This document shows positions 1 through 64,000 of a DNA stretch of 64,000 nt, piece after piece. The stretch's first letter is position 1. Every line of letters starts with the position of its first letter. The translations under genes and the position numbers were made by a program. Source of the DNA: Gammaproteobacteria bacterium (GTDB taxonomy: Bacteria; Pseudomonadota; Gammaproteobacteria; UBA5861). The stretch is from positions 1 through 64,000 of the forward strand of contig JAKSCV010000002.1 of NCBI GenBank assembly GCA_022360445.1. The letters are read 5' to 3'. The notes beneath the pieces are model-generated. The model was not told where the DNA came from, searched no databases, and was given only the letters and a program-made list of their open reading frames with translations.

Positions 1-1
1 G

Positions 2-160
2 ACGAGCTTCGCGATCAGTTTTGCCGCGGTGGGTCTCGCAACCTTTACCTATGGTTTTCTTGAAAATGTAGGCTTTCCGCATATCCCCTATGTATGGGTA
101 TTCCCATTTATGATTGCTACATGGGGCACAACAATTTTTGAATCGCCACTAGTTTGCTAG
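2..160 (+). pseudogene. 3' fragment of a membrane protein gene cut by the IS element
   Basis: An open frame enters from the left edge and runs to a TAG at 158-160. It encodes about 52 residues, mostly hydrophobic, with a run rich in Phe, Ala, Trp and Pro that looks like the last one or two membrane segments of a small integral membrane protein. The last seven or so codons lie inside the left end of the IS3 element, so the native C-terminus is lost. I do not recognise the family. It may be another cassette-borne membrane protein, since cassette genes lie on the other side of the IS, but no attC is visible here. Confidence 0.5.
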
Positions 161-162
161 AC
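139..162 (+). repeat. IS3 left inverted repeat
   Basis: The 24 bp begin TGAATCGCCACTAGTT and match the reverse complement of the right end at 22 positions; the two differences are adjacent near the inner end. Confidence 0.9.
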
Positions 163-201
163 AGCTCTCAGCCAGAGGAAATGGCACAAAGAGAGGTGTT
201 T

Positions 202-480
202 ATGAGCAAACAACGTTACCCAGAAGAATTTAAGATTGAAGCGGTCAAACAGGTCACTGTCGCAGGCCATAGTGTTGCCGAGGTTGCCCAACGGTTAGGC
301 ACTACGACCCACAGCCTTTATGCGTGGATTAAACGTTATGGTCCAGACTCAGAAGAGCATCGCCAGAAGTCCGACGATGCCGCAGAGATCAGGCGTCTCC
401 AGAAGGAGTTAAAGCGAGTCACCGAGGAGCGTGACCTGCTAAAAAAAGCCGCGGCGTACTTCGCAAGCCACCCCGAGTAA
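202..480 (+). CDS. IS3 transposase OrfA (helix-turn-helix)
   Basis: 92 residues. The N-terminal half is the IS3 OrfA helix-turn-helix that binds the terminal repeats, with the family features YPEEFK near residue 5 and LYAWIKRYG near residue 42. The C-terminal half (about 60-85) is a charged, leucine-zipper-like helix for multimerisation. I chose the ATG at 202 because a purine-rich RBS (AGAGAGG) precedes it at good spacing. The run of seven A at 441-447 near the 3' end is the expected place for a -1 frameshift that makes the OrfAB transposase. Confidence 0.9.
   Translation: MSKQRYPEEFKIEAVKQVTVAGHSVAEVAQRLGTTTHSLYAWIKRYGPDSEEHRQKSDDAAEIRRLQKELKRVTEERDLLKKAAAYFASHPE
441..448 (+). other. Programmed -1 frameshift slippery run (A7G)
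   Basis: Seven A followed by G lie in the orfA frame. After a -1 shift here the frame is open through to 1358 with no stop and encodes the usual OrfB N-terminal region. IS3 elements commonly make OrfAB this way; the use of this site is inferred. Confidence 0.7.
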
Positions 481-1358
481 GATACGCCTTTATCGCCAAG
501 CATCACCGTACCCACTCCGTACGACAACTTTGTCGGTTGTTTGGTGTTCAGCCCAGCGGGTACTACGCCTGGAAACAAAGTCCAAAATCCAAACGGCAAA
601 TTGAAGAGGATCGGCTGACCGGTCTTATCAAGCAGTGCTGGTTAGAGTCGGGTTGTGTTTATGGCTATCGCAAGATCCATAGAGGCCTCAGGGATGCTGG
701 TGAGCACTGCGGCTTAAATCGTGTCTATCGCCTGATGAAAGCTGCTGGCATCAAGGCTCAGGTCGGTTATCGCAAGCCTAGGCTACGCGGAGGAGAACAG
801 CATATTGTTACGCCGAACGTATTGGATCGGCAGTTTGATCCGGCTATGCCAAACCAAGCGTGGGTCACCGATATTACGTACATTAAAACGCATGAAGGCT
901 GGCTCTATCTTGGCACGGTAATGGACCTGTTTTCTCGCCGGGTTATTGGCTGGTCGATGCAATCTCGCATAACCAAGGAGCTTGTATTGGATGCATTGTT
1001 GATGGCCGTCTGGCGGCGTAAACCCGAGGGACGAGTGTTAGTTCACTCTGATCAAGGCAGTCAGTATACAAGCTATGACTGGAATGAGTTTCTTAAAGAG
1101 AATGGTCTTGAAGGCAGTATGAGTCGCCGTGGCAATTGTCATGACAACGCCGTTGCAGAAAGCTTCTTCCAGCTGCTGAAGCGCGAGCGAATAAAGCGAA
1201 AAATATACTCGACTCGGGAATCAGCAAAGAGCGATATCTTTAATTACATTGAGATGTTCTACAACGCCAAACGACAGCATGGTTTCAATAATGGGCTGTC
1301 ACCTGTAGAGTACGAACGTCAGTATTTTAATGAGGCTGAAAGGCGTCTAGTGAACTAG
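444..1358 (+). CDS. IS3 transposase OrfB (DDE integrase core)
   Basis: This is the -1 frame entered at the slippery run; it has no good start codon of its own, and the first conventional candidate is a TTG at 537. The protein has the HTH_21 region with YGYRK, then the rve integrase core. The DDE triad is visible as VTDITY, HSDQGSQY and the Glu in NAVAESFF. The frame ends inside the right inverted repeat. OrfB supplies strand cleavage and transfer when fused to OrfA. No inactivating change is seen. Confidence 0.9.
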   Translation, partial: KSRGVLRKPPRVRYAFIAKHHRTHSVRQLCRLFGVQPSGYYAWKQSPKSKRQIEEDRLTGLIKQCWLESGCVYGYRKIHRGLRDAGEHCGLNRVYRLMKAAGIKAQVGYRKPRLRGGEQHIVTPNVLDRQFDPAMPNQAWVTDITYIKTHEGWLYLGTVMDLFSRRVIGWSMQSRITKELVLDALLMAVWRRKPEGRVLVHSDQGSQYTSYDWNEFLKENGLEGSMSRRGNCHDNAVAESFFQLLKRERIKRKIYSTRESAKSDIFNYIEMFYNAKRQHGFNNGLSPVEYERQYFNEAERRLVN

Positions 1359-1368
1359 TGGCGATTCA
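1345..1368 (-). repeat. IS3 right inverted repeat
   Basis: This is the mirror of the left repeat and ends in GGCGATTCA. The stop codon of OrfB (1356-1358) lies inside it, as is common in compact IS elements. Confidence 0.9.
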
Positions 1369-1718
1369 CAGCATGGAAAACATGCTTTATTCTAAATAAT
1401 AAAAAATTCAAAGCCATAGATAATGAATCTGGCCTCTCAAGCTCAGAAACAATATTTACTTACAGGCAAAATGGTAGTCTGATAACAGGTGAATACAAAG
1501 GTGGTGAAATAAAGTATGGCAATATAGTAGGTAAATTTATCTCACCGAATACTATTAAATTGCTATTTCAGTGTAAAACTACAAGTAATGAGCTCTTATC
1601 TGGCAAATCAGAGGGCGTATTAAAAAACAACCGTAACGGAAAAATAGGTATTTCTTTTAAGTGGGCATGGGTAAGTGGCACTGAAGGTTCTGGTAATTCA
1701 TACCATGAAGAAGTTTAG
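1369..1718 (+). pseudogene. Headless 'n-acetylglutamate synthase'-type small protein
   Basis: From the right end of the IS a frame of about 116 codons runs to TAG at 1716-1718 with no ATG, GTG or TTG start. Its product has the pattern of the roughly 110-residue family often labelled n-acetylglutamate synthase in genome annotations: FTYRQNGSL, then EYKGGEIKYG and NIVGKF, then a C-terminal KWAWVSG region ending in EEV. That label is a misnomer unrelated to ArgA, and the function is unknown. Family similarity begins near 1389, about 20 bp from the IS, so only the start and promoter seem to be missing. It is probably a cassette gene beheaded by the IS. Confidence 0.6.
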
Positions 1719-1739
1719 CTTTAATATATCTACTCAAAC

Positions 1740-1774
1740 CCCTAACAAAGCCGCAGCTTATGGCGGCGTTAGGG
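1740..1774 (-). repeat. Short attC-like site of the vapBC cassette
   Basis: A 35-bp near-perfect palindrome has the cores CCCTAAC and GTTAGGG flanking GCCGC/GCGGC arms and a short loop. Read on the minus strand, the first core contains the TAA stop codon of vapC, the same arrangement seen in other cassettes here. It is shorter than typical attC sites (about 57 bp or more) and nearly symmetric, so it could be a degenerate attC or a plain hairpin terminator. Confidence 0.5.
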
Positions 1775-2158
1775 CTTTTGTACCGTACATTGAGAAAGAT
1801 TTTTCGAGCGTTTGATGAACTTCTCGTCAAAAGTTTTGAAAGTTTTCACGTTTTGACTAAGTGCCAAATGGAATGCATCCGCGAAATCCAAACCAGACTC
1901 ATGCCAATCAATTGCTTGAGCGATATTGAACTGATTGGATAGAGTTACGTTTTGTAATCCAAAGAGCTTGCGGAAAGCATTGCAAATCTGAGTAGGTTCG
2001 AAGTCGTAAGCGAAACGTAGTACCCACTCTGTTTCTAAAATAACTGTGTCGGATATGAAAATATCTTCACAATCCAACAGTTTGCGGCTTATGGAATACT
2101 GTTTCGCATCATCCTTGGTCAAAAGTCGGACTATGATGTTGGTATCAATTGCTATCAC
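1769..2158 (-). CDS. vapC: VapC-family PIN-domain toxin ribonuclease
   Basis: 129 residues from a GTG that overlaps the antitoxin gene by 14 nt. The PIN fold is clear: IDTNIIVRLL near the N-terminus gives the first acidic metal ligand, ILETEWVL the conserved Glu, and DFADAFHL the later acidic residues. VapC toxins are Mg-dependent ribonucleases that block translation and are held in check by the upstream partner. A longer open frame exists upstream, but it reads through the antitoxin gene and lacks PIN similarity. This pair is the only one in the array on the minus strand, so the cassette is probably inverted. Confidence 0.88.
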   Translation of the reverse strand: MIAIDTNIIVRLLTKDDAKQYSISRKLLDCEDIFISDTVILETEWVLRFAYDFEPTQICNAFRKLFGLQNVTLSNQFNIAQAIDWHESGLDFADAFHLALSQNVKTFKTFDEKFIKRSKNLSQCTVQKP

Positions 2159-2408
2159 GCCAGGCCTTCTTAGCAGCTTGTGCCATCGCTGATTCAATAT
2201 CTGAGTCAGTTTTCGCAGGACCAGTGTAGTGTAGACATCCGGCAACTTCGGCAATAGTTGTTTGTACAAAGGCGGATTTTGGTTTTAGCAAAATGCCACC
2301 GTCAAATTCAATGACTTGCAGTTCCAGGCCTGTGTCCCAATGGTGAGATTCTCTAATATGTTTAGGTATGATTACTTGGCCTTTGCTCGATAATTTAGTC
2401 GTTTCCAT
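2145..2408 (-). CDS. vapB: AbrB/SpoVT-type antitoxin (VapB)
   Basis: 87 residues. The N-terminal swapped-hairpin AbrB domain shows TTKLSSKGQVIIPKHIR, the usual DNA-binding motif, followed by a C-terminal tail that should wrap the PIN toxin. The ATG at 2408 is chosen because the AbrB domain starts there and a purine-rich stretch precedes it. The longer frame from 2471 would run across the promoter. It overlaps vapC by 14 nt, so the two are co-translated, and by analogy it binds its own promoter as a repressor. Confidence 0.85.
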   Translation of the reverse strand: METTKLSSKGQVIIPKHIRESHHWDTGLELQVIEFDGGILLKPKSAFVQTTIAEVAGCLHYTGPAKTDSDIESAMAQAAKKAWRDSN

Positions 2409-2439
2409 CTTTACTATCTCTTGGGGTAAGACAAAAGTA

Positions 2440-2468
2440 AGATTAAAGCGCAAATTAAATGTTGTCAA
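2440..2468 (-). promoter_or_regulatory. Sigma70 promoter of vapBC
   Basis: On the minus strand TTGACA (2468-2463) is followed after 17 bp by TAATCT (2445-2440), close to consensus. It lies 32 bp upstream of the vapB ATG. A cassette promoter of its own is typical for toxin-antitoxin cassettes. Confidence 0.75.
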
Positions 2469-2495
2469 CAATCAGCTTTCTAACAATCCTATCAA

Positions 2496-2891
2496 GTGGA
2501 GAAAATTAGGTATGCAATTGAAGAGCTTATTGAGAAAGGGAACTTAGGAATCGTAGATAAAACCTTTGCGACTGACTATATTGCTCATGCTGGAGAAAAA
2601 GAATACAGCGGGCATTCATTCATAAAACGTTTCGCGAATCAGCTTCGTACCGCTATTCCAGATATACGCGTCGTAGAAGTCAGATTTCTCTCACAGGATG
2701 TTAATACTATCGCCTGGCAGCGTACACTAACAGGTACGCACAAAGTAGAGATGCAGGGTATACCTCCTTCAGGGAAAAAGGTGAAATGGGTTGATATGGT
2801 TGTTACCCGCTTTAAGAATGAAAAAATAGCTGAGGAATGGGTTGTGTCAGAGCTTATGGGTGAGTTGCTCCTAAAGGTTCCTAGGGTCTAA
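2496..2891 (+). CDS. SnoaL-like polyketide cyclase-family protein
   Basis: 131 residues, the size of a single NTF2-like alpha+beta barrel domain. The pattern fits the SnoaL-like/ester cyclase group: an N-terminal helix pair, DYIAHAG near residue 27, PDIRVVE near 55, and TGTHKVEMQGIPPSGKK followed by a WVDMVV strand. Many such small proteins have no known substrate. Start is GTG, with no clear RBS. It is divergent from vapBC and is followed by a degenerate attC, so it seems to be a plus-strand cassette. Confidence 0.75.
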   Translation: MEKIRYAIEELIEKGNLGIVDKTFATDYIAHAGEKEYSGHSFIKRFANQLRTAIPDIRVVEVRFLSQDVNTIAWQRTLTGTHKVEMQGIPPSGKKVKWVDMVVTRFKNEKIAEEWVVSELMGELLLKVPRV

Positions 2892-2943
2892 AAATGAGCA
2901 ATGTTTTGTTTCAAGCGTTTGTTACAGTGCGAGTAAATAAACT

Positions 2944-3031
2944 GCTTAGTATCAAGTTTGAACCGCGACAGTATAAAGCGCCGCTCGTTCCTCGCTCTGC
3001 TTTTTACCTCCGGTGATTTGCAACGTTAAGG
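2944..3031 (+). repeat. Degenerate attC of the SnoaL cassette
   Basis: The stretch ends in GTTAAGG (3025-3031), which fits the attC core GTTRRRY except for the last base, and the next cassette begins directly after it. The inner part (CGCTCGTTCCTCGC and a GGTGATT end) resembles the inner part of the site after the DUF2938 gene. The left core is not recognisable, so the left limit is approximate. Confidence 0.4.
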
Positions 3032-3036
3032 CTCTA

Positions 3037-3065
3037 TTGACCCTTTCTTCTTCTGTACATACAAT
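3037..3065 (+). promoter_or_regulatory. Sigma70 promoter of brnTA, probably leaderless
   Basis: TTGACC (3037-3042), a 17-bp spacer, and TACAAT (3060-3065). The expected start of transcription, about 7 nt after the -10 box, coincides with the A of the brnT ATG at 3072, and no ribosome binding site is seen. The -35 box lies only 5 bp after the attC core of the previous cassette. Confidence 0.7.
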
Positions 3066-3071
3066 ATACAT

Positions 3072-3359
3072 ATGATTGAATTCGAGTGGGACCCCACCAA
3101 GAGCCAATCGAACCTTAGAAAGCATGGCGTATCCTTCGAAGAAGCTAAGTCAGTGTTCTACGACGAATACGCCATTCAGTTTGACGATGAAGATAATTCT
3201 GAGGAAGAAGAAAGGTTCTTGATGTTAGGCTTAAGCAACGAATTACGTGTTCTTATCGTCGCTCACTGCGATAGGCAATCGGGAGAAGTCATCCGGATTA
3301 TTTCTGCCCGAAAGGCCACGAAAAAGGAACGTAAATTTTATAGAGGTGGTGCATTATGA
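3072..3359 (+). CDS. brnT: BrnT-family toxin ribonuclease
   Basis: 95 residues. The N-terminal FEWDPTKSQSNLRKHGVSF is the BrnT hallmark (EWDxxKxxxNxxKHG), followed by FEEAKSVFYD and the C-terminal VIRIISARKATKKER that carries the basic RNase residues. BrnT is a RelE-fold ribonuclease neutralised by BrnA. The toxin gene precedes the antitoxin gene and overlaps it by 4 nt, as usual for brnTA. The promoter sits so close that the transcript seems to be leaderless. Confidence 0.93.
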   Translation: MIEFEWDPTKSQSNLRKHGVSFEEAKSVFYDEYAIQFDDEDNSEEEERFLMLGLSNELRVLIVAHCDRQSGEVIRIISARKATKKERKFYRGGAL

Positions 3360-3580
3360 AAAAAGAATATGATCTTTCAAAAATGAAGTCTCGGAAAAAC
3401 CCGTATGCTTCCAAATTAAAAAGGCCTGTCACAATGAGACTTAGTGAAGACGTTGTGGCGTACTTTAAAGAAATGGCACAAGAAAAAGACGTCCCTTATC
3501 AAAGCCTCATCAATTTATATTTACGTGACTGCGTAGCACATAATCGTAAAATCGATATATCGTGGCAAGACAAGCCTTAA
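3356..3580 (+). CDS. brnA: BrnA-family antitoxin
   Basis: 74 residues. The C-terminal ribbon-helix-helix domain is visible as KRPVTMRLSEDVVAYFKE followed by PYQSLINLYLRDC; the basic N-terminus contacts BrnT. BrnA represses its own operon through the RHH domain. The ATG overlaps the brnT stop (ATGA). The stop codon TAA at 3578-3580 lies inside the first core of the attC that follows, so the reading frame ends within the recombination site. Confidence 0.92.
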   Translation: MKKEYDLSKMKSRKNPYASKLKRPVTMRLSEDVVAYFKEMAQEKDVPYQSLINLYLRDCVAHNRKIDISWQDKP

Positions 3581-3631
3581 CAAATCAAACCAGCCGATGC
3601 AAAAAACGCACGGCTGTTTGAGGCGTTAGGC
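3575..3631 (+). repeat. attC recombination site of the brnTA cassette
   Basis: 57 bp with R'' CCTTAAC and R' GTTAGGC. Between them CAAACCAGCCG pairs with CGGCTGTTTG, leaving an unpaired base on one arm, and the top is a short A-rich loop. Length, cores and imperfect inner arms are all as expected for a classic attC, and this is the best site in the window. Confidence 0.88.
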
Positions 3632-3732
3632 TAAAAAATAGCGAATCAAGGCGAAGTTAGCAAGAATCGGGGCGCCTTAAATTTCTATACCTATCACAAT
3701 TCTTCAGCGTTTAACTATTGAGGAGTTGCTGT

Positions 3733-4442
3733 ATGCACAAAAATATTGAGCCCGCTATTTTGTATTTCGGTACACCCGTCGTACTCGTATCAACACTCAA
3801 CGACGATGGGACAGCAAATTTAGCCCCTATTTCTTCAATTTGGTGGCTCGGCTGGAGTTGTATGATAGGGCTAGATTCCTCTTCTCAGACAACCGAGAAT
3901 ATTAGGCGCACTGGAGAGTGCGTATTAAATTTGCCATCCGCTGATCTAGTTGAGTCAGTTAACAAAATTGCCAAAACTACAGGAAGGCAAAATGTACCGC
4001 TTCACAAAAGAGCGCTGGGTTATCGCCATGAAACAAATAAATTTGAAGTGTCTGAGCTGACTCAGCAAACTTCAGTTTCAGTGTCCGCACCTCGTGTTCA
4101 AGAATGCCCTATTCAGCTCGAGCCAAACTAAGCAAAGTTATGCCATTCGGAGAAAATAGCGCAAAAATGGCTGTGCCTTCTGCAGCATTTGAACTTGATA
4201 TTATTCAAGTTCATGTCGATGATTCTTTACTAGTTGATTTTAATCGCTCGTATATTGATCCAGATAAATGGCATCCTCTTATCATGAGTTTTCGAAAATT
4301 TTATTCAACGGGTGATTTCATTTACCACTCCAAATTGTCCGAAGGAGCTGAAAATCAATATGCACCTTGGAAGCAAAAAGGCGCCAAAAGAAAGATCACA
4401 GAGTGGGTGCTTTCGAGAAATACGAGAAAATATAAAAATTAA
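3733..4442 (+). pseudogene. Flavin reductase-like protein, frameshifted
   Basis: Two overlapping frames together make one protein of about 235 residues of the flavin-reductase/FMN-binding split-barrel type: PAILYFGTPVVLVSTLN and APISSIWWLGW in the first part, then KLSKVMPFGE and a C-terminal part in the second. The first frame (ATG 3733, preceded by an AGGAG) stops at 4129-4131 just after ECPIQLE; the second continues the expected sequence in the adjacent frame. The loss of one G near 4122 explains the break. It could be real decay or a sequencing error. The next attC ends the cassette. Confidence 0.7.
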
Positions 4443-4489
4443 ATCGCAAATGAGTCAAAAATTTGAGGTAAACAATGGGTTTTCAGCAT

Positions 4490-4570
4490 AGTAAGTTGCT
4501 CAAACATCGGCCTCAGAAAAACACCGGGCCTGGGCTCTCTAGCCGCTCGCCGTTTTGCAAAGCGTTAGGC
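4490..4570 (+). repeat. attC site after the flavin-reductase cassette
   Basis: The right core is GTTAGGC (4564-4570). CAAACATCGGC near 4500 pairs imperfectly with GCCGTTTTG near 4550, the same inner arms as in the brnTA and peptidase sites. The left core is degenerate, so the left boundary is approximate. Confidence 0.65.
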
Positions 4571-4600
4571 ATTAATCAATAATCGACATCAGAGGGAGTC

Positions 4601-5104
4601 ATGGAAATCAGCTTATTCTTTAGTATTGTAGTTGTTGGGGTTGGCGCAACGCTGGTAATGGATCTTTGGGCCTTTCTCCTGAAAAGGACCTTCGCAATTC
4701 CTTCACTAAACTACTGTCTCGTTGGGCGATGGCTTGAACATATGCCTGAAGGACGTTTCACACACCAAGGTATCGGGCAGTCTGAGCCGAAATTCCTAGA
4801 ATGCCATGTCGGCTGGGCTGCTCACTATGTGATTGGTGTAGCACTCGCTGCGACCCTAGTTGTGATCGTATCTCCTGTATGGTTACAAGAGCCCACGATA
4901 ATTCCACCTATAATTCTTGGCTTGGCAACCGTGGTTGTGCCGTTCTTTATTATGCAGCCGTCATTTGGACTTGGGGTTGCAGCTTCTAAAACTCCGAATC
5001 CAAAACAAGCTCAAATCAGGAGTCTAATGGCACATGCATCTTTTGGCGTGGGGCTTTACATTGTCGCGCTGATATTGAGCTTCATATTGCCAACTCATAC
5101 CTAG
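4601..5104 (+). CDS. DUF2938-family integral membrane protein
   Basis: 167 residues with about four membrane segments: residues 5-25, 73-95, 98-118 and 145-162. The family signature is seen in the first helix (GVGATLVMDLWAFL), the GRWLEHMPEGRF segment, and FIMQPSFGLGVAASKTPNP, which links helices three and four. Function is unknown. The ATG at 4601 has a GAGG box 7-8 bp upstream. It is the only gene in its cassette and lies about 30 bp after the preceding attC core, the usual spacing for a cassette gene. Confidence 0.85.
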   Translation: MEISLFFSIVVVGVGATLVMDLWAFLLKRTFAIPSLNYCLVGRWLEHMPEGRFTHQGIGQSEPKFLECHVGWAAHYVIGVALAATLVVIVSPVWLQEPTIIPPIILGLATVVVPFFIMQPSFGLGVAASKTPNPKQAQIRSLMAHASFGVGLYIVALILSFILPTHT

Positions 5105-5176
5105 TCAAGCCATCAAAAATTCGCTCCCTGAGGTCGCCTGACGCTCGTTCCTTGCGCCGTTTCTGGCGGGCATTAT
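5105..5176 (+). repeat. Degenerate attC after the DUF2938 gene
   Basis: Between the stop codon and the LysE cassette lies a sequence with the inner part GACGCTCGTTCCTTGCGCC, like the site before brnT, ending in GGGCATTAT where an intact site would have GCGTTA. A G-to-A change may have destroyed the core. Boundaries are uncertain. Confidence 0.35.
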
Positions 5177-5179
5177 ACT
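5152..5179 (+). promoter_or_regulatory. Possible promoter inside the degenerate attC
   Basis: TTGCGC (5152-5157), a 16-bp spacer and TATACT (5174-5179) lie 25 bp before the LysE gene. The -10 box overlaps the decayed core. Confidence 0.4.
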
Positions 5180-5203
5180 CTTTGAAGGAGAAGGAGACAT
5201 AAA

Positions 5204-5821
5204 ATGATTTCTATAGAATTTCTACTCACATCGCTCGTGGTTGTTTTAATTCCCGGAACCGGCGTTTTATACACAGTAGCTACCGGGCTTTTCGTTGGTA
5301 AAAAAGCAAGTCTATTTGCGGCATTGGGCTGTACGTTTGGTATCGTCCCATCTTTATTAGCAAGCACGTTCGGGCTAGCTGCAATATTTCACACAAGCGC
5401 ACTTATGTTTCAGGTTGTTAAATACGCAGGCGCGGCATATTTACTCTATCTCGCTGTGCAAATGTGGCTTTTTTCGTCGCCATTAGCAGTAAACAAAGAA
5501 ATAGAAGATACAAACTACCGTCAAATTTTATTAAAGGGCTTTCTAATAAATATCTTGAATCCGAAGCTCTCTATATTCTTTTTGGCTTTCCTGCCTCAAT
5601 TTATTCCAAATACAGTAAATAGCCCTCTATTAAGTATGCTTTCTCTTGGCGTTGTGTTTATGCTAATGACTTTAGCGGTATTTGTTATTTATGGTATTAC
5701 ATCAAGTAGATTTAGCAAATTTATAGCAGAGTCTCGAAGAGCGAGCATTGCTATGCAAAAACTGTTTGCGGCAAGCTTCGCAGCGTTAGGAGCTAAGTTG
5801 GCGTTAAGTGAACGGGTATAA
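5204..5821 (+). CDS. LysE/RhtB-family amino-acid exporter (cassette gene)
   Basis: 205 residues with six predicted membrane helices. The first helix carries the family motif (VVLIPGTGVLYTVATGLFVG), and NILNPKLSIFFLAFLPQF near residue 116 is the second LysE/RhtB signature. Members export amino acids or related small molecules; the substrate here is unknown. A strong RBS (AAGGAG) precedes the ATG. The TAA stop is part of the following attC core. A second, unrelated member of the family is encoded at 10349-10993. Confidence 0.88.
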   Translation: MISIEFLLTSLVVVLIPGTGVLYTVATGLFVGKKASLFAALGCTFGIVPSLLASTFGLAAIFHTSALMFQVVKYAGAAYLLYLAVQMWLFSSPLAVNKEIEDTNYRQILLKGFLINILNPKLSIFFLAFLPQFIPNTVNSPLLSMLSLGVVFMLMTLAVFVIYGITSSRFSKFIAESRRASIAMQKLFAASFAALGAKLALSERV

Positions 5822-5920
5822 CAAAACGCTCAACTCGTTCCCGGCGGTCACTGGGACAGTAATGCAGCGGCGCTTCGCCATTATGCTACTACGTCACTGC
5901 CCGTTAGCTTAGCGTTGGTA
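5816..5920 (+). repeat. attC site of the LysE cassette (105 bp)
   Basis: Cores GTATAAC (5816-5822) and GTTGGTA (5914-5920) are flanked by complementary inner bases (AAAACGCT and AGCG). The left core contains the stop codon of the LysE gene. The length is in the range of long, VCR-like sites. Confidence 0.7.
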
Positions 5921-5941
5921 TGCATCAAGGAAAAATAGAAA

Positions 5942-6328
5942 ATGATTTCCCATTTAACTCTTGGAACAAACGATCTTGCTCAAGCAACTCAATACTATGA
6001 TCAAGTGTTTGCAATAATCGGAGCTAGGCTAGTTGCTAGCACAGACTCTGTTGTTTTCTATGCATTTCCTGACTCACCAACAAAACTTGCCATAACTAAG
6101 CCATTCAACGGGGAAAAGGCTACATTTGGAAATGGGACCATGCTTGCACTAAGAGTAGCTAGCGAGGACAAAGTCAAAGAACTGTACAAGCTTGCTATGC
6201 AACTAAATTCCAAATGCGAGGGCGAGCCTGCACCGAGAGATAATAGGGCTTACTTTGCCGCTTACTTTCGTGACTTAGATGGTAATAAAATAGCCGTTTT
6301 TCATAGAAGCGAAGGCGAAAATGCATAA
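5942..6328 (+). CDS. VOC-superfamily (glyoxalase-fold) protein
   Basis: 128 residues, two beta-alpha-beta-beta-beta modules. The N-terminal ISHLTLGTNDLAQATQYYDQVF is typical of a glyoxalase/bleomycin-resistance-like domain and the second module ends in FRDLDGNKIAVFH, where the final acidic and His positions usually help bind a metal. Such proteins range from lyases to drug-binding proteins, and the substrate cannot be told from sequence. It is a single-gene cassette, and its TAA stop lies in the attC core that follows. Confidence 0.85.
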   Translation: MISHLTLGTNDLAQATQYYDQVFAIIGARLVASTDSVVFYAFPDSPTKLAITKPFNGEKATFGNGTMLALRVASEDKVKELYKLAMQLNSKCEGEPAPRDNRAYFAAYFRDLDGNKIAVFHRSEGENA

Positions 6329-6379
6329 CAATACAATTGAGTATGCCCCTGCGGGGGCAGCTTATTATAGGTGTTATGT
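6323..6379 (+). repeat. attC site of the VOC cassette (57 bp)
   Basis: Cores GCATAAC (6323-6329) and GTTATGT (6373-6379). The centre holds a GCCCCTGCGGGGGC hairpin. The stop codon of the VOC gene is in the left core. Confidence 0.75.
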
Positions 6380-6412
6380 GCCCCCAGTGCCAAGATATCG
6401 AGTTTTAATCGG

Positions 6413-7252
6413 ATGAAATTTAAGAAGCCTATAATTTGGGCGGTTTCAATAGTCATTATTTGTATTGTTGCTATTGCAATAGCACAACCCGTATTGGTCA
6501 AAGCTATCTTAGCCAAGTACAAATCTACGGATCATTTTCTAGTTCTACAAGCGGATAATCGTGTTAGATACGAAGCGCCTGCAAAGCAGAACGCTCTAAT
6601 TTTGAGTGGTTTCTTGAATGACAGCCAACATGCAGTAGAACATGCGCTTCACGCTAATTTCAAAAAGCCCGTCGAGGTTTATGTATGCGCTTCGCAAGAG
6701 TCTTTTAATGAGTACGTGTTTTTATCAAAAAATGTTAGGGGGGCTGTGTATTGGGGTAAGTTATTTTTATCTCCAGGAGCATTCAGTAGAGGATCAGCTC
6801 AAAGGTTAACCACTCATGAATTAACGCATTACCTTTTTTATACTCATCTCGGTGAAAAAGCGCATATTGAAGGGATTCCACTATGGTTTAGAGAAGGGGT
6901 CGCTGAGTTTGTTGCCAATGGAGGGGGGGATTACACAGCAGGAAAAGAAGTGTTGGATTTAATGAGTAACAAGGAAAGGGAAGCCTACTTGTCAGGCAAA
7001 CTGAATTTTTGGTTTTTTACTCAAAATGCAGTTGATGCAGTGACTAAAGACGGAGTGGTAAACTGGCTGCTCTATCGGGTTGGTGCATTGTTTGTGCATT
7101 TCATCCACGACTCGAGTCCCCAACAATTCGATAAGCTGATTAAGTCACTTTTATCCGGAATTGAGTTCAGTGAGGCTCTTCAAAAATCATATGGGAAAGA
7201 TACTGAATCTCTGCTTAAAGAATTCACCCTGTATCTATCTCACGAGACTTAA
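6413..7252 (+). CDS. Membrane-anchored HExxH metallopeptidase (peptidase MA-like)
   Basis: 279 residues. Residues 7-30 form one hydrophobic segment after a basic start, so the rest should be outside the cytoplasm. THELTHYL near residue 139 gives the zinc-binding HExxH, and WFREGVAEF about 22 residues later gives the third ligand Glu in the gluzincin WFxEGxAE form. A frame from GTG 6371 exists but lies in the attC, so I chose the ATG at 6413. The substrate is unknown. It shares a cassette with the small membrane protein that follows, because no attC separates them. Confidence 0.75.
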   Translation: MKFKKPIIWAVSIVIICIVAIAIAQPVLVKAILAKYKSTDHFLVLQADNRVRYEAPAKQNALILSGFLNDSQHAVEHALHANFKKPVEVYVCASQESFNEYVFLSKNVRGAVYWGKLFLSPGAFSRGSAQRLTTHELTHYLFYTHLGEKAHIEGIPLWFREGVAEFVANGGGDYTAGKEVLDLMSNKEREAYLSGKLNFWFFTQNAVDAVTKDGVVNWLLYRVGALFVHFIHDSSPQQFDKLIKSLLSGIEFSEALQKSYGKDTESLLKEFTLYLSHET

Positions 7253-7271
7253 AATAATAGGAAACACATCT

Positions 7272-7436
7272 ATGACGGCTTATATCTTAGTGACAATATG
7301 GGTAATCGGTGGCTTGGTCTTCTACTTCATTGGTAAGCGCCGTGGTCTTAAGATTGGTTTTGTGCTCAATTTAGCAGCAGCTTTCTTGGGGCCTTTTTCT
7401 ATCCCACTGGCTTTTCTTTTAAAACCAGAAAAGTGA
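7272..7436 (+). CDS. Small two-helix membrane protein
   Basis: 54 residues with two hydrophobic segments (about 2-19 and 27-47) joined by the basic turn GKRRGLK. The ATG lies 19 bp after the stop of the metallopeptidase gene with a weak AGGAAAC ahead of it. No family is recognised. It sits in the same cassette as the peptidase and could be a partner, but this is only inferred from position. Confidence 0.6.
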   Translation: MTAYILVTIWVIGGLVFYFIGKRRGLKIGFVLNLAAAFLGPFSIPLAFLLKPEK

Positions 7437-7472
7437 ATGGTGTTACACCACAAAAAAATTGCTAGATAAAGC

Positions 7473-7569
7473 ACATAACCAATAAAGTGCTCGGACTTGG
7501 CAGAGCTGTCACCTTTTTTGTTCCAAAAAAGCCGCCAACTTCACCAAGCCGATGTTTGAGGCGTTAGGC
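7473..7569 (+). repeat. attC site after the peptidase cassette (97 bp)
   Basis: Cores ACATAAC (7473-7479) and GTTAGGC (7563-7569). TCGGACTTGG on the left pairs with CCAAGCCGA on the right except for one extra A, the extrahelical base that sets attC strand choice. The last bases (GTTTGAGGCGTTAGGC) are the same as in the brnTA site. Confidence 0.82.
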
Positions 7570-7605
7570 GTTTCATGATGAAATTAACAGGACTAATTTT
7601 TTTCA

Positions 7606-8064
7606 ATGGAAGTTAAAATATTAACTCTGGAGGATGACCTCGAAAAAGTCGTTTCAGGAATAAATAGTGCTGCCTGGGATATCAAAAATGACATTTCAGA
7701 ATACACGGTCAGTGCTCTAGAAAGTTATTTACAGCGAGAAGACACTATTTTCTTAGCATGTTACGAAACAACAGGGGTTACGCACACACTATTGGGTATA
7801 GCATCATCACGGATTGAAATTAAGCCCTACGGTGAGGAGCTTTGGCTTTACGTTGATGAGGTAGATGTTTGCAGGGACCATAGGCAAAAAGGAGTCGGAA
7901 AATTTATGATGCAGCACTTAATAGAGATAGCGACGAATGAAGGGTGCAAAGAAATTTGGCTCGGTGCCGAAATAGACAACCTTCCAGCAAACGCACTTTA
8001 TAGGTCACTTAAGCCAGATCAAGTAACCGACGTGATTGGCTACACCTACGAAGTCGATGCTTAG
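7606..8064 (+). CDS. GNAT-family N-acetyltransferase
   Basis: 152 residues. The acetyl-CoA site is seen as VDEVDVCRDHRQKGVGKFMM near residue 85 (Q/RxxGxG/A pyrophosphate loop), followed by LGAEIDNLPANALYRSL, the usual C-terminal motif. Length and layout resemble the aminoglycoside 3-N-acetyltransferase type I enzymes found in integrons, but the similarity is too general to claim drug resistance. It starts 36 bp after an attC core, so it is a cassette gene. Its own attC is not clearly seen; a lone GTTAGAT overlaps the stop. Confidence 0.82.
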   Translation: MEVKILTLEDDLEKVVSGINSAAWDIKNDISEYTVSALESYLQREDTIFLACYETTGVTHTLLGIASSRIEIKPYGEELWLYVDEVDVCRDHRQKGVGKFMMQHLIEIATNEGCKEIWLGAEIDNLPANALYRSLKPDQVTDVIGYTYEVDA

Positions 8065-8427
8065 TTAGATCATGTTGTCGGGAAAACTCTAACATCAAAG
8101 GAACATCAAAGGGGTCAGATTCAATTGATTACCCTTTGATTGCCTTTGATATTAGCGCACCCAGCGAGTAGGTCCGGTGGTATGCGTCACAAGAGCGGTG
8201 TCTCTTTGAACATTAGGGTGACTATTCTCACCACCCCGTTTTGCACTATTTTGGTTTATGGGGTGTGATTGTTCATTGGGTTTGTCTCTACCTACCTGGG
8301 ATGGCTTTTACAATCCTTTTCTTTCAGGATCGGCACAACACGTCACCGCTCTTGGCGTACTTGCAGATGCTGTGGCTTTCATGCAAAAGTACCTTTTCTT
8401 CTTTTCAGTACGGGTTTTGTTTAAACG
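8065..8427 (+). other. Gene-free junction between cassette array and ureG
   Basis: This 363-bp stretch holds a core-like GTTAGAT/CTCTAAC pair (8064-8093), a long hairpin (8094-8150) and then about 270 bp without a convincing gene. Short open frames exist on both strands, but none has a recognisable product or RBS. No end of ureF, the usual neighbour of ureG, is found in any frame. Confidence 0.5.
8094..8150. repeat. REP-like double inverted repeat
   Basis: ATCAAAGG is present twice on the left and CCTTTGAT twice on the right around an 18-nt centre containing GTCAGATTCAATTGATTA. The two halves form an imperfect stem of about 18-20 bp. GGGGTCAGATTC-type sequences recur as extragenic palindromes in gammaproteobacteria. 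Confidence 0.55.
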
Positions 8428-9042
8428 ATGTCTCAACAGATTCTTAGAGTGGGGGTCGGCGGCCCAGTCGGCTCTGGTAAAACGGCACTGCTTCGTGCGC
8501 TCTGCGGTGCGATGCGTGATAAGTATGATATGGCGGTTGTTACGAACGATATTTACACTCGCGAGGATGCCGAGTTTTTACTCCGCCATGGGGTGTTAGA
8601 CGCAGACCGGATTGTGGGTGTGGAAACCGGTGGCTGCCCACACACGGCTATTCGTGAGGATGCTTCTATTAATCTCTCAGCGGTTGAGGATTTGTGTGAA
8701 CGCTTTCCCGCGCTTGATTTTGTTTTGATTGAAAGCGGTGGCGATAACCTGAGCGCAACATTCAGCCCTGAGCTTTCGGATCTGACTATTTATGTGATTG
8801 ATGTTGCGGCGGGCGACAAAATCCCCCGTAAAGGTGGACCGGGTATTACTAAGTCTGATTTGCTTGTAATTAATAAAACGGATTTGGCGCCATTGGTCGG
8901 TGCGTCACTTGACGTGATGGATCGAGATGCTAAAAAAATGCGCGGTGAGAAGCCGTTTGTGTTTACTAATTTGAAAGCTCAAGAGGGCCTTTCGTTCATT
9001 TCGGACTTTATCGTCGAAAAAGGGATGTTAAGGGATCTTTGA
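8428..9042 (+). CDS. ureG: Urease accessory GTPase UreG
   Basis: 204 residues, normal length. [12 protein letters not shown] is the P-loop, [15 protein letters not shown] and [15 protein letters not shown] follow as in UreG (the CPH motif binds nickel at the dimer interface), and NKTDLAP is the guanine-binding motif. UreG hydrolyses GTP to drive nickel insertion into urease with UreD, UreE and UreF. None of those genes, nor ureABC, is nearby; the upstream side is the cassette array. The gene looks intact, so the rest of the cluster is elsewhere or was cut away. Confidence 0.95.
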
Positions 9043-9167
9043 TTAAGCCTTAAATGGGTTTACGCTCACCCCCCTAGCCGCTCAAATTAAATGCATCAGG
9101 AAACGGGGGTGGCGAAGGTGCTTGAATGCATCACAGCGATTTCACGCAATCACTGCGCTGTGGCGCC

Positions 9168-9347
9168 TTAGGCCGTTTGGTTTTTACGCCTTTGTCGCAC
9201 GTGTTTTAGAATCGCCGCTTTTTCTTGCTCATCAGCTTTGGGCCAGCGGCGAATTTCGTCCAGGCTACGCAAGCAGCCGGTACATAAGTTGGTTTTTTCC
9301 GCCAATTGACAAACGCCAATGCACGGTGATTGCGCGGTCTGCCACAT
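9168..9347 (-). CDS. DUF1289-family small cysteine protein
   Basis: 59 residues, ATG at 9347. The sequence has SPCIGVC near the start, then CTGCLRSLDEIRRW and a C-terminal KAAIL helix, which is the DUF1289 pattern with four Cys (CxxxC then CxxC) likely to bind a metal. The start lies 3 bp after the stop of the HMG-CoA lyase gene, so the two are one transcript; genes of this family often end operons in this way. Function is unknown. Confidence 0.85.
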   Translation of the reverse strand: MWQTAQSPCIGVCQLAEKTNLCTGCLRSLDEIRRWPKADEQEKAAILKHVRQRRKNQTA

Positions 9348-9350
9348 TTT

Positions 9351-10250
9351 TTATTTCCCAGCCAGCGCTAAGGCGACTTTGGAATGCGCAGGTTTGCCAA
9401 GCACGCCGGAGATGTAGGCACTGGCGGCCATCAGTTTTTCCAGATTAACGCCGGTTTCGATTCCCATTCCATTGAGCATATAAACCAGGTCTTCTGTGGC
9501 CAGATTTCCAGACGCCCCTTTGGCGTAAGGGCAACCACCCAGGCCAGCCACTGAGCTGTCAATGGTGGCCACGCCCAGTGCCATTACAGCGAAAATATTG
9601 GCCAGTGCCTGACCGTAGGTGTCGTGAAAGTGCGCGGCCAGTTTTTCCACGGGCACTCGCTCGCTGACGGAGCGAATCATGGCTTGCGCTTTCAGCGGGG
9701 TGCCTGTGCCGATGGTGTCACCTAAGGAAACTTCATAACACCCCATCTGATACAGTTTGTGGGCGACCTCTGCGACTACGCTGGGGTCCACTTCCCCGTC
9801 ATACGGGCAGCCTAGCACGCAGGAGACGTACCCCCGTACTTTTATGCCGTGCTTTTCGGCAGACTCCAGCACGGGCTCAAAACGCGTGAGGCTTTCATCA
9901 ATTGAGCAGTTGATATTTTTTAATGAGAAGGTCTCTGAGGCCGCTGCAAAAACAGCCACTTCTGTCACCTGGCTTTCCAGGGCATCCATAAAGCCTTTTT
10001 TATTGGGGGTCAAAACCGGGTAGGTCACACCGGGGCGGCGGTTTATTCGGGCCAGTACGTCATCTGAGTTCGCCATTTGCGGCACCCACTTGGGGGATAC
10101 AAAACTGCCGGATTCAATAACGGACAGACCGGCATCCGCAAGCCGCTCAATGAGTGTGACTTTTTGTTCAACGGTGATAGGCGTGGCTTCATTTTGGAGC
10201 CCATCCCGTGGGCCGACTTCAACAATTTTTACGTGTGTAGGGAAAGACAT
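9351..10250 (-). CDS. mvaB: Hydroxymethylglutaryl-CoA lyase
   Basis: 299 residues from the ATG at 10250. The TIM-barrel signature [12 protein letters not shown] is at the N-terminus and the catalytic-loop motif [14 protein letters not shown], with the active Cys, near residue 226; HFHDTYG supplies metal-binding His residues. The enzyme cleaves HMG-CoA to acetoacetate and acetyl-CoA, the last step of leucine breakdown. The frame extends 32 codons upstream, but that part has no similarity. No other leucine-degradation gene is adjacent. Confidence 0.93.
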
Positions 10251-10348
10251 TGATATTGCTCTTGTGTTTTTCGGCAGTATAGCAAAGTCCGATTCGTACT
10301 GGTCTATCGGCATGGCCTTGGCTATAGTCGGGATTTTATCCGCCACCT

Positions 10349-10993
10349 ATGCCGATCGATTACGGAAGTTACTTCGCTTTTCTGCTGGCCGCCTCTGCGT
10401 TAGTGCTCTCGCCTGGGCCAGATACGGTTCTGGTTATTCGCAATACACTTAGCTCTGGCAAAACGGTTGGGCTGGCCACCGTAGCGGGTATTCAAATGGG
10501 GCTGGTTGTTCACACTCTGCTGGCTGTGGCTGGTGTTTCTTTGTTGATCGCGTCGTCGACGTGGCTTTTTAGAATGGTCGCAATTTTAGGCGCCTGTTAT
10601 CTCGGCTATCTGGGCGTTCAGCATTTTCTGCACCCGTCTTTGGTTCGCGTTGAGTCCAGCTCCAGGCAATCCCGCTTACTTCATTACAAGGCTTTTCGCG
10701 ATGCGTTGATCACTAACCTGCTCAACCCGAAAGTCATTCTGCTTTTTCTTGCTCTCTTGCCGGGCTTTGTTGAGCCCGAAAGAGGCGACACGTCGCTCCA
10801 GTTGATCCTGCTGGCTTTGGGCTTGCTGGTGATCAACCTTTTGTGGCAAACACCTATTGCCCTGGCCGCGAATACTTTCCGGAAAGTCATCACGCAACCA
10901 CAGGTTCAGCGCTGGATCAGCCATACCACGGGCGGCATTTTACTCGTGTTTGCCGGGCTGATCCTCTGGGAGCATGTGTTTCATCAAGTGTGA
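10349..10993 (+). CDS. LysE/RhtB-family exporter
   Basis: 214 residues, six membrane helices. The N-terminal helix has SPGPDTVLVIRNTLSSGK, the RhtB signature with the conserved PGPD, and TNLLNPKVILLFLALLPGF is the second family motif. Members export homoserine, threonine, leucine or other amino acids; the substrate is unknown. It is divergent from mvaB across 98 bp. Unlike the array copy at 5204, it keeps the usual PGPD motif. Confidence 0.88.
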   Translation: MPIDYGSYFAFLLAASALVLSPGPDTVLVIRNTLSSGKTVGLATVAGIQMGLVVHTLLAVAGVSLLIASSTWLFRMVAILGACYLGYLGVQHFLHPSLVRVESSSRQSRLLHYKAFRDALITNLLNPKVILLFLALLPGFVEPERGDTSLQLILLALGLLVINLLWQTPIALAANTFRKVITQPQVQRWISHTTGGILLVFAGLILWEHVFHQV

Positions 10994-11025
10994 TACTGCC
11001 GTTAGATTCTCATGCCGAATCCGTA

Positions 11026-12006
11026 TTAAAGGTTAGGGTCTACAACTATGCGCCCGCGGGTCTGCCCCTGGAGAATTTGATCCGCCAGATCAACCATGTT
11101 TTCCAGCGATACGATTTGGCTGATGTTGTCTAAAAATGTGGCTGGTAAGTCTGACGCAAGCCTCTGCCAGGCCGCGGCACGGCGTGGGGCAGGACACATC
11201 ACCGAGTCGATCCCCAGCAGGTTGACGCCACGGAGAATGAACGGCATGACCGTGGTCGGTAACCCAACGCCACCAACCAAGCCGCAAGCCGCCACGCTGC
11301 CAAAAGGTTCGGTTTGCGCCAGCATTTTGGCCAGGACTTTGTCGCCGACGGTATCGATGCCGCCTGCCCAGTAAACTTTTTCCAGCGGGCGGGCATCTGT
11401 AGCCATTTCGTGGCGGGATAACATCATATTGGCACCCAAGCTGCTCAGATATTCATGCGAAGACTCTCGACCTGTGATCGCCGCAACCTCGTATCCCAGA
11501 TGGGTTAACAACGCTATCGCGATGCTGCCAACTCCACCACTGGCGCCTGAAACCACGACCGGCTTCCCTCCCGGCATAACGCCTGCGTGTTCCAGCGCCA
11601 TGACGCTTAGCATGGCCGTCAAGCCCGCAGTACCTATTTCCATCGCCTGGAGTGAGCTCATATTTTCAGGCAGCGGCACAAGCCAGTCTTCGGGAACACG
11701 CGCTTCCTGCGCGTAGCCTCCCCAATGGCGCTCACCCACACCCCAGCCGGTCAGCACAACTTTGTCACCCGGCTTGTAAGCTTCTGACTTTGATTCAACC
11801 ACCTCTCCCGCAAAGTCGATGCCCGGCACCATGGGAAACTGCTGAACAATTTTATTCAAGCCCTTGATCGCAAGCCCGTCTTTGTAATTGAGCGAGGAGT
11901 ATTCCACGCTCACTCGCACGTCTCCTTCCGGGAGCTGCGTGCTTTCAAGTGTTTCGATGCTGGCAACTGTCTTACCTTCAACTTGATTTAATACGAGTGC
12001 TTTCAT
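11026..12006 (-). CDS. acuI: Acrylyl-CoA reductase (NADPH), AcuI/YhdH type
   Basis: 326 residues, MDR superfamily without catalytic zinc. SSLNYKDGLAIKG and VPGIDFAGEV are typical of the AcuI/YhdH group; VSGASGGVGSIAI is the nucleotide-binding motif. AcuI reduces toxic acrylyl-CoA to propionyl-CoA with NADPH, a step used in DMSP and 3-hydroxypropionate metabolism. The gene stands alone, convergent with the RhtB-like gene. Confidence 0.88.
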   Translation of the reverse strand: MKALVLNQVEGKTVASIETLESTQLPEGDVRVSVEYSSLNYKDGLAIKGLNKIVQQFPMVPGIDFAGEVVESKSEAYKPGDKVVLTGWGVGERHWGGYAQEARVPEDWLVPLPENMSSLQAMEIGTAGLTAMLSVMALEHAGVMPGGKPVVVSGASGGVGSIAIALLTHLGYEVAAITGRESSHEYLSSLGANMMLSRHEMATDARPLEKVYWAGGIDTVGDKVLAKMLAQTEPFGSVAACGLVGGVGLPTTVMPFILRGVNLLGIDSVMCPAPRRAAAWQRLASDLPATFLDNISQIVSLENMVDLADQILQGQTRGRIVVDPNL

Positions 12007-12028
12007 GTGGGGCTCCCTCCTGATTGTT

Positions 12029-12577
12029 TTAAAGTGCTTTTGCTGCAGATCGTAGGTATACCACCATGGAGTATAGGGTCAAACCCGCAGCAATCACGAG
12101 ACATATTAACCCAATGCTATACAACGGCAGGGTAAAAAATGGGTCTTGGTAGAGCATCATGGTGAGCGCGGTCAATTGAACAACTGTTTTAAGCTTACCA
12201 ATATCCGAAACGGCAACACGCTTCTCTTCTCCGATTTTAGCCATCCACTCCCGCAGGGCTGAGATCACCACTTCACGGCCAATAATAATAATCGCCGACA
12301 GAACAACGATCATTTCAGGGTGCTGGCTCACCAGTAAAACCAGGGTGAGTACAACGAGTAATTTATCCGCCACAGGGTCAAGAAATGCACCAAATGCGGA
12401 GTGTTGCCCGAGGCGCCTTGCCAGATAACCATCCAGCCAGTCGGTAAGCGCTGCAATGAGGAATAGCCACGCGGCTGCGTGCCGGCCCCACTCAAAGGGC
12501 AGATAAAAGAAGATGACGATGAGCGGTAGCACAGCAATTCTGAGTAGTGTCAATGCTGTGGGTAGGGTAATTTTCAT
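12029..12577 (-). CDS. pgsA: CDP-diacylglycerol-glycerol-3-phosphate 3-phosphatidyltransferase
   Basis: 182 residues with about five membrane helices. The CDP-alcohol phosphotransferase motif is complete: DGYLARR, an eight-residue spacer, then GAFLDPVADK, giving all the conserved Asp. PgsA makes phosphatidylglycerolphosphate, the first committed step to phosphatidylglycerol and cardiolipin. The ATG at 12577 is chosen over an in-frame upstream start that would extend to the uvrC stop. The uvrC-pgsA order is conserved in gammaproteobacteria. Confidence 0.94.
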   Translation of the reverse strand: MKITLPTALTLLRIAVLPLIVIFFYLPFEWGRHAAAWLFLIAALTDWLDGYLARRLGQHSAFGAFLDPVADKLLVVLTLVLLVSQHPEMIVVLSAIIIIGREVVISALREWMAKIGEEKRVAVSDIGKLKTVVQLTALTMMLYQDPFFTLPLYSIGLICLVIAAGLTLYSMVVYLRSAAKAL

Positions 12578-12617
12578 GACGATCTCTTGCAAAAAGCGGC
12601 TTTTAGGGTGACACAAA

Positions 12618-14444
12618 TCAGTTTTTTAATCGGTGCAGTTCATCATAAATAGTAGCCGCCAATTGTTTGCTGATTCCTGGCACGGTGGCCAACTCTTCCC
12701 TCCCTGCTTTTTCGATTTGCTGAAAGCCACCGAAGTGTGCCAATAGCTTTTGACGCCGCTTAGCACCGACACCAGGAATTTGCTCCAAGGGTGACTGGTT
12801 ACGGGCTTTGGCCCGACGCGCCCGGTGCCCGGTAATGGCAAATCGGTGGGCTTCGTCACGAATTTGCTGAATCAAATGCAGCGCTTCGGAATCACTTTGC
12901 AAGCGCATTTCTTTTTTGCCCCGATCAAAAATCAGCAGTTCCTCTCCAGCTTTTCTCTCTGGCCCTTTGGCAACACCGACGAGTTCAACTGCCTCAATTT
13001 GTAGATCATCCATCACGCCTTGTGCAACATTCAATTGACCCTTACCTCCATCAATTAAAATGATATCCGGCAATGGTGCACTTTCCTTTAACTGTCTAAG
13101 GTAACGCCGTTCTAGTGCTTGCTGCATGGCAGCATAATCATCGCCTTTGGTAATACCTTCAATGTTGAAGCGGCGGTATTCCTGTTTCGCTGGCCCTTCG
13201 AGGTTAAACACAACACATGAGGCTACGGTTCCTTCTCCCATGGTGTGACTGATATCAAAGCATTCCAGGCGCTCAGGTATTTCTTCTTTTTTAAGTAGCC
13301 GCCTTAAAGCATCGAGACGTTGTGCAATACCGGAACGGGAAGACAATCGCGTTTCCAGGCTCATCCGGGCATTTTCTTCAGCCATCTCAAGCCAGCGTGT
13401 GCGCTCACCCCGCGTTCGGTGCTTGATTGTGACCGGCACGGAAGCTCGCTTGGATAGTACTTCTTCAATCAGTGATTTTTCCAGGAGTGGCTCTGAGGTC
13501 AAAATTTCCTCAGGGACTTCATTGTGTGCGTAAAATTGAGTGACAAAGGCATAAAGTACTTCGCTGCTTATTACGTTTTCAGGCACTTTAGGGTAAAACG
13601 CTTTCCCACCTAAGTTGATGCCGTTTCTTATCAGGAAAACGTGTACACAAGCCTGACCACCGCCAAGGTAAGACGCAATCACATCGGTATTACCTTTATG
13701 ACCGCTGACGTACTGTTTTTCAGTCACCCGCTTGAGTGTAGCAATCTGGTCACGCACTTTGGCTGCTTTTTCGTAGTCCAGGCTTTCAGCGGCCTCGTTC
13801 ATTTCATCTACCAACTGGGAAATAACGCCTTGGTTTTTCCCTGTTAACAGAGAGACACTCATGTCAATGTCGTGCTGATAGTCCTGCTCATTGATTAAGC
13901 CAACACAAGGACCTGTGCAGCGTTTTATTTGATATTGTAGGCAAGGACGGGAACGGTTCCGAAAGTAGGCATCTTCACACTGCCTGACTTGAAAAACTTT
14001 TTGTATGAATTGCAATGTTTTTCTAACGGAACCGGCACTGGGGTAAGGGCCAAAATATTTTAGCCCTCGCTTTTTAGCGCCACGGTGATAGAAAAAACGG
14101 GGAAAATGAGGGTGGTCTGACAGACCAATATAGGGGTAACTTTTATCGTCCCGAAGTGAAACGTTGTAACGGGGGCGGTGCTTTTTTATGAGTGTTTGTT
14201 CCAGCAACAGCGCTTCTATCTCGCTGTCTGTCACAATGACGTCAATGCCAGCAACATTGGAAACCAGTACCCGGGTTTTAACCGTATCCGATTCTCTGTA
14301 AAAGTAGCTGTTCAGCCGGTTCCGTAAATTTTTGGCCTTGCCCACATAGATGACATCACCCGATGCATTTTTCATCTAATAGACGCCCGGGCGGTTGGCA
14401 ACGGTTTTTAGAAAGTCTTTAGGATTAAATGCGGCGGACACCAT
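12618..14444 (-). CDS. uvrC: Excinuclease ABC subunit UvrC, interrupted by an in-frame amber codon
   Basis: From the ATG at 14444, which has a strong AGGAGG, the frame reads 22 codons ending NRPGVY, then TAG (14376-14378), then ATG and 584 further codons. The remainder has all UvrC parts: the second half of the GIY-YIG domain (IYVGKAKNLRNRL), the UVR motif near residue 210, the RNase H-like endonuclease domain (CFDISHTMGE) and C-terminal HhH repeats. Full length would be about 608 residues. The stop falls just after GVY, the GIY half of the nuclease motif. Initiation at the adjacent ATG would give a protein lacking that half. It may be a mutation (CAG to TAG), a sequencing error or suppressed. 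Confidence 0.85.
14376..14378 (-). other. In-frame TAG within the uvrC coding sequence
   Basis: Codon 23 counted from the ATG at 14444. It is followed at once by an ATG, so termination and re-initiation are possible. Homologues have Gln or Arg here; a Gln CAG would need one C-to-T change. Confidence 0.85.
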
Positions 14445-14472
14445 TACCCTCCTGGGTCATCCGATTCTGCCC

Positions 14473-15441
14473 CTAAAAACGCAGCAGTACAGCGCCCCAG
14501 GTAAAACCACCACCGAAACCTTCAAGCAGCAGTGTTTGGCCAGGCTGTACTCGTCCATCACGAACAGCGGTATCTAACGCTAATGGAATGGAAGCCGCCG
14601 AGGTATTGCCATGCTGTGCGACTGTGGCTACAACCCTTTCCATCGGTAAATCTAGTTTTTTCGCGGTCGCTGAGAGGATTCGAATATTAGCTTGGTGTGG
14701 AATCAGCCAGTCAATATCAGAGCGAACCATATCATTCGCTTCCAGCGCCTCATCAACAACAGCACCCATCATGCGAACAGCCATTTTAAAAACTTCACTG
14801 CCTTTCATTTCCACATAGGCAGTCCCATCAATGATCGCCTGGTAGTTATTTGACACCCCACAAGGAACATGCAGGTAGTCCACATAATCACCATCGGCAT
14901 GTAGATGAGAAGAATAAATGCCAGGTTCTTCGTTCGCTTGTAACACAACGGCACCTGCACCATCGCCAAACAGCACACATGTGGTCCGGTCTTCCCAGTT
15001 TAGGATCCGTGAGAAGGTTTCCGCACCCACGATAAGGGCACATTTCGATGTCCCCGAGCGAATAAATTTATCAGCTACGTCTAATGCGTAAATGAAACCG
15101 GTGCAAACAGCTTGCACATCAAATGCTGGGCAGCCGTGAATATCAAGCCGACTCTGTAACAGGCAGGCTGTACTTGGAAAAACCCTGTCGGCTGTGGTGG
15201 TGGCAACAATAATGAGGTCAATGTCTCGCGTGGTGACACCTGCGGACTCCATAGCATGGATTGCCGCCCCATGAGCCAAATCACACGTATTAACGCCTTT
15301 TGGTGCAATATAACGCTGCTCAATGCCTGTTCTTTCACGAATCCAGACATCGGAAGTATCAACAATTTTTTCCAAATCCTTGTTCGTGACACAATTATCA
15401 GGAAGACAGCTGCCCGTCCCTGTTATCTGTGAATAAATCAA
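14473..15441 (-). CDS. fabH: 3-oxoacyl-ACP synthase III (KAS III)
   Basis: 322 residues, full length. The catalytic triad is visible: Cys in [13 protein letters not shown] near residue 114, His in PHQANIRIL near 250, and Asn in [10 protein letters not shown] near 280. FabH condenses acetyl-CoA with malonyl-ACP to start fatty acid synthesis. It overlaps plsX by 4 nt (ATGA). The usual downstream fabD-fabG-acpP genes are absent; uvrC follows after 28 bp. Confidence 0.96.
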
Positions 15442-16466
15442 CTTGCCTTTCCTTCCACTAGGTGCCTTTCAAGGTGAGAATCAATATTATTGGGTACATC
15501 TTTTTCGACTTCGAGCACAGCCACGTCAATGGCATGGACATATTCTGCAATATTCGCCGAGCCGTGGCTTTTAATGACGATACCCTGCAATCCTAATAAG
15601 CTGGCACCATTGTATTTACCTGGGTCGATGCGCTCTTTAAAGGCTTTTATGATAGGCATTGCCAAAAGGCCGATCAGTTTATTCCTAAGGCTTCGTTTGA
15701 ACTCAACCTGCAAGAAATGGGTAATCATGCGGGCAAGGCCTTCACTGGTTTTCAAAGAAACATTGCCTACGAATCCATCACATACGACAACGTCAACGTT
15801 TCCTGAATATATTTCATCACCTTCTACATTGCCAATGTAGTTGATACCACTAGTTGATAGGATACGTCCAGCTTCTTTGACACGATCATTGCCTTTGATA
15901 TCCTCTTGGCCAATATTCAACAAGCCAACTCGTGGGGATTCTATTCCATCGACTGCGCTGACTAAAACAGACCCCATCACCGCAAACTGAAAAAGGTGTT
16001 CAGCCGAACAATCAATATTAGCGCCCAGATCCAACATATGCGTGTGACCCGTAATGGCTGGTACTGCAGTACAAATTGCAGGCCGATCAATCCCTGGCAG
16101 TGTTTTGAGGACATACCGAGCAGTTGACATCAATGCGCCCGTGTTCCCTGCACTCACGCAGGCTTTCGCGTCACCCGCTTTAACTAAGTCAATCGCCACG
16201 CGCATTGAGGAGTCTTTCTTAAATCGTAATGCTTGTGCGGGCGGTTCATCCATACCCACCACTTCAGAGGTGTGCCGGATGGTAATCCGGCTACGCTCTT
16301 CATCTTGGCACGTCGTTAGCTCTGCCTCAATGAGAGGTTGATTGCCCACGAGTATTACATGAAGGTTTGCGTGGCGTTTTAGTGCACCCATCGCGGCAGT
16401 CACAGTGACTCTCGGACCGAAATCCCCACCCATTGCGTCAAGCGAAATAACCACTTCATCCAGCAT
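15438..16466 (-). CDS. plsX: Phosphate acyltransferase PlsX
   Basis: 342 residues. The N-terminal [14 protein letters not shown] motif and the [10 protein letters not shown] and ICDGFVGN-type ([13 protein letters not shown]) motifs identify the family. PlsX makes acyl-phosphate from acyl-ACP for PlsY, linking fatty acid and phospholipid synthesis. It lies between rpmF and fabH as in most gammaproteobacteria; 141 bp of gene-free sequence separate it from rpmF. Confidence 0.95.
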
Positions 16467-16607
16467 AAGTTATCCGACAAACCTATCTGGTGAAGAGGGA
16501 AGAGCAGTTAGCCTTTCGCCAATGATTAATGAGCGACGTTTAAACTCTGCGATTGACCGTAGCATTTGACTTGGTGATTCTGAACCCAGTTTGAGCAGAC
16601 GCACAAA

Positions 16608-16817
16608 CTAATCTTCATCCTCAACGTCAAAATCTTCGTCATCCACTTTTGTGTCAATCACTTTTTTGCCCTTGTAATAACCATCTGGCGTGATGTGGTG
16701 TCTCAAATGTGACTCACCGGTTGTAGGGTCTGTCGAGATCGTCGCACTTGTCAAAGCGTCGTGGGAACGGCGCATACCCCGCCGAGAGCGTGATTTTTTA
16801 TTTTGCTGAACAGCCAT
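16608..16817 (-). CDS. rpmF: 50S ribosomal protein L32
   Basis: 69 residues. The N-terminal [20 protein letters not shown] and the HLRHH segment are the L32 signature; the Cys zinc-binding residues of some L32 forms are absent. The C-terminus carries an extra acidic tail (about residues 58-69, mostly Asp and Glu) that enteric L32 lacks. It sits 15 bp after yceD in the usual order. Confidence 0.95.
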
Positions 16818-16832
16818 GTGTATTCTCCAAAA

Positions 16833-17360
16833 TTATAGCTTTTGCAGCGTTTTCAGGACTGCAAACGGATTTTCCTGTTTATCAGTTTCAACCTTAGATT
16901 CTCTTGCAGCGATGTAATCTATAATTTCTGGATCACACTCACCTACGCCGACATGAGAAGGTGTCATTGGTAGCTTCAATAGTAGCTCATCCTCCATCAG
17001 ATCAATGAGATGAATTTTTTTCCGCACATCAAACACATAGGGCTCAAAACCATCCGGTAACTTCTCAACCAGTGACTCGTTGCCCACGAAGCCCAGACGA
17101 ATTTCAGCTTTGAGTGGGTAATCGAAGTCCATAAGGCATCGTTGGCAAATAAGCTGCACATCAGCTTCACAATACCCTGACACGCAACAATCCCCATCTC
17201 CCGTACTATAAAACAGTAGCGATATACGGACTTGCCCGGTTTGAGTCGCTAAAGCGTTTGAAAAGCGTTTGAACTTTTCAACAGCTAACTGTCCCTCAAG
17301 GGAGGCGTTTTGAGCCGCCAACTGATACGGATCAATTTCAACTGGTAAACGAGAAGACAT
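16833..17360 (-). CDS. yceD: YceD-family 23S rRNA accumulation protein (DUF177)
   Basis: 175 residues from the ATG at 17360. The core has CQRCLMDFDYPL near residue 90 and the closing ENPFAVLKTLQ motif typical of YceD. YceD-like proteins are needed for normal 23S rRNA levels and are nearly always next to rpmF. A longer frame upstream would add a hydrophobic stretch of about 49 residues that is not part of the family, so the inner start is preferred. Confidence 0.92.
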   Translation of the reverse strand: MSSRLPVEIDPYQLAAQNASLEGQLAVEKFKRFSNALATQTGQVRISLLFYSTGDGDCCVSGYCEADVQLICQRCLMDFDYPLKAEIRLGFVGNESLVEKLPDGFEPYVFDVRKKIHLIDLMEDELLLKLPMTPSHVGVGECDPEIIDYIAARESKVETDKQENPFAVLKTLQKL

Positions 17361-17623
17361 AAACCCGCGACTGTATCTAAAAAATTCAATGCTGTCAAAG
17401 GAAGACATAAGCTGAACATCGAAAGCCCTTGGACAGACGACAACAGTGGGCACTATGAACAAAATAAATAGTAGGCCTGATGTCAAAATCAGGTAAAAAT
17501 CACTCAACTGACATTTAAAATAGATTAGCGCCTGTTCACATCTATGTTGCTGCGACTATTCGCAACGTATCTACTGACTAGTAAAACGCTGCAGGCTTTT
17601 TCGGCTGTTGTCATTGGCTTTAT

Positions 17624-17983
17624 TTATTGGTGCTGCTCAAGCTCCGCCTGCAACCTTTCAATAATCTTCAGTTGTTTTTGAATTTGTGTTTCGTTTTGGT
17701 TTTTCTGAAACTTGAGCGATTCTATGGCATTTAGTAATTCTTCTTGCTTGCGCCGGTCATCAGAAAGTTGTTTTCTGTAGTCCTGAACATCTTTCTGCAA
17801 CACAGTTGAGCTGCCTGAATGGTGCAGATTAGCAACCGGGCTATTGCCATTCTGCCTTAATGTGGTCACGATGCTTTCGCTCTCCTTGCCATGGCTCTTA
17901 AATACTAAAAAACCACTGCCGGCCATCACCAGTAGAAGAACCACGACTACCGCCCAATAAGCGCTCTTCCTTTTCACGCACAC
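17624..17983 (-). CDS. Single-helix membrane protein with coiled coil
   Basis: 119 residues. A basic N-terminus is followed by one membrane helix (about 8-28); residues 60-119 are charged and Gln-rich with heptad-like spacing, a likely coiled coil. The start overlaps the pncC stop by 10 nt, so the two are translated together. No family is recognised. It resembles small septum- or stress-associated coiled-coil proteins in layout only. Confidence 0.65.
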   Translation of the reverse strand: MCVKRKSAYWAVVVVLLLVMAGSGFLVFKSHGKESESIVTTLRQNGNSPVANLHHSGSSTVLQKDVQDYRKQLSDDRRKQEELLNAIESLKFQKNQNETQIQKQLKIIERLQAELEQHQ

Positions 17984-18465
17984 TCCATAAGAAAATCAAT
18001 TAAGCCAGTCAGTACTCTCATCACTGATTGGCGTCTAATTCCTGCTCTGTCTCCTTGAAAAAGGTGACCCTGAACAACCACCTGTTCGCTATTACCCCAA
18101 CCGGTAAAAACCGTTCCAACAGGCTTACTCTCACTGCCTCCTCCGGGGCCTGCAATCCCGCTCACAGCGACGGCATAATCCACATCACTATGACGTAAAG
18201 CGCCCATGACCATGCCTTGAACAACTGGCTCACTGACTGCGCCAAACTGCCTAATCAGATCAGCCGGCACACCCAACATCTCGGTTTTAGCGCGATTCGA
18301 ATAAGTAACGAAACCGCGGTCGAACCAGGCGGAACTACCAGGGCACTCGGTAATCACCGCAGCGATCAACCCGCCAGTGCATGACTCCGCAGCGACCATG
18401 CTCTGCGCACGCGCTTCCAGCATTTCGCCCAAACGTGAAGACAAATGGAGTAACTGCGTATCCAT
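17974..18465 (-). CDS. pncC: Nicotinamide-nucleotide amidase (CinA C-terminal type)
   Basis: 163 residues, the stand-alone CinA C-terminal domain. MVAAESCTGGLIAA near residue 23 has the catalytic Ser, VTYSNRAKTEMLGV and VSGIAGPGGGSESKPVGTV are the other hallmarks. The enzyme deamidates NMN to NaMN for NAD recycling. recA, which often follows this gene, is not in the window. A TATAAT at 18488-18493 on the minus strand may be its -10 box, with no good -35. Confidence 0.93.
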   Translation of the reverse strand: MDTQLLHLSSRLGEMLEARAQSMVAAESCTGGLIAAVITECPGSSAWFDRGFVTYSNRAKTEMLGVPADLIRQFGAVSEPVVQGMVMGALRHSDVDYAVAVSGIAGPGGGSESKPVGTVFTGWGNSEQVVVQGHLFQGDRAGIRRQSVMRVLTGLIDFLMECA

Positions 18466-18852
18466 ACGTAACTGAAATTGTCAAAATTATAGCCTGTGAT
18501 AAACCGTTCTTTTTTACAAGGTAGAATGCTAACGAGCGGCCGGAAATGCTTGATTAACGCAATTCATTAAGAACAAAAACCATTTTAAAAGCAGCAACCC
18601 ACCACTGACAAATTCCAACCGAAATAAGAGTTAACAAACAACTTCATGCAATCAATACCCTACCAGGTTGGATGTAATACTCTGATAACACCCCAAAAGA
18701 AACGTCTGATGATACCAAACAAGAGCACTTAAAATAGGCTCACGGCTTACCATCGGATGTAACAGCTGCACAAAGATGAGTCCGCTTGCAGAGACAATAA
18801 AATCTGCCTAAGATGGCTTAATTGAGCTATAACGAAAACGAAATATCCCTTT
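18466..18852. other. 387-bp divergent intergenic region
   Basis: This holds the promoter space for pncC (minus) and the MFS gene (plus). It is AT-rich with no open frame of note, no clear terminator and no known RNA family that I can recognise. Confidence 0.5.
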
Positions 18853-20055
18853 ATGATGACGCCTTCCGCCTCACTCTGGAAAACCCCACGTACCCTGCTG
18901 GTGTTAATGTCGATCGTAATGCCATTTACTTTTTCAGTCTGGCAGGTGCTGTTGAACAATTTTGCGATCGAACGGGCCGCGTTTACTGGCGCAGAAATCG
19001 GCATACTGCAAAGCTTGCGTGAAGTCCCGGGTTTTTTGGCTTTTACAGCGGTTTTTATTCTGTTGGCCCTCAAAGAGCAGACCTTTGCCCTGCTATCACT
19101 GCTTTTGCTCAGCCTGGGGGTGGCGATTACAGGCTTTTTCCCATCAGAGTACGGGCTTTACGCAACAACCGTGCTGATGTCGATCGGTTTTCACTACTTT
19201 GAAACGATAAAAAACTCACTCTCGCTACAGTGGCTCTCAAAAGAAGAGGCTCCTGCCTTCCTTGGCCAAATGATCTCAATCGGCTCATTGAGTGCACTGG
19301 CAGCATTCGGCTTAATCTGGATATTAATTGAAGCGCTCCAACTTGCTTACACATGGCTTTATGCCTTTGGAGGAGGTGTTGGCCTACTACTTGTAGTATA
19401 TATGTGGGTCGCTTTTCCGCGCTTTGAAAGCAAAATTAGCCAGCACAAACACCTGATATTAAGAAAGCGCTATTGGCTCTTTTATTTGCTGACATTTATG
19501 AGTGGCGCAAGGCGGCAAATTTTTGTCGTTTTCGCTGCATTCATGATGGTCGAAAAGTTTGGCTACAGTGTTGCTCAAATCAGCCTTTTGTTCATTATCA
19601 ATCATGTATTAAATTTTCTGATCGCACCCAAAATTGGTCGTTGGATTGGGCGTATTGGCGAACGCCGAGCGCTCACCATCGAATATTCTGGCCTATTCTT
19701 CGTTTTTGTGGGTTATGCGCTGGTTGAGAACGCACAAATTGCCGCGGCGCTGTATGTGATTGATCATGTCTTTTTCGCTATGGCAATCGCAATTAAAACT
19801 TACTTTCAAAAAATCGCTGACCCGGCGGACATCGCATCATCGTCGGGGGTCAGTTTTACAATTAATCATATCGCAGCTGTTGCTATACCTGCAGCATTTG
19901 GTTTGATTTGGTTAATCAACCCGGCGGCTGTTTTTTACGCAGGTGCTGCGATGGCGCTGTTTTCACTTTTCCTCAGCAGGAACATACCGAGTGCCCCGGC
20001 TCCGGGAAACGAGGTTTTGGTGGGTAAACTTCGCCCCCTCACAACCGACACCTAA
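18853..20055 (+). CDS. Major facilitator superfamily transporter
   Basis: 400 residues with about 12 hydrophobic segments in two halves split by a basic loop near residues 195-210 (FESKISQHKHLILRKRY). The pattern is that of a sugar/drug MFS permease, but no substrate motif is clear. Two ATG codons stand next to each other at the start; the first is used here. It converges on the YdeI-like gene 14 bp away. Confidence 0.85.
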   Translation: MMTPSASLWKTPRTLLVLMSIVMPFTFSVWQVLLNNFAIERAAFTGAEIGILQSLREVPGFLAFTAVFILLALKEQTFALLSLLLLSLGVAITGFFPSEYGLYATTVLMSIGFHYFETIKNSLSLQWLSKEEAPAFLGQMISIGSLSALAAFGLIWILIEALQLAYTWLYAFGGGVGLLLVVYMWVAFPRFESKISQHKHLILRKRYWLFYLLTFMSGARRQIFVVFAAFMMVEKFGYSVAQISLLFIINHVLNFLIAPKIGRWIGRIGERRALTIEYSGLFFVFVGYALVENAQIAAALYVIDHVFFAMAIAIKTYFQKIADPADIASSSGVSFTINHIAAVAIPAAFGLIWLINPAAVFYAGAAMALFSLFLSRNIPSAPAPGNEVLVGKLRPLTTDT

Positions 20056-20069
20056 GCCTGCAACACAGG

Positions 20070-20330
20070 TTATCTCCTGGGCCTTGCTGATGCTGGGTGA
20101 GGCATCTTCATATAAATACCACCAGCTTCCAGCTCATCCAGCATCTGTTTAAGCCTCTTTTCTTGAGTTGCCTGCTTCTTAGCTTGAATTATCCAACCGA
20201 TATAGTCATTTTGCTGATAAGCAGGGCGCTGAGCATATAACTCGACCAACCCTCGAGCTTGTAAGGCTGTTTTAACATAATCCGGCATAGGGTGACGTTC
20301 TCGCTTCAACTGAGGGTTATTCATCGTCAT
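20070..20330 (-). CDS. YdeI/OmpD-associated family protein (short form)
   Basis: 86 residues. RPAYQQNDYIGWIIQAKK near residue 35 and RLKQMLDELEAGGIYMK near 60 match the C-terminal part of the bacteriocin-protection YdeI/OmpD-associated family, with the MPDYVKTAL motif ahead. Full YdeI proteins are about twice as long, so this is the short one-domain form. Function is unclear. Confidence 0.7.
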   Translation of the reverse strand: MTMNNPQLKRERHPMPDYVKTALQARGLVELYAQRPAYQQNDYIGWIIQAKKQATQEKRLKQMLDELEAGGIYMKMPHPASARPRR

Positions 20331-20515
20331 ACTGATATGTTTAACGGTCTTTTTATTTATGTTTTCTCGGTAAAATCAGTTTACCAGCAAGTTGTTTAAG
20401 GTCCATCTATATTAATCATTCCAAAAGAATTTTTCTGTCAACAATACAATGTATACCCGCTTTTAGGTTACTATTTAATGTTAAACCTGACGATGAGCGA
20501 GATAATTAACACTAT

Positions 20516-21289
20516 ATGACTATACACATCAAAACCAGTGAAGAGATTGAAAAAATGCGCGTGGCAGGGCGCCTTGCCTCTGAAGCACTGGATTTTATTG
20601 GCCCGTATGTCCAACCGGGAGTCACAACAGAAGAAATTGACCGGTTGTGTCATAACTACATGGTGGACGTTCAAGGCGCTATCCCCGCCACACTGAATTA
20701 CAGGGGGTTCCCAAAGTCGATGTGTACTTCAGTCAACCATGTGGTTTGCCATGGCATTCCCGGGCCCAAGAAGTTAAAAAAGGGCGATATTGTTAATCTG
20801 GACGTGGCACTGATTAAAGACGGCTACTATGGTGATAACAGCCGCATGTACCCGGTGGGCGAAACCTCGATAAAAGCCAAGCGTATTTGCCAGATTGCCT
20901 ATGATTGCATGATGCTTGGCATTGAACAGGTAAAACCCGGCGTGCGACTGGGCGATATTGGCTACGCTATTCAGCAATATGCCGAAGGTAACCACTGTTC
21001 TGTTGTTCGTGAGTACTGCGGACATGGACTGGGGAAAAATTTCCACGAAGAGCCCCAGGTTCTTCATTACGGCAAACCCGGAACAGGCGTTGAGCTATTG
21101 CCAGGCATGGTTTTCACCATTGAGCCCATGATTAACCTGGGCAAGCGCCAAGTTAAATTATTACCAGACAATTGGACAGTGGTCACGAAAGACCATAGCC
21201 TATCTGCCCAGTGGGAACACACACTTCTGGTTACAGAAACCGGTTATGAAATCTTAACGCGCTCTGCCACAGCAGACGAACAATCCTGA
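20516..21289 (+). CDS. map: Methionine aminopeptidase, type I
   Basis: 257 residues. All metal ligands of the pita-bread fold are visible: NLDVALIKDGYYGDNS (two Asp), EYCGHGLGK (His), FTIEPM (Glu) and AQWEHTLLV (Glu); NHVVCHGIP gives the substrate His. It removes the initiator Met from nascent proteins. It is the first gene of map-glnD-dapE. The usual rpsB-tsf genes, often divergent from map, are not adjacent. Confidence 0.96.
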   Translation: MTIHIKTSEEIEKMRVAGRLASEALDFIGPYVQPGVTTEEIDRLCHNYMVDVQGAIPATLNYRGFPKSMCTSVNHVVCHGIPGPKKLKKGDIVNLDVALIKDGYYGDNSRMYPVGETSIKAKRICQIAYDCMMLGIEQVKPGVRLGDIGYAIQQYAEGNHCSVVREYCGHGLGKNFHEEPQVLHYGKPGTGVELLPGMVFTIEPMINLGKRQVKLLPDNWTVVTKDHSLSAQWEHTLLVTETGYEILTRSATADEQS

Positions 21290-21305
21290 TTACAGGTATA
21301 CAACT

Positions 21306-23957
21306 TTGCAAGCACCTTTCCCTGACTTGTCTCTTGTCGATGCAGCCCCCAAAGGCGAGTTACCTTCTTACAGTAGCTACCGGGCACTGTTACAGTATGG
21401 ATCACAGTCCATCCATGAAAAATTTAAAGCTGGTGCCCCCGCAAGTACGCTGATTGCCATGCGCTCCCAACTGGTTGACGCCACCATCATCCATATCTGG
21501 CAGCGTTTGGTGGATGAACAGCTGCACTCCCACATTGCATTAGTCGCTGTAGGCGGATACGGGCGGAGAGAACTGCTGCCTCACTCCGATATTGATTTAC
21601 TTATCCTGGTCGACCAAAGCGATAATACTAAGATCAACGAAACAATCAGCAAGCTGGTCACATTCTTGTGGGATATTGGCCTACAAGTTGGACATAGTGT
21701 GCGCACAACTCCCGAATGCGCCACCGAAGCAATCGCTGACGTCACTGTCATCACCAACATTATGGAGTCCCGTCAGTTGGCTGGCAGTCCATCACTTTAT
21801 GAGAACATGCTCGACGCAACGTCCAGTGAAAAAATATGGCCACCAAAAGCCTTTTTCTCCGCAAAAATTGACGAGCAAAAAAAACGCTATGCCAAGTTTA
21901 ATAACAGCGCTTACCGTCTGGAGCCCAATATCAAAGAAAGCCCCGGCGGCTTACGCGATATTCAAACCATTGCCTGGGTAGTAAAACGCTATTTTGGCGC
22001 GCTCGACCTGAGGGAACTGGTTGAGCACGATTTTATTACCACTGAGGAATTTTCAACCTTAACCAAAGGCCAAGAACACTTATGGAAAGTCCGCTATGTG
22101 CTGCACCACCTCACCGGAAGAGAGGAAGACCGTCTGCTCTTTAATTTGCAACGGGATATCGCTGACACACTGGGCTTCAGCGGAGAAGGTAATGAAGCGG
22201 TCGAGCAATTCATGCAAAGCTATTACCGCACAATTATGGAGATTGAGCGTCTCAACGAAATGCTGATCCAACTCTTCCAGGAAGCCCTGCTGTTTCAACA
22301 AACCCCTGAGAAAATCGTCGAGTTCATCCCCCACTTTCGGACAAGAAATCATTATATTGAAGCGGCTCATGATGAAACCTTCAATGAATACCCGCCCGCG
22401 CTGATTGAAATTTTTCTGGTCATTGCCAAAAACCCTGAAATTGAAGGCGTAAGAGCGCACACGATCCGCCTCATTCGGGAAAGCCTGCCGCTGATTAATG
22501 ATCATTTTCGTAATGATGTCCGAGTAACGACCATGTTCATGGAATTATTGCGCCAGCCTCACGGATTGACCCACCAACTGCGACGAATGAACCGTTATGG
22601 TGTCTTGGCGGCCTACCTGCCTGCTTTTCAAAATATCGTGGGGCGCATGCAGTATGACCTGTTCCATGTTTACACGGTTGATGAACATATTTTGATGGTT
22701 CTTAGCCACATGCGCCGCTTTGCTGTGGATGCCTATAAGCAGGAACTCCCGCTATGCAGCCACATTATGGCTTACATTCCCCGCAAAGATATCCTCTATC
22801 TTGCCTGCCTTTTCCATGATATCGCGAAAGGCCGTAAAGGCGACCATTCAACACTGGGTGCAGAAGATGTTAAAACCTTTGGAAAGCAACATGGGCTGAG
22901 CACTGATGACACACATTTGATCAGCTGGCTTGTCAAAAATCACCTACTCATGTCTCTGACTGCTCAAAGCAAAGATATCAGCGATCCCGCCGTCATCAAT
23001 CAATTTGCGCTCATAGTGGGCTCTATCAAATATCTACAGCACCTCTATTTATTAACTTGCGCAGACATCCAAGGCACGAACCCCACATTGTGGACCTCAT
23101 GGAAAGACAACCTACTTCGGGAGCTCTACCTTAAAACATTGAATGTACTCAAACGCGGTTTGAGCAACCCTGTCGATAAACTCGAAATCATTGAACACTC
23201 TAAAGCTGTTGCGATGGACATGCTCGAAGCCTGCTCAGTTTCCAGGCAAAGCGTTGAACACATATGGCAAAATTTTGGGGATGACTACTTTTTACGCTAC
23301 CAACCAGACGAGATTTGCTGGCAAACGCAAGCTGTCCTCAAACATCACCAGCTGGAAATTCCTCTGGTCGTACTCAGAAAAGAGACGAATCGCGGTTGTA
23401 CAGAAATTTTTATCTATACAAAAGACAGCAATTCACTTTTTGTCGCCACAACGACAGTGATTGATAACATGGGCCTCAACATCGTGAACGCACGTATCAT
23501 CACCAGTCAGTCTGGACACACACTCGACACGTTTCTTGTGATTAATGAAGACGGGCAACCCATCACAGAACCCTTTAAACTGGACGAAGTTCGAGAGTCA
23601 CTACAAAAAGCCTTGGAAAACTTAGGGACCTTGCCTGTACCAATGAAGCGAAGCACAATCCGACAGCTTAAGTCTTTTGGAAACCAAATAAAAGTTTCTG
23701 CAGACAACACCACCAAGCCAGGGTTGACAGCACTCAGTGTCTCAGCTCTTGACCAGCCAGGGCTATTATCACACTTAGCGCGTTGCTTGGCAGATGAGAA
23801 CCTGCGCGTGCACGATGCACTGATCAACACATTGGGAGAACGCGTAGAAGATATTTTCTTCGTCACCGACGAAAAACGCCACCCCATTACATCCTCAACA
23901 CAGTTGCAGCGCATACAAGAACACATACAAAGAAAACTTGAGTCCATGCAAAATTAA
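21306..23957 (+). CDS. glnD: Bifunctional uridylyltransferase/uridylyl-removing enzyme GlnD
   Basis: 883 residues. [19 protein letters not shown] near residue 82 is the nucleotidyltransferase motif; [13 protein letters not shown] near 503 is the HD domain for uridylyl removal; two ACT domains occupy about 700-790 and 808-883 and sense glutamine. GlnD modifies PII to control nitrogen assimilation. The start is TTG; the next ATG (codon 52) would leave out conserved sequence. Confidence 0.95.
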
Positions 23958-23962
23958 CCCCT

Positions 23963-25105
23963 ATGAACAAAAAAACGCTTTCGCCAACAATTGAGCTCGC
24001 GCGCGAACTCATCCAACTACCCTCTGTTACGCCCAATGATGCCGGTTGCCAAGACATCTTTATCAAACGTTTGGAGCCATTGGGGTTTAGAGCAGAGCGG
24101 CTACGCTTTGGCGATGTCGACAACCTTTGGTTGCGTCGGGGAAATGAGGGTCCTGTTTTTGCCTTCGCAGGCCATACAGATGTTGTCCCTACGGGTCCGA
24201 TGGAACATTGGACTTACCCGCCATTCCAAGGACATATTGAAAACGGCACACTCTGGGGGCGCGGCGCGGCTGATATGAAAGGTAGCCTGGCTGCAATGGT
24301 GACAGCAACCGAGCGGTTTATACAGGCCTACCCAAAGCCTACAGGTTCTATCGCCTTTCTACTCACCAGTGATGAAGAAGGGCCAGCCATTAATGGTACG
24401 GTTAAAGTGATCGATTACCTGAAAAGTCGGCATGAAAAAATTACGTGGTGTCTTGTGGGCGAGCCAACCAGCACTCATAAACTGGGGGACACGATAAAAA
24501 ATGGCCGACGGGGCTCCCTAAACGGTCAACTGACTATTCAAGGCGTGCAGGGGCACGTTGCCTACCCTCACCTTGCAAACAACCCTATCCACGCTTCATT
24601 AAGGGCACTCGCCGAACTGGTAGAAACAAAGTGGGATCAAGGGAATGAGTTTTTCCCAGCGACCACTTTTCAAGTGTCGAATATTAACAGCGGCACAGGC
24701 GCTGAAAATGTTATACCAGGAGAACTCTCACTCAAATTTAACTTTCGCTTCTCAACTGAATCGAGCCCAGAACAGCTTAAAAAACAGGTTCATACCCTGA
24801 TCGAAAAATATGCTCTTGATTATCAGATAAATTGGAAACTCTCCGGGATGCCCTTCATCACAAACCCAGGCAAACTGACAGATGCGACCCAAGCCGCCAT
24901 TTATGACACCACCGGAACAGCAGCACAGCTTTCTACAACGGGCGGCACCTCAGATGGTCGATTCATCGCACCTACAGGCGCACAGGTGATCGAGCTAGGG
25001 CCACTTAATGCCACGATTCACCAAACAAACGAGTGTGTTTCTTGCGAAGAACTTGATCAATTATCGATTATTTACGAAGACATCCTATCGCGCCTACTCG
25101 GCTAA
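23963..25105 (+). CDS. dapE: Succinyl-diaminopimelate desuccinylase
   Basis: 380 residues, M20 family. [10 protein letters not shown] (His and Asp ligands), [10 protein letters not shown] (bridging Asp), SDEEGPA (catalytic and ligand Glu) and a C-terminal NATIHQTNE (His ligand) are all present. It makes LL-diaminopimelate for lysine and peptidoglycan. It lies 5 bp after glnD, so it is in the same operon. Confidence 0.96.
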
Positions 25106-25111
25106 AGATAA

Positions 25112-25209
<98 letters not shown>

Positions 25210-25270
25210 AACAAAGAAGCGAGATTATACCAAAAAGAAATGATTAATGTTATGAAATAAATATTGATCG

Positions 25271-25627
25271 TTAACGCTGAAGAATAAATAAAACATCTTC
25301 CAGCTCTGTAACGAGCTGCTTTACGACTTGTTTAGTCTGTGAGGAGTCATCCTGAGCTGACTCGCCTGAAAGTTGTTGCCTGGCACCGCCAATAGTGTAC
25401 CCCTGCTCGTAAAGCAGGCTTCTTATTTGCCGAATCAACATAACATCATGGCGCTGATAATAGCGTCGGTTCCCTCGACGCTTCACAGGATTAAGATCAG
25501 GAAACTCTTGCTCCCAGTATCTTAAAACGTGAGGCTTCACATCACACAACTCCCCTACCTCACCAATCGTGAAATAACGCTTATTAGGTATAGGCGGAAG
25601 TTCTTTATTATTGCTGGTTTCCAGCAT
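25271..25627 (-). CDS. MerR-family regulator next to ihfA
   Basis: 118 residues. The winged-helix N-terminal domain is clear: [26 protein letters not shown] then [16 protein letters not shown]. The C-terminal part is short and has no Cys cluster, so it is not a metal sensor of the MerR/CueR kind. This gene follows ihfA in many gammaproteobacteria and overlaps it here by 20 nt. Its targets are unknown. Confidence 0.9.
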
Positions 25628-25907
25628 ATGCTTCCACTCGCGCTTTTAACTTTTGTCCTGGGCGAAAAGTAACTACACGCCGAGCAGAGATGGGTATCTC
25701 TTGCCCTGTCTTGGGATTACGACCGGGTCTTTCTTTTTTCGTTCTCAAAACAAAGTTTCCAAAGCCAGACAACTTTACATCACGCCCATTTTCTAATGCC
25801 AAGCGCACTTCTTCAAAGAAAGACTCGACCAGTTCTTTTGCTTCTCGTTTATTTAAACCCAGTTGCTCGTACAGCATTTCGACCATATCTGCTTTTGTTA
25901 ATGCCAT
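25608..25907 (-). CDS. ihfA: Integration host factor subunit alpha
   Basis: 99 residues. [22 protein letters not shown] at the N-terminus and the DNA-binding arm [18 protein letters not shown] are diagnostic. IHF bends DNA and serves recombination, replication and transcription. It starts 4 bp after the pheT stop, as in enterics. Confidence 0.96.
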
Positions 25908-25911
25908 TGAT

Positions 25912-28287
25912 TTATTCCCTTAGTTTTGCTCCCAGTTGAGCCCCCAAATCACTCAGTATTAACTCAACTGACTCTTCAACTTCTTCATCAGTGAGGGTAC
26001 GGTCATGCGCTTGGAACACGAGCCCCAAAGCAAAGCTTTTAGCACCTTCATCGATATGCTCACCTTCGTATACATCGAATAAGATAACTTCGCCTAAATA
26101 CGTAGGAGAGATGTCTGCAATACAATTTGCAATTTTTTGATAAGGTATCGACTCATCAACTATTACAGATATATCTCGGCGGACTGCCGGAAATCTGGAG
26201 ATTTTCCCGTACTCTGGAACAGCGGCATGCCCAAACACTTCTGCATCCAGTTCAAACATAAGGGCACTCTGACTCAGAGACAAACTTTCCTGTAAAGCAG
26301 GGTGGAGCCGGCCTATCCAACCAATGGATTTCCCATGAGCCAGAATTTGTGCCGATTGCCCTGGGTGAAGCGCAGGATGTTCTGCTCTCATAAAAATAGT
26401 CTTTGCATCGCAACTTAACTGTAAAATACTTTCTACATCCGCTTTAATATCAAAAAAGTCAACTTCCCGGACAGTTTGAGACCACTGCTCCGGCGCCGCC
26501 CAGCCACTCACTAACCCAGCCAGCACTTTTTTCTGTTTAAGTTCAGTATCTTGTAGCACAAATTTTAGGCCATATTCAAAAACTTTTATTTGATTTTGTT
26601 GCCTTTTTAAATTTTTTTGCAAGGTTTCCAGAAGGCCTGGCCATAATCCAACGCGCATCACAGACAGCTCAGATGAAATGGGGTTAGCCAACTCAAGCAC
26701 GGCTTCGCCTGGATACACTTTCTCTTGAATTTGATGGTTAACGAAGCTGAAGGTAACGACCTCATGGTAGCCTCGTTGAACTAATCTCTTTAAAAGCTCT
26801 TCCTGAGACTTCTCCTGATGCTTGTATGTCGATATGGTAGGCGCAATTTCATACGCAGTTCTCGGAAGCTTATCGTAGCCATGGACCCGCGCCAATTCTT
26901 CAATGTAGTCAGCTTCAATATTTAAATCATACCGAAAGCTCGGAGGCGTCACTCGCCAACCTTCATTGCAATGCGTCCATTCAATATTCAAGCGCGTCAA
27001 CACATCCTCAATATCGGTGTCATCAAAAGTAATACCCAGCACAACCCCTATTCTATTTTTACGCAGCAAGGCCCCTGTTGATATACGATGTTGCTGAGGA
27101 ATATTGACTTCAAAAACCGGCCCAACTTCTCCCCCTGTAATCGCTGTTAAGAGTTTTGTGGCCCGCTCGATGGCATCCCGTTGCAAATCAGGGTCAACAC
27201 CACGTTCAAAGCGATGTGCTGAATCTGTATAGAGGTTATACCGACGTGATTTACCGATAATATGCTCCGGCAAGAACGCCGCAGCCTCCAGTAAAATATT
27301 TTGAGTGGATTCCGTAACCGCACTGCTTTGACCACCCATCACGCCACCCATTGCCAGCACGCCTTGGGCGTCCGCGATCACAGTCGTGTTCTCATTAAGC
27401 GCCACATTTTCACCGTTAAGAAGCGTCAGAGGTTCACTTGGGAATGCCTTGCGAACGTTAATACTCGTGTCGATTTTGTCCAAATCAAACGCATGCATGG
27501 GCTGACCTAATTCCAACATGAGCATATTGGTAATGTCGACTGCGGGAGAAATCGGCCGTATACCACTGCGCCTTAAACGTTCTTTTAACCACAGAGGAGA
27601 AACGGCCGATGCATTAACGTTTCGGATGATGCGTCCAACATATCGTGAACAACCTGAACCTTCAGACAACTCAACGCTCATGACATCGTCGATGACTGGA
27701 GTAACGGGGCTCGTGTCTGGTAGAGTGATATCACATCGATTGCGAACACCTACTTCCCGAGCAACACCCCGTATTGAAAAGCAATCGGCTCGATTAGGTG
27801 TCAAATCCACATCCAAAACCGGGTCAGCCAGGTTGAGGTAGTCATATACCTCAAACCCCAGGGGGGCATCGTCAGGTAGAACCATCAAACCGTCAGACGC
27901 TGTCGCTAAAGCAAGTTCAGCTTCTGAACACAACATTCCGTACGATGGAACACCCCGAATTTTTGATTTTTTTATTTTAAAACCATTGGGTAACTTTGCG
28001 CCAACCGTTGCAAATGGAACGCGCAGCCCGACTTTCACATTCGGTGCACCACACACCACTTCAACCTCGCTCTCACCACCGAAGTCAACTTCACAGACTT
28101 TGAGTTTATCCGCATTAGGATGGTGTTTTACTGCTACGACTTGAGCAATCAATACGCCGTTAAAAAATGGAGCCGCGGGCTCGACATCATCAACTTCCAG
28201 CCCAAGCATCGTCAGCTGTTCGGCAAGCTCTTCTGTTCCAATAGGTGGGTTGACCCACTCCCTTAACCACTTTTCACTAACTTTCAT
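25912..28287 (-). CDS. pheT: Phenylalanine-tRNA ligase beta subunit
   Basis: 791 residues from the ATG at 28287; a TTG immediately upstream is in frame but less likely. The N-terminal tRNA-binding domain ([20 protein letters not shown]), the B3/B4 editing domain, B5 and the C-terminal anticodon-binding FDX-ACB domain are present in order. It forms an alpha2-beta2 enzyme with PheS. Confidence 0.96.
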
Positions 28288-28340
28288 CAACGGCCCTTCA
28301 ACACTGCGCTTAGCACAGGAGAGAAATACGACAGTAAATC

Positions 28341-29381
<1,041 letters not shown>

Positions 29382-29425
29382 TTATCTGTGAATTAAAATA
29401 AACAATCAAAATAGTTAATGGGCTT

Positions 29426-29785
29426 TTATGTGGCCAAACTTTGTTTGGCTTTTTCGGCTAGTGCTTCAAAGGCAGGCATGTCGTTGACAGCTAAATCAGC
29501 CAGCACTTTTCGGTCAATCTCTACACCAGCCTTAGACAGACCATCTATCAAACGGCTGTAGGATAAATCGCACATCCGCGCGGCAGCATTAATACGAACA
29601 ATCCATAACTGTCGAAACTGGCGCTTCTTCTGTCTTCGGTCCCGATAAGCATACTGGCCTGCTTTGGTCACTGCTTGCTTAGCAACACGATAAACACGAC
29701 TGCGAGCACCTTGGTAACCTTTAGCTTTCTTCAATACCTTTTTGTGGCGAGCACGAGCGGTCACGCCTCTTTTGACTCTTGGCAT
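29426..29785 (-). CDS. rplT: 50S ribosomal protein L20
   Basis: 119 residues. The long basic N-terminal helix ([20 protein letters not shown]) and the globular end with [12 protein letters not shown] are typical. L20 is needed for early 50S assembly and in E. coli represses its own operon by binding the mRNA ahead of rpmI. It lies 12 bp downstream of rpmI. Confidence 0.97.
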
Positions 29786-29797
29786 CTTTTATATCCT

Positions 29798-29995
29798 CTA
29801 CGAGTTAGGCAGCATGCGGGTTACTAAAGGCTTATCAACATCATTAACCATTGATGTTGACCCTAATTGCCGTTTCCGCTTTGAACTTTTCTTTGTCAAA
29901 ATATGGCGCAAATGAGACTGCCGACGCTTAAATCCCCCGGAACCGGTTCGCTTAAAACGTTTTGCAGCACCGCGATTCGTTTTTAACTTTGGCAC
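29798..29995 (-). CDS. rpmI: 50S ribosomal protein L35
   Basis: 65 residues: [20 protein letters not shown] at the start and a basic [12 protein letters not shown] stretch. Its 91-bp spacer to infC can fold (GCGGTAG/CTACTCCG with a bulge), the place where L20 autoregulation acts in E. coli; whether it does here is inferred. Confidence 0.96.
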
Positions 29996-30086
29996 TTTTC
30001 ATACTCCCGTTGCATTTTCTAAGATAAAAAAGCCTGGGCAGGTCGGAGTAGACGCTACCGCAGGTCACTTCATGGAATTATGGCAA

Positions 30087-30608
30087 CTACTTCCCTCTTT
30101 TGGGCGCAAGCACCATAACCATCTGCCGCCCTTCAAACTTAGGATATTGTTCAACAATACCATAGGCCGCAAGATCTTCTTCTATGCGCTTAAGAACCTC
30201 TGCCCCAAGTTCTTTATGAGCCATTTCCCGCCCTCTGAAGCGCATCGTTACTTTTGTTTTATCTCCATTTTCTAAAAACTTAATCAGGCTTTTCAACTTG
30301 ACCTGATAATCACCGGAATCCGTTCCTGGGCGAAACTTAATTTCCTTAATTTGAGTCTGTTTTTGTTTCTTCTTGGCCGCATGCTGTTTTTTATTTTGAT
30401 CAAACCTGAAACGACCATAGTCCATAATCCGGCAAACGGGCGGATCCACATTCGGTGAAATTTCAACCAAGTCTTGCCCTTCTTCGGCAGCCGCTTTGAG
30501 CGCCTCTTCAATAGAAACAACACCAATCTGATTACCATCAAGCCCGATTAAACGCACCTGTCGGGCTTCAATATCCTGATTTACCCGATTTTTTTTTGCT
30601 ATTGCGAT
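30087..30608 (-). CDS. infC: Translation initiation factor IF-3, non-canonical AUC start
   Basis: 173 residues if translation starts at ATC (30608-30606). An AAGGGGG lies 8 nt upstream, the ideal distance. The extra N-terminal part ([18 protein letters not shown]) aligns with the N-domain of other IF3 proteins; the first conventional start (GTG 30557) would cut it off. The rest shows VDLVEISP-like [18 protein letters not shown] and the C-terminal [10 protein letters not shown]. infC genes generally use AUU, AUC or AUA so that IF3 represses its own initiation. ATA at 30602 is the alternative. Confidence 0.92.
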
Positions 30609-30629
30609 TGCAAAGTCCCCCTTGACAAA

Positions 30630-32540
30630 TTACAACGTTCGATTGAGCGTATCGCCCAATACCTTTTTCTGGAATTCCGCCAACGCGAAAGTGCCGAGTT
30701 CTTCACCCTCCCGCGTCCGTACGGAAACGGTCTCGTCTTCGATTTCTTTATCACCTACAATCAACATATAGGGAATTCGAAGGAGCGTACTCTCTCGAAT
30801 TTTAAAACCGACTTTTTCGTTCCTCAAGTCCGATCGCACACGGACTCCGCTCTTAAGCAACTGCCTGGCCACATTATCCGCGTAACTCTTCTGTTTGTCC
30901 GTAATATTAAATACGACAGCCTGAACCGGAGACAACCATACCGGCAGCTTACCTGCATGGTGCTCAAGTAATATACCGATAAAACGCTCTAAGGAACCTA
31001 AGATAGCGCGGTGAATCATAACCGGTGTTTGCCGGTTATCATCTTCATCAATGTATGTCGCACCCAATCGCTCGGGCATAGAAAAGTCCAGCTGAATGGT
31101 ACCACATTGCCATACGCGATTGAGACAGTCGCGCAAAGAAAACTCAATTTTGGGGCCGTAAAACGCCCCTTCTCCAAGCTGCAGTTCAAAGGGCAGATAC
31201 TTGTCTTCCAGAGATTTTTGTAACGCTGCTTCAGACCGGTCCCAAACCTCATCCGAACCCACTCTGTTTTCAGGTCGGGTCGATAGTTTAATAGAAATAT
31301 CACTGAACCCGAATTGCTCGTATACCTCATAAATAATATCAATCAGTATAGATACTTCTTCTTGCACCTGCTCTTCAGTACAAAAGATATGAGCATCATC
31401 CTGAGTAAACCCGCGGACTCGCATTAATCCATGCAAGGTGCCGGAAGGTTCGTTCCTCAAACAAGACCCGAACTCGGCCATTCGGATGGGTAAGTCTCTA
31501 TAAGACTTAAGCCCTTGATTGAAGATTTGAACGTGGCCTGGGCAATTCATTGGCTTCAGGGCATATTCACGATTTTCTGACTCGGTCACGAACATATCGT
31601 CATGAAACTTTTCCCAGTGCCCAGACTTTTCCCACAAAGAACGATCCATGATTTGAGGAGCTTTCACTTCCCCATAGTCATATTTATCCAATACAGAACG
31701 AATATACGATTCGATCTGCCGATAAACAGTCCAGCCGTTAGGGTGCCAAAAAACCAGGCCCGGCGCTTCGGGTTGAAAGTGAAATAAGTCGAGCTGCTTA
31801 CCTAACTTACGGTGATCCCGTTTCTCTGCTTCTTCAATACGGTGTAAATAAGCGTTCAGTTGCTTCTTGTCGGGCCACGCAGTGCCGTAGATCCGTTGCA
31901 GCATCTCATTATTGGAATCACCACGCCAATAAGCACCGGCAACCTTTGTTAACTTAAAAGCTTTAATATGCCTTGTACTGGGAACATGCGGCCCCCGACA
32001 CAGATCAACAAAATCCCCTTGCTGGTAAAAAGAAAGCACTTCCCCAGCTGGGATATCAGCAATAATTTCTGCTTTGTATTCCTCACCGAGGTTTCGAAAA
32101 AACTGGATGGCCTCATCCCGGTCTTTCAGCGAGCGCGCAACGGGGAGATCAGCTTTGACCAGTTCTTGCATTTTCGTCTCAATGGCACTGAGGTCCTCGG
32201 GCGTAAACGGCCGCTCGTATGCAAAGTCATAGTAAAAGCCATCATCGATAACCGGTCCAATGGTAACCTGTGCCGAAGGAAACAAGGACTTCACCGCTTG
32301 CGCCAGCAAATGTGCACAGGAGTGGCGGATGATCTCCAACCCTTCGTCATCCCGGCTCGTTATAATGGCCAGTTCAGCATTCTGTTCAATAGAAAAACTC
32401 ACATCGCGCAACACACCGTCCACACGACCGGCGAGTGCAGCTTTAGCAAGCCCTGAACCAATCGCTTTGGCAACTTCGACAACCTGAACGGGCCCATCAA
32501 AAGTACGTTGACTTCCATCAGGAAGCGTAATTACTGGCAT
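30630..32540 (-). CDS. thrS: Threonine-tRNA ligase
   Basis: 636 residues from the ATG at 32540. The order is TGS domain (residues 1-61), editing domain with [12 protein letters not shown], class II catalytic core with [10 protein letters not shown] (zinc Cys) and [12 protein letters not shown], and C-terminal anticodon-binding domain. The frame extends upstream by 19 codons that carry no similarity. It begins the thrS-infC-rpmI-rplT-pheST-ihfA run. Confidence 0.96.
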
Positions 32541-32807
32541 AAAAATCCCTGGTAATCTCTTAAAGACTTGAAGCGCGGAATCCGCAATTATGAACAAATA
32601 TAGGACAGTTCAAAAATCATAATCCAAGAAAACCTAAGAATTCTGGCTGTTTATGAGGAAAAAATCAACTGATCGGGCTCATTATCTAAGCCGTGATCTG
32701 TATCAAACTACTGCTCTCTCTTAAGTATTATAAAAGTTATGTTATTGAAATAAAGGCTGGTCAGCCACATATTGCTTATCAATTGGAAAATTAATGACGA
32801 GGCATTC
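32541..32807. other. thrS/clpB divergent intergenic region
   Basis: 267 bp, AT-rich, with promoters for both genes expected. I see no convincing sigma32 promoter for clpB and no thrS operator that I can define. No gene is seen. Confidence 0.4.
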
Positions 32808-35405
32808 ATGAGAATCGACAAACTGACAAATAAATTTCAGCTTGCACTGCAAGATGCTCAGTCGATTGCAGTCGGTAAAGATCATCAGTTCATTACGTCA
32901 GAGCATTTATTGGCAGCCTTCATCGACCAACCGGACGGTGGTATCAAAAACTTGCTCGCACAAGCAGGAGGGGACCTCAACACACTGCGTGGGGCATTGG
33001 AAGAGCGACTCTCCTCATTACCGTCTGTGTCTGGCACAGAGGGTGACGTCCACATATCAAACGATTTAGGGAAGCTTTTGAATGTGTGTGACAAAATGGC
33101 CCAACAACGTGGCGACCAATTCATTTCTAGTGAGATGTTTCTCCTGGCATCCATTGAAGACAAAGGTCAACTGAGTAGCCTACTGAAACAATCAGGGCTC
33201 ACAAAAGCATCGCTTGAAAAAACCATTGATGCCATCCGCGGTGGGCAGGCCGTCAACGACCCGAACACGGAAGAACAAAGGCAAGCTCTGGAAAAATACA
33301 CCATTGATCTGACCGCAAGAGCCGAGGAAGGCAAGCTAGACCCGGTTATTGGGCGAGATGAAGAAATCCGCCGGGCTATTCAGGTTCTCCAGCGCCGAAC
33401 CAAAAACAATCCAGTTTTAATCGGCGAACCCGGCGTGGGAAAAACCGCGATCGTCGAAGGCCTAGCATTGCGGATCATCAATAGTGAAGTACCCGAAGCC
33501 CTGAAAAATAAGCGTCTCTTGTCGCTGGACATGGGGTCACTGATTGCGGGCGCCAAATTCCGCGGCGAGTTTGAAGAACGCCTGAAAGGAGTATTGAATG
33601 ACCTCGCCAAGCAGGAAGGCCAAATTATTCTTTTCATTGACGAACTCCACACCATGGTGGGAGCAGGAAAAGCAGAAGGCGCCATGGATGCTGGCAATAT
33701 GCTAAAACCTGCTTTGGCACGCGGCGAGCTGCACTGCATTGGTGCAACAACCTTGGATGAATACCGACAGTACATCGAAAAAGATGCGGCACTAGAGCGA
33801 CGATTTCAAAAAATCCTGGTTGATGAGCCGAATGTCGAAGACACCATCGCCATTCTCCGTGGGTTAAAAGAACGCTACGAGGTTCACCACGGCGTTGATA
33901 TTACAGACCCAGCAATCGTGGCTGCCGCAACACTGTCTCACCGCTACATTTCAGACCGTCAGTTGCCAGACAAAGCCATCGACCTGATCGATGAAGCTGC
34001 CTCCAGAATCCGAATAGAAATTGACTCCAAACCGGAGTCGATGGACAAGCTGGAGCGCCAGTTAATCCAACTGAAAATCGAACGGGAGGCATTAGCCAAA
34101 GAAGAGGATGATGCCTCACGCAAGCGCCTGAGCACCCTCGAAGAGCGAATCACAAACCTGGAACGTGAGTATGCTGATCTGGAAGAAATCTGGAACTCAG
34201 AAAAAGCCGCTGTTCAAGGCTCCACACTCATTAAAGAACACCTTGAGCAAGCTCGCCAAGAACTGGAAACAGCCCGGCGAAGTGGCGACTTGGCAAAAAT
34301 GTCAGAGCTTCAATATGGACAAATACCCAGCTTGGAAAAACAACTGGATATGGCAGCTCAAGCAGAAATGCAGGAAATGAAACTGCTGCGCAACAAAGTG
34401 ACTGAAGAAGAAGTCGCTGAGGTCGTATCAAAATGGACGGGTATCCCCATCAGCAAAATGCTCGAAAGCGAAAAAGAAAAGCTGCTGGCGATGGAGGAGG
34501 TTCTGTCGAGCAAGGTTGTTGGGCAGTCTGAGGCCGTTTCTGCGGTGTCCGATGCCATCCGGCGGGCGCAAGCAGGGCTCTCTGACCCCAACCGGCCAAA
34601 TGGCAGCTTTTTATTCCTTGGTCCTACCGGCGTGGGAAAAACAGAGTTGACAAAATCACTGGCCAAGTTCCTGTTTGATACCCAGGACGCCATTATCCGC
34701 ATCGATATGTCTGAATTTATGGAAAAGCATTCGGTCGCTCGGCTGATTGGCGCGCCACCGGGGTATGTCGGGTATGAAGAAGGCGGTTATTTAACTGAAG
34801 CCGTACGACGTAAGCCCTACTCGGTTATCTTGCTCGATGAAATTGAAAAAGCACACCCAGATGTTTTCAACATTTTACTCCAAGTGCTGGATGACGGCCG
34901 CTTAACTGATGGCCATGGCCGCACAGTCGACTTCAGAAACACAGTGGTGATCATGACGTCTAATCTGGGCAGCCAAGTTATTCAAGAGCTTTCGGGTGAG
35001 GAAAACTATGCCACGATGAAATCATCTGTGATGGAAATCATTGGGCAACACTTCCGTCCCGAATTCATTAACCGCGTCGATGAAATCGTCGTGTTCCATC
35101 CCCTCGGACGCGAACAAATCCGGGCGGTTGCAAAAATCCAGCTTGAGTACTTATCAAAACGTCTAGCGGAGCGCACTCTAAAGCTTCGCCTATCGGATGA
35201 GGCGCTTGATGCCATTGCAGAAAGTGGCTACGACCCCGTTTATGGCGCAAGGCCACTCAAACGCGCGATTCAACAGCGTTTGGAAAATCCGCTGGCACAA
35301 GAGTTGTTACGCGGGCGCTTTGTACCTGACGATGTCATTGAGGTGACTTTGAAAGACGGCGAGTTAATATTTAACAAAGCCCCTCAAACAACTGAGGCGG
35401 CCTGA
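32808..35405 (+). CDS. clpB: ATP-dependent disaggregase ClpB
   Basis: 865 residues from the ATG at 32808. The Clp N-domain (about 1-145), first AAA module with [13 protein letters not shown] near 203, the coiled-coil middle domain (about 400-525, which marks ClpB rather than ClpA/C), and the second AAA module with [12 protein letters not shown] near 605 are all present. It resolubilises aggregates with DnaK. Walker B motifs (IDELHTM and LLDEIEKAH) are intact. Confidence 0.97.
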
Positions 35406-35417
35406 TCAAACCGTAAT

Positions 35418-35442
35418 GGTTGCGCTCCGCTTGGGGCGCACC
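35418..35442 (+). terminator. Possible clpB terminator hairpin
   Basis: GGTTGCGCTCC pairs with GGGGCGCACC around a GCTT loop (about 10 bp with one bulge), 13 bp after the clpB stop. There is no T run after it, so it may be a pause or stability hairpin. Confidence 0.35.
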
Positions 35443-35486
35443 GGTTCTGAACGCCATCGCGGCCTTGCGCACGTACGGAGAACATC

Positions 35487-36290
35487 ATCAGCACGCCTGG
35501 GACTTTTGGTCCAATCGAAATCTATTGCCTCTTAGTCTTTGCCGCATTCTTAAGCGGCTTCGTCGATAGCATTGCCGGCGGTGGTGGCCTGATTTCCCTG
35601 CCGGCTTTGCTGCTCGCAGGCGTATCCCCCACCGAAGCGCTTGCAACGAATAAGTTACAAAGCAGTTTTGGCAGCGGCGCAGCAGCCGGTACATTCATCC
35701 TTAAAGGGTTCGTATCACCCTCACAGATGCTACCAGCCATTACCTGCACCTTCACCGGCGCGGCAGCCGGTACCTTGTGTGTACAAGTTATGAATACCCT
35801 CCTGCTCACACAGCTCATTCCCCTGCTACTCATCGGTTTTGCGATGTATTTTGCATTATCTTCAAGATTGAGCGATGCCGATTCACACGCCCGCCTTTCC
35901 GTTCCAATTTTTTCAATTATTTTTGGCCTGCTCATTGGCTTTTACGACGGCTTCTTTGGCCCGGGAACCGGCTCATTTTTTGCCTTGGCCTTTATTCTGT
36001 TACTGGGGTACAACACCCGCAGAGCCACCGCTCACAGCAAAGTTTTAAACTTTACGAGCAATCTAGCCTCCCTGCTCTTTTTTACTTTGGGAGGACACGT
36101 TTTGTGGGGAACAGGCCTGATGATGGGCTGCGCCCAACTGATAGGTGCATCACTCGGAGCCAGACTTGTTATAGAAAAAGGAACCTCTTTGGTGCGCATC
36201 ATGCTGGTTTCCACATCTGTGGTCATTTCAGCTATCCTGATTACCAGGAACCCTGATCACTTTTTAATTCATTTATTTTCACCGGGTTAG
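35487..36290 (+). CDS. TSUP-family permease (TauE/SafE, YfcA-like) with no conventional start
   Basis: About 267 residues if it starts at an ATC at 35487. The first helix region with FVDSIAGGGGLISLPALL and the mid-protein GFYDGFFGPGTGSF plus LNFTSNLASL are the YfcA/TSUP signatures; about eight helices. The first GTG/TTG/ATG in frame (TTG 35607) lies after the GGGG motif and would delete the first helix. A GGAG lies six nt before ATC 35487, and an ACG at 35493 could be a lost ATG. The substrate may be an anion such as sulfite or a sulfonate, but is unknown. Confidence 0.8.
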   Translation: MSTPGTFGPIEIYCLLVFAAFLSGFVDSIAGGGGLISLPALLLAGVSPTEALATNKLQSSFGSGAAAGTFILKGFVSPSQMLPAITCTFTGAAAGTLCVQVMNTLLLTQLIPLLLIGFAMYFALSSRLSDADSHARLSVPIFSIIFGLLIGFYDGFFGPGTGSFFALAFILLLGYNTRRATAHSKVLNFTSNLASLLFFTLGGHVLWGTGLMMGCAQLIGASLGARLVIEKGTSLVRIMLVSTSVVISAILITRNPDHFLIHLFSPG

Positions 36291-36412
36291 TGCACGAGCC
36301 ACTTTGGCTAAAAACCACGCCATAACCTCGGTCTATCCGTCACTTTTTTTCAACTCACACTCACGGTATATTCATACACCAATACTACTGGTCAGCCGGG
36401 CTCGCGTTGCAT

Positions 36413-37288
36413 ATGAAAAAAATACTGTTATGCCTGCCATTTCTCGTGATGATTCAGGGCTGCATGCTGCAGCTCACGTATAACAATTTGAACTGGATTA
36501 TCCCCTGGTATGCTTCAGACTACATCACACTCAACCACTCCCAAAAAACGGTTTTCGATGAAACGCTTCAGAACGTTTTAAACTGGCACCGAGAAACACA
36601 GCTACCCGCCTATGCAACATGGCTGGATACTCTTCAGCATGAGGTTAAAAACAAGCACATTTACAGTACTGGTGACATCGCCTCACACGCTCAAGTCATT
36701 CACCGTTTCTATCAGCAATTGGTTACCACTCTTACGCCTGAGATCATTGCGCTCTTCAGCCAGATTTCTCAATCCCAAGCCGAAAGCTTTTTTAACGCGC
36801 TGGCCAAGAGTAATCTCGAGTGGAAGAAAAAGAACCTGAACAAACCGCCCGAAAAACACGTAGCAGAACGCCAAAAAAACATGAGCGAGAGGCTTGAAAA
36901 CTGGATCGGCCCGTTTACAAAGCCCCAACAAAGTATGATTTACTCTTGGGTAACCTCACTGCAGCCAACCGCGCCTGAGCAACTTCATCAGCGTTATCGC
37001 TGGCAGACCCGCGCTCAAGCACTCGTTAAAACGCTCGATCATCCAGCGTCCAAACGGCAAGCAGAGCGGTTACTCATCGAGCCTCGTCGTTTATGGACAC
37101 AGGAGTATGCTCGGAAAAACGAGATCAACCGCCAAACAACATTGCGCTTTTTACGGGATATCGCCAACAGCCTGACTGGAGCACAACGACAACACCTGAT
37201 ACATAAACTCGGGAAGCTGAGCGGGACTTTAAAAGCTCTCAGCCGACAGCACCAACAAGACAGGCAAAACTTGCCAGGCAATCTGTGA
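36413..37288 (+). CDS. DUF6279-family lipoprotein
   Basis: 291 residues. The N-terminus is a lipoprotein signal: MKKILLCLPFLVMIQGC, with the lipobox ending at Cys near residue 17. The mature part is helical and basic, with LNWIIPWYASDYITL near the start and KTVFDETL, as in DUF6279 lipoproteins. It probably sits on the outer membrane. Function is unknown. The ATG at 36413 is preferred to a TTG two codons earlier. Confidence 0.8.
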   Translation: MKKILLCLPFLVMIQGCMLQLTYNNLNWIIPWYASDYITLNHSQKTVFDETLQNVLNWHRETQLPAYATWLDTLQHEVKNKHIYSTGDIASHAQVIHRFYQQLVTTLTPEIIALFSQISQSQAESFFNALAKSNLEWKKKNLNKPPEKHVAERQKNMSERLENWIGPFTKPQQSMIYSWVTSLQPTAPEQLHQRYRWQTRAQALVKTLDHPASKRQAERLLIEPRRLWTQEYARKNEINRQTTLRFLRDIANSLTGAQRQHLIHKLGKLSGTLKALSRQHQQDRQNLPGNL

Positions 37289-37345
37289 ATCTCAAGGTGG
37301 TTTATACTCCTTACTCAAAGAAACTCATCAGCAAGTAAAAGATAA

Positions 37346-37828
37346 ATGGTTGAAACAGTCCATTCGACAAATGGCACCGGCTATATTCTGCTGGAACCCA
37401 ATCGGTCAGCGAGCTGGAAAGTGAATATGGCGATCATTGGCTTTCTGGCTTTGGCTTGCGGGATTGTCAGCATTTATATGTGGAGTCTGGGGGCCTGGCT
37501 TGTCGCACCGTTTGCCGGGCTCGAGGTCGTTTTCCTATTTACCGCGACTCATATTTTTCTTCACCGTAACAGCTACCGTGAAGTCATTCACTTCAATCCC
37601 ACCAATGTTACAATTGAAAAAGGTCGTTATTACGCCGAGCAAAATTGGCAAATGCTCCGTCATTGGACCCGCGTAGAAGTATTGCATGCCGATCAGACAC
37701 ATTATCTACCTGTGGTGCGCCTCACCTCACACGGCCGTTCAGTCGAAGTGGGCAAGTTCTTGAATGAAGAGGATAAAGACACTCTCCTCAGTCACTTGAG
37801 TCATATCCTCAGTGTCATTAAACGCTAA
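37346..37828 (+). CDS. DUF2244-family membrane protein
   Basis: 160 residues. Two adjacent membrane helices (about 28-50 and 52-73) follow the LEPNRSASWK motif; the C-terminal half (HFNPTNVTIEKGR, then HYLPVVRLTSHGRSVEVGKFL) is a cytoplasmic beta-rich domain, as in DUF2244. Members often lie near cytochrome oxidase genes, which is not the case here. It is convergent with the thioredoxin-like gene. Confidence 0.85.
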   Translation: MVETVHSTNGTGYILLEPNRSASWKVNMAIIGFLALACGIVSIYMWSLGAWLVAPFAGLEVVFLFTATHIFLHRNSYREVIHFNPTNVTIEKGRYYAEQNWQMLRHWTRVEVLHADQTHYLPVVRLTSHGRSVEVGKFLNEEDKDTLLSHLSHILSVIKR

Positions 37829-37860
37829 GTCATTTTTACCTGGATACAAGTGCACTGGCT

Positions 37861-38721
37861 CTAATGCAGCAGTGTAAACATTTTGCGGCGGTACTTTGTG
37901 ACTAACGGATGCGAACCCAGCATTTCAAACACAGACAATAAACCCTGACGTGCGGCACCTTCATTGTACCCAGGGTCTTTTTGCATCAAGACCAAAAGTT
38001 GCTCAAGCCCGGTCTCGTAATCTCCGGATTGCACAAGTTTCATCGCGTAGTTGTACAGCGTTTCGCTGTCTGGCTCACCCGATTCAACGACAGCTTGAAG
38101 TGATTCCAGCGAAGTCCCAGAAGTATCTGCACGCGCCAGATCAACAGTTGCCTGCATTTGCGCGACCTCTGGCGAATCTTTCACTTCTGCCGGCAACGCG
38201 GCAACCAGCTCATCAAATTGATCATAGTTACCTGAGGCAAAAGTAATTTTGAGTTGCGCTAGCGGTATCTCTGGCAAATCTGGGCTTTGTGTTGCGATGG
38301 CTTGCAAGACGGACTGTGCCATTTCCAGATCACCACGATTAATGAGCTCGAACACTTGGCTAATCTCGGTAGCCGCAGTGCTCTCAATATGCCGACTTAA
38401 AAACTCCCGTACTTGCGACTCTGGCAAGGCGCCATTGAACTCATCCACAATTTGACCGTCTTTCAATAATTTGACAGTCGGCAAGCTCTGCACCTGTAAA
38501 TGCTGAGTAATAGCTGGCTGCTCATCTGCATTTACTTTGGCAAGAATAAATCCACCAGCATATTCTTCTGCCAGCTTGGTCAGAATGGGCATTAATGCTT
38601 TACAAGGCGCACACCAATCCGCCCAAAAATCGAGCAGGACAGGAACTTTCATGGATGCTTCAACAACAGTGTTTGAGAAGTTTTCCTGGTTAACGTCAAC
38701 AATAAATTCAGATTCGCTCAT
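37861..38721 (-). CDS. Thioredoxin-TPR co-chaperone (CnoX/YbbN-like)
   Basis: 286 residues from the ATG at 38721. Residues 1-110 form a thioredoxin domain with FWADWCAPCKALMP, so both redox Cys are kept, unlike E. coli CnoX where the first is Ser. Residues 130-286 are TPR-like helices, ending in a GYNEGAARQGLLSVFEML segment as in CnoX/YbbN. Such proteins protect and hand over substrates to GroEL or DnaK under oxidative stress. Confidence 0.87.
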   Translation of the reverse strand: MSESEFIVDVNQENFSNTVVEASMKVPVLLDFWADWCAPCKALMPILTKLAEEYAGGFILAKVNADEQPAITQHLQVQSLPTVKLLKDGQIVDEFNGALPESQVREFLSRHIESTAATEISQVFELINRGDLEMAQSVLQAIATQSPDLPEIPLAQLKITFASGNYDQFDELVAALPAEVKDSPEVAQMQATVDLARADTSGTSLESLQAVVESGEPDSETLYNYAMKLVQSGDYETGLEQLLVLMQKDPGYNEGAARQGLLSVFEMLGSHPLVTKYRRKMFTLLH

Positions 38722-38879
38722 AGTCAGACTCTCAATACCTGTGGGCTCGAAGATTACGCCAACATCAAAGTGGCTATCACCATTAAAACTGCAATGATAA
38801 CGCATTCATCAGTTTTTTCCCCGACTTCAATTTGCTAATCTGATGGATCTATAACTTACAATAAACTAAAGGATGGTAT

Positions 38880-40034
38880 ATGGACTTTTCCCTGACAACG
38901 GAACAGACCTTGATCCGTGAGAACGCCCGCCGCTTTCTTCAGGAGCGGGTTACACCGTTGATCAAAGGTGCTGAAGAGCGTGGAGAATTTGCCTGGGAAA
39001 TTTTACCAGAACTCAAAAATTTCGGTTATATCGGAGGGCTGTTGCCTGAAGCAGCAGGCGGCAATGATCTGGGCTTTATCGAATGGGCCCTGCTCATGGA
39101 AGAAGCCGGATACTGTTGGCTAGGCTTGCGCATTGTGGTTAACACGATCAACATCAACGCTCGCCTGCTGGATCAATTTGGCAACGAGGATCAAAAAACA
39201 AGGTTTCTAAAGCCCCTCCTGGACTGCAAAAAGCGCCTGTGGGTCGGCATTACCGAACCCAACCATGGTTCCAATGTGGCGGGCATTGAAACCCGTGCTG
39301 AAGATAAGGGCGATCATTTCATTATTAACGGCAACAAACAATGGATTACCAATGGCATCTTTGGTGATTTTGGTATTCTGGTTGCCAAAACGTATAGTCA
39401 GGCACTTGGTCTGGACGGCGAAATCAGCCTCTTCCTGATCGACAAATCAGAGACAGATTACGAAGCCCATCGTGCCCCGGTTATGTTTGCCAAAAGTACA
39501 GCCACCTCCGTACTGTCGTTTAATGACGCGGTCGTTCCCAAAGAAAATCTGCTGGGGAAGCCCGGCGATGGGCTGCGACAAATTCTTTCCGGGCTGAATT
39601 ATGGCCGCCTCAACGTCGCCATGGGTGCGGTTGGGGCTGCGCAAGCGGCACTGGACTTATCCATTCAATATGCGAAAGACCGTAAACAATTTGGCAAGCC
39701 TATCGGCAGTTACCAGCTCGTGCAAAAACACATTGTTGACATGCGAGTCAAAACAGATGCCGCACGAGCTCTCAGCTACCGGGCAGCCTGGCTGATGGAA
39801 CAGGGCGAATCAGCACGCCTGGAGTGCTCAATTGCCAAACTGTTTGCTACCGAAGCCGCTCATGAGGTCGCCAACAAAGCACTACAAGTACATGGTGGAC
39901 TGGGCTATAGCGCTGAATACCCCATTGAACGCATTTTCCGTGACACCCGAGGCGGGATTATTCCCGAAGGCACTTCTGAAATACAGACATTGATTATCGG
40001 CCGCGAAATTCTTGGTATGTCGGCATTTAACTAG
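38880..40034 (+). CDS. Acyl-CoA dehydrogenase
   Basis: 384 residues with the three ACAD domains. GITEPNHGSN (FAD-contacting loop), KQWITNG and RKQFGKPIGSYQLVQ are conserved, and the catalytic base Glu is in the C-terminal IIPEGTSEIQ. It oxidises an acyl-CoA to the enoyl-CoA and passes electrons to ETF; chain preference cannot be read off. It lies 35 bp before a CoA ligase, with which it likely forms a pathway. Confidence 0.9.
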   Translation: MDFSLTTEQTLIRENARRFLQERVTPLIKGAEERGEFAWEILPELKNFGYIGGLLPEAAGGNDLGFIEWALLMEEAGYCWLGLRIVVNTININARLLDQFGNEDQKTRFLKPLLDCKKRLWVGITEPNHGSNVAGIETRAEDKGDHFIINGNKQWITNGIFGDFGILVAKTYSQALGLDGEISLFLIDKSETDYEAHRAPVMFAKSTATSVLSFNDAVVPKENLLGKPGDGLRQILSGLNYGRLNVAMGAVGAAQAALDLSIQYAKDRKQFGKPIGSYQLVQKHIVDMRVKTDAARALSYRAAWLMEQGESARLECSIAKLFATEAAHEVANKALQVHGGLGYSAEYPIERIFRDTRGGIIPEGTSEIQTLIIGREILGMSAFN

Positions 40035-40069
40035 GGCCTGCTCACACTAATACAATCAGGACACAACTC

Positions 40070-41587
40070 ATGGCAATGACATTTTTCCAATCGCTGCGCC
40101 TCAATGCCCGGCGTTTCCCGGATAAAACAGCAATTCACTTCAACGACACATCCATTACCTATAAAGCCCTACTGGAGCGCACCAACCGTTTGCGTAACAG
40201 CTTGATCAAGCTCGGTTACCGGGAAGACGACAAGATTGCCATTCTGGCTGTAAACCACCTGGACTACATGACCGTCTATTTCGCTATTACCAGTATTGGC
40301 GCAGTTCCCGCACCGGTGAATTACCGCTTAACAGACGAGGACTGCTTGTACATTGTTCAAAATGCCGAAGCCAAGGCTTTGTTTCTGGGAAGGGACTATT
40401 TCGATAAAGCTCAAGCATTCGAGGCAGACGTCGACCACATCATTTACATGGATACCGAAGCACCGATCACCGCGCGAAAAAAACACCTGTCCCTCTCCGA
40501 TTTGATCGACCAGAGCGATAACAAAATCAATGACTTTATCCTCCCTGGCACGACTGTCATGCTGCATACTTCCGGCACAACCGGCAAACCCAAAGGTTCC
40601 GTCAGATCTCGCTTCGGCATGGAAGAACGCGCCATTGAACAGGGCTTTCAACCGCAGGACAGAACGCTATGCTGTCTCCCTGTATGCCTCTCGGCCGGCT
40701 TTGTCTACAGCCTGTTGCCTTTGTACCTGGGGGCCACTGTTTACCTTCAAGAATCATTCGACGAAGACAACGCCCTGCGCCTGATTGAGTCTGAAAAAAT
40801 CAACTCGGCCATGTTGTTTCCAGCCATGCTTGAACGTATGGTTGAGTCAAAATATTTTGCGGACTGCGACACATCCAGCATGCACGTGATTCAGTCAGGT
40901 GCCGGCTTTTTACACCCGGAACTCAGGAAAACCGTGCTCGAAAAATTTGGTCCTATTTTGCGCATATACGCAGCCTCAACCGAAGTGGGCCCTTACGCCA
41001 ACCTGGTGGGCGAGGATGTACTCAACTACACGGAGGGCAATTGTGTGGGACATCCGTTTTTTGGTGTCGATCTGAAAATTCTTGATGACGATGGCAAAGA
41101 ACTCGGAGTGGGTGAAGTGGGTGAAATCTGCTGTCGATCAGACTCGCAATATGACGAATATTATAAAGATGAGGAAAAAACTGCTGAAACCCGCCGTGGC
41201 GACTATCTCACCGTAGGTGACCTTGGCTATATTGACAAGCACGGTATGCTGTTTTTTGCCGGTCGCAAACGGGACATCATCAAAACGGGCGGCATCAACG
41301 TGTTTGCGCCAGAAATCGAAGAAGCGCTTGAACACCATCCCTCCATTCAAGAAGCTGTCTGCATTGGCCTGCCCGATCGCAAGTGGGTGGAGCTCATCTG
41401 CGCCGTGATTGTCAAAAAACCAGAAGCTTCATTAACAGAAGAAGACGTGGCGCAGTTTGCAGAAGAAAGACTGGCAAAATACAAAAAACCCCGCCGAGTT
41501 GTTTTTATGGACAGTGTGCCCAAAAACCTCACGGGACGCGTGCTGAAAACCGAGCTGATCGAGACAATACAAAAACTCATCCAATAG
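40070..41587 (+). CDS. AMP-dependent acyl-CoA synthetase
   Basis: 505 residues. MLHTSGTTGKPKGSVRSR near residue 163 is the AMP-binding P-loop, YAASTEVGPYA the A5 motif, TVGDLGYID the A7 motif, and PKNLTGRVLK has the A10 lysine. It is a class I adenylate-forming enzyme that activates a carboxylate to its CoA thioester, and it may feed the dehydrogenase encoded just upstream. The substrate is unknown; the crotonobetaine/carnitine ligase group is one possible relative. Confidence 0.88.
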   Translation: MAMTFFQSLRLNARRFPDKTAIHFNDTSITYKALLERTNRLRNSLIKLGYREDDKIAILAVNHLDYMTVYFAITSIGAVPAPVNYRLTDEDCLYIVQNAEAKALFLGRDYFDKAQAFEADVDHIIYMDTEAPITARKKHLSLSDLIDQSDNKINDFILPGTTVMLHTSGTTGKPKGSVRSRFGMEERAIEQGFQPQDRTLCCLPVCLSAGFVYSLLPLYLGATVYLQESFDEDNALRLIESEKINSAMLFPAMLERMVESKYFADCDTSSMHVIQSGAGFLHPELRKTVLEKFGPILRIYAASTEVGPYANLVGEDVLNYTEGNCVGHPFFGVDLKILDDDGKELGVGEVGEICCRSDSQYDEYYKDEEKTAETRRGDYLTVGDLGYIDKHGMLFFAGRKRDIIKTGGINVFAPEIEEALEHHPSIQEAVCIGLPDRKWVELICAVIVKKPEASLTEEDVAQFAEERLAKYKKPRRVVFMDSVPKNLTGRVLKTELIETIQKLIQ

Positions 41588-41668
41588 CAAGGCTTTATTT
41601 GCTTTAGGAACCAAGGAGCCTGAATGCGATCAGCAAGCCATCTGGTGCCAGAATGACTGACTGTGGGA

Positions 41669-41692
41669 GCGCTGAAGTATGACCTTCAGCGC
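41669..41692. terminator. Hairpin between convergent genes
   Basis: GCGCTGAAG and CTTCAGCGC form a perfect 9-bp stem with a 6-nt loop between the CoA ligase gene (plus) and the AlkP-like gene (minus). No U tract is next to it on either strand, so it may work by folding alone. Confidence 0.45.
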
Positions 41693-41707
41693 AAGCCCAA
41701 GTGGCTT

Positions 41708-43069
41708 TTAATGCGCAGTTTCAACAGGCAATACGTTAAGCACTTTGCCCATCACGCTTGTCAACGGGAGTTTTTCTTTATGCACTTTGTGTTGTGCTTT
41801 TGGCGTCGAAATCCAGAAAAGGCCATCGGGATGATGCATACCACTTTTTATGCTGTCTGCCTGATAAAAAATGTCGTAAAACGCAACCACTTTCTGGCCA
41901 CTACGCTCAATATCAATACTTTTATCAAGGTCATGGTGGATACAGCATCCTGAAAAAACATCACGCCCTTCGCGGCGGATCAAAAAAAGCGATTCACCAG
42001 TAACTGTGAATTCACCCAGTTGAGCTTCCAGCGCTTCGGCAGCCGCTTCGGACTCACAGACCAAGTGGTATTCTTCCGACATAACCGGGCTGGCTTTGGT
42101 AACACCTTTTAACTGCAGACGAGCAAGTAATTGATCAAAATCGTAGGGTCGGTAAAACAACTTACCGCCTTCTTCATCTGCCTGTGTGTACGGTTGCTGG
42201 CTCAGAGCCGTGCACATCACAATAGCCGTTTCATCATCTCGTAAGGCCAGTGCTTCTTTCACAACATGGTCCAAACTCTGATAAGCATAAAGTACTGCGT
42301 TGCCGTAAATAGACAGCTCTGAGCTATCCGGCTTCATAATGAACTTTTCTGGCTCCATATGGCGCCAATATTTATGTTGAAAGTGGGCTGCGCTATTCAA
42401 AAAGAAAGTTGAAAAGTCAGGTTTTTCCTTTTTATAGGTGTGTTTAAAAACATCCCACTGCAAACGATCTAAAATGGTGGCCCGCTTCCAACCTTCATTG
42501 CTATCTTTCCGTTCATTCAGTAATTGTTCAATGATGGCTTTTACGGTTTGGAAAGACAGACCATGTGTGGCCATGAACATCAGAAAAGAGAGCTTTTCTT
42601 TGAAACCCAGCTTAAAGGTCTCATTCGTATGCTCTTGAACATTCGCTCGAACAAAGTCATAAAAAGGACTCAGTACTTCATCCGAAGGTTCGATATTCTT
42701 ACTCCATGGATCCGGTAGTACAATACCCCGCAGGTTTTTAGCATCGTAATTGACGTTCATACTGCCGCAAACCCAGGACTTCATTTGTTTTTTAGACAAA
42801 ATATCCCAAATCGAGTCAGACGCAAGCTCACCGCCATCGCCCAGATTAAAAATGCCATGCTCTTTGTAACTTAGGCCGGTATGAACGGTAATCCATTGAA
42901 TCCAAGGCTCCAGATTTTTAACGTCCTCCCCGGCATCTGTAATAAAGCATTCACTCGCATCCCGCAGTTGCTTGAAATGTGGCAAATGTCCTTCTGCAAT
43001 AAACTTATCCATCAGCGGTGGGCACAATTCATTAAACTCAAGCATGATAACGCGTTTAGTTTGATTCAC
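41708..43069 (-). CDS. Alkaline-phosphatase-superfamily protein, altered metal site
   Basis: 453 residues starting at GTG with a GGAG upstream. The fold is that of the type I phosphodiesterase/phosphomutase group: VIMLEFNELCP at the start, THVTG-like ITVHTGLSYKEHGIFN near residue 60, and a mid-protein HFQHKYWRHMEP. Relatives usually have Asp where this has Glu or Asn, and SDHG where this reads CTALSQQ, so several metal ligands seem to be missing. It may be a pseudoenzyme or bind metals differently. The substrate is unknown. Confidence 0.7.
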   Translation of the reverse strand: MNQTKRVIMLEFNELCPPLMDKFIAEGHLPHFKQLRDASECFITDAGEDVKNLEPWIQWITVHTGLSYKEHGIFNLGDGGELASDSIWDILSKKQMKSWVCGSMNVNYDAKNLRGIVLPDPWSKNIEPSDEVLSPFYDFVRANVQEHTNETFKLGFKEKLSFLMFMATHGLSFQTVKAIIEQLLNERKDSNEGWKRATILDRLQWDVFKHTYKKEKPDFSTFFLNSAAHFQHKYWRHMEPEKFIMKPDSSELSIYGNAVLYAYQSLDHVVKEALALRDDETAIVMCTALSQQPYTQADEEGGKLFYRPYDFDQLLARLQLKGVTKASPVMSEEYHLVCESEAAAEALEAQLGEFTVTGESLFLIRREGRDVFSGCCIHHDLDKSIDIERSGQKVVAFYDIFYQADSIKSGMHHPDGLFWISTPKAQHKVHKEKLPLTSVMGKVLNVLPVETAH

Positions 43070-43565
43070 TAATACACTCCTAGAATGAAAGGTGTCACAA
43101 ATAGATTTAAATACAACTCAATTGTTGGAAAATCAATATTTCCTTTGAAAACATATTGTTACAATTACCCTTCTTATTGGTAAGATAAGCCGATGATAAA
43201 AAATTATTAAGGGCCTTATCAATAGGTACATTCTAAAACAGGGTGGAACCCAGACAAGCCGCAGCAACCAGAATATGAGAACTGTTTCCCAACAATTAAA
43301 AGCTTTTTCATCTACTCGTCACAAAAAACCCTCAATAACCTTGAAAATCAGATGGTTAATAAAGAAATGAATATGCTGAAAATAGGCTGATAAAGGATTT
43401 TGATATTTACATTTATTGGAAGCCAAAGTTTCACCGATTGGGAACTTTGGTCTTCAGCACTTTATCCGTTTATGTCTCGTTTTGCGCTAGAATGCCCATC
43501 CTGTCGGACACCTAATCACACCAGAAACATACCCAATTAACGACGACTTAATTTTGCTAAACGTC
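43070..43565. other. Large intergenic region upstream of mutS
   Basis: 496 bp with no convincing gene. It holds the promoter region of the AlkP-like gene (TTGATT, 17 bp, TATTTA on the minus strand) and one strong hairpin at 43419-43455. A small RNA is possible, but nothing specific is recognised. Confidence 0.4.
43419..43455 (+). other. Strong hairpin upstream of mutS
   Basis: GAAGCCAAAGTT pairs with AACTTTGG(T)CTTC: 12 bp with one bulged T and a 12-nt loop, about 110 nt ahead of the mutS start. No U tract follows. It may be a regulatory or stability element. Confidence 0.45.
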
Positions 43566-46148
43566 ATGACTCGTAGAACAAAAAAACCTTTGGAAAAGCC
43601 CACTCATACGCCCATGATGCAGCAATACCTACGCATCAAAGCTGAATACCCTACTACGCTGCTGTTCTATCGGATGGGAGACTTTTATGAGTTGTTTTAT
43701 GATGATGCACGCAAAGCGACAAAAATTCTCGGCATCACACTCACAGCACGTGGCAAATCCTCAGGCCAACCCATTCCCATGGCAGGTATTCCCTATCATG
43801 CCGCAGAAAGCTATCTGGCCAAGCTAGTCAAACGAGGTGAATCCGTAGCCATTTGTGAACAAGTTGGCGACCCGGCAACCAGTAAAGGTCCCGTGGATCG
43901 ACAGGTCACCCGCATTGTTACCCCCGGTACCGTCACTGATGAAGCATTACTGGAAGACCGAAAAGACAACCTTTTAGTGGCGGTCAATCAAAGAGAGAAT
44001 ACCTACGGGCTGGCTTCCCTAGAACTGAGTACAGGGCGCTTTACTGTCCTTGAGGTAACGGGTGAGGAGGCTCTGCAAAGCGAGCTGGAACGCTTACAAG
44101 CCGCCGAGTTACTTGTTTCAGAAACTTTTGATAGCCTGCCAGACATCAGACCCACGCCCTTACACCGACCAGCTTGGCATTTCGAAACAGAATCGGCTGT
44201 TGAACAACTTACCCGGCAATTCAATACGCGTGACTTACAAGGCTTTGGTTGCGATGGCCTGCCATTAGCCATCGGTGCCGCCGGGTCTCTCTTCCAATAC
44301 GTCAAAGAAACGCAACGGAGCGCACTGCCGCACATCACCTCTCTGACAGCAGAAACCCGTGATGACAGCCTAATACTCGATGCCGCCACCCGGAGAAATC
44401 TGGAACTGGAACATAGTCTTCAGGGCGACACCGAGCATACACTGATTGGCATACTCGACTCCGCTACAACCCCCATGGGGAGCCGGCTATTGCGCCGCTG
44501 GCTGGCTCGGCCGCTACGCTCACACGCACACATTGAAGCACGACTAAGTTGCGTGAACACTTTGTTTGAAGCCGCCTGTCACGAAGCGTTCACCGACGTT
44601 TTCAAGCACATCTCCGACATCGAACGCATCCTTGCCCGCATCGCGCTCACAACGGCCCGGCCCAGAGACTTAACCGCCTTAAGACAGTCGCTAACACAGC
44701 TACCTGCACTTCAAACATTACTCGCGCCCTTTACAGGCCAGGAAAACTTGTTAGAACTGAGCAAACGACTGATTGAACAACCGGCTATTTTAAACAAACT
44801 CAACCAGGCATTGATCGAGTCTCCTCCTGTCTTGATTCGTGACGGCGGCGTGCTCGCAAGTGGCTACAGCAATGAGCTGGATGAGCTGCGCAGCATGAGC
44901 CAGAACGCCGACCAGTTTCTTCTTGACCTGGAAGCCCGCGAACGCGAAGCCACCGACATACCAACGCTCAAGGTTAACTACAATCGGGTGCACGGCTACT
45001 ACATAGAAGTCAGCAAAATACATGCAGACAAAGTGCCCGTTCATTACAGCCGTCGACAAACACTGAAAGCGGCCGAACGCTACATCACTGAGGAACTGAA
45101 GTCTTTCGAGGATAAAGTGCTCAGCGCACGGGAACGCGCACTGGCATTGGAAAAGCAACTTTACGAAGAATTGATCCTCTGGCTTCACCCTCACCTTGAA
45201 ACACTTAAACAGTGTTCGGCAGCGCTGGCAGAGCTGGACGTGTACTGCTGTCTGGCTGAACGGGCTCAAACCTTAAACTGGAACCGGCCTCAATTTACTT
45301 CTGAGCCCGGCATACGCATCGATGGAGGGCGCCATCCGGTTGTAGAATCGGTTCTGGAAACCCCATTTATCCCCAACAACCTACATTTGGATAAACGCCA
45401 GCGTATGCTGCTCATCACGGGGCCAAATATGGGAGGTAAATCAACCTACATGCGCCAAGCGGCTTTGATTACAATTCTTGCCTATACAGGGAGCTTTATA
45501 CCTGCTGATGCGGCGGAAATTGGCCCGGTGGACCGCATTTTTACCCGCATTGGAGCGGCAGATAACCTGGCAAGCGGTCAATCAACCTTCATGGTCGAAA
45601 TGTCTGAGTCTGCGAATATCCTACACAATGCCACACCACACAGCCTGGTGCTCATGGATGAAATCGGCCGGGGTACCAGCACTTATGATGGGCTTTCTCT
45701 GGCCTGGGCCTGTGCTCAACACCTCGCCGAAAAATCTCAGGCATTTACTCTGTTTGCCACGCACTATTTCGAGTTAACCCAGCTGGCCGAGGAATACAGC
45801 ACGATTGAGAATGCGCACCTTGATGCTGTCGAACATAATAGCCGCATCGTGTTTATGCACTCGGTAAAAACTGGGCCTGCTAGCCGAAGTTACGGTATAC
45901 AAGTTGCTGAGCTGGCCGGTTTGCCGGCGGAGGTCATCCAACGTGCTCGCCAACGTTTGCACCATCTGGAACAGACACAACCTTCGGCCAAAGCACCCAA
46001 AATCAATCAGCTCGAGCTGTTCAGCCACCCGCAAGATCCGGCCATTGACTATCTAAAAGCACTCGAACCCGATAACCTGACACCCAGAGAAGCCTTAGAG
46101 GCACTATATCAGCTAAAATTGTTTGCATCCGGGACAACTGATGACTGA
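43566..46148 (+). CDS. mutS: DNA mismatch repair protein MutS
   Basis: 860 residues from the ATG at 43566; a TTG four codons earlier is also in frame. The mismatch-reading motif is in [12 protein letters not shown] (Phe-x-Glu), the Walker A is [13 protein letters not shown] near residue 622, and [13 protein letters not shown] is Walker B. The C-terminal region with the [11 protein letters not shown] segment is present. It detects mismatches and recruits MutL. Confidence 0.97.
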
Positions 46149-46213
46149 TTTACGGATAGATCAAGACAAACAGCACTCCAGGAACGATCAATTTTGCACG
46201 GTAATTTATTTGT

Positions 46214-47071
46214 ATGTATAAATTTTCAACCATTGGTCTTATCGTTAAAAAAAATGATATCAGTGTTTCCGAAACGCTGAATGATGTTCACACAAAACTT
46301 TCAGCCACAGGGTTACCGGTGTTAATGGAACACAGCACACGTGGCCTCATTGGTGGTATTTCAACCGTTAATATCGAAGAAATTTGCCGCAGTTGTGACT
46401 TGGCTATCGTCATTGGCGGGGATGGCACACTACTGGGTGCAGTCAGACAACTTGTTGACCATGATATTCCTATCATTGGCGTCAACCGTGGCCGACTGGG
46501 CTTTTTAGTCGATGTCTCGCCAGACCGGGAACTCGGTGCTTTAGACGCCATTCTCGCCGGCGAATACACCGAAGAGTATCGTTTTTTATTAAACTGTGAA
46601 GTCATTCGGGACGGCAGTAGTGTCTACCAAGCCAATGCCTTTAACGACACTGTCATACACAGCAGAACACTTGACATGCTAGGTTTCGACACCTTTATTG
46701 ATGGCGAATTTGTTCACCGCCAGCGAGCAGACGGCTTTATCGTATCCACCCCTTCAGGCTCAACAGCCTATGCGCTGTCCAGTGGCGGCCCCATCATTCA
46801 CCCGTCCATGGAAGCCATTGTGCTGCTGCCTATCTGCCCCCACACATTGAGCAGTCGCCCTATTGTGATCAGTTCACATTCCACGGTGGACATCAAAGTT
46901 CACGAGGAAGACGCCTGCAACGCCCAGGTCGTCAACGATGGACAAGACGCACTCGACTTAAAGGTTGGCGACACCGTACGCATTACCCGGAAACCCAAGC
47001 CCGCCCGACTGATTCACCCACCACACTACGATTACTACGAAATACTGCGTGTCAAATTAAAATGGGGTTGA
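46214..47071 (+). CDS. nadK: NAD kinase
   Basis: 285 residues. IGGDGTLLGAVR near residue 72 is the GGDG motif, and NDTVIHS, TPSGSTAYALSSGGPI and HTLSSRPIV are the other family motifs. It phosphorylates NAD to NADP. It lies 4 bp before recN, the arrangement seen in enterics. Confidence 0.96.
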   Translation: MYKFSTIGLIVKKNDISVSETLNDVHTKLSATGLPVLMEHSTRGLIGGISTVNIEEICRSCDLAIVIGGDGTLLGAVRQLVDHDIPIIGVNRGRLGFLVDVSPDRELGALDAILAGEYTEEYRFLLNCEVIRDGSSVYQANAFNDTVIHSRTLDMLGFDTFIDGEFVHRQRADGFIVSTPSGSTAYALSSGGPIIHPSMEAIVLLPICPHTLSSRPIVISSHSTVDIKVHEEDACNAQVVNDGQDALDLKVGDTVRITRKPKPARLIHPPHYDYYEILRVKLKWG

Positions 47072-47075
47072 GCCC

Positions 47076-48746
47076 GTGTTAGCGCACATCGCCATCAAAG
47101 ACTTTGCCATTATTGAGCACACAGAACTGGAATTAGAAACCGGGATGACCGCTTTGACCGGAGAAACCGGAGCAGGCAAGTCCATTCTTCTGGATGCGTT
47201 GGGGCTACTCCTGGGCGACCGTGCAAATAGCAACACCGTTCGCCAAGGTGCAAAAAAAGCGGATATCACCGCGCAATTCACAATCCAACATTTACCAGGC
47301 ATCCTGAACTGGCTCGAGGAAAACGACTACGATGCCGATGGCGATTGCATCATACGCCGGGTCGTCAGTAGCGAGGGTAAATCCCGCAGCTATATCAACG
47401 GGCACCCGGTTCCACTGCAAACGACTCGCCTACTGGGTGCCAAGCTGGTGGAAATTCATGGTCAGCATGAACACCAATCTCTGACACAGCGAGCCACGCA
47501 ACAGAATCTTCTGGACCAATACGCCGATAACGCGCCATCAATAACAGAACTTGAGGCATTATTCTCACATTGGAAAGCTGCCCATGAGCAGCATGTTGCA
47601 CTTCAAGCCACGCTGGAGGAACGCGATCAGCGCATTGAGACATTACGCTACCAAGTTCAGGAAATGGAAGGTCTTGACCTCACCAACGAGGTCATTCAAT
47701 CACTTGAGCGTGAACACGCACGTTTGGCAAACCTTGAAAAACTGTTGGCGCAAGGGCAAGCAGCCAGCACCTTATTGTATGAAAGTGACCACTCCGCACA
47801 CAGCCTGTTAGCTCGCGCCGAGCACTGCCTTCAGGACATCGGCCAACTCGACGACCAGCTCGCGCCTATCCAAGAACTGGTGGCCAGCGCGCTGGTCCAT
47901 ACTCAGGAAGCGGCCAACACACTCACAGACTACCTGTCTCAGGCCGACATGGATGCTGGTACCTTTATGCACGTTGAACAGCAACTCCGAACCCTGCATG
48001 ACCTGGCTAACAAACACAAAGTGCCACTCGAGATGCTCGACCAAAAAAGAGCAGAATTAATCACGGAGCTGGATAAACTGGACGCTATTGAGCAAGACAT
48101 CGACAGTGCGATGGCAGCCGTCACATTCTTAACCAAGGAGTACCTCGCGCTGGCTAAAAGCCTCAGTATCAAGCGCTCTGAAGCCGCGAAACGTTTCGGG
48201 AAAGAAATTACCGACATTATGCAGACACTGAACATGACAGGCGGTCAGCTCGTTGTCTCTGTCACACATCATCCGGATAAGCCATTTACATCAACTGGCC
48301 TGGATCAGATTGAACTACTGGTCTCGGCCAACCCGGGGCAATCGCCGATGCCCCTATCAAAAGTGGCATCGGGCGGGGAGTTGTCGCGTATCAGCCTGGC
48401 AATACAAATGGTCGCTCACCGATATTCGTCCGTTCCTACACTCATTTTTGATGAGGTTGACGCAGGTATTGGCGGTGCAACAGCAGCCAGTGTCGGGAAG
48501 CTGCTGCGTACGCTGGGTGAAAGCTGCCAGGTTTTGTGTGTGACTCACCTGCCCCAAGTGGCGGCTCAATCACATCATCACATTAAAGTCGATAAGACGG
48601 TCAAACCCGGTGCCACACAAACCGGGCTCGAAACACTGACAGAACAAAAACGTATTGAAGAAATAGCCCGTATGCTCGGAGGCGAGGAAATCACCCAACA
48701 AACACGCTCCCATGCAGCGGAAATGCTCGCCAAGACAACCCCCTGA
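47076..48746 (+). CDS. recN: DNA repair protein RecN
   Basis: 556 residues, GTG start. The SMC-like layout is clear: Walker A GETGAGKSILLDAL near residue 30, a long helical middle (about 150-350) with coiled coils, and C-terminal SGGELSRI signature and FDEVDAGIGG Walker B. RecN acts in double-strand break repair; no LexA box is evident ahead of it, as it follows nadK directly. Confidence 0.95.
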   Translation: MLAHIAIKDFAIIEHTELELETGMTALTGETGAGKSILLDALGLLLGDRANSNTVRQGAKKADITAQFTIQHLPGILNWLEENDYDADGDCIIRRVVSSEGKSRSYINGHPVPLQTTRLLGAKLVEIHGQHEHQSLTQRATQQNLLDQYADNAPSITELEALFSHWKAAHEQHVALQATLEERDQRIETLRYQVQEMEGLDLTNEVIQSLEREHARLANLEKLLAQGQAASTLLYESDHSAHSLLARAEHCLQDIGQLDDQLAPIQELVASALVHTQEAANTLTDYLSQADMDAGTFMHVEQQLRTLHDLANKHKVPLEMLDQKRAELITELDKLDAIEQDIDSAMAAVTFLTKEYLALAKSLSIKRSEAAKRFGKEITDIMQTLNMTGGQLVVSVTHHPDKPFTSTGLDQIELLVSANPGQSPMPLSKVASGGELSRISLAIQMVAHRYSSVPTLIFDEVDAGIGGATAASVGKLLRTLGESCQVLCVTHLPQVAAQSHHHIKVDKTVKPGATQTGLETLTEQKRIEEIARMLGGEEITQQTRSHAAEMLAKTTP

Positions 48747-48763
48747 TTTATGAGCCCACCTCC

Positions 48764-49072
48764 ATGTATGCCGTTATCTTTAAGGCCACAATTAAGACTC
48801 TAGATGATACGTACTCAAGTACAGCAAGTCGCTTGCGAGAACGCGCAATTGGCACATACGGTTGCCTCGAGTTCACCGCCTGTACTGAAGGAAATCAAGA
48901 GATTGCTGTTTCTTACTGGAAAACACTGGACCAGATCCGAGCATGGAAACAGGATCCGGAACATCTCGCCGCGCAAACACTGGGTCGAACAAAATGGTAT
49001 TCATCGTATCAGGTGCAAATTGCTAATATTGAGCGAGAATACACACACTGTGTAACCGTCTCAGGCACTTAA
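48764..49072 (+). CDS. Antibiotic biosynthesis monooxygenase (ABM)-domain protein
   Basis: 102 residues, one ferredoxin-like ABM domain. Typical features are an N-terminal YAVIFKATI strand, GCLEFTACTEGNQEIAVSYW and KTLDQIRAWKQDPEHLAAQ, where the W and H positions are conserved. Substrate and role are unknown. It follows recN by 17 bp and is convergent with fur. Confidence 0.85.
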   Translation: MYAVIFKATIKTLDDTYSSTASRLRERAIGTYGCLEFTACTEGNQEIAVSYWKTLDQIRAWKQDPEHLAAQTLGRTKWYSSYQVQIANIEREYTHCVTVSGT

Positions 49073-49127
49073 CTCATTAAGCAAGACATGACAACATGAT
49101 GTGACTTTGTTGCCAAAAAACTCCGGG

Positions 49128-49538
49128 CTATTCTTCGTTATCGGCATAAACGCCGTACAAGATAATGCTGTGATGGGAAAGTTTAAACCCACGTTCCTTC
49201 GCGATAGCCTGCAAACGTGACTCAATCATCTCATCCTTAAATTCTTCAACACGCCCTGTCTTCATGCAAACCATATGGTCGTGATTATCGCCCGTATCCA
49301 GTTCAAAAATAGCTTGGCCGCCATCAAAATGGTGCCTTTTTACGATACCAGCCGCCTCGAACTGCGTGAGTACACGGTATACCGTCGCCAAACCAATCTC
49401 TGTATCCGAATCAAGCAAAGCCCGATACACATCTTCTGCACTCAGATGGTGGTTCGCCGCGTTCTCAAGAATTTCGAGTATCTTAATCCGCGGATGAGTC
49501 ACCTTCAGGCCAGCTTTTTTGAGCTCAATAGACCCCAC
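49128..49538 (-). CDS. fur: Ferric uptake regulator Fur
   Basis: 136 residues from a GTG at 49538 with a GGAG 7 nt upstream. LKKAGLKVTHPRIKILEIL and GLATVYRVLTQFEAAGIV form the winged helix; HHFDGGQAIFEL and DNHDHMVC give regulatory metal ligands. Only one Cys of the usual CxxC is kept (CMKT), as in Fur proteins that do not need the structural zinc. It is divergent from bamE, the usual arrangement. Confidence 0.95.
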   Translation of the reverse strand: MGSIELKKAGLKVTHPRIKILEILENAANHHLSAEDVYRALLDSDTEIGLATVYRVLTQFEAAGIVKRHHFDGGQAIFELDTGDNHDHMVCMKTGRVEEFKDEMIESRLQAIAKERGFKLSHHSIILYGVYADNEE

Positions 49539-49715
49539 AATATCTCCTGTTCAACTAAGGGAAAAATCCCTCGATATAATTAAGCGGCAACTGTGAGCGG
49601 TAATATGTACAGTTTAGCCCCGCATAATTGTATAGTATGCAGCTGTTTGTCTTGAAAGAAAACACAGAAAAGCAAGCAGCATCACCATCATTTTATACAA
49701 ACGAGCTGAATATTG

Positions 49716-50099
49716 ATGCATGATTCTCAACTTTTACGGGTAACCTGGATTTGCAGCTTAGTGCTCCTACTGACAACGGCCTGTGCCAGCTGGCTCCCGG
49801 ATGCACATAAACCCCCCGTCCAACAGGGAAACTTACTGGATGCTGAAAAACTGGCCCAACTGAAAATTGGTATGAATAAACAACAAGTACTTTTCTTGCT
49901 GGGCAGACCCGTCATCGAGGAAATATTCAGTAAAGAACGCTGGGATTATGTCTATTACAAAACCCAGCGAGCAGAGGCGTTCACTGCCAGCAGGTTGACT
50001 TTATACTTCGACGGAAACACTCTGACCCGCATCGAACGCAACGACAACGCAAATGTGAACAAAAAAATAAAAGAAGGCCCTGAAGAAACCGATGGATAA
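49716..50099 (+). CDS. bamE: Outer membrane assembly factor BamE
   Basis: 127 residues from the ATG at 49716. The signal peptide ends at the lipobox (LLLTTAC) with Cys near residue 23. QLKIGMNKQQVLFLLGRPVI and WDYVYY are the SmpA/OmlA signature. It belongs to the Bam complex that inserts beta-barrels. The 3' end overlaps the first cobalamin gene by 8 nt, which ties the two together in translation. Confidence 0.93.
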   Translation: MHDSQLLRVTWICSLVLLLTTACASWLPDAHKPPVQQGNLLDAEKLAQLKIGMNKQQVLFLLGRPVIEEIFSKERWDYVYYKTQRAEAFTASRLTLYFDGNTLTRIERNDNANVNKKIKEGPEETDG

Positions 50100-51102
50100 A
50101 GAGAAACAACGACCGGCTGAACCCGATATATTAGTGATTGGTCATGGCTCGAGAGACCAAGACGCCATCAACGAATTCATGACCGTTGCAGAAAACCTGA
50201 GAGCCCGTTTCCCAAACCGGCGTGTTGAAACCGGCTTTTTGGAATTTGCCCGCCCAACCATCGACACCGGAGCCACCAAGCTCATCGAGGCCGGTGCAAA
50301 AAATATTACTGCGATTCCTGGCATGCTGATGGCCGCAGGCCACGCGAAAAACGACATCCCCAGTGAAATCAATGCATTGAGTCAAGCTTACCCGCACATC
50401 ACCTTCACTTATGGAACCGAAATTGGCGTACAAGCGGCCATGCTGCGTGCCGCCAAAGCGCGCATCGAAGAGGCCGAGGCCGCTCTCGGCGAAACGTACG
50501 CCCGGGAAAACACCCTGTTACTGGTGGTAGGCCGCGGCGCCAACGACTCAGATGCCAACTCAAACATCAGCAAAATCACACGCATGCTCTGGGAAGGTAT
50601 GGGTTTTGGCTGGGCAGAAACCTGCTACAGCGGCGTAACCCGCCCACTGGTTGATGAAGCCCTGGAAACCAGTTTGAAGCTGGGATACCCAAACATCATC
50701 GTATTCCCCTATTTTTTGTTTACTGGCATTCTTATCAAACAAAAAATTTATGCAGTAGCAGATGAATTTCAGGCACAAAACCCTCACATTAATGTGATTA
50801 AAGCCGGCTACCTCAATGACCACCCAGAAGTCATACAAGCTTTTGTCGACAGGCTTCATGACACGGAAGAAGGCACCGGCGTCATGAACTGCCAGCTGTG
50901 CAAATACCGAGAACAAATTGTTGGCTTTGAGAGCGACGTTGGAACGCCACAGGCCGGCCATCACCATCACGTCAGAGGCATTGGTACCGATAGCGTGCAT
51001 CACTCGCACCCGCATGATCACACACACACCCATGAACATGATCACGAGCATGTACATAAAACTCATCCGATGCCGCCACGCCAGACGCCAAAAAGCTCAT
51101 GA
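50092..51102 (+). CDS. cbiX: Sirohydrochlorin cobaltochelatase CbiX, long form with His-rich tail
   Basis: 336 residues. Two chelatase halves are seen: IGHGSRDQDAINEF with the catalytic His, and GRGANDSDANSN in the second half. Near residue 265 is MNCQLCKYR, a possible iron-sulfur or metal site as in long CbiX. The tail (about 285-330) has 16 His, probably for storing cobalt. CbiX puts cobalt into sirohydrochlorin, the early (oxygen-independent) route. It opens the cluster, overlaps bamE by 8 nt and cobH by 4 nt. Confidence 0.93.
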   Translation: MDKEKQRPAEPDILVIGHGSRDQDAINEFMTVAENLRARFPNRRVETGFLEFARPTIDTGATKLIEAGAKNITAIPGMLMAAGHAKNDIPSEINALSQAYPHITFTYGTEIGVQAAMLRAAKARIEEAEAALGETYARENTLLLVVGRGANDSDANSNISKITRMLWEGMGFGWAETCYSGVTRPLVDEALETSLKLGYPNIIVFPYFLFTGILIKQKIYAVADEFQAQNPHINVIKAGYLNDHPEVIQAFVDRLHDTEEGTGVMNCQLCKYREQIVGFESDVGTPQAGHHHHVRGIGTDSVHHSHPHDHTHTHEHDHEHVHKTHPMPPRQTPKSS

Positions 51103-51743
51103 AATGGGACTATATTCGAAACCCGGAGGAAATCGAGCGGCAGTCTTTTCTAAAAATCAAAACACTCTGTTCACTCGACAAGCTCTCTCGAAAAGACGCA
51201 CAACTCGCCATGCGACTCGTGCACACGGCGGGAGACCCCAGCGTACTGGATGACCTGTTCTATACAAAAAACGCTGTCCAGGCGGGCTTGCAAGCACTCT
51301 CAAACCAAGCCCCCATTCTGTGTGATGTGGAAATGGTTCGCCATGGCATCAGCAAACGTTTCGTCTCTAACCCCTCTTATTGCTATTTAAACCAAGACGA
51401 CACTGTCGCGCTGGCGAAACAGCAAGAGATCAGCCGCAGTATGGCCGCTGTTGAACACTGGCAGCCCCGGCTCTCGGGAGCAATCGTCGTCATTGGGAAT
51501 GCACCCACAGCACTGTTCAGGCTTTTAGAGCTTCTCGATGCTGGTGCTCTCCCTCCCGCACTCATCATTGGCATGCCTGTTGGCTTTATTGGTGCAGCGG
51601 AATCCAAACAAGCCTTAATCGAATACCAGCATGAACACCCTGACCTTGAGATCATCACATTACATGGTCGGCGGGGAGGCAGTGCTTATGCTGCCGCAGC
51701 ACTCAATGCGATTGGGCGAATGCATCAAAGTATTTACCTATGA
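51099..51743 (+). CDS. cobH: Precorrin-8X methylmutase
   Basis: 214 residues. The N-terminal YIRNPEEIERQSF, MRLVHTAGDPS (catalytic His) and VIGNAPTALFRLLEL plus the GMPVGFIGAAESK segment are the CobH/CbiC marks. It moves the C11 methyl to C12 to give hydrogenobyrinate or its cobalt form. It overlaps the next gene by 4 nt. Confidence 0.95.
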   Translation: MKWDYIRNPEEIERQSFLKIKTLCSLDKLSRKDAQLAMRLVHTAGDPSVLDDLFYTKNAVQAGLQALSNQAPILCDVEMVRHGISKRFVSNPSYCYLNQDDTVALAKQQEISRSMAAVEHWQPRLSGAIVVIGNAPTALFRLLELLDAGALPPALIIGMPVGFIGAAESKQALIEYQHEHPDLEIITLHGRRGGSAYAAAALNAIGRMHQSIYL

Positions 51744-52978
51744 AACAAATTGACATTATTGGACTGAGTGGCGACTCGCCACTCTCACTGCACCCTTCTG
51801 CCCGTATAGCACTTGAAAAGGCCGACATTCTCTACGGCAGCGAACGACAACTTGCGCTGGTTCCCGGCTACAAAGGTCATTACCGGCAGATTCCCTCTCC
51901 TTTTTCACAATTGCGAGGCGAAATCACACAGCTGATGACGCCAGAGCACGCTGCCGAGCATGTGGTCCTTCTCGCATCGGGTGACCCTCTTTTTTACGGC
52001 GTCGGGGGCTGGCTTACACGGTGGATAACAGGAGTCAACCTTTGCTTTCACCCTCAGCCCAGTGCAATTCAACTGGCTTTTTCGCGCATTGGCAAACCTT
52101 GGGAAGAAGCGTGTGTCTTGAGCGTGCACGGGCGCCCACTGAGCGCTCTGCGCCGGGAAGTGGGCCGCCACACGCTGCTGGCCGTGCTAACCGACAACAA
52201 CAACCACCCCAAGGCCATTGCTCAGGCGCTAGTCGATATGCACTTTGGCGACTCCACCACCTGGGTCGCAGAGGATCTGGAAACCCGTAGCGAGAAGGTC
52301 CGCTGCTTTTCAGCCAGGGAACTGGCCCAAAGCCCACAAATATTTTCACCTCTGAATGTGGTCATCATCGAAGCCCGCGGCCAAAGCAACCTGTCGCCCA
52401 GCTTTCCGGGCATTCCAAACACCGCTTTTTCTACAGGATCCCCTGCCGGACAAGGCATGCTCACCAAGCGCGAAGTCCGCCTTGCAGCACTCGCCCAGCT
52501 GCAACCACCACCGGGCACCATCGGCTGGGATATCGGTGCTGGCTGCGGTGGCCTGGCCGTGGAATGGGCCCGGTGGAGTACGCAAGGCCGTATTTATGCT
52601 ATAGAAATCAATCCAGAGCGCCTGAAACATCTTCACATCAATCAGCAACGGTTTGGCGTGGAAAATCATTTACAGATCGTGGCCGGGCGAGCACCTGATG
52701 CGTTACAAGCCCTACCAACACCGCACTCAATCTACCTGGGCGGCAGCCAGGGGCAAGCAACAGAAATATTGGCGTACTGTTGGGGAAGACTCGCACCGGG
52801 CGGAAGAATCGTGATCCCAGCGGTGACCCTGGAAACGCGCTCAGAACTGATCACATTGGCCAAAGGCAAGTCCGCTGAGTGGCTTGAAGTCGCTGTGGCA
52901 TCTGGCAAACGCGTCGGCGACCTCACGATGATGGAACCCCAGCGAGCGGTTCTTCTTCTGACACTGGAAAAGACATGA
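51740..52978 (+). CDS. cobL: Precorrin-6Y C5,15-methyltransferase (CbiE-CbiT fusion)
   Basis: 412 residues, two domains. Residues 1-210 are the CbiE methyltransferase (IDIIGLSGDSP at the start, LASGDPLFYGVGG near residue 75). Residues 230-412 are the CbiT part with GWDIGAGCGGLAVEWAR, the SAM-binding motif. The fused enzyme methylates C5 and C15 and decarboxylates C12. It overlaps neighbours by 4 nt on both sides. Confidence 0.94.
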   Translation: MKQIDIIGLSGDSPLSLHPSARIALEKADILYGSERQLALVPGYKGHYRQIPSPFSQLRGEITQLMTPEHAAEHVVLLASGDPLFYGVGGWLTRWITGVNLCFHPQPSAIQLAFSRIGKPWEEACVLSVHGRPLSALRREVGRHTLLAVLTDNNNHPKAIAQALVDMHFGDSTTWVAEDLETRSEKVRCFSARELAQSPQIFSPLNVVIIEARGQSNLSPSFPGIPNTAFSTGSPAGQGMLTKREVRLAALAQLQPPPGTIGWDIGAGCGGLAVEWARWSTQGRIYAIEINPERLKHLHINQQRFGVENHLQIVAGRAPDALQALPTPHSIYLGGSQGQATEILAYCWGRLAPGGRIVIPAVTLETRSELITLAKGKSAEWLEVAVASGKRVGDLTMMEPQRAVLLLTLEKT

Positions 52979-53673
52979 CCCAAGCCACATTTTATGGCAT
53001 AGGCGTTGGCCCCGGAGACCCAGAATTGCTCACATTAAAAGCCGCACGGCTAATCGCCCAGGCAGATGTGGTGGCCTATCCCAGTACGACTTGGAAAGAG
53101 TCGACTGCGCGCTCTATTGCACAAGCCCATATCCAGAGCCATCAAACAGAATATCCCATCCCGTTGCCCATGCATGCAGATCGAACAGAGACCGAGGCCA
53201 TTTATACCCAGGCCGCACAGGATATTGACCACTATCTGAGAGACGGTCGTCAAGTCGCTTTTCTGTGCCTTGGAGATCCAATGCTGTATGGTAGCTTCGT
53301 TTACCTTTATCGCCGCCTTCACCATCAGCACCGAATCAGCATCGTGCCTGGTATCAACTCCTTCAGTGCCGCCTCGGCCGTCTCCAAAATCCCTTTGGCC
53401 ACCTTGGAACAATCCTTATCGCTGGTAGCGGGCTCTACCCCGGATCCGTCGCTCGTCGACGCACTGAATCAACATGATACCGTGATCATTCTCAAAGCCG
53501 GACGCCACCGCCACCATATTGCCTCTCTCATCGGTCAAGCCGGGAGAGTACAAGAAGCTGCTTACATTGAACATGCCAGCAAGCCGGAACAACAAATCTA
53601 TCACGACATTACCCAACTCCCAGACGGACCCGGCACCTATTTCTCACTCTTCCTGGTTGCCCGGCAGTCATGA
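52975..53673 (+). CDS. cobI: Precorrin-2 C20-methyltransferase
   Basis: 232 residues, one tetrapyrrole methylase domain. YGIGVGPGDPELLTLKAARL at the N-terminus, CLGDPMLYGSF near residue 100 and VPGINSFSAASA near 122 are the SAM and substrate motifs; the order of motifs fits CobI/CbiL. It adds the C20 methyl, later lost on ring contraction. Confidence 0.93.
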   Translation: MTQATFYGIGVGPGDPELLTLKAARLIAQADVVAYPSTTWKESTARSIAQAHIQSHQTEYPIPLPMHADRTETEAIYTQAAQDIDHYLRDGRQVAFLCLGDPMLYGSFVYLYRRLHHQHRISIVPGINSFSAASAVSKIPLATLEQSLSLVAGSTPDPSLVDALNQHDTVIILKAGRHRHHIASLIGQAGRVQEAAYIEHASKPEQQIYHDITQLPDGPGTYFSLFLVARQS

Positions 53674-54455
53674 TGAGCCCCCATCCGATCATTTTCAGCC
53701 TTACAGATCACGGTCAAAAGCTGGGGAAGCGAATCCAGCAAAGCGATCCGAGTGCGCAACACCTACACCGCCCCCCACATTTCCGAGCCAAGGTTGAACA
53801 TTGTTTTATCCAAGGCCACCCTTTAGTCATGATCTGTGCAACCGGCATTGTCGTTCGAACACTCGCCACTGTTTTACAGAATAAGTACCAAGACCCACCG
53901 GTTTTGGTACTGGATGACCAAGGCCAATTCGTGATACCGCTCCTTTCCGGGCACGAAGGAGGTGCCAACGAATGGGGGCGACAACTGGCTGACCAGTTGA
54001 GCGCCCAACTGGTGCTCACCTCACATGCCACGTATACCCGCCCCTGTTATGTACTGGGAATGGGCTGTGAACGGGGCACTCCCTTGTCTACCCTGGAAAG
54101 TTTAGTCGAAACGGGCTTACATCTGCATCAGCTCACATTCGCGGAAATTAACGCGATCGCCAGCATTGAATTGAAAAGTGACGAAGACGGATTGCTTGCA
54201 CTCGCAGACAAGCACCAATGGCCCATCCATTTTTACTCCGCGCCAACCCTGCGGACTTATGATGCGCAACTGACCCAACGCTCGGACATTGTTTACCGCG
54301 AAACCGGCTGCTACGGTGTCGCCGAAGCGGCCGCTTTGGCTTGCGCTGAGACCAAAACTGGCACAAAAGCCGAATTACTATTGGCAAAAATTAAAAACAA
54401 GCAGGCAACACTGGCGATTGCCCGCGCCTACTTGAAACCTGAGGTCACACTATGA
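53670..54455 (+). CDS. cbiG: Cobalt-precorrin 5A hydrolase CbiG
   Basis: 261 residues, two halves. The N-terminal CbiG domain has VMICATGIVVR and PLLSGHEGGANEWGRQLA; the C-terminal CobE/GbiG part has VLGMGCERGTPL and an ETGCYGVAEAAAL end. The middle domain of long CbiG is missing, as in many members. It opens the lactone ring and releases the C20 fragment as acetaldehyde, which points to the oxygen-independent route. Confidence 0.9.
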   Translation: MMSPHPIIFSLTDHGQKLGKRIQQSDPSAQHLHRPPHFRAKVEHCFIQGHPLVMICATGIVVRTLATVLQNKYQDPPVLVLDDQGQFVIPLLSGHEGGANEWGRQLADQLSAQLVLTSHATYTRPCYVLGMGCERGTPLSTLESLVETGLHLHQLTFAEINAIASIELKSDEDGLLALADKHQWPIHFYSAPTLRTYDAQLTQRSDIVYRETGCYGVAEAAALACAETKTGTKAELLLAKIKNKQATLAIARAYLKPEVTL

Positions 54456-55228
54456 ATACCCTGTTTATTGTGGGAACCGGGCCGGGCTCAATGGCCTATC
54501 TCAGCCCCGCAGCCCGAGAAGCCATTACCCAGTCCAGGCATTTGGTGGGCTATCAACTTTATCTCGATTTACTGGGTGAGTTAGCTATCGGAAAAGAGCA
54601 CCATGCCAAAGCGCTGGGTGAAGAAATTGACCGCGCCCACCTAGCTCTGGATATTGCGGCCCGGGAGCCGGGTGCCACAGCCCTCATTTCCAGCGGGGAT
54701 GCCGGCATCTACGCCATGGCGTCCGTCGTGTTCGAGTTACTCGACAAAGAGGCGCGACCAGAATGGCAGTCTGTTACCGTGAACGTCATTCCAAGCCCAA
54801 CGGCGATGCAATTGGTCGCAGCCCACGCCGGAGCCCCACTGGGCCATGACTTTTGCACCATTTCCTTATCGGATCTTTTAACGCCTTGGGAAACCATTGA
54901 AGCCCGCATCCACGCCGCAGGACAGGGTGACTTTATCGTCGCACTCTATAATCCGGTATCACAAAAACGCGATTGGCAACTCAACACAGCCAAAGACATT
55001 CTGCTCCAATACCTCCCGGCGGAAACCCCCGTTCTCCTGGGTCGACAAATGACCCGTCCAGAAGAACAAGTCCGAACACTCACGCTGGCTACGCTCAGTG
55101 CTGCCGATGTTGATATGCTCACTCTGGTCATCATCGGCAACCGTGAAAGCCGTGCTTTCCAACACGGTGGGCGACATCATGTTTACACGCCCCGCGGTTA
55201 TGCTCGAAAACTGGAGAGTCACACATGA
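54452..55228 (+). CDS. cobJ: Precorrin-3B C17-methyltransferase
   Basis: 258 residues. FIVGTGPGSMAYLSPAAREA, ISSGDAGIYAMA and FIVALYNPVSQKR-like residues near 170 mark the CobJ/CbiH group. It carries out C17 methylation and ring contraction. It sits between cbiG and cobM with 4-nt overlaps. Confidence 0.94.
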   Translation: MNTLFIVGTGPGSMAYLSPAAREAITQSRHLVGYQLYLDLLGELAIGKEHHAKALGEEIDRAHLALDIAAREPGATALISSGDAGIYAMASVVFELLDKEARPEWQSVTVNVIPSPTAMQLVAAHAGAPLGHDFCTISLSDLLTPWETIEARIHAAGQGDFIVALYNPVSQKRDWQLNTAKDILLQYLPAETPVLLGRQMTRPEEQVRTLTLATLSAADVDMLTLVIIGNRESRAFQHGGRHHVYTPRGYARKLESHT

Positions 55229-55983
55229 CGGTTTATTTTATCGGTGCCGGTCCCGGAGACCCGGAACTTATTACGGTTCGCGGCCAGCGCTTGATCAGCG
55301 AATGCCCTGTCATTCTCTATGCCGGCTCGCTTGTGCCGGAAGCGGTACTCGAAAAGGCCGCAGCAGGCGCTCAGCTAATCAATACTGCAGAGTTACATCT
55401 GGAACAAATCGTTGCCTACATTAAAGCAGCGCATCAGTCCCATCACGATGTGGCCCGAGTTCACTCGGGAGATCCCTCACTTTACGGCGCGATTGGCGAA
55501 CAGATTCGCGAACTTGAGCGCCTGAATATCCCTTACAATGTGGTCCCTGGAGTGACAGCCACTGCCGCCAGTGCCGCCCTGCTGAAAAAAGAGCTGACGC
55601 TGCCGGATGTTTCCCAAACGGTTATCTTGACCCGGTATGCTGGTAAAACCCCTATGCCAGAGAAAGAGTCGCTGGAGGCGCTTGCCAAACACGGTGCCAC
55701 ACTGGCCATTCATTTAGGCATTACCAAAATTCATCGCATTGCGAAAATTTTAATCCCCAAGTACGGTGAAGACTGCCCTGTCGCCGTTATTTTCCGCGCC
55801 AGCTGGCCCGATCAGCAGGTTATCAGGGGCACACTGGCAACCATCGCAGAAAAAGTACGCGAGGCGAAAATCAAGCGTACGGCCTTAATCCTGGTCGGTC
55901 GTGTTCTGGACGAAAGCAGTTTTACTTCATCACGGCTGTACCACGAGGATCACGCGCATATTTTTCGCCCTAAAATGCGATAG
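55225..55983 (+). CDS. cobM: Precorrin-4 C11-methyltransferase
   Basis: 252 residues. YFIGAGPGDPELITVRGQRL, ARVHSGDPSLYGAIGEQ, VVPGVTATAASAA and LTRYAGKTPMPE are typical of CobM/CbiF. It methylates C11. It is the last corrin-ring gene of the block; cbiD (C1 methylation) and cbiJ/cobK (reduction) are not here. Confidence 0.95.
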   Translation: MTVYFIGAGPGDPELITVRGQRLISECPVILYAGSLVPEAVLEKAAAGAQLINTAELHLEQIVAYIKAAHQSHHDVARVHSGDPSLYGAIGEQIRELERLNIPYNVVPGVTATAASAALLKKELTLPDVSQTVILTRYAGKTPMPEKESLEALAKHGATLAIHLGITKIHRIAKILIPKYGEDCPVAVIFRASWPDQQVIRGTLATIAEKVREAKIKRTALILVGRVLDESSFTSSRLYHEDHAHIFRPKMR

Positions 55984-56035
55984 AGGAATCCCCCCTGGCA
56001 TCGTAATCCCTGTGTCGAATTGGTATAGTCGCACC

Positions 56036-56503
56036 ATGACTGTGCGACTGACTGTTACTTTATTCATCAGCATTCTGTCACTCGGATGCTCCCACACTGA
56101 GACGAAAATGCCTGAGCCAACACGCCCCTATCAACTGGCCCCGTGCCCAGACTCACCAAACTGCGTCTCCAGCCTGGCTGAAGACGATAAACATCGCATC
56201 GAACCCTTTATCCTCTCACAGACCCTTGCCGCAGCCTGGCCTGAACTGGTCGATATCGTGAAAAAACAGCCTCGCACCCGGATCGTTGAGAATCAACCAG
56301 GGTATTTGCATACCGAAGTCCGCAGCCTGATTTTCAGATTCCTGGACCACCTGGAGTTGAGCGGAGATGTCAACGGCTATCGTCTGGATGTCCGCTCAGC
56401 CTCTGTCACGGGTTATTCCGATTTAGGAGTAAACCGTAAACGCGTGGAGACACTGCGCCGTGCTTTTGAGGCCCAAGGCTTGCTCAAACCCACGACTGAT
56501 TGA
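56036..56503 (+). CDS. DUF1499-family lipoprotein
   Basis: 155 residues from the ATG at 56036. A signal with lipobox (ILSLGC) gives a lipidated Cys near residue 18. The DUF1499 core is clear: LAPCPDSPNCVSSLAED, then LHTEVRSLIFRFLDHLEL and DLGVNRKRVETLR at the end. Function is unknown. It follows the cobalamin genes by 52 bp, and its stop overlaps a frame leading into the next gene without coding meaning. Confidence 0.87.
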   Translation: MTVRLTVTLFISILSLGCSHTETKMPEPTRPYQLAPCPDSPNCVSSLAEDDKHRIEPFILSQTLAAAWPELVDIVKKQPRTRIVENQPGYLHTEVRSLIFRFLDHLELSGDVNGYRLDVRSASVTGYSDLGVNRKRVETLRRAFEAQGLLKPTTD

Positions 56504-56562
56504 CCGTTACACCACATCCGGTACGCTTTCAGTGCATAAGAATAATCACTAAGGAGCTGTTC

Positions 56563-58983
56563 ATGCCCCACCCCAAAGCACTCTCTGTTGATGACATCAC
56601 CGCTTGTTGTGACCCTGATCAGTTCCACTTTGAAACGACCGCCGAGTTAGATAGCCTGGACCGCATTATTGGGCAGGAACGCGCCATTGAGTCGATCCGC
56701 TTTGGCATTGGGGTCAAAAACAATGGCTATAATCTCTTCGTACTTGGGCCACCCGGAGTGGGTAAGTCCACTGCGATTAACCAACACCTTGCCGATAAAG
56801 CCACAGCGGCCGAAACACCCAACGACTGGTGCTATGTCAACAATTTTCAGGATGAGACTAAGCCAGTCCTGTTAAGCCTGCCAACAGGCCGGGGGCAGAC
56901 TTTACGACGTGATATGGCTCAGTTGATTGAAGATCTGCAATCGGCGATCCCCACGGCGTTTGACAGTGAAGAATACAAAGCCAGAGCGCAATTGATCCAG
57001 TCTGAACTGCAAACGTGTGAAGAAAATGCCTTCCGTTCGTTGAACAAAGAAGCGACTGAACACAGTATCAACATCTATCAAACCCCCGGACAATTTTCGT
57101 TTGTGCCTTCTAAAAATGGGGAAGACATTCCGCCACAAGCATTCGAAAAAATGGACAAATCGAAACGGGAAAAGTACGAAGAAGCCACCGCGCATTTACA
57201 AAAAAAGCTGCAGGATATTCTGCAAAATGAGATTCCAAAGTGGCGCAAAGAAGCGCGAGAAAAATTCCGCAAACTGAATCAGAAAATAACGGAGGAGACC
57301 GTCTCCCTCCCCATTGCCAATCTGCTTTCGCGCTACACTGACCTTCCTAAAGTCATCCATTACCTCAATGCTGTACAAAAAAATATTATCGAAAATACCC
57401 GTGACTTTTTAAAACAGGAGCCGCCTGCTCAGATGCCTCAAGCAGAGCCCGAAGTACTGTACCGTTTTGAAGTCAATCTTATCCTGGATCATGCTGAAAC
57501 CCAGGGAGTACCGGTTATTCATGAGGAACACCCCAGTTACGGTAACCTCATCGGTCGAATCGAACACAATGCCTACATGGGAGCTTTGACCACAAACTTT
57601 ACCCTGATTAAGCCCGGCGCACTGCACAAAGCCAACGGAGGCTACCTAATTCTTGATGCTCGCCGATTGCTGATGCAACCCTATGCATGGGAAGGTCTCA
57701 AACAGGCATTATATTCGGATGAAATACGCATTCAGTCACTGGAACAGGTAATGAGCCTGGGTAGTGCAGCGACACTGGAACCGGAGACGATGCCGCTGGA
57801 TATCAAAATTATCCTGTTAGGTGACCGCCTCCTGTACTACCTGCTGCATGCCCGTGACCCTGACTTTGCGGAATTGTTTAAAGTCCCCGCCGATTTCGAA
57901 GAAAGCCTGGATCGCAGCCCGGAAAATGACCAGCTCTATGCGCGATTAATCGCCACGATTGTTGAAAAGCACCAATTATTGCCTTTTGACAAATACGCTG
58001 TGGCGGCTGTGATTCAGCAAAGCATGAGACTCGTCGCCGACACTGCAAAGCTCTCAACCCACATGCGCAGTATTTCTGACCTTCTCATCGAGGCCAGCCA
58101 CTGGGCAAGCGAAGCACAGCGGCCACATGTAATTCAAGACGATATTCATAAAGCAGTGACCTACCAGGTTGAGCGAGTGGACCGGGTGAGAGACCGTATG
58201 ACAGAAGCGATCTTGCGCAATGCCGTACTCATTGATACTGACGGCGATCAAGTTGGGCAGGTCAATGGTTTGGCTGTTTATTCTATGGGCAGTTTCTCTT
58301 TTGGCAAACCTTCCCGCATTACGGCAACGACACGCCTGGGCGATGGCCGGCTAATTGACATTGCCCGCGAAACAAAAATGGGCGGCCCTACGCATACCAA
58401 GGGAGTTTTTATCTTGCAGAGTTTTATGGGCGCGCGTTATGGACAAAGCCACGCACTGGCCTTCCATGGCAGCCTCTCCTTTGAGCAATCCTATGGCGGT
58501 ATTGACGGGGATAGCGCCTCCATGGCCGAGCTGTGTGCCCTGCTGTCCTCGCTGAGTGACATTCCCATCAAACAATCACTGGCCATTACCGGGTCTGTCA
58601 ACCAGTTGGGGCAAGCGCAGGTGATTGGTGGCGTGAATGAAAAAGTGGAAGGGTTTTACGATATTTGTCAGGCACGCGGCCTGACCGGCACTCAAGGGGC
58701 CATCATTCCCCGAGGTAATATTAAAAACTTGGTGCTGCGTGAAGATGTGATGGAGTCAGTCCGCGAAGGAAAATTTCACATCTACCCTATGGACACTGTC
58801 GATGAAGCCATTACACTACTCACAGGCGTTGCCGCCGGTGAACGAAATACCCGTGGCCAGTATCCAAAAGACTCGGTCAACGGCAAAGTTCAACGCCGCC
58901 TGAAACACTTTGCCGATCTGCGCAACAATCACCGGCAAACAAAATCGGCGACACAAAAAGCCAAGAAACCAACGGATGAATAA
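56563..58983 (+). CDS. Lon-like ATP-dependent protease (AAA plus S16 peptidase)
   Basis: 806 residues from the ATG at 56563, which has AAGGAG ahead. GPPGVGKSTAINQ near residue 66 is Walker A, followed by a long insert with coiled coils (about 130-270). The C-terminal S16 domain has the catalytic Ser in GDSASMAEL and Lys in NEKVEG. The layout is that of the E. coli YcbZ-type (LonC-like) proteins rather than classic Lon, which has a LAN domain. Substrates are unknown. Confidence 0.9.
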   Translation: MPHPKALSVDDITACCDPDQFHFETTAELDSLDRIIGQERAIESIRFGIGVKNNGYNLFVLGPPGVGKSTAINQHLADKATAAETPNDWCYVNNFQDETKPVLLSLPTGRGQTLRRDMAQLIEDLQSAIPTAFDSEEYKARAQLIQSELQTCEENAFRSLNKEATEHSINIYQTPGQFSFVPSKNGEDIPPQAFEKMDKSKREKYEEATAHLQKKLQDILQNEIPKWRKEAREKFRKLNQKITEETVSLPIANLLSRYTDLPKVIHYLNAVQKNIIENTRDFLKQEPPAQMPQAEPEVLYRFEVNLILDHAETQGVPVIHEEHPSYGNLIGRIEHNAYMGALTTNFTLIKPGALHKANGGYLILDARRLLMQPYAWEGLKQALYSDEIRIQSLEQVMSLGSAATLEPETMPLDIKIILLGDRLLYYLLHARDPDFAELFKVPADFEESLDRSPENDQLYARLIATIVEKHQLLPFDKYAVAAVIQQSMRLVADTAKLSTHMRSISDLLIEASHWASEAQRPHVIQDDIHKAVTYQVERVDRVRDRMTEAILRNAVLIDTDGDQVGQVNGLAVYSMGSFSFGKPSRITATTRLGDGRLIDIARETKMGGPTHTKGVFILQSFMGARYGQSHALAFHGSLSFEQSYGGIDGDSASMAELCALLSSLSDIPIKQSLAITGSVNQLGQAQVIGGVNEKVEGFYDICQARGLTGTQGAIIPRGNIKNLVLREDVMESVREGKFHIYPMDTVDEAITLLTGVAAGERNTRGQYPKDSVNGKVQRRLKHFADLRNNHRQTKSATQKAKKPTDE

Positions 58984-60163
58984 ACTCGGCCAGACCTTAA
59001 CGGTGAAACAGGACGTGGCGGCGGACGCTATCCCACTATCCCTGTACATCCACATCCCGTGGTGCTTAAAGAAGTGCCCTTATTGTGATTTCAACTCACA
59101 TGGGTTAAAAAGTGGCAACCCCCTCCCCGAAGATGCCTACATCAACGCGCTCCTAACTGATTTAGACCTAGAATTCCAACAGAGCGGTCAACGGCCTATT
59201 CATTCCATTTTTATCGGTGGAGGAACGCCCAGCCTGTTTTCCGCCCACGCCATCGCAGATTTATTATCGGGTATCCAGGCGCGCTGCAAGCTGAAAAGCG
59301 ATGTAGAAATCACTCTGGAAGCCAACCCGGGGACCTTCGAACAAGCCCGCTTTTCAGACTACCGTGCGCTCGGTATTAATCGCTTATCCATTGGCATTCA
59401 GAGTTTTAATTCCGACGCTTTAAAACAGCTTGGGCGTGTGCACGATGGCCACGATGCCATCCATGCAGCAGAAATTGCCCATCGAGCTGGTTTTGATAAC
59501 TTCAATCTCGACCTCATGTTTGGCCTGCCAGGTCAGAGCCTGCAACAAGCCAAAGCGGATGTAAAAACGGCGGTACGCCTGGGGCCGGCTCATATTTCTT
59601 ATTATCAGCTGACTCTGGAGCCAAATACCCTATTTTATGTCCAACCACCCATATTGCCGGATGACGATACTATTTGGACCATACAAGAACAGGGACAAGC
59701 TTTGCTTGCCGAGGCCGGTTATCAGCAATATGAAATCTCCGCCTATGCCCAACCCGAGAAAAAATGCCAACACAACCTGAATTACTGGCTCTTTGGTGAC
59801 TACATTGGGATTGGCGCAGGTGCGCATGGAAAAGTAACCACCCCAGATGGCATTATCCGCCGCTCGAAAGTTCGTCACCCCAATGATTATTTGCGCCAGG
59901 CCGCAGATGATACCTTGATTCAAACAGAGTCTGTCATCCCCAGGGAGTCCCAGTGTTTGGAGTTTATGATGAACGCTCTAAGGCTTACGAAAGGCTTTAC
60001 GACCGAGACGCTGACACAACGGACGCAGATGACGCTGGAAGCTATCCAACCCCGCCTGAAAACAGCACTTAATCAGGAACTAATCAACATTGATGGAAAA
60101 AAAATCGTACCGACCCGTACAGGTTCCCTTTTCTTAAATGATTTATTGTCTATATTCATGTAA
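58976..60163 (+). CDS. hemW: Radical SAM heme chaperone HemW
   Basis: 395 residues from the ATG at 58976, overlapping the protease gene by 8 nt. SLYIHIPWCLKKCPYCDF gives the radical SAM CxxxCxxC; the extra Cys that coproporphyrinogen dehydrogenase (HemN) has after it is absent (CDF), which favours HemW, a heme chaperone. GGGTPSLF, LEANPGTFE and LMFGLPGQ follow. Usually next to rdgB and yggS, not here. Confidence 0.92.
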   Translation: MNKLGQTLTVKQDVAADAIPLSLYIHIPWCLKKCPYCDFNSHGLKSGNPLPEDAYINALLTDLDLEFQQSGQRPIHSIFIGGGTPSLFSAHAIADLLSGIQARCKLKSDVEITLEANPGTFEQARFSDYRALGINRLSIGIQSFNSDALKQLGRVHDGHDAIHAAEIAHRAGFDNFNLDLMFGLPGQSLQQAKADVKTAVRLGPAHISYYQLTLEPNTLFYVQPPILPDDDTIWTIQEQGQALLAEAGYQQYEISAYAQPEKKCQHNLNYWLFGDYIGIGAGAHGKVTTPDGIIRRSKVRHPNDYLRQAADDTLIQTESVIPRESQCLEFMMNALRLTKGFTTETLTQRTQMTLEAIQPRLKTALNQELINIDGKKIVPTRTGSLFLNDLLSIFM

Positions 60164-60206
60164 AGCTGTTGTATCCGATAATACACTCAACTAAGGAAGG
60201 TGGATT

Positions 60207-60446
60207 GTGACGACCAAGTACACCCCAGTACCTTGCAGTATTTATGGAAAATACGAATCAGCCATTTTCAAAGGTCACCGCTTGCGCCTCTGCTGGGTAG
60301 GCGCCCAGGGTCAACATCACATTGAAACAGTCACTATTTCAGACCTACGCGTCAAACACCGTGCTGAATACATGATCTGCCAGAACATACATGGTCAGCG
60401 CCGCATTTTACGCTTGGACCGAGTTCGCTCTGCCCGCATCATCTAA
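60207..60446 (+). CDS. Rof-like protein (Rho-binding antiterminator family)
   Basis: 79 residues, GTG start with AAGGAAGG upstream. The sequence follows the Rof/YaeO fold: YTPVPCSIYGKYESA at the N-terminus, then a beta-rich part and RRILRLDRVRSARII, with the RLD near the end. Rof binds Rho and blocks RNA entry. Its similarity is moderate; it could be another small SH3/Sm-like protein. Confidence 0.7.
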   Translation: MTTKYTPVPCSIYGKYESAIFKGHRLRLCWVGAQGQHHIETVTISDLRVKHRAEYMICQNIHGQRRILRLDRVRSARII

Positions 60447-60464
60447 TAACCCTGTTAATATCAA

Positions 60465-61514
60465 TTAATGGCGATGTCGGTGATGAAGGTCCGGCCAGTG
60501 GGGGTGAGAATGAACCAAGGGCTCATGCGCATGAGGGTGAGTGTGTTTGAGTGAAGCCGGCTGCCCGGGATGATGATGCAAATGGTGGCCATCATCATGT
60601 GAGTGCAGATGGTTATGGCTTAAAGCGGTGTGCTTATGTTCGTGAGCATGTCCCTCACACATCAACAGCGCGATTGATACCATAAAAAACACAGCGGCCA
60701 ACCAGTGATTCCAAACCAGTGTTTCGCCTAAAACCAAGGCCGATAACAGTACGCCAAAAAATGGGGCGGCTGAAAAAATGACCTGGCCACGCGTCGCCCC
60801 AATATGCTGGGCAGACTGAATATATAAAACGATACTCGCCCCGTAGGACCAAACACCCACAAACAAAGCCGTCAGTACCGCCAGAAAACTGACATCCCAA
60901 CCGGCCAGCATAGCCCCCAACAGCCAATTCACAACACCAGCAACCAGCCCCTTCCAAAAGGTACTTTGGGCGGGCGACACGGTATCCACCAACGCAGTTA
61001 AATGATTATCAAGCCCCCAAAAGGCACAACCGGCAAGCACAAAAAAGGCAGCTAACCACCCAGACGCTTCCTGATTAAACGAAAGTAAAACCGCTGCCAA
61101 TAACGCAACCAGAGCTCCAACAAGCCCCATCTTACCCAAGGTATCTTTAAAAAATATAACGCCTAGAATCACGGTTGCTACCAGCTCAAGATTGAGCAAT
61201 AAAGAAACCGATGAAGCAGAGGATAACTGTAGCCCAAACAATAAAAAGACCGGCGCTAAAATGCCGCCCGCCAAAATAGCGCCTCCCAGACGCTGTGTAT
61301 TCTTTTTGTCTTTCGGCCAGATGGAAACAGGCTGGTGGGCCGACTTTCTAAAAGCAAACGGCGCCACACCCAATGCAGCGCCCAGATACAACAGACCCGC
61401 CAATTGAAAAGCTGATAGCTCATTCAGTAACCACTTGCTCGCTGGGGTGGCTGCTCCAAAAAGCAAGGCTGAGAGAATAGCCATGAGTAAAGGAGAATAT
61501 AATCTGACCCGCAT
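60465..61514 (-). CDS. DMT-superfamily (EamA) permease with His-rich tail
   Basis: 349 residues from the ATG at 61514. Ten membrane helices span about 8-285 in two EamA repeats (ATPASKWLLNELSAFQLAGL in the first, and QVIFSAAPFFGVLLSALVLGE in the second). From residue about 286 on, the cytoplasmic tail has 24 His in some 64 residues. A divalent metal (cobalt, nickel or zinc) binding tail is likely; the tail lies close to the corrin genes, but transport of metal is only inferred. Confidence 0.85.
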   Translation of the reverse strand: MRVRLYSPLLMAILSALLFGAATPASKWLLNELSAFQLAGLLYLGAALGVAPFAFRKSAHQPVSIWPKDKKNTQRLGGAILAGGILAPVFLLFGLQLSSASSVSLLLNLELVATVILGVIFFKDTLGKMGLVGALVALLAAVLLSFNQEASGWLAAFFVLAGCAFWGLDNHLTALVDTVSPAQSTFWKGLVAGVVNWLLGAMLAGWDVSFLAVLTALFVGVWSYGASIVLYIQSAQHIGATRGQVIFSAAPFFGVLLSALVLGETLVWNHWLAAVFFMVSIALLMCEGHAHEHKHTALSHNHLHSHDDGHHLHHHPGQPASLKHTHPHAHEPLVHSHPHWPDLHHRHRH

Positions 61515-61529
61515 CACCACATCACACCA

Positions 61530-62156
61530 TTATTGGTCGCCCAAAACATCAACGCCTGACGGTGGTGTAAACATGAACAGGGCATCAGCGACAGTGCGAT
61601 TGAGCCTGAGATCATCAAAAATAATTTGCGTGGCCTGATTAAAATTATCCCGTAATTCCATCACTTTAATGCCTTTGTTATCCAGTCCCAAATAAACCCA
61701 CTGAAAATCAGTATCTTTAACGATAGGCTGTAATTCAACCCACGCCAACCCTTCACGCTGTCCCAAGGGTTTTAAAGTAAATTGTGTGTGTAGCGGCTTG
61801 TCACCACTTAACAACATAATGGGCGCTTGCCCGAGTGCCTCAAACTGTTTTTTAACGGTGACCTGTTCAAGCTCGCTGTCAAAAATCCAAAGTTTTTCAC
61901 CATCGGCAACAATGAGCTGCTGGTAAGGGGTTTGGTAATCCCAACGAAATTTTCCTGGTTTTTTTAGAACGACCTTGCCGGTGGACTCCTGTAGAGGCTC
62001 TCCCTCTGCATCGTAGACTGTCTGGGTAAAGCTCGCTTCGAGTGATGTTAGCTGCTGTATGAACTGTTCCAGTTGATCCACACTGGATGCTTGCACAACG
62101 GGAGACAGTACAAACAAGATCCACACCCAAGCAGCGCTCTTTTTTAAAATATGCAT
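61530..62156 (-). CDS. lolA: Outer membrane lipoprotein carrier LolA
   Basis: 208 residues from the ATG at 62156 with a GGAA box. A signal peptide (about 1-22, ending VVQAS) exports it to the periplasm. SLEASFTQTVYDAEG, PGKFRWDYQTPYQQLIVADGE and PIMLLSGD are the LolA marks. It ferries lipoproteins from LolCDE to LolB. The ftsK-lolA order is conserved in gammaproteobacteria. Confidence 0.93.
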   Translation of the reverse strand: MHILKKSAAWVWILFVLSPVVQASSVDQLEQFIQQLTSLEASFTQTVYDAEGEPLQESTGKVVLKKPGKFRWDYQTPYQQLIVADGEKLWIFDSELEQVTVKKQFEALGQAPIMLLSGDKPLHTQFTLKPLGQREGLAWVELQPIVKDTDFQWVYLGLDNKGIKVMELRDNFNQATQIIFDDLRLNRTVADALFMFTPPSGVDVLGDQ

Positions 62157-62175
62157 ATATTGGTTCCTTTGTTGC

Positions 62176-64000
62176 TTAAACAGGCGGCGGTGCAAGCACT
62201 TCGCGGGAGCCATTTTCCCGCACGCTGCTGACAACACCGGCTTGCTCCATTTCTTCCACCATGCGGGCTGCCCGGTTATAACCAACTTTTAAACGACGCT
62301 GCACGTAAGAAATAGACGCTTTGCGGGACTCGGTGACAATGGCAACCGCCTGATCATAGAGCGGATCCTGTTCACCCACATCACCATTGGCCTCTTTGGA
62401 TAGGCCTGGAATCGCTTCTGTTGGCTCCGACAGCACATCATCTAGATAATCAGGCTCAGCATGCTCACGCAGAAATTTGACGACTTTGTGGACCTCATGG
62501 TCATCGACAAAAGCGCCATGAATCCGGACTGGCAGGGCAGTACCCGGCGGTAGGTAAAGCATGTCACCATTACCCAGCAAAGTTTCTGCACCGATCTGAT
62601 CAAGAATGGTTCGTGAATCCACTTTGGAAGAAACCTGAAAGGCAATACGCGTTGGCACATTCGCTTTAATAAGCCCGGTAATCACATCCACTGACGGGCG
62701 CTGAGTGGCCAGAATCAAGTGAATGCCTGCGGCTCGTGCTTTTTGAGCAATACGCGCAATCAACTCTTCGACTTTTTTCCCGACGACCATCATCAAATCG
62801 GCCAGTTCATCAATGACCACCACGATATACGGTAATTTTTCCAATGTGGGCGCTGGGGCTTCCGGATCGATATTGTCTTCGGGTTTGTAAAGTGGATCGA
62901 CGAGCGGTGAACCCGCTTTCATGGCCTCCTGGATTTTGCGATTACAACCCGTGATGTTGCGAACGCCCAGACTGGCCATCAAGCGGTAACGGCGTTCCAT
63001 TTCGGCCACACACCAGCGCAGCGCATTGGCAGCATCTGACATGTCTGTTACAACTGGAGCCAAAAGGTGTGGGATTCCCTCATAAGTACTCAGTTCCAGC
63101 ATTTTGGGATCAATCAGGATCAATCGGATATCTCGCGCGGAGGCCTTGTAGATCAAGCTCAAGAGCATCGCGTTGATGCCTACTGACTTTCCAGACCCCG
63201 TCGTGCCAGCCACAAGTAAATGGGGCATTTTTGCAAGATCGGCTACAACCGGCTTGCCACCGATATCTTTGCCCAATGCGATTGTCAAGGCTGACAGGGA
63301 TTGCTCATAGTTATTGGACTGTACAATTTCGCGAAGGCGTACCACTTCCCGCGCTTCATTGGGTATTTCCAGCCCGACCGTTGTCTTCCCGGCAATAATT
63401 TCAACCACTCTGACGCTGACAACAGAAAGGGACCGGGCAATATCTTTTGATAATGTCACAATTTGGGAGACTTTAACGCCCGGTGCAGGTTGTAATTCAA
63501 AACGAGTAATCACAGGTCCCGGGTGCACCGCCACAACATCAACCGAGACATTAAAATCGGCTAGCTTGATCTCCAGCTGTCGAGACATGGCTTCCAGCGC
63601 TTCTTTGGAAAAGCCGCTGCTTTGACTGGCTGGCATATCCAGCATTGATAGCGGAGGCAGAGTGTTGTCCACAGCCTGACCAAACATGGTCAATTGTCGC
63701 TCTTTTTCGAGCCGGTCACCCGGTTCAACAATCGAGACCTTGGGCTCGATCCGGGGTGGCTTTTTGGTCTTCCGCTTTTCCAACTCAACTTTCAGCTTGG
63801 CTTCCCGCTTCTTCTCAATCACTTTACCTGACGAGACAGCAGGCTCTTCACCTCGAATAGACTTAATGGCCAATAGCAACCGCTGGCTCCCGCTGGGAAT
63901 TGCCCAAAACACCTTCCCAATCCAATCCATTAACGTAAACCAGGAGAGCCCGGTAAACAGGGTAAACGCACCCAAAAACATGGCAATAAGCAGCAACGTT
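62176..64000 (-). CDS. ftsK: DNA translocase FtsK (3' part)
   Basis: About 608 residues are in the window; the 5' part lies beyond 64000. At the upstream end is the last membrane helix ([16 protein letters not shown]). The linker is short (about 120 residues, with charged stretches). The RecA-like motor has Walker [17 protein letters not shown] and [13 protein letters not shown]; the C-terminal gamma winged helix ([20 protein letters not shown]) reads KOPS. It acts at the septum in chromosome segregation. Confidence 0.95.

What the first reader, a model, noticed from the sequence alone, without database searches (positions are those of the whole stretch)
14373..14444. Amber codon between GVY and YVG halves of the UvrC nuclease motif
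The reading frame with the good Shine-Dalgarno gives NRPGVY, TAG, then ATG and an otherwise perfect UvrC. Re-initiation at the touching ATG would give a UvrC without the GIY half, lacking one catalytic Tyr of the 3' incision site but with the 5' incision domain intact. If real, it means split translation, stop-codon suppression or a repair-deficient (mutator-like) strain. The rest of the gene shows no decay.
Basis: partly seen in the sequence, partly recalled or inferred. Interest (0 to 1): 0.75.

Follow-up and report, generated by a model that had tools for sequence, protein, structure and literature searches.

The report
Lone nonsense codon in ordinary uvrC
The DNA-repair gene uvrC in this draft bacterial genome carries one stop codon after its 22nd codon, a single-letter difference from its nearest relative, and every test points to an ordinary recent point mutation or base-call error rather than a special way of translating the gene.

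Summary
On the minus strand, uvrC reads ATG (14444) ... NRPGVY, TAG (14378-14376), ATG (14375-14373) ..., then is open to a TGA at 12620-12618. The nearest held relative (same genus, a Halothiobacillaceae metagenome-assembled genome; UvrC 96% identical) has CAG (Gln) there. So the stop is a single C-to-T difference from it. None of 107 further uvrC loci has a stop at this codon.

I found no support for recoding or suppression. RF1 (prfA) is intact, TAG ends 11 of 48 long ORFs in the window, and no tRNA with a CUA anticodon was found. Three other genes with premature stops in a 236-ortholog audit all carry TGA. The "touching" ATG is not a new start: it encodes the Met of GVYxM, present in 105 of 107 loci. 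dN/dS over the rest of uvrC is 0.038 (rank 36 of 216), so the change is recent or is not in the cells at all.

Verdict: an isolated nonsense substitution or a consensus base error in a 110-contig draft. If real, the cells probably lack normal 3' incision, since no second GIY-YIG gene was found, though a photolyase-family gene is intact. Only reads or re-sequencing can separate error from mutation. Low interest.

The parts
12618..14444 (-). uvrC, 609 codons including the terminal TGA, interrupted at codon 23
   Evidence: TIGR00194 648.8 bits; 96% identical to the congener's intact UvrC
14376..14378 (-). In-frame TAG (codon 23) where the congener has CAG (Gln)
   Evidence: Q or R in 99 of 107 further loci
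14379..14444 (-). 5' stub of 22 codons with the GVY half of the GIY-YIG motif
   Evidence: 21 of 22 residues match the congener
12618..14375 (-). Remaining 585-codon ORF starting at the ATG that touches the TAG; holds YVG, the UvrB-binding region, the RNase H-like and HhH domains
   Evidence: PDB sequence matches for the C-terminal half and HhH domain
14447..14453 (-). Shine-Dalgarno-like AGGAGGG ahead of ATG 14444 / GTG 14441, identical in the congener

Best explanation
A single C-to-T change (CAG to TAG, Gln23 to amber; G to A on the + strand at 14378) in an otherwise normal uvrC. It is either a recent nonsense mutation in the sequenced cells or strain, or a wrong consensus base in a fragmented draft assembly. 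There is no programmed recoding. If it is real, most ribosomes stop after 22 codons. Low natural amber read-through, and perhaps re-initiation at the adjacent ATG, would give at best small amounts of full-length UvrC or a 585-residue form without the first strand and first Tyr of the GIY-YIG nuclease. The cell would then be largely deficient in 3' incision. Shown here: the substitution relative to the congener, its isolation, the intact remainder and the absence of a found suppressor. Inferred: the direction of change, the recency and the translational consequence.
For: The congener has CAG at this codon with identical flanks and Shine-Dalgarno region. Gln (46) and Arg (53) dominate the position in 107 further loci, none with a stop. 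In a profile survey of 370 genomes of the class, of about 155 listed best matches only two carry a stop inside uvrC: this one and one TAA in another genome. dN/dS of the rest of uvrC against the congener is 0.038, rank 36 of 216 ortholog pairs with median 0.091. The window's residues fit the family about as well as the congener's at the differing sites. RF1 is intact, no CUA tRNA was found and TAG is used as a normal stop. The audit of 236 orthologs found three other genes with true internal stops, all TGA, so there is no TAG enrichment.
Against: No reads are available, so a real allele and an error cannot be separated. Only one congener is held, so the direction of the change rests on it and on more distant relatives (43% Gln at the site). 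Re-initiation at the abutting ATG cannot be excluded from sequence.
Confidence: 0.92

Rival explanations
1. Purely an artefact: wrong consensus base, or a minority strain's base, in the draft. The organism has an intact uvrC. This is one of the two branches of the best explanation.
For: Draft of 110 contigs; nearest record is a metagenome assembly; the gene is otherwise strongly conserved; another well-conserved gene, a cyclase at C71:24024-25343, also has one isolated stop.
Against: No direct evidence of error. The reverse audit of the congener found few comparable internal stops, and real recent pseudogenes are normal in bacteria.
Confidence: 0.45
2. Split translation: a 22-codon leader, then re-initiation at the touching ATG, gives a functional UvrC without the GIY half as the normal product.
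For: TAG and ATG abut; the downstream frame is fully intact.
Against: The ATG is the ancestral Met of GVYxM (105 of 107 loci). No other relative shows this arrangement. No Shine-Dalgarno lies ahead of the ATG beyond a weak GGG. The local RNA fold is ordinary. The product would lose the first conserved Tyr, and no Cho-like substitute was found.
Confidence: 0.04
3. Stop-codon suppression or TAG reassignment restores a full-length protein.
For: The frame is open on both sides of a single TAG.
Against: No CUA tRNA among 32 distinct tRNAs. The pattern search gave 5 hits, none a tRNA, and an analogous pattern recognises 31 of those 32 known tRNAs. RF1 intact. TAG ends 11 of 48 long ORFs in the window. 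Other internal stops are TGA.
Confidence: 0.02

Closest known systems
Bacterial UvrC, dual-incision nuclease of nucleotide excision repair (TIGR00194)
   Same: Whole sequence, domain order and both halves of the GIY-YIG motif; gene order kept in the congener
   Different: One in-frame TAG between the GVY Tyr and the following Met
Ordinary nonsense alleles / recent pseudogenes
   Same: Single substitution from a Gln codon, the rest of the gene without decay, relatives intact
   Different: Whether the base is real in the cells is not established
Amber codons read as amino acids (suppressor tRNA or reassignment)
   Same: An in-frame TAG inside a conserved gene
   Different: No CUA tRNA found, RF1 present, TAG used as a regular stop

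Membership tests
UvrC (TIGR00194) | Full-length profile match above the curated cut-off | tested here: met
   648.8 bits against 285.45, read through the stop
UvrC (TIGR00194) | Complete GIY-YIG domain in one uninterrupted frame | tested here: not met
   TAG at codon 23, just after GVY
UvrC (TIGR00194) | RNase H-like nuclease and HhH domains | tested here: met
   Matches to solved UvrC C-terminal domains at E 2.6e-43 and 6e-40; FDISH, IDGGKGQ and DEAHRFA blocks aligned
Recent nonsense allele / pseudogene | Intact ortholog in the nearest relative, one substitution away | tested here: met
   CAG in the congener
Recent nonsense allele / pseudogene | The stop is present in the cells, not only in the consensus | not testable with these tools
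   No reads or independent isolate held
Amber suppression / TAG reassignment | tRNA with CUA anticodon | tested here: not met
   the assembly and the tRNA list may be incomplete
Amber suppression / TAG reassignment | TAG avoided as terminator, or RF1 lost | tested here: not met
   11 of 48 long ORFs end in TAG; prfA intact at 546 bits
Programmed re-initiation | Arrangement conserved in relatives | tested here: not met
   No relative examined has a stop at this codon

The most novel reading that the evidence does not exclude
The amber is real and fixed, and the organism makes a UvrC lacking the GIY half by re-initiation at the abutting Met codon: a repair enzyme that keeps 5' incision but has lost 3' incision.
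Probability: 0.03. Interest if true: 0.5.

Novelty: already known. Interest (0 to 1): 0.1.

Why it matters
It matters mainly as a caution: a striking stop inside a catalytic motif can come from one transition in a Gln codon of a draft genome. If the base is real, the strain would be a natural near-null for excision repair and likely to be UV sensitive, but nonsense alleles of repair genes are not unusual.

Tried and rejected
Recoding or suppression (tRNA survey, CUA pattern search with a sensitivity control, RF1, stop-codon usage): rejected. A second UvrC/Cho-like nuclease as backup: only one GIY-YIG locus was found in the genome. General genome decay: 236 orthologs compared gave four genes with true internal stops, uvrC included. 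Long-standing relaxation of uvrC: rejected, dN/dS 0.038. RNA structure at the stop: ordinary. The T. maritima UvrC structure papers are not held. A literature search on re-initiation and read-through gave nothing specific to this case.

Full report
OBSERVATION. The minus strand carries AGGAGGGTAATGGTGTCC..., encoding MVSAAFNPKDFLKTVANRPGVY, then TAG at 14378-14376, then ATG at 14375 and an open frame of 585 codons to TGA at 12620-12618. Read through the stop, it is a full UvrC, with strong matches to solved C-terminal UvrC domains. The GIY-YIG profile spans the TAG. The upstream 22 codons are coding: 21 of 22 residues match the congener, and G20 and Y22 of the motif are invariant in 107 further loci.

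RELATIVES. A genome of the same genus (G001, record Halothiobacillaceae bacterium UBA5861) has a 96% identical UvrC with CAG at codon 23. Its flanks and Shine-Dalgarno region are nearly identical. Across 107 further loci the codon is Arg (53), Gln (46) or another sense codon, never a stop. In a survey of 370 genomes of the class, the listed best matches (about 155) include one other uvrC with a stop (TAA, genome G290) besides this one.

IS THE GENE DECAYING? No. Against the congener there are 139 synonymous and 24 other codon differences, one of which is the stop (dN 0.018, dS 0.486, ratio 0.038). That is rank 36 of 216 ortholog pairs, whose median is 0.091. Where the two differ, the window's residues fit the family about as well as the congener's. 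If the stop is in the cells, it is recent (inference).

IS IT READ THROUGH? RF1 is intact. TAG ends 11 of 48 long ORFs in the window. Among 32 distinct tRNAs none has a CUA anticodon. A pattern for CUA tRNAs gave five hits, fewer than its reversed control, and none is a tRNA. An analogous pattern recognises 31 of the 32 known tRNAs. The tRNA list lacks some expected species, so it may be incomplete.

IS THE STOP CODON SPECIAL GENOME-WIDE? I compared about 864 kb of this genome with about 723 kb of the congener. Of 236 orthologs, most flagged stops lie upstream of the apparent start or at the far C-terminus. Besides uvrC, true internal stops occur in an acetyltransferase-like gene (TGA, C85:180105-180599), a kinase-like gene that also looks otherwise damaged (TGA, C85:158856-159482) and a cyclase-like gene (TGA, C71:24024-25343) (these gene names are my reading of the sequences, not profile matches). 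There is no TAG enrichment. Isolated stops occur at a level of one to two percent of genes, whether as real mutations or as errors.

CONSEQUENCE IF REAL. Published work reviewed in PMC9426483 assigns 3' incision to the GIY-YIG site and 5' incision to the RNase H-like site. It reports that changing the second Tyr abolishes the activity of the GIY-YIG domain in T. maritima, and that H. [quoted passage not shown] A product starting at Met24 would keep the second Tyr but lose the first Tyr and the strand that bears it. That it would be inactive for 3' incision is inference. E. coli has a second 3' nuclease, Cho, whose distribution in gammaproteobacteria is patchy (PMC1564403). Here only one GIY-YIG locus was found. 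uvrA is intact and a photolyase-family gene is intact. uvrB is cut by a contig end in this draft but whole in the congener.

VERDICT. A lone nonsense substitution or consensus error; which of the two cannot be told without reads. The touching ATG is a coincidence of the conserved GVYxM motif.

Noticed in passing
G000:C74:1-1068 (L163): uvrB is present only from profile position 305 on, starting exactly at the first base of a contig. It is whole in the congener (L252), so an assembly break is the likely cause.
   Followed up: partly
G000:C71:24024-25343 (within L244): A cyclase-like gene, otherwise strongly conserved (dN/dS 0.047), carries a single in-frame TGA at residue 367 where the congener has Gly.
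   Followed up: partly
G000:C85:180105-180599 and C85:158856-159482: An acetyltransferase-like gene with Trp to TGA, and a kinase-like gene with a TGA and a divergent N-terminal part: probable pseudogenes.
   Followed up: no
Genome G290, C20:65493-67241: Another member of the class with a stop (TAA) inside its uvrC match.
   Followed up: no
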